Source of the DNA: a virus
Virus record (IMG/VR): IMGVR_UViG_3300032263_000004
Location: 1 to 24,871 of that record
DNA length: 24,871 nt
Direction: 5' to 3' (one strand)
The notes under the pieces are model-generated. The model did no database searches, was not told the origin of the DNA, and saw nothing but the letters and a program-made list of their open reading frames with translations. A program made the position numbers and the translations under genes. Below are positions 1 to 24,871 of this stretch, in pieces; the first letter of the stretch is position 1, and each line of letters starts with the position of its first letter.

Positions 1-2
1 AC

Positions 3-698
3 AAGTGGCGCAGCTCGTCTACCGAACTCGGTGAGATGGTGCGTGAGTTGAACTCGGCATCACTGAAGGCGGTGCTGCGGCGCGGCGACGTTACGCCTGA
101 AGTCGTGCAGAACGCCCTCTTCAGCAATAAGCCCAGCGAAGTCAAGCTCGTCGTCAAGAACCTGTCGCCGCAGGGGCGTGATCTGGCAAAGGTTGCGGTT
201 CTGCGGCGTATTGGAGAGCGGGCGTCATCGCTTGGCGAGCGCGGCGCGGCCGAAGTCATTGACCCGACGAAGTTTGCGCAAGAGGCCAAGGATCTGGGCA
301 GCACAATCGGAGTCGTCTTCACTTCACAGGAAGCCAAGCGCATTGAGTCCTTGGTTCGCGTGCTCAATCTGACGCGCAGGGCTCAAGACGTCCGCGCCCC
401 AGTGCAACTGATGGGGGCGCAGATTCCAGTTCAAGTGCCACAGTTCTTGGGGGCCGCGACCGTTGGCGGCCCTGTAATGACCTATCTCAGCAATCTGCTG
501 GGCAACCCGTTTCTCGGCGGCACTGCAACGCTTGGCGCCGGCTTGACAATCGGGGCACTCGGCAGGTTCTACGAATCTGCGCCGATGCGAAACCTGCTTG
601 ACCGTCTGGCGACAACAAAGCCAGGATCTGCCGCTGAAGCACAATTAGTGACCGCACTATCCGCGCTGCGCGTTCCTCAACCGGAGCCCCAACAATGA
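3..698 (+). CDS. C-terminal part of a phage virion (internal/ejection-type) protein, cut by window edge
   Basis: The reading frame is open to the left edge: codons from base 3 onward have no stop. The ATG at 36 has no convincing Shine-Dalgarno sequence, so this is most likely the last 231 residues of a longer protein. It starts with charged helices, then a hydrophobic Gly/Ala-rich stretch (about residues 145-190), and ends with an amphipathic segment containing RNLLDRLATTKPGS. Such endings occur in large internal virion proteins of podoviruses, and its place just before the fibre gene fits a structural role. Its stop overlaps the fibre ATG (ATGA at 695). The specific role (ejection protein, transglycosylase or other) cannot be read from this fragment. 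Confidence 0.6.
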   Translation, partial: KWRSSSTELGEMVRELNSASLKAVLRRGDVTPEVVQNALFSNKPSEVKLVVKNLSPQGRDLAKVAVLRRIGERASSLGERGAAEVIDPTKFAQEAKDLGSTIGVVFTSQEAKRIESLVRVLNLTRRAQDVRAPVQLMGAQIPVQVPQFLGAATVGGPVMTYLSNLLGNPFLGGTATLGAGLTIGALGRFYESAPMRNLLDRLATTKPGSAAEAQLVTALSALRVPQPEPQQ

Positions 699-1957
699 GC
701 CTCAGCATCCAGCCCCCCTATCCGGTCGTCAACGACACCGACGGCCAGCCGCTGGAAAACGGCTACATCTGGATCGGTGCAGCCAACCTGCCGCCGATCA
801 CAAACCCGATCTCGATCTACTGGGATGCTGCGCTGACGCAGCCTGCGGCCCAGCCTGTACGCACGCAGGGTGGCTATCCATCGAACGCGGGCAATCCTGG
901 CAGACTGTACGCCGCTCAGAACTATTCGATTCTGGTGCAGAACTCGCGTGGCGTGACGCTGTACAGCGCACCGCAGCAGACGGAACTGTATGGCACCGAC
1001 AGTGGTGGCACCGGCCTGACGTCCTACGCCGTGGGTGATCTGCTGTATGCCGACGGCAGCGCCTCGCTTGCGAAGCTGGCAGCAGTGGCCGCAGGCAACG
1101 TGCTGCGCTCTGGCGGCGTGCTGACAGCGCCTGCTTGGGGGAAGGTGGATCTGGCGACGGACACGACGGGCGACATCGATCTTGCGACGCAGGTCACGGG
1201 CACGTTGCCAGTGGCAAATGGCGGGACCGGCGCGGCAACATTGGCGGCGAACAACGTGCTGTTGGGCAACGGCACCAGCGCAGTGCAAGAGGTTGCGCCT
1301 GGGACTGATGGAAATATTCTGACGTCCAACGGAACGACGTGGCAAAGCGTTGCCGCGCCTCCTAAGACCCTTTCTGTCGATCAATTTGACTCGACCACAA
1401 CGTGGACCGCGCCAGCAGGCGTAACTCAGATCAAGATCACAGCCGCTGGGGGTGGTGGAGGCGGTGGCGCATACAGCACTAATGAAGGAGGAAGCGGCGG
1501 CTACGGCGGTGCCTGCGTTGCGCTTGTGACCGTTGCGCCAGGGACAACTTACGAAGTCACCATTGGTGCTGGTGGCGCGGGTTCAAACGCCACGAACACA
1601 AGCGGAACCGCTGGCACAGAGACATGGTTCGGCGTCAACTCAGGCACAAAATTGATATCCTGCACAGGCGGCGGCGGTGGGTCCGGAACCACTGCATTTT
1701 TGAACGGCGCAAATGGAACGGCAACAATCACTGGAACCACGCTGCGTTCTGGCATTTACTCTTCAGCAGCGGTTGGTGGGAAATACAGCAGCGCAGGCAA
1801 TCCGTCGGCGCGAGATGACGGCGTAACAACTAATGTGGCATGGAGCGCGTCATCTACTTGGTTCCCAGGCGCGGGAGGTAGAGGAGAATACCCGCCGTCA
1901 GCCTCTAATGCCTCCGGTGGTGTAGGTGGCTTTATTCAAATTGAATACGTTGGGTGA
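695..1957 (+). CDS. Tail fibre/spike protein with P22-tailspike-like head-binding domain and glycine-rich tip
   Basis: This 420-aa protein probably binds the host surface. Residues 1-105 resemble the P22 tailspike head-binding domain, with segments such as GQPLENGYIWIG, PVRTQGGYPSNAG and YSILVQNSRG; this domain attaches spikes to the virion. Residues about 160-220 carry fibre-type repeats (VANGGTGAATLAANNVLLGN, then DGNILTSNGTTWQ). From about residue 250 the chain is very glycine-rich, with runs near residues 252-275, 294-300, 324-330 and 391-415. This resembles the glycine-rich adhesin tips of other phage fibres. It starts at the ATGA overlap with the preceding gene. Fibre identity is well supported; the receptor is unknown, and the glycine-rich end is the part most likely to set host range. 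Confidence 0.85.
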   Translation: MSLSIQPPYPVVNDTDGQPLENGYIWIGAANLPPITNPISIYWDAALTQPAAQPVRTQGGYPSNAGNPGRLYAAQNYSILVQNSRGVTLYSAPQQTELYGTDSGGTGLTSYAVGDLLYADGSASLAKLAAVAAGNVLRSGGVLTAPAWGKVDLATDTTGDIDLATQVTGTLPVANGGTGAATLAANNVLLGNGTSAVQEVAPGTDGNILTSNGTTWQSVAAPPKTLSVDQFDSTTTWTAPAGVTQIKITAAGGGGGGGAYSTNEGGSGGYGGACVALVTVAPGTTYEVTIGAGGAGSNATNTSGTAGTETWFGVNSGTKLISCTGGGGGSGTTAFLNGANGTATITGTTLRSGIYSSAAVGGKYSSAGNPSARDDGVTTNVAWSASSTWFPGAGGRGEYPPSASNASGGVGGFIQIEYVG

Positions 1958-1960
1958 TGC

Positions 1961-2182
1961 ATGGACATTCAGACCCTTTTCAACGTCGCAATCACGCTGG
2001 CAGGCGCGCTAGGAGGATGGATCTTGAACAACATCTGGCAGTCGATCCGCGTTCTTGACAAGGACGTTCGGCAAATGCCTGTCATGTATGTCACAAAGTC
2101 GGACTACAAATCAGATATCTCTGAAATCAAAATGATGCTTGGTCGTATCTCTGACAAGTTAGACGATAAGGTCGACAAATGA
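1961..2182 (+). CDS. Small single-span membrane protein of the lysis region
   Basis: This 73-aa protein has one predicted membrane segment at about residues 7-27 (LFNVAITLAGALGGWILNNI). A charged, helix-prone C-terminus follows (DISEIKMMLGRISDKLDDK), which could be a short coiled coil. It begins 3 bp after the fibre stop and overlaps the next gene by 4 bp. Similar small one-span proteins are common beside phage lysis genes. It could be an accessory holin or antiholin, or a virion-associated membrane protein. The sequence does not decide between these, so no function is assigned. Confidence 0.75.
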   Translation: MDIQTLFNVAITLAGALGGWILNNIWQSIRVLDKDVRQMPVMYVTKSDYKSDISEIKMMLGRISDKLDDKVDK

Positions 2183-2451
2183 AGCACGCAGCACTGGCCC
2201 TATTGATCGCGGCCGGTGCCGCAGAGGCTGGCGTCATTGCCATTGCTACAAACGATGGCATCCGACTGGAATTGCATGACGCTCAGGGCCCGTGTGTGCA
2301 GCGGGCGCGGTGGGCGGTGATCACTGACGGCAAGAACACGGTCAGCGGATGCTGGGTGCCGCAGCCGCCAGATCAGGTGGCCATTGCATGGCTGGACGGG
2401 GACTACACTCTGTTCCCGATTTCTGTGTTTCGTGAACCGGAGAAACTATGA
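2179..2451 (+). CDS. Small exported protein of unknown function in the lysis cassette
   Basis: This 90-aa protein begins MKHAALALLIAAGAAEAGV, which reads as a signal peptide with likely cleavage after about residue 17. The remaining roughly 70 residues contain two cysteines (C40 and C58) that could form a disulfide in the periplasm. It sits between the small membrane protein and the holin-like gene, with 4-bp overlaps on both sides. That position suggests an envelope role during lysis. It lacks the long coiled coil of Rz and the lipobox of Rz1, so I do not call it a spanin. Confidence 0.7.
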   Translation: MKHAALALLIAAGAAEAGVIAIATNDGIRLELHDAQGPCVQRARWAVITDGKNTVSGCWVPQPPDQVAIAWLDGDYTLFPISVFREPEKL

Positions 2452-2612
2452 ACGCAACCATCATTTCGGCGCTGGTGCGCCACATCCTGACGGCTTTGGC
2501 TGGTGGATTCGCTGTGAAGTGGAGCGTGGACGCCGACACGATGAACGCAATCATCAGCGGCGCTGCCGCTGCCGCAGGCGTAAGCTGGAGCGTGTGGGAC
2601 AAGCGGAAATGA
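2448..2612 (+). CDS. Holin-like small membrane protein (54 aa)
   Basis: A short frame begins at ATG 2448, overlapping the previous stop (ATGA), and ends at TGA 2610-2612, overlapping the endolysin start. It encodes 54 residues starting MNATIISALVRHILTALAGG and ending in a basic tail (WSVWDKRK). Two hydrophobic segments (about residues 4-22 and 31-48) flank a short polar linker, the layout of a small holin. The length and pattern resemble the Pam3-gp28-type putative holins annotated in other phages; that family link is from memory of the pattern. Its position directly before the M15 peptidase supports holin function, meaning timed permeabilisation of the inner membrane. Confidence 0.75.
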   Translation: MNATIISALVRHILTALAGGFAVKWSVDADTMNAIISGAAAAAGVSWSVWDKRK

Positions 2613-2983
2613 CCGACCTCGACTGGAAGCGCTGGCCGAACTTCAGGAAAGAGGAGTTCAACTGTCGCTGCGGCTGCGGCCGAAACGAGATGCGCGCGGA
2701 GTTCATGGATCGCCTGCAAGCGCTGCGATCGGCCTACGGCAAGCCAATGATCATCACCAGCGGCTACCGTTGCACCAGCCACCCTGTGGAGAAAGAAAAG
2801 GTCCACCCAGGCATGCACACCACCGGCCTAGCCGCTGACATCGGTGTGAGCGGATCTGAGGCGGTGGAGGTGCTGCGGTTAGCGTTCGATGCCGGGTTCA
2901 GGGGCGTCGGAGTTCAGCAGAAGGGGAACGGGCGGTTCATCCACGTTGACCTGCGGGAAACGCCCACGGTGTGGAGCTACTGA
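2609..2983 (+). CDS. Endolysin, M15-family zinc peptidase (peptidoglycan DD- or LD-endopeptidase type)
   Basis: This 124-aa protein carries the M15A peptidase signature. The zinc ligands appear as H70 and D77 in HTTGLAADIGV and H112 in RFIHVDL; upstream is the typical ITSGYRC segment. Such enzymes cleave the peptide stems of peptidoglycan. The start is ATG 2609, which overlaps the holin stop; a longer in-frame extension back to 2384 would run through the holin gene and is not needed. There is no signal peptide, so release would depend on the holin. Two N-terminal Cys pairs (NCRCGCGR) are typical of this phage subgroup. Confidence 0.9.
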   Translation: MTDLDWKRWPNFRKEEFNCRCGCGRNEMRAEFMDRLQALRSAYGKPMIITSGYRCTSHPVEKEKVHPGMHTTGLAADIGVSGSEAVEVLRLAFDAGFRGVGVQQKGNGRFIHVDLRETPTVWSY

Positions 2984-3115
2984 CGGCGTGAGATGCACCG
3001 TCTCTCGCGTTGAGAAGCGGTGCATGTTGGCGCATTCATAGCGCCGGGCGGTGTGGTGTTTGCGCGCTCTGGTCTCCAGCACGCGAGACCATACGTTGCA
3101 GTGAGGGCAGTTCAT
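2879..3115 (-). CDS. Small zinc-ribbon protein, NrdR/Ogr-like N-terminal motif
   Basis: From ATG 3115 the minus strand encodes 78 aa beginning MNCPHCNVWSRVLETRARK and continuing to YECANMHRFSTRETV. C3 and C6 form one CxxC knuckle. The second knuckle is expected as CxxxH/C; here C29 and H33 are visible, so the zinc site may be CCCH-type. The layout resembles the zinc ribbon of NrdR-like regulators and small phage DNA-binding proteins. The last roughly 35 residues overlap the endolysin gene on the opposite strand and look less conserved. The start overlaps the upstream gene by 80 bp, which is unusual here and is listed as a finding. An earlier in-frame ATG at 3145 is less likely. Confidence 0.65.
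   Translation of the reverse strand: MNCPHCNVWSRVLETRARKHHTARRYECANMHRFSTRETVHLTPSVAPHRGRFPQVNVDEPPVPLLLNSDAPEPGIER
2993..3025. repeat. Long inverted repeat just after the endolysin gene, possible bidirectional terminator
   Basis: ATGCACCG (2993-3000) pairs with CGGTGCAT (3018-3025), and inside it TCTC (3001-3004) pairs with GAGA (3012-3015). The element begins 10 bp after the endolysin stop, where rightward late and leftward early transcription meet. No T-run follows on either strand, so a classical intrinsic terminator is not shown. It also lies inside the minus-strand zinc-ribbon frame. Confidence 0.5.
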
Positions 3116-3278
3116 CTGGGGATTGTGTAGGGATACGCATCTCACAGGGCACGCCCTCTAGCTCCCACGGGCCTGTCCAGGCTTGGTGGTCATGCGGCGG
3201 GTCGGTGAATCTGCGGCAGGTGTTGCACTCGGCAGCGCCGTAGCCGAGGCAGCGGGCGACGTCGGCGGGGAGGGTCAT
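3036..3278 (-). CDS. Small cysteine-containing phage protein of unknown function
   Basis: This 80-aa frame starts MTLPADVARCLGYGAAEC and has clustered cysteines (C10, C18, C21, and C46 in GVPCEMRI). C18 and C21 form a CxxC. It starts in an ATGA overlap with the preceding minus-strand gene. The first roughly 50 residues look like a genuine small metal-binding or disulfide protein. The last 30 overlap the zinc-ribbon gene in another frame and have no recognisable pattern. Function is unknown. Confidence 0.6.
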   Translation of the reverse strand: MTLPADVARCLGYGAAECNTCRRFTDPPHDHQAWTGPWELEGVPCEMRIPTQSPDELPSLQRMVSRAGDQSAQTPHRPAL

Positions 3279-3430
3279 GCTCGCGCCTCCTCATACGCCT
3301 TACGCAACACGGCTCCGAATCCTTGAGCAATACGTCCGACTTCTGCCCACGCCTTCCGGCGACGGGCCGCGTAGATCCACCATGGGTAGAGATGGGCTTT
3401 CATCCGGCGGATGCGGGTGCGTTGTTTCAT
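3275..3430 (-). CDS. 51-aa basic protein of unknown function
   Basis: A short minus-strand frame runs from ATG 3430 to a TGA that overlaps the next gene's ATG at 3278. It encodes 51 residues beginning MKQRTRIRRMKAHLYPWW, rich in Arg, Lys and aromatic residues, ending in an amphipathic helix (GAVLRKAYEEARA). A strong ribosome site, AAGGAG, precedes the start and is followed by the AGACA extension seen at several other starts. The upstream gene also overlaps it by 4 bp. Charge suggests nucleic-acid or membrane-surface binding, but no family is recognised. Confidence 0.7.
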   Translation of the reverse strand: MKQRTRIRRMKAHLYPWWIYAARRRKAWAEVGRIAQGFGAVLRKAYEEARA

Positions 3431-3792
3431 GTCTTGCTCCTTGCGCGGATGGCGGCGGCAATTCGGTCTTTGGCCTCCATCGTGATGTCGTCCTGCTCAC
3501 CGGAAAAGGGCGTCTCTGCAATCACCGCACACGCCTCGCGCTCCATTAGCACCTCAGCCTCCAGCCCCTCAGCGATCTGCGTGCCGAGGTGGTCCAGCAT
3601 CTCCTCTATCGTGTCGCCGTGGCCGGTGGCGTAGCCCAGGCTGCGCATCCAGTGGGCGACCTTTTCGCGTTGGGCTGCGGCGATGAGATCCAGTTCCGTC
3701 AACTTCATGCTTAGCTCGGCGATGATGTCGCAGGCCTTTTCTATGTCCAGCGCCTCCAGCGCCTGCTGGGAGGCTTCGCGTAGCGTGCTCAT
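3427..3792 (-). CDS. Helical early protein of unknown function (121 aa)
   Basis: The preferred start is ATG 3792, which overlaps the stop of the upstream gene as ATGA and gives a 121-residue protein beginning MSTLREASQQALEALD. The frame stays open further upstream, but that part crosses two other genes and is low-complexity. The protein looks entirely alpha-helical, with an acidic middle (GDTIEEMLDHLGTQIAEG) and an Ala/Arg-rich C-terminus. Proteins of this general type are common in proteobacterial phage early regions. No catalytic motif is seen and no function is assigned. Confidence 0.7.
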   Translation of the reverse strand: MSTLREASQQALEALDIEKACDIIAELSMKLTELDLIAAAQREKVAHWMRSLGYATGHGDTIEEMLDHLGTQIAEGLEAEVLMEREACAVIAETPFSGEQDDITMEAKDRIAAAIRARSKT

Positions 3793-3980
3793 ACCAACAC
3801 CTCCGCAATCACCAGCCCCAGCAATATCGCCACAGCAGCAATCGCCGTAGCCTGCACCAGCGCAGACGGCTTGGGCCTTGGCCACAGATCCGGCGTCGGG
3901 GTGGACGCCTCGCGGTACGGGCAGCAGCGGCCCTGTTCGCATTGACCGTCGCAGCATTGGCGGTCTTCGTCTCGTTTCAT
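3789..3980 (-). CDS. Cys-rich single-span membrane protein (63 aa)
   Basis: Starting at ATG 3980, this frame encodes 63 residues. The N-terminal half has five cysteines in the segment QCCDGQCEQGRCCPYR. The C-terminal half is a hydrophobic helix (about residues 44-62, ATAIAAVAILLGLVIAEVL), so this is likely a small inner-membrane protein with a cysteine-rich head. It overlaps both neighbours by 4 bp. Small Cys-plus-TM proteins of this style are frequent in phage early operons, but I know no function. Confidence 0.7.
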   Translation of the reverse strand: MKRDEDRQCCDGQCEQGRCCPYREASTPTPDLWPRPKPSALVQATAIAAVAILLGLVIAEVLV

Positions 3981-4150
3981 ATTCCACTCCACCAGATTGC
4001 AGCCAGAGTTCCACAAGCCACGCCGATAAACGTGGCCAGCACGATGCGCCCACAGCGGATGCGCGGCGGTGAGCACTCGATGCAGTACGGGTGCCGATGC
4101 GGCCACGCTTCCAGCACGGTGCGGGGGTAGCGGCGGGTGGTGGGGGTCAT
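3977..4150 (-). CDS. Small membrane protein with TTRRYPRT N-terminus (57 aa)
   Basis: The minus strand from ATG 4150 to the TGA at 3977-3979 encodes 57 residues. It starts MTPTTRRYPRTVLEAWPH, has two Cys in YCIECSPPRIRC, and ends in a hydrophobic helix of about 18 residues (VLATFIGVACGTLAAIW). The TRRYPRT opening followed by a C-terminal membrane helix recurs in small proteins of phages of high-GC proteobacteria. GGAG lies about 7 bp before the start, inside the end of the upstream gene, and the genes overlap by 4 bp. Function is unknown. Confidence 0.72.
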   Translation of the reverse strand: MTPTTRRYPRTVLEAWPHRHPYCIECSPPRIRCGRIVLATFIGVACGTLAAIWWSGI

Positions 4151-4497
4151 GCGTTACTCCTCTCTGCCAGCATGGCGTCGGCGATTGCATAAAGCTGAAA
4201 TGAGTCGGAATCTTCATGTTTCAAAAGAAGCTGGGCGCTTTCTGGGTACTGCCAAGAAATCGCCTGGAAGACAGCAATCAGCTTTTCGCGGTTACAGAAA
4301 TTCACTGCCACACCAAACACGTCGGCTTGCATGGCTTTGTTGCCCCCGGCGTAGCTGCTCAACTTTTCAAGAGCGCAGGCTGGCCCATAGTGTTCGACCA
4401 GCCAATCGCTGAGAACATTGGCGTTTAGGCGACTGTCTTTTGTTGACGCGCCATCTCCAAGTGCTGTGCAAAGCAGCACATCAGTAACAAAACTCAT
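4147..4497 (-). CDS. Conserved-looking phage protein of unknown function (116 aa)
   Basis: This 116-residue protein begins MSFVTDVLLCTALGDG, followed by SRLNANVLSDWLVEHYG. It has an even, globular composition and no membrane segment or recognisable motif. It starts 8 bp after the stop of the HTH gene, with GAGGCGG as a modest ribosome site, and overlaps the next gene by 4 bp. It belongs to the block of small early genes downstream of the recombination genes. No role can be inferred beyond early expression. Confidence 0.7.
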   Translation of the reverse strand: MSFVTDVLLCTALGDGASTKDSRLNANVLSDWLVEHYGPACALEKLSSYAGGNKAMQADVFGVAVNFCNREKLIAVFQAISWQYPESAQLLLKHEDSDSFQLYAIADAMLAERSNA

Positions 4498-4505
4498 TTA
4501 CCGCC

Positions 4506-4685
4506 TCACCTTGTTTTTTCCATTTCAAAGGCTTCCACATCTTTCAGCCAGTAAAACACCTTCAGCGGTCCCAGGCGGAACCACTGCGGCCCGATCCCGC
4601 GCCGTCGCCAATCCCGCAGGGTCGGCTCGCTCAGGCGCAGGCGCTTTGCGACCTCTGCGGTCGTCAAACGCACTGGTGTTTCCAT
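4506..4685 (-). CDS. AlpA/excisionase-like helix-turn-helix DNA-binding protein
   Basis: This 59-residue protein reads METPVRLTTAEVAKRLRLS at its start, then EPTLRDWRRRGIGPQWFRLG and a final KVFYWLKDVEAF segment. This is the compact MerR-like HTH of the excisionase/AlpA group (HTH_17 type), where the second helix carries the DNA contact and the WF(R)LG strand and turn follow. Such proteins act as transcription regulators or recombination directionality factors. It starts in a TGATG overlap with the RecT-like gene, so it is translationally coupled to recombination. No integrase is in the window, so excisionase function is not shown. Confidence 0.82.
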   Translation of the reverse strand: METPVRLTTAEVAKRLRLSEPTLRDWRRRGIGPQWFRLGPLKVFYWLKDVEAFEMEKTR

Positions 4686-5455
4686 CAGATCACCCCCTCT
4701 TCTGCCTCGATGATATCGGGCTCCTCGCGGGCCTGGCGCTCGCGTTCCATTTCCTGCTTGATCTCGTCGACGCGCTTCTTGGCGGCCTCGACTACGCGGG
4801 TGCGCTCGGCGCCCTTGGGCATGCGCGAGATGTCGGCCCGCAGGAGTTCCATACCCTCGATCGTGGCGGTCAGCGCAACGCGCTCCAGCAGCGATTCGAC
4901 GTCCACGACGACCTCTGCCATCTCTACGGGCGCTGCGGGCGATTCTGGGGCGTTCTGGCGCGTCTGGGGGGCGTTGCGAACGGGCTCCATGTCCTGGACT
5001 TCCTCGGGGGTGTAGGTGCCGACCACGACGCCCGGGAACACGGTGCGGATGCCCTCAGAGATGCAGCGCGAGCGCAGCATCTGGCGGGGGTAGGATCGCC
5101 ACGTCGGGTTCTTGGTCAGGCCCGCGTCCTGCGCCATTTTCGTCGTCCACGCGACTTCGACGCTGCCGCCAGACGGGTGCGAGAACTTACCGACCACCTT
5201 GGTGTCGGTGTACTCGCCCCATTCCACCTTGCCGCCTGCGGACTGGAAGCGGGCCAGCATGGCGTCGGCACGCAGGGCGGGGCGGCCGTTGATGACGTGG
5301 TAATCGCGGGCGGCGATTGCCGGGTGCAGGCCCTCGGCCTGGGCGATCAGCATCAAAGCCATCGCCTGGTCTGGGGTTTTGACGCCAAACAGGCCGCTGC
5401 GGGCCACGCTCAAGGCCATGCGTTCGATTTGGTCTACGGGTACGAGTGCGGTCAT
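4685..5455 (-). CDS. RecT-like single-strand annealing recombinase
   Basis: This 256-aa protein has an N-terminal domain (about residues 1-160) with the features GLFGVKTPDQAMALMLIAQ, EGLHPAIAARDYHVINGRP, a Gly-Lys-rich GGKVEW turn, and YPRQMLRSRCISEGIRTVFP at 122-141. These match RecT-type annealing proteins of proteobacterial phages. The C-terminal third (about 185-250) is highly charged helix. RecT proteins coat single-stranded DNA and anneal it to complementary strands during phage recombination and replication. The pairing with a YqaJ exonuclease 280 bp upstream in the same operon strongly supports this role. GGAG precedes ATG 5455. Confidence 0.8.
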   Translation of the reverse strand: MTALVPVDQIERMALSVARSGLFGVKTPDQAMALMLIAQAEGLHPAIAARDYHVINGRPALRADAMLARFQSAGGKVEWGEYTDTKVVGKFSHPSGGSVEVAWTTKMAQDAGLTKNPTWRSYPRQMLRSRCISEGIRTVFPGVVVGTYTPEEVQDMEPVRNAPQTRQNAPESPAAPVEMAEVVVDVESLLERVALTATIEGMELLRADISRMPKGAERTRVVEAAKKRVDEIKQEMERERQAREEPDIIEAEEGVI

Positions 5456-5471
5456 TGGTGTTCTCCGAAAT

Positions 5472-5489
5472 GGGGCGGTTTCCCGCCCC
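5472..5489 (-). repeat. Intercistronic hairpin with GAAA tetraloop
   Basis: On the minus-strand transcript GGGGCGG pairs with CCGCCCC around a GAAA loop, a 7-bp stem closed by a GNRA tetraloop. It lies between the stop at 5496 and the ribosome site of the RecT-like gene. There is no T-run, so it is more likely an mRNA stability or translation element than a terminator. Similar hairpins occur at junctions near 14.6, 15.2, 16.0 and 16.3 kb. Confidence 0.65.
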
Positions 5490-5495
5490 GTGGGT

Positions 5496-5741
5496 TCAGT
5501 CTGTGAGGCCGGCGGGTTCGTCGGTGGGAATCGCCTCGCGGTAGCCCACGGTCTCCACCGGGCATCCTGCGGCCATCAGTTCGATGATGTCGTCGTGGCT
5601 GGCCGGACGGACCTGCAGTTGCGGCATGCAGTGCCTGAGGGCTTCTGCCGGCGTGAACGCGCGGACCAGGCGGTCTTCTTCTCCGGTCTGGCTGATGACG
5701 TAGGTCTTCAGCGTGCGGACGTAGGGGCGCTTTTCGCTCAT
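5496..5741 (-). CDS. Small unknown protein between exonuclease and RecT-like genes (81 aa)
   Basis: This 81-residue protein begins MSEKRPYVRTLKTYVISQ and continues with DRLVRAFTPAEALRHCMPQL. The mixed beta/alpha pattern suggests a small globular domain. It overlaps the YqaJ stop by 4 bp (ATGA), so translation is coupled to the exonuclease. Its place between the two recombination genes suggests a helper role or simple hitch-hiking; no family or catalytic motif is recognised. Confidence 0.75.
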   Translation of the reverse strand: MSEKRPYVRTLKTYVISQTGEEDRLVRAFTPAEALRHCMPQLQVRPASHDDIIELMAAGCPVETVGYREAIPTDEPAGLTD

Positions 5742-6373
5742 TGCTTTCTTTCCGCGAGGCGCCGCAGCGCCTCGACTTGGGTGCCGACCTCTGCCAGAAA
5801 CGAAGTAACGCGACGCTCGAGGTCGGCGATGAACGCCTCGTCACGTTGGATACGCTGGACGTGCAGCTGCAGCGCCTCAGGCATCCGGGGGTCGTAGGAA
5901 ACGAAATCGCACCACTCTCGGCCAGTGATCCACATCTGGCCCTGCACCTGCGGAATGTGGTCTGCCGGCATGCCGTTGAGCAGGGTCTCGATATGCACGG
6001 CGGTACCCCACGGGCATTTGATCTCAATCAGCCCGTCCCAGTCCACCAGGCCGTCAGGCGAACAGCCTGCCATCAGGGTGTCGTGCGCCACGAAGCCGGT
6101 TTCTTCCACGATGCGCCCGGTGACGCGCTCGTAGGCAGCGCGTGCTGCGGGCTCCTGCTCGGTGCCCCAGGTCATGGCCGCGTTCTGGAAGCGCTGAATG
6201 GGCTGTTGGGTCAGGCGCTCGACTACCAGTTCTGTGAGGTAGTCGCGCTGGGCCTGCGCCGGGGCGCCGGATTTCAGCGCGGCGATCGCGTCGCGGAACC
6301 GGCTGGCCGTGACCTTGCCGAGTCTGGCGGCGTACCAGTCTTCAGTGCGCTGGTCGGAGGTTTCGAGGATCAT
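5738..6373 (-). CDS. YqaJ-type viral recombinase exonuclease (lambda-exonuclease fold)
   Basis: This 211-aa protein begins with the family hallmark TEDWYAARLGKVTASRF (residues 10-26), then WGTEQEPAAR (69-78). The PD-(D/E)xK nuclease core is GCSPDGLVDWDGLIEIKCPW (103-122), giving D107, E117 and K119 as probable catalytic residues. Enzymes of this group resect double-stranded ends 5' to 3' to make single strands for the annealing partner. The RecT-like gene lies two genes downstream in the same operon. It is coupled to both neighbours by ATGA overlaps. Length is normal for the family. Confidence 0.93.
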   Translation of the reverse strand: MILETSDQRTEDWYAARLGKVTASRFRDAIAALKSGAPAQAQRDYLTELVVERLTQQPIQRFQNAAMTWGTEQEPAARAAYERVTGRIVEETGFVAHDTLMAGCSPDGLVDWDGLIEIKCPWGTAVHIETLLNGMPADHIPQVQGQMWITGREWCDFVSYDPRMPEALQLHVQRIQRDEAFIADLERRVTSFLAEVGTQVEALRRLAERKQ

Positions 6374-6855
6374 GCGGCCTCCGATGGCGGCTGAATGCGC
6401 GGCTGCTGGTGCTGGTACTGGGGCAAATTGAACTCCTTGGTTGCGTCCTGAAACTCCCGCGTCAGGACCGATACCAGCCTGCGCTGAACCTGCTGCTTGT
6501 GCATCAGCACAGGGTCGGCGGTCACCACCCTGTCGCCGCGCCGGGCAGACCGCAGGATCTTCTTCATGCCGGATTTGCTGCCGTTGATGCCTGCGTCGAT
6601 ACGCTCCTGAGCGTTCAACACGCGGTAGCCGTAGCCATGAACCGATCCCAGATCAACGTCGTGCCGCTCCAGCAGAACTTTGCGCCACGCTGCGACAACG
6701 GTCTTGTATCTGCTGTCGCGGGAGTTGACGTTTTCAATCGCAAAGGCAATCTCTTCGTGAGAGATTTCGGTGCCAACAGACGGCACCCCAAATGCTTCCA
6801 GCAGATTTCGAACATCGGCGCCTGTGGCCGATCCTTTGTGGAAAACAACTGCCAT
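6370..6855 (-). CDS. Conserved-looking early protein of unknown function (161 aa)
   Basis: This 161-aa protein starts MAVVFHKGSATGADVRNLLE and contains a KTVVAAWRKVLLERHDVDLG helix, then GYGYRVLNAQERIDAG and a basic KSGMKKILRSARRGDR stretch. The middle (about residues 45-90) resembles a winged-helix-like DNA-binding layout, with the charged wing at 90-110, but this is only a pattern impression. It lies directly before the exonuclease with a 4-bp overlap, so it is co-translated with recombination genes. A nucleic-acid-binding role is plausible but unproven. Confidence 0.75.
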   Translation of the reverse strand: MAVVFHKGSATGADVRNLLEAFGVPSVGTEISHEEIAFAIENVNSRDSRYKTVVAAWRKVLLERHDVDLGSVHGYGYRVLNAQERIDAGINGSKSGMKKILRSARRGDRVVTADPVLMHKQQVQRRLVSVLTREFQDATKEFNLPQYQHQQPRIQPPSEAA

Positions 6856-6865
6856 TTCTGCCCCC

Positions 6866-7528
6866 TCACAGTGCGGTCACGGTTGCCTTGAACATGCCCC
6901 ACGAACCCGGCGTCTTCGCGCCAGGACGCCAATCGCCGAGGCCCTTGTACCGGCCAGCAAGCGCCAGGATTTCCTTCAGAACCTTCTCTGTGATCTGTTC
7001 GTCCCAGACGTTGATCGTGCCACTGATTGCCCAGCGATCGAAGCACGGGCGCACCCGAATGTGTTTCGCCTGCCCGATCTTTGCGCGCTTGACGTGCAAA
7101 CGGAAGCCCAGGTCGATCGCTTTCGCCTTGTGGTCAGCGAAATCTTTGACGGCCATCAGGGCCTCGATCTCTGACATCGGCACCGTCTTTCCGTCAATCG
7201 TCAGGGGCCAGAACGGCTCCTCGACCATCATGCCGCTTTGCGTTTGCGACTTGAAGGTCTTGCTGCCCTTGGCGCCCGGGACCGGCACCATGCCGCCGCC
7301 CTCCATGATGCAGCGCATCAGGTTGTCCGATGGCATCGCCACGATCTGTTCGTCGTGATACAGGCTGCCGATCCAGCGGAACGCCGGGCTGCGATCGTCG
7401 CCCGCCTTGCTGGACTTCTTGTTGGCCGCGTCAGCCTTCCACTCGTCCATCATGTCGGACCACTCGATGTTGTCCTGATGCATAAGAAGCGCCGTGTCGC
7501 CGACGATTTCAATTGCGTAACTCTTCAT
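6866..7528 (-). CDS. Unknown phage protein with possible RAMP/Cas7-like layout (220 aa)
   Basis: The start is ATG 7528, because GGAG followed by AGACA lies just upstream and the sequence changes from repeat to normal coding there. The frame's extension to 7642 is repeat-derived. The 220 residues begin MKSYAIEIVGDTALLMHQDN, then a charged variable part, MPSDNLMRCIMEGGG (about 81-95), a KTFKSQTQSG loop, and near the end GTINVWDEQITEKVLKEIL followed by GRYKGLGDWRPG and GSWGMFKA. A beta-strand start, a small-residue helix, and a Gly-rich GLGDWRP-G-GMF ending recall RNA-binding RAMP (Cas7-type) proteins. That is a layout resemblance only. It is the first gene after the repeat array and heads the recombination genes. 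Confidence 0.75.
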   Translation of the reverse strand: MKSYAIEIVGDTALLMHQDNIEWSDMMDEWKADAANKKSSKAGDDRSPAFRWIGSLYHDEQIVAMPSDNLMRCIMEGGGMVPVPGAKGSKTFKSQTQSGMMVEEPFWPLTIDGKTVPMSEIEALMAVKDFADHKAKAIDLGFRLHVKRAKIGQAKHIRVRPCFDRWAISGTINVWDEQITEKVLKEILALAGRYKGLGDWRPGAKTPGSWGMFKATVTAL

Positions 7529-7561
7529 GTGTCTCTCCAGTTGATGATGCGCATTGCGCCC

Positions 7562-8059
7562 GTACCATGACCTGCCTTGCCGCGCCAAACCTAGCCCGAC
7601 CGTGCAATGCCACTTTGGTGTTTCCACCGGGATAACCAGCACGCCGATTACCCCGCTGTAAACAGCCCTTGCCGTACCGCGCCGAACCCGACCCTGACCA
7701 GCCCTGCCCTACCGAGTCGTGCCCAGTTGATGTTTCCACCGGGTAACGCGCCATAGACGCGCTGCCCGCTGAGAACAGCCCTTGCCGTGCCACGCCTGAC
7801 CGAGCCGCGCCATGCTCTGCCTAGCCGCGCCAGACCCCGTTGGTGTTTCCACCGGGAGGGACAGCACGCCGCCCAACCCGCTGTAAACAGCCCTTGCCCT
7901 GCCAGACCCAGCCCCGCCTGGCCGCGCCAGACCCCGTCGGTGCAACCGCACCGGGAAGAGCGGCACGCCGCCCAACCCGCTGCATTCGCAGCCCTTGCCG
8001 CGCCGGGCCAGACCGTGCCAGGCCGAGCCGCGCCGTGCCCTGCCAAACCCAGCCCGACC
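7562..8059 (-). repeat. Pentamer/hairpin repeat array, probably transcribed structured RNA
   Basis: The 549-bp gap 7529-8077 holds an ordered array. Read on the minus (transcribed) strand, five tracts of a degenerate pentamer GGYNN alternate with four modules of 57-61 nt. Tracts are at 7995-8059 (13 units), 7894-7933 (8), 7782-7836 (11), 7669-7723 (11) and 7562-7611 (10, less perfect). Each module carries two hairpins: GCTG/CAGC (at 7979-7992, 7880-7891, 7768-7779, 7655-7666) and GGTG/CACC, mostly with a GAAA loop (at 7939-7952, 7842-7853, 7729-7740, 7617-7628). The array begins right after the stop at 8078 and ends before the ribosome site of the gene at 7528. Minus-strand frames through it are open only because the repeats lack stops. 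Confidence 0.85.
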
Positions 8060-8077
8060 ATGCGGGTGTTTCAAAAC

Positions 8078-8281
8078 TTACGCCTCCACTTCCTTCGCCA
8101 CAGACGGCGCGATTTCCACGCCGGGGCAGATTTGCTCGATGCGCCAGCGGATCATTGCCCGCTGAACCATCGCCAGGCCCTGCAGACGCCCGATCTGCTG
8201 GGGCGTCGGGGTGGCGGTCAGATCCAAGAGGCCGTCGAGGATGACGTACATGTCCATGAGGTCGTTCGCATATATCTTCAT
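8078..8281 (-). CDS. Small early protein of unknown function (67 aa)
   Basis: This 67-residue protein begins MKIYANDLMDMYVILDGLLD and is mainly helical, ending in an acidic tail. AAGGAG followed by AGACA precedes ATG 8281, and the upstream gene ends 11 bp away. Its TAA stop (8078-8080) is followed at once by the repeat array. No motif or family is recognised; it could be a small regulatory or host-takeover protein, but nothing in the sequence proves that. Confidence 0.75.
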   Translation of the reverse strand: MKIYANDLMDMYVILDGLLDLTATPTPQQIGRLQGLAMVQRAMIRWRIEQICPGVEIAPSVAKEVEA

Positions 8282-8292
8282 GCTGTCTCTCC

Positions 8293-8721
8293 TTAGTACC
8301 AGTGATCGGCGTCGTCTAAGTCACGCTCGGGCGGGCTGAAATCGTCGTAGCGCTGGGCGTCGTAGATATCCCACGCCTCATCCTCAATCCTGCCGTCCAT
8401 TGCAGCGGCAGCGCGCACGCGCATCTCTGCGGCAGCGGCCAGCACCTGCTGATCAGTGCCGTTGAACAGCGCCACCAGCAGGGCGCGGGTGCTGGCCTTC
8501 GGTGCGTCGAGCTTCGACACGTCGATCGAAACGTCCGGGCCGTTGCCCAGCACCTCCGAGAGCCACTCGTCCAGGTCAATGGCGTGAGAGAACACGCGCC
8601 GTTGCGCCTCGTCGTAGACCTCCTCGGGGAGGTCGTAGGATGGCGTGCGCGGGTCGGCGGGATGGCCGTGATACGGGCCGTAGTCCGAATCGTATGATCC
8701 GAAGCGGGGTTCGTGTCGCAT
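8293..8721 (-). CDS. First gene of the leftward early operon, unknown function (142 aa)
   Basis: This 142-aa protein has a His/Tyr/Pro-rich N-terminus (MRHEPRFGSYDSDYGPYHGH), a helical Ala-rich centre (about residues 75-110) and a very acidic C-terminus (PPERDLDDADHWY). A strong ribosome site AGGAG with AGACA precedes ATG 8721. It is the promoter-proximal gene of the minus-strand operon, so it is probably expressed first and strongly. The acidic C-terminus could be a DNA-mimic or protein-interaction feature, but this is speculation; no family is recognised. Confidence 0.75.
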   Translation of the reverse strand: MRHEPRFGSYDSDYGPYHGHPADPRTPSYDLPEEVYDEAQRRVFSHAIDLDEWLSEVLGNGPDVSIDVSKLDAPKASTRALLVALFNGTDQQVLAAAAEMRVRAAAAMDGRIEDEAWDIYDAQRYDDFSPPERDLDDADHWY

Positions 8722-8752
8722 GTCTGCTCCTGTTTTGTGTGCTGACGGCGCA

Positions 8753-8782
8753 AGTGTAGTCCCACGCAGATCGATACGTCAA
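8753..8782 (-). promoter_or_regulatory. Sigma70-like promoter for the leftward early operon
   Basis: On the minus strand TTGACG (8777-8782, 5 of 6 matches to the -35 consensus) is followed after 18 bp by TACACT (8753-8758, 4 of 6 to -10). Transcription would start near 8745, about 25 bases before ATG 8721. It is the best promoter match seen between the divergent genes. Confidence 0.65.
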
Positions 8783-8820
8783 GCGCAGAATCTCCTATTC
8801 CCGACAAAAATAGCAGGGAT

Positions 8821-8850
8821 TTCGGATGGGCGCGAAAGCGGGGCTATGAT
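8821..8850 (+). promoter_or_regulatory. Candidate promoter for the rightward regulator/replication operon
   Basis: TATGAT (8845-8850) is a good -10 box 28 bp before the GTG start at 8878. The best -35 at proper distance, TTCGGA (8821-8826, 18-bp spacer), matches the consensus at only 3 of 6 positions. Activation by a phage or host factor may be needed. Confidence 0.35.
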
Positions 8851-8877
8851 CGCGTGCCGCACTTAGAGGAGCAGACA

Positions 8878-9159
8878 GTGGAACTGACGAAACGACAGGC
8901 GCAGATCGTCGATGTCATCGAGCGACGCGGCCTGATTTCACTGACCGACCTGTCGGCAGAGACAGGGCTTACGAAACACAACCTGCGCAGCCATCTGGGC
9001 ACACTGCGGCGCATCGGCCGCATCGAGCCCACCACGCGAGGAGGGCGCAGCAAGTGGAAGATCGCGCCCTATCGGCACTACTTCGCGCCGTTGGAGCAGG
9101 TTCCATCGGTTTGGCATTACGCGGCGCGGTGCGCCTGGGAAAGGTGGGCACGAGGATGA
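8878..9159 (+). CDS. Winged helix-turn-helix DNA-binding protein, probable regulator
   Basis: This 93-aa protein starts with GTG at 8878, chosen because AGAGGAG lies 6 bp upstream; an alternative GTG at 8854 has no such site. The sequence TKRQAQIVDVIERRGLISLT, then DLSAETGLTKHNLRSHLGTL and GRIEPTTRGGRSKWK, is a typical winged HTH. The recognition helix is around KHNLRSHLGTLRRIG and the wing is the Gly-Gly turn. It is the first gene of the rightward operon and faces the leftward operon across a 156-bp control region, so regulation of those divergent promoters is likely. It overlaps the next gene by 4 bp. Confidence 0.8.
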   Translation: MELTKRQAQIVDVIERRGLISLTDLSAETGLTKHNLRSHLGTLRRIGRIEPTTRGGRSKWKIAPYRHYFAPLEQVPSVWHYAARCAWERWARG

Positions 9160-9692
9160 TTGAACTACCCGACACGCTGCCAGATTGGCTGGCCGATGCG
9201 ATCCGCAAGCGGACGATCGAAGAGGGCGACTGCCTGATCTGGCAGGGCTGGGTCAGCGGCGGATCGCCCAAGGTTGTGCGTCCTGGCTGGCGCGAGCTGG
9301 GGCTGAAAACGAAAGGCGTCAGCGTGCGCCGAGAGATTGCCGCAGCGATCAAGAAGCAACCGATCCGCAAGCGGATGTATCCGATGACGTCCTGCGGCGA
9401 CGAGCGGTGCGTGAATCCCGCGCACGTCGTGCAGCGGAACTGGTCGCAACTGATGCAGGCGGCAGCGGACAAATCCGATTACACGATCCGAGCCCGCAAA
9501 GTGTCGCAGGCGCGCCGGCGCAATTCACGCCTGACGCCCGAGGCCGTGGCGGACATCAAAGACGCGCCAACTTGCGCCGAGGCGGCCAAGAAGCACAACA
9601 TCAGCAAGTCGCACGCAAGCGGGATCCGCAATGGGAAATCGTGGACCGATCACGACATCTGGTCCGCAGTTTTTGCGAGGTTGGCAGCATGA
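9156..9692 (+). CDS. HNH-like protein with C-terminal helix-turn-helix, catalytic His apparently missing
   Basis: Starting at ATG 9156 (ATGA overlap), this gives 178 aa. EEGDCLIWQGWVSGG (22-36) and SCGDERCVNPAHVV (79-92) match the HNH_3-type homing-endonuclease layout, with C80, C85, N87 and H90 in place. The residue that normally supplies the first catalytic His, just before the first Cys, reads MTSC here, so nuclease activity is doubtful. The C-terminal part (about 125-165, TCAEAAKKHNISKSHASGIR) is a helix-turn-helix that resembles the DNA-binding tail of homing endonucleases. It may be a domesticated DNA-binding protein in the early regulatory block. Confidence 0.75.
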   Translation: MIELPDTLPDWLADAIRKRTIEEGDCLIWQGWVSGGSPKVVRPGWRELGLKTKGVSVRREIAAAIKKQPIRKRMYPMTSCGDERCVNPAHVVQRNWSQLMQAAADKSDYTIRARKVSQARRRNSRLTPEAVADIKDAPTCAEAAKKHNISKSHASGIRNGKSWTDHDIWSAVFARLAA

Positions 9693-10165
9693 GAGGCCGC
9701 AAAACCCTACGCGAGGTGATGACCGATCACCAGCGCACCGAGGACACGCTGGCGGCCCTGTGGGGCAAGCCGCGCCGGGAACTGCCGATACCGGCAGAGC
9801 CGAAAAAGCGCGCCCCGGCGAAGCCTAGCGGCGAGCCCAGCGAAGCCGAAATCCTGCACGCCATCATCCAACTGCTGCACCGTCATCCGCGCGTGGCGCA
9901 GTGCTGGCGTCAAAATTCCGGCACCTTCGCTGAGCGCAACCGGGACGGCTCGACGCGGTACATCCGCGCCAATACAGCTCGCGGCATGAGCGACATCATG
10001 GGCATCCTGAAGGATGGTCGCACGCTGGCGATCGAAGTGAAATCCCGCACCGGCAGGATGCGGCCCGGACAGGAGGAATTTCTGCAGACGATACGGCAGG
10101 CCGGGGGCGTGGCCGGGGTTTGCCGCAGTGTCGAAGACGCTCAGCGGCTGCTGGGGGACGTATGA
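9689..10165 (+). CDS. VRR-NUC domain nuclease
   Basis: This 158-aa protein has a basic, Pro-rich N-terminal 50 residues and then a VRR-NUC nuclease domain. The motif line is GMSDIMGILKDGRTLAIEVK, giving D102, E116 and K118 of the PD-(D/E)xK core, followed by GRMRPGQEEFLQTIRQAGG with Q128. Proteins of this group are structure-specific or junction nucleases; phages carry stand-alone versions in replication modules. It starts at an ATGA overlap and ends in one with the next gene. A role in processing replication or recombination intermediates is inferred from position just upstream of the primase-helicase. Confidence 0.9.
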   Translation: MRGRKTLREVMTDHQRTEDTLAALWGKPRRELPIPAEPKKRAPAKPSGEPSEAEILHAIIQLLHRHPRVAQCWRQNSGTFAERNRDGSTRYIRANTARGMSDIMGILKDGRTLAIEVKSRTGRMRPGQEEFLQTIRQAGGVAGVCRSVEDAQRLLGDV

Positions 10166-10650
10166 GAAAACGCTCCACCTACCGCCCCCGTGGCGTGAAT
10201 CCGACCGCGCACCTCGTCGCCATCCACGGCGCCGCCCTGCTCAGCAAAGACGACCGCACCGTCTGGGCGCTGGAACTGCGCGGCGCCCTCGACGCAGTGC
10301 GCGAGGCGCGGGCCACGAAGCAGCACTGGGATACCATCTTCGACAGCGTGAACCTAGCCGAGGAACTGGTGCGCGTGCGCTTGGCGTCCGACCCCAGCGG
10401 CGTGATCCGTGACGCCCAGCAGGCCTGTGCTGGCATCATCCAGCGGATGCAGACCACCGGCACGCGGGCGGCGCGGGCGGGGGAACTGGCGGCGCTCTGG
10501 GACCTAGAGGCGGCGATGATCGACATCCTGGCCACAGTGACCCACGCCGAGCGGTTCCGCGCCGAGGAGCGGATTCGGGCTCGGACGCGGGCGGCGCTGG
10601 CTGGGGGGATTCCGGGGGCTATCGTCGTCGAATATCGGGAGACAGCATGA
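10162..10650 (+). CDS. Conserved-looking phage replication-module protein of unknown function (162 aa)
   Basis: From ATG 10162 (ATGA overlap) this encodes 162 residues starting MRKRSTYRPRGVNPTAHLVA. The rest is largely helical (WALELRGALDAVREARATKQ, LAEELVRVRL, AALWDLEAAMIDILATVTHA) with a basic N-terminus. The RPRGVNP opening is familiar from small proteins that accompany phage primase-helicase genes, but I know no demonstrated function. It overlaps the primase-helicase start by 4 bp, so it is probably made in step with it. Confidence 0.75.
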   Translation: MRKRSTYRPRGVNPTAHLVAIHGAALLSKDDRTVWALELRGALDAVREARATKQHWDTIFDSVNLAEELVRVRLASDPSGVIRDAQQACAGIIQRMQTTGTRAARAGELAALWDLEAAMIDILATVTHAERFRAEERIRARTRAALAGGIPGAIVVEYRETA

Positions 10651-12977
10651 ACACAAAACTCGACTTCTCAGCGCTCGCGCAGCGCCTGCTCATCTCTGCC
10701 GACACCCTAGTCCCCCAGTGGCTCGCAGGCGGGCGCAGGCGGGGCCATGAGTGGGTCTGCGGCGACCTGGCGGGCGGCGAGGGCGATTCCTGCTCCGTCA
10801 ACCTGCTGTCGGGCCGGTGGGCCGATTTCGCCACTTCTGAGCGCGGCGGGGATCTGATCAGCCTATACGCCGCCATCCACGAGATCAGCATGGGCGAAGC
10901 CTACCGCGAACTCTCCGACGAGGCGCCGGCATCCGACGTGCCGGCCAAGCCGCGCCCGGTGAAACCGCAGCGCGCAGTCATCGTGCCCGTGCCCAGTGAG
11001 TCTGCCGACCACGACTGCATCCATCCCGTGCTGGGGGCGCCGTCGCAGCGCTGGACGTACTACGACGGCAACGGGGACGTCCTGGGCTACGTGGCCCGCT
11101 ACGATCCGCCGGGACAGCGCAAGCAGATCATCCCGTGGACGTTCAGCAGTGACGGCTGGGGCATGGGCCAGTGGCCGGCGCCGCGGCCGCTGTATCGCCT
11201 GCAGGAACTGGAGGCCCGCCACGCCGATGCGGTGCTGGTCGTCGAGGGCGAGAAAGCCGCAGACGCGGCCGCAGCGCTGGCGGGCTCGCCATACGTCGCC
11301 GTGACGTGGCCCGGTGGTGCGCAGGCGCTGGGCCGTGCGAACTGGCAGGTGCTGCGCGGTCGCAGGGTGCTCCTGTGGCCAGACGCCGACGAGCCTGGCG
11401 TCACCGCCATGCAGCGCCTGGGCGAGATCCTGGCGCCGATTGCCAGTGAAATCAAAATCATCGACGTCAGCGGTCAGTCCGAGGGTTGGGACTGCGCGGA
11501 CAGCGGGTGGACCCGGTGGACGGCAGCGCGGTCGTGGATCGCACCCAGAACCAGCGTCCTGCGCGGCCCGGAGCCGCCGGCACCACCGCCGGGGCCGAAA
11601 CCGGAATTCGAGCCGGCAGAGGATCCGACGCCGCCGGCATCGGATGAAATCGGCACGCTGGAGCCGAACGAATGGTACAAGCGTTTCGCGTTTCTGCTCA
11701 GCAGTGCGGATTTCTTCGACCTGCACCGCAGGAAACTGATCGAGCGCAAATCATTTGACGCGGCGTTTCGGCATCACAAAATGTATTCAATTCACGCGAA
11801 CGCGAACGGATTGCACAGTCGCGTGACCGCCAGCACCAGTTACGACGAGAACAGAATTGCGATGGGTGCCCGCACGCTGGCCGGCATGATTTACGCGCCG
11901 GGGAATTCGCTTTTCGTCGGCCACGACGGCGAGGTTTACGGCAACGTCTGGCGCGACGGCAGGCCGGCAGGGATACCCGGAGACATTGCCCCGTGGCTGG
12001 AGCACGCGGAGCGCATGATTCCCGACGCCGCAGAGCGGCAGCACTGCTTGGACTGGATGGCGTTCAAAACGCAAAACCCTGGCGTGAAAATCAATCACGG
12101 CATCCTGCACGGCGGGCGGCAGGGCAGCGGCAAAGATACGCTCTGGATGCCGTTTCTGCACGCGATTGGCGGGCCGACAGGGCAGAACGTGAAAACGGTT
12201 ACGACGGAGGAAATCCAATCAGCGTTCAATTACTACGTCCTCAGTGAAGTGCTGGTTCTGAACGAACTCCGCGAGCCGGCATTGGCCGATCGGCGCGCAC
12301 TGGAAAACAAACTCAAGCCGCTGCTAGCCGCGCCCCCGGAGACATTCAGCGTCAACGAAAAGGGGAGGCACCCATACCCTGCGGTCAATCGGCTGGCGGT
12401 TCTTGGTTTCAGCAACGAGCGCGTCAGCCTGTCGCTGTCGGCTGACGATCGCCGCTGGATGGTCTTGTGGTCGGAGGCTGGGATTCTCCCGCAGCAGGAC
12501 GCGCGGGCGCTCTGGCAGTGGTATCAGGCCGGCGGCCTGGATCGCGTAGCGCACTGGCTTCAGCAGCGGGACGTATCGAATTTCAGCCCAGGCGATCGGC
12601 CCCCAGTGACTGATGCGAAAACGGTGATGCTGGAGGGCGGCCTGTCGGCGGGCGAAGCACTGCTAGCCGAGGCGATGCGCAACCGCGTGGGCGTGTTTCG
12701 GGCTGGCGCGATCATGGGGCCGTGGCAACCGCTGATAGACGAGATTCAGCAGGGGATGGAGCGCCACAAAATCAGCATCCAGTCTCTCTATGTGGCGGCG
12801 GGCCATGCGGGATGGCTGGATCTGGGGAAAATCAAAACGGCGGATATCGCACAGAAAAAGCACATTTTGTGTTCGCCAGAAACACTAGAGCGCTACCAGA
12901 GCAACCGCAGCGAAATCCGCCGCATGCTGGAATCCCTGATGCCGCAGGCGAAGGTTTACCCGTTCAAGGCTGGGTGA
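10647..12977 (+). CDS. Bifunctional DNA primase-helicase
   Basis: This 776-aa protein has three parts. The N-terminal 80 residues form a primase zinc-domain-like region (HEWVCGDLAGGEGDS, then GRWADFATSERGGDLISLYA), though a full zinc-finger set is not obvious. The TOPRIM part has E200 in VLVVEGEKAADAA, and D246 and D248 in LLWPDADEPG. The C-terminal part is a superfamily 3-like helicase of phage primases, with Walker A GGRQGSGKDT (K496) and a Walker B-like VLVLNEL about 50 residues later. A Pro-rich linker lies near residues 310-330. It would unwind and prime phage DNA. It is the last gene of the rightward operon, with a minus-strand terminator just beyond it. Confidence 0.92.
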   Translation: MNTKLDFSALAQRLLISADTLVPQWLAGGRRRGHEWVCGDLAGGEGDSCSVNLLSGRWADFATSERGGDLISLYAAIHEISMGEAYRELSDEAPASDVPAKPRPVKPQRAVIVPVPSESADHDCIHPVLGAPSQRWTYYDGNGDVLGYVARYDPPGQRKQIIPWTFSSDGWGMGQWPAPRPLYRLQELEARHADAVLVVEGEKAADAAAALAGSPYVAVTWPGGAQALGRANWQVLRGRRVLLWPDADEPGVTAMQRLGEILAPIASEIKIIDVSGQSEGWDCADSGWTRWTAARSWIAPRTSVLRGPEPPAPPPGPKPEFEPAEDPTPPASDEIGTLEPNEWYKRFAFLLSSADFFDLHRRKLIERKSFDAAFRHHKMYSIHANANGLHSRVTASTSYDENRIAMGARTLAGMIYAPGNSLFVGHDGEVYGNVWRDGRPAGIPGDIAPWLEHAERMIPDAAERQHCLDWMAFKTQNPGVKINHGILHGGRQGSGKDTLWMPFLHAIGGPTGQNVKTVTTEEIQSAFNYYVLSEVLVLNELREPALADRRALENKLKPLLAAPPETFSVNEKGRHPYPAVNRLAVLGFSNERVSLSLSADDRRWMVLWSEAGILPQQDARALWQWYQAGGLDRVAHWLQQRDVSNFSPGDRPPVTDAKTVMLEGGLSAGEALLAEAMRNRVGVFRAGAIMGPWQPLIDEIQQGMERHKISIQSLYVAAGHAGWLDLGKIKTADIAQKKHILCSPETLERYQSNRSEIRRMLESLMPQAKVYPFKAG

Positions 12978-12984
12978 AAAAATA

Positions 12985-13013
12985 GCCCCGGAGAGCAGGG
13001 CTCGATCCGGGGC
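12985..13013 (-). terminator. Rho-independent terminator of the leftward accessory operon
   Basis: GCCCCGGA (12985-12992) and TCCGGGGC (13006-13013) form an 8-bp stem with a 13-nt loop. On the minus strand the stem is followed by TATTTTTTC, a good U-run, so it ends transcription arriving from 13-16.5 kb. It lies 7 bp beyond the primase-helicase stop and would prevent antisense reading of that gene. A second small hairpin, GCCGC/GCGGC, is at 13046-13059. Confidence 0.85.
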
Positions 13014-13066
13014 GAAGTCGCCAAGTGCGCGACAAGGAGGAGACAGCCGCCAAAGCGGCACGCGCA

Positions 13067-13129
13067 TTATAGATCGAGCGCCAGGGCGAGCAAAAGCGCC
13101 AGCAGGATGGCTAGGCCAGCGAGGATCAT
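13067..13129 (-). CDS. Possible 20-aa hydrophobic micropeptide
   Basis: A minus-strand frame from ATG 13129 to TAA 13067-13069 encodes 20 residues, nearly all Leu/Ala/Ile (starts MILAGLAILLALLL), enough for one membrane helix. It begins in an ATGA overlap with the upstream gene, the same coupling used by the real genes around it. It is the last frame before the terminator. Such short frames can arise by chance, so it is listed with reserve. Confidence 0.4.
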   Translation of the reverse strand: MILAGLAILLALLLALALDL

Positions 13130-13398
13130 TTCTCGCCCTCCTGCGCGGGCATCCAGTCCATCGTCGCGTTCAGCGGCGCGTGCCGCCAGGATCCGAGAGC
13201 GGCGCGCACGGCCTTGTCTTCCGCATCGTGCCAGACGGCCACAGGCCTGCGACTGAACAGGCCGCCCGCCGTCATGCTGACGACGTGGCGCCAGCACTGG
13301 GCAGGCTCCAAGTCGGCAGCGGTGAACACGCGATCAGCGGCAGCGCGGGCTGTGGATAACTGCGCCTCCGAAAGTTCAAGATTTTTGAACGTTAGCAT
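13126..13398 (-). CDS. Unknown small protein (90 aa)
   Basis: The likely start is ATG 13398, which overlaps the end of the upstream gene; the longer frame back to 13557 would run through that gene. The 90 residues begin MLTFKNLELSEAQLSTARAA and contain PAQCWRHVVSMTAGGLFSRR and AVWHDAEDKAVRAALGSWRH. It looks like a compact alpha/beta protein with several Trp residues. It lies near the 3' end of the leftward accessory operon. No family recognised. Confidence 0.65.
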   Translation of the reverse strand: MLTFKNLELSEAQLSTARAAADRVFTAADLEPAQCWRHVVSMTAGGLFSRRPVAVWHDAEDKAVRAALGSWRHAPLNATMDWMPAQEGEK

Positions 13399-13715
13399 GC
13401 GGCCTCCGAGTCGCGGCGCACGGTAATCCGCAGTTCGCCCAGGATCGGATGCCCTCCACCGCGCGACTGAGGCCCGACAACGGTCGATTGATAGTGCCAA
13501 GCCACGGTCTGCCGCGTGACGTTGTGCTGATCCCAGCCGGCTTGGCCGACAGACCACGGGCGCGCCGATCTGCCGTGGTGTTTACGCGCCAGATATCGAG
13601 CCACGATGACAGCGGCAGCATTGGGTGACTCGGCCCGCACGCGGCGCGGGTAATCGGTGCAACGGTACAGGCGCGTCGGCGCCGGGGGCTCGGGGGCCCA
13701 GGGGTCGTGTTCCAT
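13392..13715 (-). CDS. Unknown small protein with Pro-rich N-terminus (107 aa)
   Basis: ATG 13715 is preferred, with AGGA about 8 bp upstream; a GTG at 13730 would add five residues. The 107-aa product begins MEHDPWAPEPPAPTRLYRCT, then VRAESPNAAAVIVARYLARK, and ends in a likely beta segment (HPILGELRITVRR). The N-terminal RLYRCTDYPRRVRAESPNAAA segment looks like the start of a small alpha/beta domain. Its stop lies 4 bp inside the next gene. Function is unknown. Confidence 0.65.
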   Translation of the reverse strand: MEHDPWAPEPPAPTRLYRCTDYPRRVRAESPNAAAVIVARYLARKHHGRSARPWSVGQAGWDQHNVTRQTVAWHYQSTVVGPQSRGGGHPILGELRITVRRDSEAAC

Positions 13716-13731
13716 CTCGGTTTTCCTCACG

Positions 13732-14019
13732 TCAGAATTGGCCCGTAGCGGCGCGAATAACGTCCAGCGCGTAGGCTAGGTCATCATCGTCAGCCGCAGG
13801 GTGCGTCAGACGCTGCAGGGCGCGGAGCATCTGCGGCGCGGCGGCGATCAGGCGGGCATTTGCTTCCGCTTGTTTTGCGTCACGTTTCCAAAGCGCTTCA
13901 ACGGTCAAATTATTTACCGTGCAAACATGCTGCTGCGGCGCGGCACTGGGGGAATAAACGTCAAATTGTCGATGTGTCAGGCTATCGCTGACGTAATACC
14001 AAGGCTCAGGGGTGTGCAT
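13732..14019 (-). CDS. Phage protein of the 'NARLIAAAP' type (95 aa), paralogue of 14273-14545
   Basis: This 95-residue protein begins MHTPEPWYYVSDSLTHRQF and contains AEANARLIAAAPQMLRALQR at about residues 51-70. The (A)NARLIAAAP..L..L segment is a recurring signature in small phage and prophage proteins with no assigned function. The N-terminal half resembles the start of the neighbouring 90-aa protein (HTPGSW versus HTPEPW). GAGGAG precedes the start. The family is widespread, so this is a real gene, but its role is not known to me. Confidence 0.8.
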   Translation of the reverse strand: MHTPEPWYYVSDSLTHRQFDVYSPSAAPQQHVCTVNNLTVEALWKRDAKQAEANARLIAAAPQMLRALQRLTHPAADDDDLAYALDVIRAATGQF

Positions 14020-14031
14020 CGTCAGTTCTCC

Positions 14032-14184
14032 TCAAAACGGAGCCGGCTCGACGTCCGGCGGCGGGCCCGCAGGAGCGCGCACAGGGCGCGATCCGGGCGG
14101 GAGACAGGGGTAGTCCAGTAGAGCGGGCGGAAACGGCCACAGGGGCCGATTCTGGGGCTCTGGCGGGGTTTCGGTGGGGGTCAC
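14032..14184 (-). CDS. Proline-rich 50-aa protein, GTG start
   Basis: The frame from GTG 14184 to TGA 14032 encodes 50 residues, about one third proline (VTPTETPPEPQNRPLWPFPP at the start, PPPDVEPAPF at the end). The GTG overlaps the stop of the upstream 29-aa frame as GTGA, which decides the start. No structured domain is expected. It could be an extended linker-like or protein-binding peptide. Because the region is GC-rich, a chance frame is possible, but the coupling to both neighbours supports it. Confidence 0.5.
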   Translation of the reverse strand: MTPTETPPEPQNRPLWPFPPALLDYPCLPPGSRPVRAPAGPPPDVEPAPF

Positions 14185-14270
14185 AGTCCGAGCGCCACCA
14201 GGGCGCCCAGGGCGAGGCCGAGCGCGCAGGCGAAAAGCGCATCGCGCAGGGTGAGGGGGGTGTCGTGCAT
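14181..14270 (-). CDS. 29-aa membrane micropeptide
   Basis: From ATG 14270, two bases after the upstream stop, this frame encodes 29 residues: a short polar start (MHDTPLTLRDALFA) and then a Leu/Ala/Gly helix of about 17 residues that could span the membrane. The stop overlaps the next GTG start. Small one-helix proteins are typical of phage accessory regions. Function unknown. Confidence 0.5.
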   Translation of the reverse strand: MHDTPLTLRDALFACALGLALGALVALGL

Positions 14271-14272
14271 GG

Positions 14273-14545
14273 TCAGGCCCTCCCAGTCGCCCGATTGATT
14301 GCCCATTGAGCGCGGCAAAAATCATCGGACAGGGATGCGCCGCCTGCATCGGCGGGGATGTGACGCAGAATTCGACGCAGGGCTTCCAGAAGATCAGGTG
14401 CAGCGGCAATCAGGTGCAAGTTGGCGGCACGCTCATCGCCAATGATGGCGCGGTTATTGCCCGTGCTGCATATGCTGTATCCGTCGGAATCTTTGACGCC
14501 GGTGGCGTCGCAAACCCAAGAACCGGGGGTGTGGTTTGTCGTCAT
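14273..14545 (-). CDS. Phage protein of the 'LIAAAP' type (90 aa), paralogue of 13732-14019
   Basis: This 90-residue protein starts MTTNHTPGSWVCDATGVKDS and has AANLHLIAAAPDLLEALRRI (about residues 40-59), the same signature as the 95-aa protein two genes downstream. The N-terminal TPGSW and the central GNNRAIIGDERAAN are typical of this family of unknown-function phage proteins. The ribosome site GGAG is followed by the AGACA extension, and a GC-rich hairpin precedes it at 14566-14581. Confidence 0.8.
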   Translation of the reverse strand: MTTNHTPGSWVCDATGVKDSDGYSICSTGNNRAIIGDERAANLHLIAAAPDLLEALRRILRHIPADAGGASLSDDFCRAQWAINRATGRA

Positions 14546-14565
14546 GGTCTGTCTACTCCAAGTAA

Positions 14566-14581
14566 GCCGGCATCAGCCGGC
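14566..14581 (-). repeat. Intercistronic hairpin, 6-bp GC stem with tetraloop
   Basis: GCCGGC (14566-14571) and GCCGGC (14576-14581) pair around a 4-nt loop (TGAT on the transcript). It lies between the stop at 14606 and the ribosome site of the gene at 14545. No T-run follows. Confidence 0.6.
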
Positions 14582-14605
14582 AGGGTTCATCATCGGTGCG
14601 GTGGC

Positions 14606-14950
14606 TTACGCGGGGCTGACGCCCGCATACGTTTTGCGCGCGGCCTCGAGGCGCGCATTCCATTCGGCAGGTCCGCCATTCCTGCGCACGAGGCTGGCCA
14701 CAGCTTCACGCGCGGCCGCAGTGGCTTCGCGCACGCCCATGCCGCGCGACGATACCGGCACGCCTTTATAGCTGCCGTTTACGCTACAGATACCGCCTCC
14801 GCATACGGGGTCGGATACGCGCCAGTAGCCGGCAGATTGGTGCAAAGCCAGCGTATGCTCGGTGTCGCCTACGGTCACCTTTAGTGGCCGGTATTCGACC
14901 GGCATGGTGCGCGCGCCGGTGGTGCGGTCTAGGATCAGGAAGGTTTTCAT
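14606..14950 (-). CDS. Unknown protein (114 aa)
   Basis: The start is ATG 14950, which follows GGAGG in the repeated leader; extension to 15079 would cross the upstream gene. The 114-aa product begins MKTFLILDRTTGARTMPVEY, with a beta-rich N-terminal half (PLKVTVGDTEHTLAL, AGYWRVSDPVCGGGIC), and then a helical Ala-rich C-terminus (REATAAAREAVASLVRR). Two Cys in VCGGGIC might bind metal. It sits in the leftward accessory operon. No family recognised. Confidence 0.72.
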   Translation of the reverse strand: MKTFLILDRTTGARTMPVEYRPLKVTVGDTEHTLALHQSAGYWRVSDPVCGGGICSVNGSYKGVPVSSRGMGVREATAAAREAVASLVRRNGGPAEWNARLEAARKTYAGVSPA

Positions 14951-14973
14951 CGGTCTATCCTCCAGGGTTATCG
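14948..14973 (-). repeat. Duplicated gene-start leader, copy 1
   Basis: A 26-bp sequence (start codon, AGACC, GGAGG and CCCTGG region) is identical to 15166-15191, except that the neighbouring bases differ. It forms the ribosome site and start codon of the 114-aa gene, and its outer end includes the stop codon of the upstream gene. Confidence 0.85.
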
Positions 14974-15168
14974 AGCGGGAATCAAAGTCGACGCGTACCA
15001 TTCGGCGTTTTCGCGACGCGAAAACACGCGCGACTCGATCACGCGTTCGGCATCCGTGTCGCAGAAAATCACGCGCCAAGTTCCTAGCAGGGTACGCGTG
15101 AGCGTGACACTAACGCCATCGGCCGCGTCGACGCGACGCAGGATCGGGATTTCGTTTTCGGGGATCAT
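14968..15168 (-). CDS. Small unknown protein (66 aa)
   Basis: Start ATG 15168 follows GGAGG in the duplicated leader; the longer frame to 15198 would include that leader. The 66 residues begin MIPENEIPILRRVDAADGVS, then a beta-strand pattern (VTLTRTLLGTWRVIFCD) and a polar end (SRRENAEWYASTLIPAR). The TAA stop is part of the next leader copy, so the two genes are spaced by only 17 bp. Function unknown. Confidence 0.7.
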   Translation of the reverse strand: MIPENEIPILRRVDAADGVSVTLTRTLLGTWRVIFCDTDAERVIESRVFSRRENAEWYASTLIPAR

Positions 15169-15191
15169 CGGTCTATCCTCCAGGGTTATCG
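15166..15191 (-). repeat. Duplicated gene-start leader, copy 2
   Basis: Second copy of the 26-bp leader, driving the 66-aa gene at 15168. The perfect match over ribosome site, start codon and upstream sequence suggests gene-cassette duplication or shared regulation. Confidence 0.85.
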
Positions 15192-15205
15192 GGGCCAAAG
15201 CCCCG
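15190..15205 (-). repeat. Intercistronic hairpin, 6-bp GC stem with tetraloop
   Basis: CGGGGC (15190-15195) pairs with GCCCCG (15200-15205) around a 4-nt loop (TTTG on the transcript). It lies between the stop at 15211 and the leader of the 66-aa gene. No T-run follows. Confidence 0.6.
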
Positions 15206-15210
15206 GGGTT

Positions 15211-15930
15211 TCACGCAGCAATCGCGATCGGCACAAACCGGCGAGCTTTCGACCCGTGCACGATAATCGCCACGGACACCTTACCCGCGCGATCGGCGCC
15301 GTCGCAGGCCAGACACGTCACACACTGCCGACGGTCGCCACCTTCGGGGGACGCAGGGCAGACAATCTCGCGCGCGCCGAGCGATTCATCGGCAGTCCGG
15401 ACCCGGAACGTCCTCCAGCCCATGGCGCGCGCAGTGTCGCGATCGGACGCAGAATCGGCGGAGGCCATGACGAGTGTGCGCAGTCCGCGCGCGATCGGCT
15501 TTCGCCATTGGTGCGTGTAGCCTGTGTGGCCGGACGTGTACTTTGCAAGCTGGCGCCAGAACTGCGCGGGAACCGCTGCGGGGTCACCATAGCTTCCCAT
15601 GCGCAGCTTGCGACCTTCGATCATGCGCGCGCCTACGATCGGCGCGACGAGTTCGTACGCGCCCCGAAACCACGCCCAATAGACGGACTGAACGGACTGC
15701 GCGACATTCACATAACACGCGCCGTCGTTCGCAGGCCTGTGCACGCAGTCCCCGCAAATAGACGCGTCTTCCCCGGTGCGCAGCGCGCTCACCGGGTCCA
15801 CGTCCGCCCTGAGGATATACGTCTGGACCATATCGCCTGTTTTCCCGTTCTCGGACTCGAGGACTGCGATCGCGACGATCGGGGCGCCGTCGATCAGGCT
15901 GGGACCATCGTAGAAAACGAAACCGGACAT
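15211..15930 (-). CDS. Cysteine-rich phage/plasmid protein of unknown function (239 aa)
   Basis: This 239-aa protein begins MSGFVFYDGPSLIDGAPIVA, then NGKTGDMVQTYILRADVDP, ICGDCVHRPANDGACYVNVA (cysteines in a CxxC plus Cys pattern), MGSYGDPAAVPAQFWRQLAK and GYTHQW. Near the C-terminus a second Cys cluster reads CVTCLAC. Proteins with this exact order of motifs are widespread in phages and plasmids but, as far as I know, uncharacterised. Two Cys clusters suggest zinc or iron-sulfur binding. GGAG with AGACA precedes ATG 15930. It is the largest protein of the leftward accessory operon. Confidence 0.85.
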   Translation of the reverse strand: MSGFVFYDGPSLIDGAPIVAIAVLESENGKTGDMVQTYILRADVDPVSALRTGEDASICGDCVHRPANDGACYVNVAQSVQSVYWAWFRGAYELVAPIVGARMIEGRKLRMGSYGDPAAVPAQFWRQLAKYTSGHTGYTHQWRKPIARGLRTLVMASADSASDRDTARAMGWRTFRVRTADESLGAREIVCPASPEGGDRRQCVTCLACDGADRAGKVSVAIIVHGSKARRFVPIAIAA

Positions 15931-15971
15931 TTGTCTACTCCTATGGTTATCGGTGCTAACTGCACCCGCAT

Positions 15972-15987
15972 GCCCCGCGCGCGGGGC
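15972..15987 (-). repeat. 16-bp perfect palindrome between genes, hairpin-forming
   Basis: GCCCCGCGCGCGGGGC reads the same on both strands and folds into a 6-bp stem with a CGCG loop. It lies between the stop at 16000 and the ribosome site of the gene at 15930. No T-run is present. Confidence 0.6.
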
Positions 15988-15999
15988 TAGCGGCTGGGG

Positions 16000-16248
16000 T
16001 CAGGTGCGCGCGTAACCCGTAAGCTGGCCGTGCGCGTCATAGACGCCATGTTCGATGGCCATGTCGAACGCGTACTGCTCCGCGAGATTTTGAATCTCAC
16101 GCGACACAGCGTGAGAATCACCCGCGGGCCAACGCTGCGCAGGCTGCCGCAGGTTTCGCGCAGCGGCACGCCAACAGGCGCGCAAATAGTCGACGTACCG
16201 CTCCGGGTCGCCATCTACAGTGTCAAAGGGTTGAATCAGTATCGTCAT
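16000..16248 (-). CDS. Small unknown protein (82 aa)
   Basis: This 82-residue protein starts MTILIQPFDTVDGDPERYVD and contains a helical core (LRACWRAAARNLRQ, REIQNLAEQYAFDMAIEHGV). TAAGGAG precedes ATG 16248. It is the second gene of the leftward accessory operon. No family, motif or membrane segment is recognised. Confidence 0.7.
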   Translation of the reverse strand: MTILIQPFDTVDGDPERYVDYLRACWRAAARNLRQPAQRWPAGDSHAVSREIQNLAEQYAFDMAIEHGVYDAHGQLTGYART

Positions 16249-16267
16249 CGTCGTATCTCCTTAGTGA

Positions 16268-16283
16268 GGGGGCCGGAGCCCCC
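16268..16283 (-). repeat. Intercistronic hairpin, 6-bp GC stem with tetraloop
   Basis: GGGGGC (16268-16273) pairs with GCCCCC (16278-16283) around a 4-nt loop (TCCG on the transcript). It sits between the stop at 16291 and the ribosome site of the gene at 16248. No T-run is present. Confidence 0.6.
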
Positions 16284-16290
16284 AGTGTCG

Positions 16291-16503
16291 TCAGCCGCAG
16301 ATCACAATCTCGATGCCCGAGCGCCGCAGAAGAGCGCGCTTGCTCTCGTCGCAACGGTACGCGCCTAGCTGGAAGTCACGCGCCGCATCGAGCGCGCAGT
16401 GCGGTACCGGCTCGTGCTCGTTTTCCAATCGCAAACACCAGTCAACAAAATGCGCCTCGGCGGTGATGCCGGACACTGGGTCGCCATAGAGATAGAAGGC
16501 CAT
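16291..16503 (-). CDS. First gene of the leftward accessory operon, unknown (70 aa)
   Basis: This 70-residue protein begins MAFYLYGDPVSGITAEAHFV and has Cys residues in DWCLRLENE and PHCALDAARDF. It ends in a hydrophobic strand (GIEIVICG). CTGGAG precedes ATG 16503. It is the promoter-proximal gene next to the large control region, so it is probably expressed early in that operon. Function unknown. Confidence 0.7.
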   Translation of the reverse strand: MAFYLYGDPVSGITAEAHFVDWCLRLENEHEPVPHCALDAARDFQLGAYRCDESKRALLRRSGIEIVICG

Positions 16504-16524
16504 GATGCACTCCAGGTGAGAGAA

Positions 16525-16596
16525 AACTTACACGAAACTTACATGGCGAGAGGCCATATATCGATTCGAACACCCGATCCTGACGTGAACCTTACA
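16525..16596. promoter_or_regulatory. Short direct repeats and inverted repeat upstream of the accessory operon
   Basis: AACTTACA occurs at 16525-16532 and 16536-16543 (11 bp apart) and as AACCTTACA at 16588-16596. Between them ATGGC (16543-16547) and GCCAT (16553-16557) form an inverted repeat, next to an AT-rich TATAT. This is a candidate operator/promoter for the minus-strand operon; no clear sigma70 promoter was found. Confidence 0.45.
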
Positions 16597-16678
16597 GACC
16601 GATAGACCGCGTCATACCGCGCGGATGTACGCTGGATGGTGCGACGATACCCCCGGGAAGACAGAGCGCCCCCCTATG

Positions 16679-16888
16679 AATACCACTAATACCCCTTATA
16701 ACCAACGATAGGTTTGGAAAGTCCTCGGGGGTTGAGTAAAAGAAAAGGTGAGGGGTATCAGGGGTATTGAGGGGTATTGAGGGGTATCGGGGGGTATTGG
16801 CCGGGGGTATCGCTCCCGATACCACTAATACCCACGGGTATCGCAAGTAGGCGCAGGGCATTGATACCACTAATGGCTAGGGGTATCA
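16679..16888. repeat. Iteron-like repeat cluster in the 716-bp control region
   Basis: Five tandem 10-bp units of the type GGGGTATTGA run in exact register over 16751-16800, with a further GGGGTAT at 16804-16810. TACCACTAAT is repeated at 16681-16690, 16820-16829 and 16865-16874; the first two are followed by ACCC. GGTATCA half-sites pair in opposite orientation (TGATACC 16862-16868 with GGTATCA 16882-16888). AAAGTCCTCGG occurs at 16718-16728 and 16901-16911. The 10-bp phase places all copies on one helix face, as in iterons or cooperative operators. No coding gene is credible here. Confidence 0.8.
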
Positions 16889-17001
16889 CAGGTCGACGCG
16901 AAAGTCCTCGGAGCCCCGATCGACCCCACCAGACCCTGCAGACCAACCGCTGTCACGCTGCCGGCACGGCCAGGACGGACCCCGAGCGGGCACCGGACGA
17001 C

Positions 17002-17056
17002 GATCGTCAGCACGCTGATCGTCAGCACACGGATGATCGGTAGGCTGATCGTCAGC
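17002..17056. promoter_or_regulatory. Repeated palindromic site GCTGATCGTCAGC, candidate operators
   Basis: The 13-bp inverted repeat GCTGATCGTCAGC is perfect at 17014-17026 and 17044-17056, centres 30 bp apart. A partial copy with the right half (GATCGTCAGC) lies at 17002-17011. The bases after each site (AC or ACACGG) are also repeated. These look like sites for a dimeric repressor controlling the rightward packaging operon or the accessory operon. Confidence 0.65.
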
Positions 17057-17075
17057 ACACGGACGGTATACGGAG

Positions 17076-17087
17076 GGGGTATACCCC
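17076..17087. promoter_or_regulatory. Perfect palindrome GGGGTATACCCC
   Basis: A 12-bp perfect palindrome whose half-site GGGGTAT equals the core of the decamer repeats 280 bp to the left. A GGTATAC lies just before it (17066-17072), and a 6-bp stem ACGCCG/CGGCGT follows (17091-17106). An A/T-rich stretch lies at 17127-17147 before the small terminase. This could be a second site for the protein that binds the decamers. Confidence 0.55.
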
Positions 17088-17219
17088 TCGACGCCGCCGC
17101 CGGCGTGTTCGAAAACGGACCCCCCAGAAAAACTTTTATTTTTTTCCCGCCATTACCAAATTTCCCCGCAGCAAAAAACTCCGCTCGCGCTGCATTCCAC
17201 TGGGTGCTATCATTGGGCG

Positions 17220-17693
17220 ATGTTCCGAGATCTACCGATCCGCGCCCGAGAGTTGAAAGCCACCCCAGCGGTGCTGGAGCGCATTTACGAGGGCGCCAGG
17301 CTCGGGCTGAAGGGTGAATCGCTGGCGCTGGCTGCCGGATTGCTGCCGGAGGAGTTCGCGCGGCTGAAGCTGATGGATCGCACGGCGGAGATTGCCGAGA
17401 TGAAGGGCCGCGCCGACAGTGAGATATCGATGTCCCGCGTGGTGTTTGAGGCCGCAGAGAATGGCGACGCGAAGGCTGCGTTGGAGTTTCTCCGCCACCG
17501 CCACGAGTGGGTCGCGAAGCAGCAGGTTCAGGTGGATGTCAGCCAGCAGATCTCAATCACTGCGGCCTTGGAGCAGGCGCAGAGGCGGGTCGAGAAGATT
17601 GCTGCGGAAGACGCGGTGATTGTTGAGCGCGCTCCGCTGCCGCTGGCGCGGGCTGAGCCGCTGGCGCGGGAAACGCTGGGGACTGAGGTTTAA
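17220..17693 (+). CDS. Terminase small subunit
   Basis: This 157-aa protein reads MFRDLPIRARELKATPAVLE, then YEGARLGLKGESLALAAGLL (about residues 23-42), which fits the N-terminal helix-turn-helix of small terminases. A long helical oligomerisation part follows (residues about 70-135, with AKAALEFLRHRHEWVAKQ). Small terminases recognise the packaging start site and recruit the large subunit. The large subunit lies two genes downstream. No strong ribosome site is visible. A TATCAT box at 17208-17213 lies too close to serve with a normal leader. The repeats at 17002-17087 may regulate it. Confidence 0.82.
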   Translation: MFRDLPIRARELKATPAVLERIYEGARLGLKGESLALAAGLLPEEFARLKLMDRTAEIAEMKGRADSEISMSRVVFEAAENGDAKAALEFLRHRHEWVAKQQVQVDVSQQISITAALEQAQRRVEKIAAEDAVIVERAPLPLARAEPLARETLGTEV

Positions 17694-17705
17694 CGCGAGG
17701 ACCGT

Positions 17706-18140
17706 ATGGCAACGGGATTGGAAAAAACGGCTGTCAGTCCGCACACGATGCGGCAGGGAAATGCGTTGAGTGGGCGAGGAATAAATTCGCTAGTGGCAAG
17801 CGATAGTGTGGCTCCGTATGGCTTGAGATACGGTGGCGACACGCCGGCACGCGATATTCCAATGCCGAAGGGACTTGGGTATTTTGGTTTGCTGAAATCA
17901 GCATCAGGATACCCAATGACTGAGTTTTCTGCATCAGAGAATATTGACGGCGCAGACGTGCAATTCCCTTTGATTGTGCCAACCCTGACGCGCGAAGAAC
18001 TTGATTGGTTGCTTGCTGGAAATGATCCGACGGAGTCTATTTATCAAAAGGCAATTGCATACGCAAAAATGCGAATGCAGAGTAATTTGAGTCCTTTTGC
18101 GCAGCAATCAGAGTTGCGATATCCGATTCCGAAGGAATAA
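17706..18140 (+). CDS. Unknown phage protein between the terminase subunits, AT-richer than its neighbours
   Basis: This 144-aa protein starts MATGLEKTAVSPHTMRQGNA. The core (about residues 55-140) reads GLGYFGLLKSASGYPMTEFS, then PLIVPTLTREELDWLLAGND and YQKAIAYAKMRM..SPFAQQ. This YFG..K..G...TE.S...PLIVPTLT..E..LL..G.PT..I..KA..HA..R...G.SPFA pattern recurs in phage genomes, alone or inside large polyvalent proteins; function is not known to me. GAGGA precedes the start, and the stop touches the large terminase ATG. Codons here are visibly AT-richer than the genes on either side, suggesting later acquisition. Confidence 0.8.
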   Translation: MATGLEKTAVSPHTMRQGNALSGRGINSLVASDSVAPYGLRYGGDTPARDIPMPKGLGYFGLLKSASGYPMTEFSASENIDGADVQFPLIVPTLTREELDWLLAGNDPTESIYQKAIAYAKMRMQSNLSPFAQQSELRYPIPKE

Positions 18141-19676
18141 ATGCAGACCCCGAAATACACCCCGCAGGAAGAGCAGAATCTGATGGCTCGTATGTGGAGC
18201 GCCAAGCTCCGCGACGACCCGGAAGCGTGGGTGATGTTTGCACTGCCGTGGGGTGAGCGCGGCACGCCGCTGGAAAAGCGCACCGGCCCGCGACGCTGGC
18301 AGCGGGAGATTCTGCGGAAGATCCGGGATCACATTGCGGCGAATGGATCGCGGGATATGTACGAGGTGATGCGCCTGGCGGTGGCCTCGGGGCGGGGGAT
18401 CGGAAAGTCGGCGCTGGTCAGTTGGCTGGTGCTCTGGATGCTCTCGACGCGGATTGGCAGCAGCGTGATCGTCTCAGCGAACAGCGAAGCGCAGTTGCGC
18501 AGCGTAACCTGGGCCGAGATCACAAAGTGGCTGGCGATGATCATGCACTCGCACTGGTTTGAAATCAGCGCCACGCGCATCGTGCCGGCGAAGTGGCTGA
18601 CGGAACTGGTGGAGCGCGACCTAAAAAAGGGCACGCGGTACTGGGGCGCGGAGGGCAAGCTTTGGAGCGAAGAAAACCCGGATGCTTACGCTGGCGCGCA
18701 CAACGACGACGGCATGATGGTCGTGTTTGACGAGGCGAGCGGGGTGCCGGACTCGATCTGGTCAGTGGCTGCAGGGTTTTTTACGGAGAACACGCCGCAC
18801 AGGTTCTGGTGCGCGTTCAGTAACCCACGGCGGAACACGGGGTATTTTTTCGAGTGTTTCAATGCCAAGCGGGATTTCTGGCAGACAGAGAGCATCGACG
18901 CCCGCACGGTGGAGGACACCGACAAGGGCGTGTACGACGCGATCATCGCGGAGTATGGCGAGGATTCCCGCGAAGCCCGCGTCGAGGTGTACGGGCAGTT
19001 CCCGTCCGACGGCGACGACCAGTTCATCACACCGAAGCTGGTGGACGAGGCGATGGCGCGCGAGAAGTGGAAGGACGCCGATGCGCCGATCGTGCTGGGC
19101 GTGGACCCGGCCCGCACTGGGGGGGATTCCACCGTGATCGCGGTGCGGCAGGGGCGGGATTTGCTGGCGCTGCACCGGTATCGGGGCGATGACACGATGA
19201 CCGTGGTGGGGCATGTGATCGAGGCGATCGAGCGGTACAGGCCGGCGCTGGCGTGCATCGACGAGGGTGGGCTCGGATATGGGATACTGGACAGGCTGAA
19301 CGAACAGCGGTATAAGGTGCGCGGGGTGAATTTTGGGTGGAAGTCCAGCAGGCCGGTGATGTGGGGCAATAAGCGAGCCGAGATGTGGGGCGCGCTGCGC
19401 GACTGGCTGCGCACGGCATCGGTGACTGCGGACAAGGCGCTGAAGGCAGACCTGACGGGCGTGCGGGCGAAACCGGATTCGACCGGGAAGATTTTCCTGG
19501 AGTCGAAGAAGGAAATGAAAGCCCGTGGCCTGGCGAGCCCGGACGCGGCCGACGCGATTGCGGTGACGTTTGCGTTCCCGATCCGCACGGACACCGAATA
19601 CGCGAACGTTCCGCAGGTGTCGGTGTATGCACTGCCGACGGTGAATTACTGGAACGCTGGGCGCGTGGGGGCGTGA
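18141..19676 (+). CDS. Terminase large subunit (packaging ATPase-nuclease)
   Basis: This 511-aa protein has the ATPase domain in the N-terminal half: Walker A ASGRGIGKSAL with K89 (residues 82-92), and Walker B MMVVFDEA with D197 and E198. The C-terminal RNase H-like nuclease has D322 in VLGVDPARTGGDS, D374 in ACIDEGGLG, and D468/D471 in SPDAADAI. It cuts concatemeric DNA and drives packaging into proheads. Its ATG directly follows the stop of the preceding gene, and the portal follows after one base. Length and motif order are normal for the family. Confidence 0.95.
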   Translation: MQTPKYTPQEEQNLMARMWSAKLRDDPEAWVMFALPWGERGTPLEKRTGPRRWQREILRKIRDHIAANGSRDMYEVMRLAVASGRGIGKSALVSWLVLWMLSTRIGSSVIVSANSEAQLRSVTWAEITKWLAMIMHSHWFEISATRIVPAKWLTELVERDLKKGTRYWGAEGKLWSEENPDAYAGAHNDDGMMVVFDEASGVPDSIWSVAAGFFTENTPHRFWCAFSNPRRNTGYFFECFNAKRDFWQTESIDARTVEDTDKGVYDAIIAEYGEDSREARVEVYGQFPSDGDDQFITPKLVDEAMAREKWKDADAPIVLGVDPARTGGDSTVIAVRQGRDLLALHRYRGDDTMTVVGHVIEAIERYRPALACIDEGGLGYGILDRLNEQRYKVRGVNFGWKSSRPVMWGNKRAEMWGALRDWLRTASVTADKALKADLTGVRAKPDSTGKIFLESKKEMKARGLASPDAADAIAVTFAFPIRTDTEYANVPQVSVYALPTVNYWNAGRVGA

Positions 19677-19677
19677 G

Positions 19678-21726
19678 ATGGCACGAAAATCGAATACTCA
19701 GCGAATGAACGAAGTTCACGCGGAGGCACTGCGGCGATTCGACGCCATCCAGTCCGCTTTGCGTGACGAGCGCCTGCAGTGTCTGCAGGACCGACGGTTT
19801 TACTCGATTGCTGGGGCGCAGTGGGAGGGTCCGCTGGAGCAGCAGTACGAGAACAAGCCGAAGTTCGAGGTGAACAAAGTGGGCCTCGCGGTGCAGCGCG
19901 TGGTCAACGAATACCGCAACAACCGCATCACTGTGGATTTCGTTAGCCGCGACGGCTCGCCCACGGAGATGGCCGACGTTTGCAACAAGCTGTTTCGCGC
20001 GGACGAGCAGGACAGCACCGCGAACGAGGCGTATGACAACGCTTTCGAGGAAGCGGTTGGCGGTGGGTTCGGCGCCTGGCGGCTGAAGGCGGTGTACGAG
20101 GACGACGAAGACCCGGACAACGACCACCAGCGCATTAGGATTGAGCCGATCTACGACGCTGACACCAGCGTGTATTTCGATCTACAGGCCAAGCGGCAGG
20201 ACAAGGCCGACGCCACGCATGCGTTTGTGCTGTACAGCATCACGCGAGATGCGTACATCGAGAAATACGGCGACGACCCGACGACGTGGCCGAAAGAGGT
20301 TTACCAGACGATGTTCGACTGGGATACTCCCGACGTCGTTTATATCGCTGAGTATTACTGCATCGAAGAGGTTAACGAAAAGCAGTTGACCTACCGCGCG
20401 CTTGATGGAACTGAGGAAAAGTATCTCGAGAGCGATTTTGAGAAAGACGACGACCTCGAGGAAACGCTGTCTGCGATTGGCAGTGAAATGGTTCGCGAGC
20501 GCACGATCCGCAGAAAACGCGTGCGCAAGTATTTGATGTCTGGTGGCAAGATCCTGAAGGACGATGGATATATTGCCGGCAAGTGCATTCCGATCGTGCC
20601 GGTGTACGGCAAGCGCTGGTTCGTGGATAACGTCGAGCGCTGCATGGGCATTGTGCGGCTGGCCAAGGATGCGCAGCGACTGAAGAACATGCAACTCAGC
20701 AAGCTGGGTGAAATTTCGGCGCTGTCCAGTATCGAAAAGCCGATCATGACGCCCGAGCAGGTTGCTGGCCACCAGGTGATGTGGGCCAAGGACAACCTGG
20801 AGAATTACCCGTATCTGCTGGTGAACCCGATTACCGGGCCTGACGGCTCGATGCAGGTGGCTGGGCCGGTGGCGTACACGAAGTCTGCCGCAGTGCCGCC
20901 TGCGATGGCTGCGCTGTTGCAGGTGACTGAGCAGGACATCGATGACATTCTGGGTAACCAGCGCGAGGGCGACAAGATCGTCAGCAACATCAGCGGCGAT
21001 GCCGTTGAGATGGTGCAGCAGCGGCTGGAGATGCAGGCATTCCTGTATATGTCGAATTACGCCAAGGCGGTGCAGCGTTGCGGCGAGATCTGGCTGTCGA
21101 TGGCGCGGGATGTGTACGTCGAGCCCAAGCGGAAGATGAAGGGCGTGGACGAAGAGGGGCGCGCGTCAACGGTTGAACTGATGCAGCCTGCGATGGACGA
21201 AAACGGGGCGCTTGTTCATCGCAATGACGTGACGCAGGCCACGCTGGATGTGGTGACGTCTGTGGGCCCGTCGTTTACGACTCAGCGTGCGGCCACGCGC
21301 CGAACACTTCTGTCGATGATGCAGTTCGCGCAGGATCCGCAGATCCAGAAGATGCTGCTGGCCGCGCTGATGCAAAACATCGAGGGCGATGGCGTGAAGG
21401 ACGTGGCGAAGTTCATGCGCAAGGAAATGGTCGCTGCCGGCGTGATGGAACCGACGCCGGAAGAGGCGCAGGCACTGGCCCAGGCCGCGCAGAACCAGCA
21501 GCCGGATCCGAACGTGTTGTACATCCAAGCGGTGTCGGAGAAAGAACGCGCTCAGGCGCAGAAGGCCCAGGCCGACAGCGTAAACGCGCTGGCCGACGCG
21601 CAGTTGAAGCGCGCGAAGGTGCAGGAGACGTTGGCGAAGATGAGTCTGGCCGATCGACGGATCGTGCTGGACACCATGATGGCGATGAACGAGATGGGAG
21701 CGCAAAGTGGCAACGCAGTTCAGTGA
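19678..21726 (+). CDS. P22-type portal protein
   Basis: This 682-aa protein is the head-tail connector that forms the DNA entry channel. Recognisable segments are RFYSIAGAQWEGPLEQQYEN (about 40-60), EVNKVGLAVQRVVNEYRNNR, then IPIVPVYGKRWFVDNVERCM (about 302-321) and DDILGNQREGDKIVSNISGD (near 421-440), all of the P22 portal style. The C-terminal 100 residues are a helical, Gln/Ala-rich tail (QAVSEKERAQAQKAQADSVN) like the barrel of P22 portals. P22's own portal is about 725 aa, so the length fits. The gene ends 20 bp inside the next one. Confidence 0.92.
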   Translation: MARKSNTQRMNEVHAEALRRFDAIQSALRDERLQCLQDRRFYSIAGAQWEGPLEQQYENKPKFEVNKVGLAVQRVVNEYRNNRITVDFVSRDGSPTEMADVCNKLFRADEQDSTANEAYDNAFEEAVGGGFGAWRLKAVYEDDEDPDNDHQRIRIEPIYDADTSVYFDLQAKRQDKADATHAFVLYSITRDAYIEKYGDDPTTWPKEVYQTMFDWDTPDVVYIAEYYCIEEVNEKQLTYRALDGTEEKYLESDFEKDDDLEETLSAIGSEMVRERTIRRKRVRKYLMSGGKILKDDGYIAGKCIPIVPVYGKRWFVDNVERCMGIVRLAKDAQRLKNMQLSKLGEISALSSIEKPIMTPEQVAGHQVMWAKDNLENYPYLLVNPITGPDGSMQVAGPVAYTKSAAVPPAMAALLQVTEQDIDDILGNQREGDKIVSNISGDAVEMVQQRLEMQAFLYMSNYAKAVQRCGEIWLSMARDVYVEPKRKMKGVDEEGRASTVELMQPAMDENGALVHRNDVTQATLDVVTSVGPSFTTQRAATRRTLLSMMQFAQDPQIQKMLLAALMQNIEGDGVKDVAKFMRKEMVAAGVMEPTPEEAQALAQAAQNQQPDPNVLYIQAVSEKERAQAQKAQADSVNALADAQLKRAKVQETLAKMSLADRRIVLDTMMAMNEMGAQSGNAVQ

Positions 21727-22606
21727 CATGGCTTTGGGCGGCGAGTCTGGCTTCGCCTCGCAGTACACACCGATTCAATTTGCGCCGCTGGTCTCGTTGA
21801 CCGGGCCGATCCAGGGGCCGGCAACGCCGACGGCTACCGCGCCAACCGAGCCGACGGCTCAGCCCTTGCGCCTGCCGATGATGGGCGGCATGGCCGAGAT
21901 GCCGGATAACGCTTACATGACTGGCGAAGCGCGGACTGGCATACCTGGAGCGGGTTTCAGCAACCCATTTGCCGGAAAAAGTGGATCTGAAATTGGCAAA
22001 ATTGCGCTGGATGCGCTGGCTTTCGCTTCCAACCCGATATCCTTTGCCGCCGGATACATGGCCACCGGTAAGACGCCGAGCGAAAGCATGGCTGGATTCC
22101 TTGGGGGCGGCGCACAGGGGCAAGGGATGTTCGGCGGGCTGCGGGATTTCCTGTTTGGGCAGCAGCAACCGTCGGAGCCGCTGGGGGAAATGAGGGCCCC
22201 GTTAAGCGCTGACAGAGAAGGAATGGGCGGCGCTGTTTTTGGAGATGCTGAGGCCATTGCCAGAAGCATGGGTTTGGGAGATGAGCGCGCGGCAGAAATT
22301 GGAAAAACCGCGATGGGCCTACTTTCGCAAGGACTTGATCCAGTTTCTGCCGTAACGCTTGCGACAAACTACGGCGCATATGCGACACGGCCTGATGCCG
22401 AGACTGCAATGCAGGGCACGCCAACGCCAAATTTGAATGCGCTAAATCAAGCCATCATGCAAGGAACTTCCACAATGGAGCAGTTTGGGCCGCAGCAAAC
22501 CGCAGGCGGATACGCTCCGTCTGATTTTGGCGGAGCAGGCGCAAATGCACCAGAAGGCAGTTCATCCTTTGATGCCGCATCTTCTGGCGCATACGGTTAC
22601 TTTTGA
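21707..22606 (+). CDS. Ala/Gly/Pro-rich structural-region protein, unknown function (299 aa)
   Basis: The start is GTG 21707, supported by GGGAG 7 bp upstream and by a 20-bp overlap with the portal gene. The 299-aa product is low in charge and rich in Gly, Ala, Pro and Met. It has an N-terminal Pro/Thr linker (about residues 35-55), a hydrophobic helix region (KIALDALAFASNPISFAAGY, about 98-117) and a Gly/Ala/Ser tail. It lies between portal and scaffold, so a head or head-tail role is likely, but no known family is recognised. Confidence 0.75.
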   Translation: MATQFSDMALGGESGFASQYTPIQFAPLVSLTGPIQGPATPTATAPTEPTAQPLRLPMMGGMAEMPDNAYMTGEARTGIPGAGFSNPFAGKSGSEIGKIALDALAFASNPISFAAGYMATGKTPSESMAGFLGGGAQGQGMFGGLRDFLFGQQQPSEPLGEMRAPLSADREGMGGAVFGDAEAIARSMGLGDERAAEIGKTAMGLLSQGLDPVSAVTLATNYGAYATRPDAETAMQGTPTPNLNALNQAIMQGTSTMEQFGPQQTAGGYAPSDFGGAGANAPEGSSSFDAASSGAYGYF

Positions 22607-22653
22607 TCCCCCAAGGCAACCGGCCAGCCTCCAATGGCCGAGATGGAGCATAA

Positions 22654-23502
22654 ATGAACGAAGCAGAAGCAGTCGAAGACGACATCCAGCAGGCGCCCGA
22701 ACTGGAGGCCGAGCAGCCCGAAACGCCAGCGGAGGCCGAGGCCGCAGCGCCTGAGCCGGAAGAGGTCGTCATCACGATTGGCGACGAGCAGCCGGCGCAG
22801 GAAGAGGAACAGGCCCCTGAGTGGGTGCGTGACCTGCGGAAGAAAAACCGCGAGGATCAGAAACGCATCCGTGAACTGGAGGCCAAGCTCCAGCAGGTGC
22901 AGTCGCCACAGGCGACAGTGCCAAAACTCGGAGCAAAGCCGAAACTGGAGGACTTCGACTACGACTCCAGCAAGTACGAGGCGGCGCTGGACAACTGGTT
23001 CGGCCAGAAACGGCAGGTTGAGGAATTCCAGTCGCGCGTCAAGCACGCCGAGCAGCAGCAGATGCGCCAGTGGCAGGAGAAACTGGAGGGCTACGCTGCG
23101 GCCAAACAGTCGCTGAAGGTGCGCGACTACGAGGACGCTGAATCCACGGTGCAGGAGGCGCTGAACACCGTTCAGCAGGGTGTGCTACTGCAAGGCGCTG
23201 ACAACCCGGCAATGGTCGTGTACGCGCTGGGCAAGAACCCGAGCAAGGCCAAGGAACTCGCGGCCATCTCTGACCCTGTGAAATTTGCATTCGCTGTGGC
23301 GAAACTGGAGGCGCAATTGAAAGTCCAACCCCGCAAGACCCCGCCTCCACCCGAGTCCAGCGTGCGCAGCACCACCTCGATCAGCGGTGCGGTGGATTCG
23401 CATCTGGAGCGCCTTCGTTCTGAGGCAGAGCGCACGGGCGATATGTCCAAGGTGATTGCGTACCGGCGGCAACTGCGCAACAAGGAAGCCGCACGACGCT
23501 AG
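22654..23502 (+). CDS. Head scaffolding protein
   Basis: This 282-aa protein starts MNEAEAVEDDIQQAPELEAE and is extremely acidic for the first 50 residues. A coiled coil follows (about residues 58-90, VRDLRKKNREDQKRIRELEA). The centre has long charged helices, and the C-terminus is strongly basic (RLRSEAERTGDMSKVIAYRR to the end). An acidic disordered start, helical middle and basic C-terminus that binds coat is the P22 scaffold design. It sits directly between portal and coat as scaffolds do. It is probably released when the head expands. Confidence 0.85.
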   Translation: MNEAEAVEDDIQQAPELEAEQPETPAEAEAAAPEPEEVVITIGDEQPAQEEEQAPEWVRDLRKKNREDQKRIRELEAKLQQVQSPQATVPKLGAKPKLEDFDYDSSKYEAALDNWFGQKRQVEEFQSRVKHAEQQQMRQWQEKLEGYAAAKQSLKVRDYEDAESTVQEALNTVQQGVLLQGADNPAMVVYALGKNPSKAKELAAISDPVKFAFAVAKLEAQLKVQPRKTPPPPESSVRSTTSISGAVDSHLERLRSEAERTGDMSKVIAYRRQLRNKEAARR

Positions 23503-23527
23503 ACAAATTCCCGCAATGGTGTATATT
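23500..23527 (+). promoter_or_regulatory. Sigma70-like promoter for the coat gene
   Basis: TAGACA (23500-23505, 5 of 6) and TATATT (23522-23527, 5 of 6) with a 16-bp spacer. The -35 box overlaps the TAG stop of the scaffold gene. Transcription starting near 23534 would include the long hairpin leader at 23544-23605. It could give extra coat mRNA over scaffold. Confidence 0.6.
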
Positions 23528-23543
23528 CGCACCAAGCGCGGGT

Positions 23544-23605
23544 CTCGCCAGCCAGAAGTCGGCAGTAGCGCATCGAACGAGCGTCCGCCGGCTCTGACTG
23601 GTGAG
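23544..23605 (+). promoter_or_regulatory. Long stem-loop in the coat gene leader
   Basis: CTCGCCAGCCAGA (23544-23556) pairs with TCTGACTGGTGAG (23593-23605) with one G-T and one C-A pair; inside, GTCGGC (23558-23563) pairs with GCCGGC (23587-23592). A further hairpin GCGGC/GCCGC is at 23614-23627, before the TAGGAG ribosome site of the coat gene. Confidence 0.65.
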
Positions 23606-23658
23606 TATCAGGCGCGGCCCTAGCCGCATCAGTCACTCATTGATCTTAGGAGCCAATC

Positions 23659-24871
23659 ATGGCCAATGCTTTTTCCAAGGAAGAGCGCGTAGCGTTTGAA
23701 GACCTGCTGGAGGGCTTCAACGACGCGCTGGTGCTGTCTCGCAACGTCAGCATCTACCGCACCGAAAGTCAGATGATGGAGCGTGCGCGCAACACCATCT
23801 GGCGTCCGCAGCCGTACATCGCCACCTCGATCTCCTCGACCCCGGGCACCTCCATCGCCTCGGACTATCAGGACTTCACGCAGTTGGCAGTGCCCGCCAC
23901 GCTGGGTTTCAGCAAGACCGTGCCGTGGACGATGACCACGCTGGAACTGCGCGATGCCCTGCAAGAAGGTCGCTTGGGCGATGCCGCCAAGCAGCGTCTG
24001 GCCTCGGACATCAACGTCGCAATCATGAACGTCGCTGCCAACCAGGGCACGCTGGTCGTTCCGATTAACGGCGCCGCTGGCGACTACGACGACATCGCTC
24101 TGTGCGACTCGATCATGAACGAGCAAGGCGTTCCGACCGAGAACCGTTACATGGCCCTGTCGAGCCGCGACTACAACGGTCTGGCTGGCAATCTGGCTGT
24201 TGCAACCCGCTCGTTCGGGAACAACAAGTCCGACAAGGCCTACGAGCGTTCGTATGTCGGCATGGTGGCTGGCTTCGAGACCTACAAGCTCGACTACGCC
24301 AATCGCATCACGGCAACGACCGCTACCGTCACTATCGCCACCAACGGCGCTCAGGTGCGGTACGCTCCGGCAGCGACGTCGAACTCGGTCGGCGGCCAGA
24401 TCAACGTGGACAACCGCTACCAGCAGGTCACGGTCTCCACGACGACTGGCGTCGTGGCGGGTGCTGCGTTTACCATCGCGGGCATCGAGGCCGTCCATCA
24501 CATCACGAAGCAGTCGACGGGGCAACTGAAGACCTTCCGTGTGATCTCGGTCGACAGCGGCACCACGATGACGATCAGCCCCCCGATGATCGGCGCGAAC
24601 TCGTCCCCGACGGACGCCGAGCTTCAGTACAAGAACATCAACGTGGCCAGCACCTCCGCCACCGCGTCGATCACTTGGCTGAACATCGACGCTGCTCCGA
24701 TCAACGTGTTCTGGCAGCGCGACGCTCTGGAACTCCTGCCGGGCCGTTACGCCGTCCCGACCGATGCCGGCACCGCAGTGATGCGCGCCAGCACCGACCA
24801 GGGCATCGAACTGGTGATGCAGAAGTTCTACGACATCGACAGCATGACGATCAAGTATCGTCTGGACACGC
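23659..24871 (+). CDS. P22-like major coat protein, cut by the right edge
   Basis: From ATG 23659, with TAGGAG 6 bp upstream, the frame is open to the window end: 404 codons of a protein that in P22 is 430 aa, so little is missing. The start MANAFSKEERVAFEDLLEGF differs from P22, but later segments match the coat family: QMMERARNTIWRPQPYIA, INVDNRYQQVTVSTTTGV, and INVFWQRDALELLPG. The beta-rich stretch from about residue 215 to 330 corresponds to the inserted telokin-like domain of P22 coat. It forms the icosahedral shell on the scaffold. Promoter and structured leader upstream suggest high, separate expression. Confidence 0.92.
   Translation, partial: MANAFSKEERVAFEDLLEGFNDALVLSRNVSIYRTESQMMERARNTIWRPQPYIATSISSTPGTSIASDYQDFTQLAVPATLGFSKTVPWTMTTLELRDALQEGRLGDAAKQRLASDINVAIMNVAANQGTLVVPINGAAGDYDDIALCDSIMNEQGVPTENRYMALSSRDYNGLAGNLAVATRSFGNNKSDKAYERSYVGMVAGFETYKLDYANRITATTATVTIATNGAQVRYAPAATSNSVGGQINVDNRYQQVTVSTTTGVVAGAAFTIAGIEAVHHITKQSTGQLKTFRVISVDSGTTMTISPPMIGANSSPTDAELQYKNINVASTSATASITWLNIDAAPINVFWQRDALELLPGRYAVPTDAGTAVMRASTDQGIELVMQKFYDIDSMTIKYRLDT

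What the first reader, a model, noticed from the sequence alone, without database searches (positions are those of the whole stretch)
7562..8059. Alternating pentamer tracts and 57-61-nt hairpin modules inside the early operon
Five tracts of GGYNN pentamers (13, 8, 11, 11 and 10 units, on the transcribed strand) alternate with four modules of nearly equal length. GG every 5 nt with 3-nt gaps allows two-layer G-quadruplexes, and also offers a regular ladder for a multimeric RNA-binding protein. Order, phase and module length are kept although bases vary, which argues for selection on structure rather than recent slippage. I know no described function for such an array.
Basis: partly seen in the sequence, partly recalled or inferred. 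Interest (0 to 1): 0.78.

Follow-up and report, generated by a model that had tools for sequence, protein, structure and literature searches.

The report
Phage VIPR guide-RNA array
The repeat array is a row of five guide RNAs of a VIPR system, a newly described CRISPR-like weapon that phages use to silence rival phages, and some of its guides can be decoded here to point at genes of one particular rival phage.

Summary
The minus strand of 8062-7549 carries five tracts of YNNGG/GGYNN units separated by four structured modules. The next gene (7528-6866) is a Vipr protein: its family profile matches PDB 36pp, "SUSP1 Vipr protein", at E = 1.9e-40, and its AlphaFold model's significant fold hits are all CRISPR RAMP complexes. 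The gene after it (6855-6370) shares a phage family with the gene next to vipr in phage SUSP1. This is the architecture of Viral Interference Programmable Repeat systems (PMC13142463, 2026 preprint): each tract plus module is a guide RNA whose NN pairs read DNA with one base skipped. I tested that rule: 6 of 22 guides of this clade match one 53-kb phage contig at skip 1, against 0 at skips 0, 2 or 3 and a mean of 0.13 for shuffled guides. Targets include a Sak4 recombinase, a putative HTH regulator gene and the terminase, with the skip at codon wobble positions. The guide next to vipr is unusual: its NN string is conserved while the other guides turn over, and it spells the Sak4 motif LFANY. 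A new member of a very recently described kind, with decoded targets and a fixed-plus-variable guide layout.

The parts
7993..8062 (-). vrRNA 1 guide tract, 14 YNNGG units; NN = AT CG TG TT AG AC GC TC CT AC CT CC GC AA
   Evidence: predicted target: HTH gene of phage contig G001/L165, also L168 and L337
7939..7992 (-). vrRNA 1 3' tail (three hairpins P1-P2-P3)
7892..7936 (-). vrRNA 2 guide tract, 9 units; NN = GG CT GC CA GG TG CT AG AA
   Evidence: no convincing target found
7842..7891 (-). vrRNA 2 3' tail
7780..7839 (-). vrRNA 3 guide tract, 12 units (1 imperfect); NN = GG CT GC TA AG AT GC TC CA GT AC AA
   Evidence: weak target in a 1543-aa repetitive protein of G001 (18/22)
7729..7779 (-). 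vrRNA 3 3' tail
7667..7726 (-). vrRNA 4 guide tract, 12 units (2 imperfect); NN = TG AC TC AG AG TG AG CG TC GC AC AA
   Evidence: its 119 exact 8-unit hits look like chance matches, mostly not in wobble phase
7617..7666 (-). vrRNA 4 3' tail
7549..7614 (-). vipr-proximal vrRNA 5: tract of 9-11 units (core NN = AC CG TA TT GC AA AG AT AC) plus a minimal tail hairpin GCGCAATGCGC
   Evidence: NN conserved in relatives; predicted target is the Sak4 LFANY motif
6866..7528 (-). vipr gene, 220 aa RAMP-fold guide-binding protein (phrog_4652)
6370..6855 (-). vap1-like accessory gene, 161 aa (phrog_5926, the family of the SUSP1 gene just after vipr)
5738..6373 (-). YqaJ-type exonuclease, downstream neighbour in the operon (context, not part of VIPR)
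4685..5455 (-). RecT annealase, the phage's own SSAP (context; a Sak4-targeting guide would spare it)

Best explanation
The feature is a VIPR locus: five vrRNA guides (YNNGG tract plus 3' tail) encoded upstream of, and read in the same direction as, vipr and a vap1-like gene. The inferred mechanism is that the transcript is processed into roughly 95-125 nt vrRNAs (the fifth is shorter), that Vipr subunits line up along the tract, probably one pentamer per subunit, and that the GGY bases are held by protein while the NN pairs base-pair with double-stranded DNA at one-base skips. The complex then represses the bound gene of a rival phage. In this clade the decoded targets are a Sak4 single-strand annealing protein, a putative HTH regulator and the terminase large subunit of a competing temperate phage. 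The vipr-proximal guide is a conserved guide against Sak4 recombinases, while the distal guides turn over. Shown here: sequence architecture, protein homology and fold, tail structure, and target matches under the 1-nt skip rule. Inferred from PMC13142463: processing, RNP formation and repression.
For: The family profile of the adjacent gene matches PDB 36pp 'SUSP1 Vipr protein' at E = 1.9e-40 and the single window protein matches it at 1.3e-9. The AlphaFold2 model has pLDDT 93.8, and all 32 PDB fold matches at E <= 0.001 are CRISPR RAMP-containing complexes. In loci fetched only by (GGYNN)x8, 86 of 120 encode this protein against 1 of 164 control loci, and tracts lie on the gene's strand 378 to 5. 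The paper defines VIPR by exactly these parts. The next gene shares phrog_5926 with the SUSP1 gene that follows vipr. Tails keep three hairpins through compensatory and length changes. Targets: 6 of 22 clade guides match contig G001 at E < 0.01 with skip 1, 0 with skips 0, 2 or 3, mean 0.13 (max 1) with unit order shuffled; control loci 15 of 1672 pairs, never more than one per locus; no self-target in the window. All five sites checked have the skip at the wobble position.
Against: No transcript or protein data exist for this contig. The window protein is distant from SUSP1 Vipr (28.5% identity), and its vap1-like gene reaches phrog_5926 only at E = 1.8e-4. Guides 2 and 4 have no convincing target, and guide 3 only a weak one in a repetitive gene. 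G001 was first found through guide 1, so guide 1's own score there is not independent evidence; the other guides' scores are. Several clade contigs are near-identical, so the guide sets are fewer than the contig count.
Confidence: 0.95

Rival explanations
1. The tracts are structural RNA or DNA elements (two-layer G-quadruplexes) that control transcription or translation of the recombination operon in cis.
For: GG every five bases; one of five tracts is predicted to form a quadruplex when that is allowed.
Against: Four of five tracts are not; position 3 is 95% pyrimidine in tracts defined by GGNNN alone (although the loci were fetched with a Y pattern); NN pairs match rival-phage genes under a skip-1 code; arrays lie upstream or downstream of the gene.
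Confidence: 0.02
2. The vipr-proximal tract (7614-7549) is not a guide but an autoregulatory leader: Vipr binds it in its own mRNA and limits translation. (This concerns tract 5 only and is compatible with tracts 1-4 being guides.)
For: It is conserved, partly degenerate, lies just before the vipr ribosome-binding site and lacks P2 and P3 of the tail.
Against: Its NN string scores above 200 of 200 shuffles on Sak4 genes and mostly lands on the same LFANY motif in wobble phase, for two different versions of the tract; 17/18 match in G001, 0 of 1000 shuffles. Both roles could hold together.
Confidence: 0.2
3. A CRISPR-like repeat-spacer array in which the modules are repeats and the tracts are spacers.
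For: Alternating variable and conserved segments next to a RAMP-fold protein.
Against: The spacers have a fixed GGY lattice, the repeats differ between copies, targets fit only with a skip, and VIPR already describes this layout.
Confidence: 0.01

Closest known systems
VIPR systems (Viral Interference Programmable Repeat), type II as in Escherichia phage SUSP1 and a Pseudomonas fulva prophage (PMC13142463)
   Same: Vipr RAMP protein, vrRNAs of 9-16 YNNGG units with a structured 3' tail, vap1-family neighbour, 1-nt skip targeting with the skip at codon wobble, targets in other phages.
   Different: Five guides all upstream of vipr (SUSP1 has one upstream and three downstream); the tail sequence differs from SUSP1; the locus is linked to a RecT/YqaJ operon; the last guide is conserved and has a shortened tail; the targets are Sak4, an HTH gene and TerL of a different phage.
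Class 1 CRISPR-Cas RAMP complexes (Csm3/Cas7, types III and VII)
   Same: Related protein fold; RAMP proteins that line up on a guide RNA.
   Different: No cas genes or CRISPR repeats seen beside the array; a 5-nt guide lattice read noncontiguously instead of contiguous pairing with every sixth base unpaired.
TRAP / trp RNA-binding attenuation protein sites (from general knowledge)
   Same: About 11 short repeats at roughly 5-nt spacing bound by a multimer.
   Different: NAG rather than GGY triplets, a ring protein of another fold, amino-acid sensing; no relation by sequence or fold was found here.

Membership tests
VIPR | Vipr protein: RAMP homologue with RRM core, G-loop and thumb | tested here: met
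   36pp match E = 1.9e-40; RAMP-complex fold hits; C-terminal glycine/arginine positions G192, G196, R201, G211 conserved in at least 90% of 87 homologues. The thumb was not examined separately.
VIPR | vrRNAs of 9-16 tandem YNNGG units with conserved GGY and hypervariable NN | tested here: met
   14, 9, 12, 12 and 9-11 units; distal guides differ between relatives while GGY stays. The vipr-proximal guide is an exception: its NN is conserved.
VIPR | Structured, conserved 3' tail after each tract | tested here: met
   Three hairpins kept with compensatory changes in 24 tails; the fifth guide keeps only a short first hairpin. A pseudoknot, reported for SUSP1, was not tested.
VIPR | vipr-accessory (vap) gene next to vipr | tested here: met
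   phrog_5926: window E = 1.8e-4, SUSP1 neighbour 1.1e-75, LESphi2 neighbour 4.1e-31. That the SUSP1 neighbour is vap1 is inferred from its position.
VIPR | NN pairs specify DNA targets with a 1-nt skip, usually in other mobile elements | tested here: met
   Skip-1 excess over skips 0, 2, 3 and shuffles; wobble phase; guides 2 and 4 remain without targets.
VIPR | vrRNAs expressed as about 100-nt RNAs and bound by Vipr | not testable with these tools
   Needs RNA sequencing and pull-down.
VIPR | Repression of the targeted gene | not testable with these tools
   Needs a reporter or infection assay.
CRISPR-Cas | Near-identical direct repeats with unrelated contiguous spacers and cas genes | tested here: not met
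   Modules differ between copies; tracts follow a GGY lattice; no cas genes among the neighbours examined.
Rfam RNA families | Match above gathering score | tested here: not met
   Only a sub-threshold togavirus frameshift-element hit (22.8 bits against 40) in 7400-8300.

The most novel reading that the evidence does not exclude
VIPR arrays of this clade have a two-part memory: a fixed guide beside vipr, kept across relatives, that targets a conserved codon motif (LFANY) of rival Sak4 recombinases, so that RecT-using phages disable the recombination system of Sak4-using phages, plus a variable set of distal guides that is exchanged between close relatives. Because the code skips wobble bases, the fixed guide can recognise a protein motif rather than one DNA sequence.
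Probability: 0.5. Interest if true: 0.7.

Novelty: new member of a known kind. Interest (0 to 1): 0.58.

Why it matters
VIPR was described in a preprint only months ago, with detailed work on two clades. Here an array picked out blind from raw sequence can be decoded with the published rule and points to genes of one rival phage, which is independent computational support for the code. The conserved Sak4-directed guide makes a clear, testable claim about what phages fight over (recombination) and about how a wobble-skipping code can aim at protein motifs. The large number of GGYNN arrays in uncultivated phages suggests that the system is common.

Tried and rejected
Rfam search: nothing above threshold. 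Literature searches on pentamer repeats found nothing until the PDB name led to the VIPR preprint. TRAP-like and RecT-binding-site ideas were dropped once the Vipr match appeared. Guide 3 and guide 2 scans of viral contigs gave 2 and 12 exact 8-unit hits without convincing extension. Guide 4 gave 119 hits, mostly outside wobble phase, so treated as chance. One guide 5 scan used a wrongly written pattern (one base missing in the CG unit) and is not used as evidence of absence. The 20-base guide 1 core was absent from the bacterial genome collection. RNAalifold on the MAFFT alignment preferred a single long hairpin, in part because P3 stems of different lengths were misaligned; a per-sequence parse shows P1-P2-P3 in the tails, but the long hairpin is the predicted minimum for several single tails, and a switch or loop-loop contact is not excluded. 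Plasmid search with Vipr: no match.

Full report
What is there. On the minus strand of 8062-7549 the window carries five tracts of pentamers (GGYNN, equivalently YNNGG) and four modules between them. Five consecutive GGYNN units occur 18 times, all here on one strand, against 0.01 expected in shuffles.

Who has it. In those 120 loci, fetched by the pentamers alone, 86 encode a homologue of the gene next to the array, window 7528-6866, against 1 of 164 control loci fetched by unrelated patterns. Over all loci with that gene, tracts lie near it and on its strand in 378 of 383 cases. The modules differ between lineages; the GGY lattice does not.

What the gene is. All 87 homologues aligned match phrog_4652, of unknown function. 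A profile of them matches PDB entry 36pp, "SUSP1 Vipr protein", at E = 1.9e-40; the window protein alone matches at 1.3e-9. Its AlphaFold2 model is confident (pLDDT 93.8), and every PDB fold hit at E <= 0.001 is a chain of a CRISPR RAMP complex (that library predates 36pp). The preprint that describes SUSP1 Vipr (PMC13142463) defines VIPR: a RAMP protein, guide RNAs of 9-16 YNNGG repeats with a structured tail, a vap accessory gene, and DNA recognition by the NN pairs with one base skipped. The gene after vipr here (6855-6370) matches phrog_5926 at 1.8e-4, the family of the SUSP1 gene after vipr (1.1e-75) and of its neighbour in Pseudomonas phage LESphi2 (4.1e-31). That makes this a VIPR locus, most likely type II.

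The tails. Twenty-four distinct tails from this and related clades can be parsed as three consecutive hairpins with compensatory changes, for example GCTG/CAGC to GCTA/TAGC in P1 and GGTG/CACC to GGTGAC/GTCACC or GGTA/TACC in P3, with a middle stem whose sequence is almost free. The fifth, vipr-proximal guide keeps only a short first hairpin.

Reading the guides. I decoded 22 distinct guides of the window's clade and scored them against DNA with 0-3 skipped bases. An exact scan with eight units of guide 1 found four viral contigs; in two of them the match extends to ten units (20 of 20 bases) in one gene, a putative HTH protein with the motif GSVSDAVLKHL. One of these is a 53-kb phage contig (L165/G001) with an integrase, a Sak4-like annealing protein, Cas4-type exonuclease, helicase and terminase genes. 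The same contig is then matched by guide 5 (17 of 18 core bases; 0 of 1000 shuffles reach it) in the Sak4 gene, and by two guides of the sister phage L016 and one of L018, in the same HTH gene and in the terminase. L016's first guide matches the HTH gene of L337 at 21 of 22. In total 6 of 22 guides match this contig at E < 0.01 with skip 1, none with skips 0, 2 or 3, and 0.13 on average (maximum 1) after shuffling unit order. In 76 other loci the rate is 15 of 1672, never more than one per locus. All five sites examined read the target gene with the skipped base at the third codon position, as the preprint reports for SUSP1. The window itself has no match, so it does not target itself. Guide 1's own score in this contig is biased, because it was used to find it; guide 3's match is weak and lies in a repetitive gene.

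A fixed guide. In the sister group, fourteen contigs share one identical NN string in the vipr-proximal guide while the guides before it fall into at least six different sets; the window, L016 and L039 share another string there while their other guides differ. Some of these contigs are near-identical to each other, so independent cases are fewer. The two strings share the core TA TT GC AA AG. Read on the opposite strand as codons they spell VILFANYRV and AD(I/M)VLFANY (the latter with D/E and N/K ambiguity), and on ten Sak4 genes both score above all 200 shuffles, with most best hits on that motif in wobble phase. The clade contigs carry YqaJ and RecT homologues in most cases where the contig reaches that far, and none shows Sak4. 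The simplest reading is a permanent guide against rival Sak4 recombination systems; an additional role as a leader that limits vipr expression is not excluded.

Limits. Everything about processing, complex formation and repression is taken from the preprint, not shown for this contig. The host is unknown: the only named bacterial genomes with the 21-mer are Pseudomonas typographi and P. juntendi, whose tails resemble those of a related clade, and the window has no close relative among named phages.

Noticed in passing
L045, L068, L103, L110, L117 and others (34 of 120 loci): Long GGYNN arrays without a Vipr homologue recognisable by the profile; some contigs are short, others may carry divergent Vipr types.
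   Followed up: no
L081:6250-7515, L067:1953-3020: Pentamer tracts that lie inside the called Vipr open reading frame, possibly wrong starts or arrays overlapping the coding region.
   Followed up: no
L065 and L112: Very large arrays with uninterrupted runs up to 42 and 28 pentamers, unlike the window.
   Followed up: no
window 16749-16799 and 17002-17058: Two other tandem repeats (10-bp TGAGGGGTAT x5.2; 15-bp GATCGTCAGCACGCT x3.8) before the late genes.
   Followed up: no
vrRNA tails, e.g. window 7617-7666: P1 and P3 loops are often complementary (UUU/AAA, swapped to AA/UU in tail 1), and a long-hairpin alternative is close in energy: possible loop-loop contact or switch.
   Followed up: partly
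L044 (Pseudomonas phage LESphi2, OQ594955.1 about 4403-6329): A VIPR locus with a phrog_5926 neighbour lies beside the CI repressor and a gene annotated sigma factor; its vipr gene is annotated hypothetical.
   Followed up: partly
window 8854-9159: Small HTH-like protein encoded on the opposite strand at the divergent junction, a candidate regulator of the two operons.
   Followed up: no
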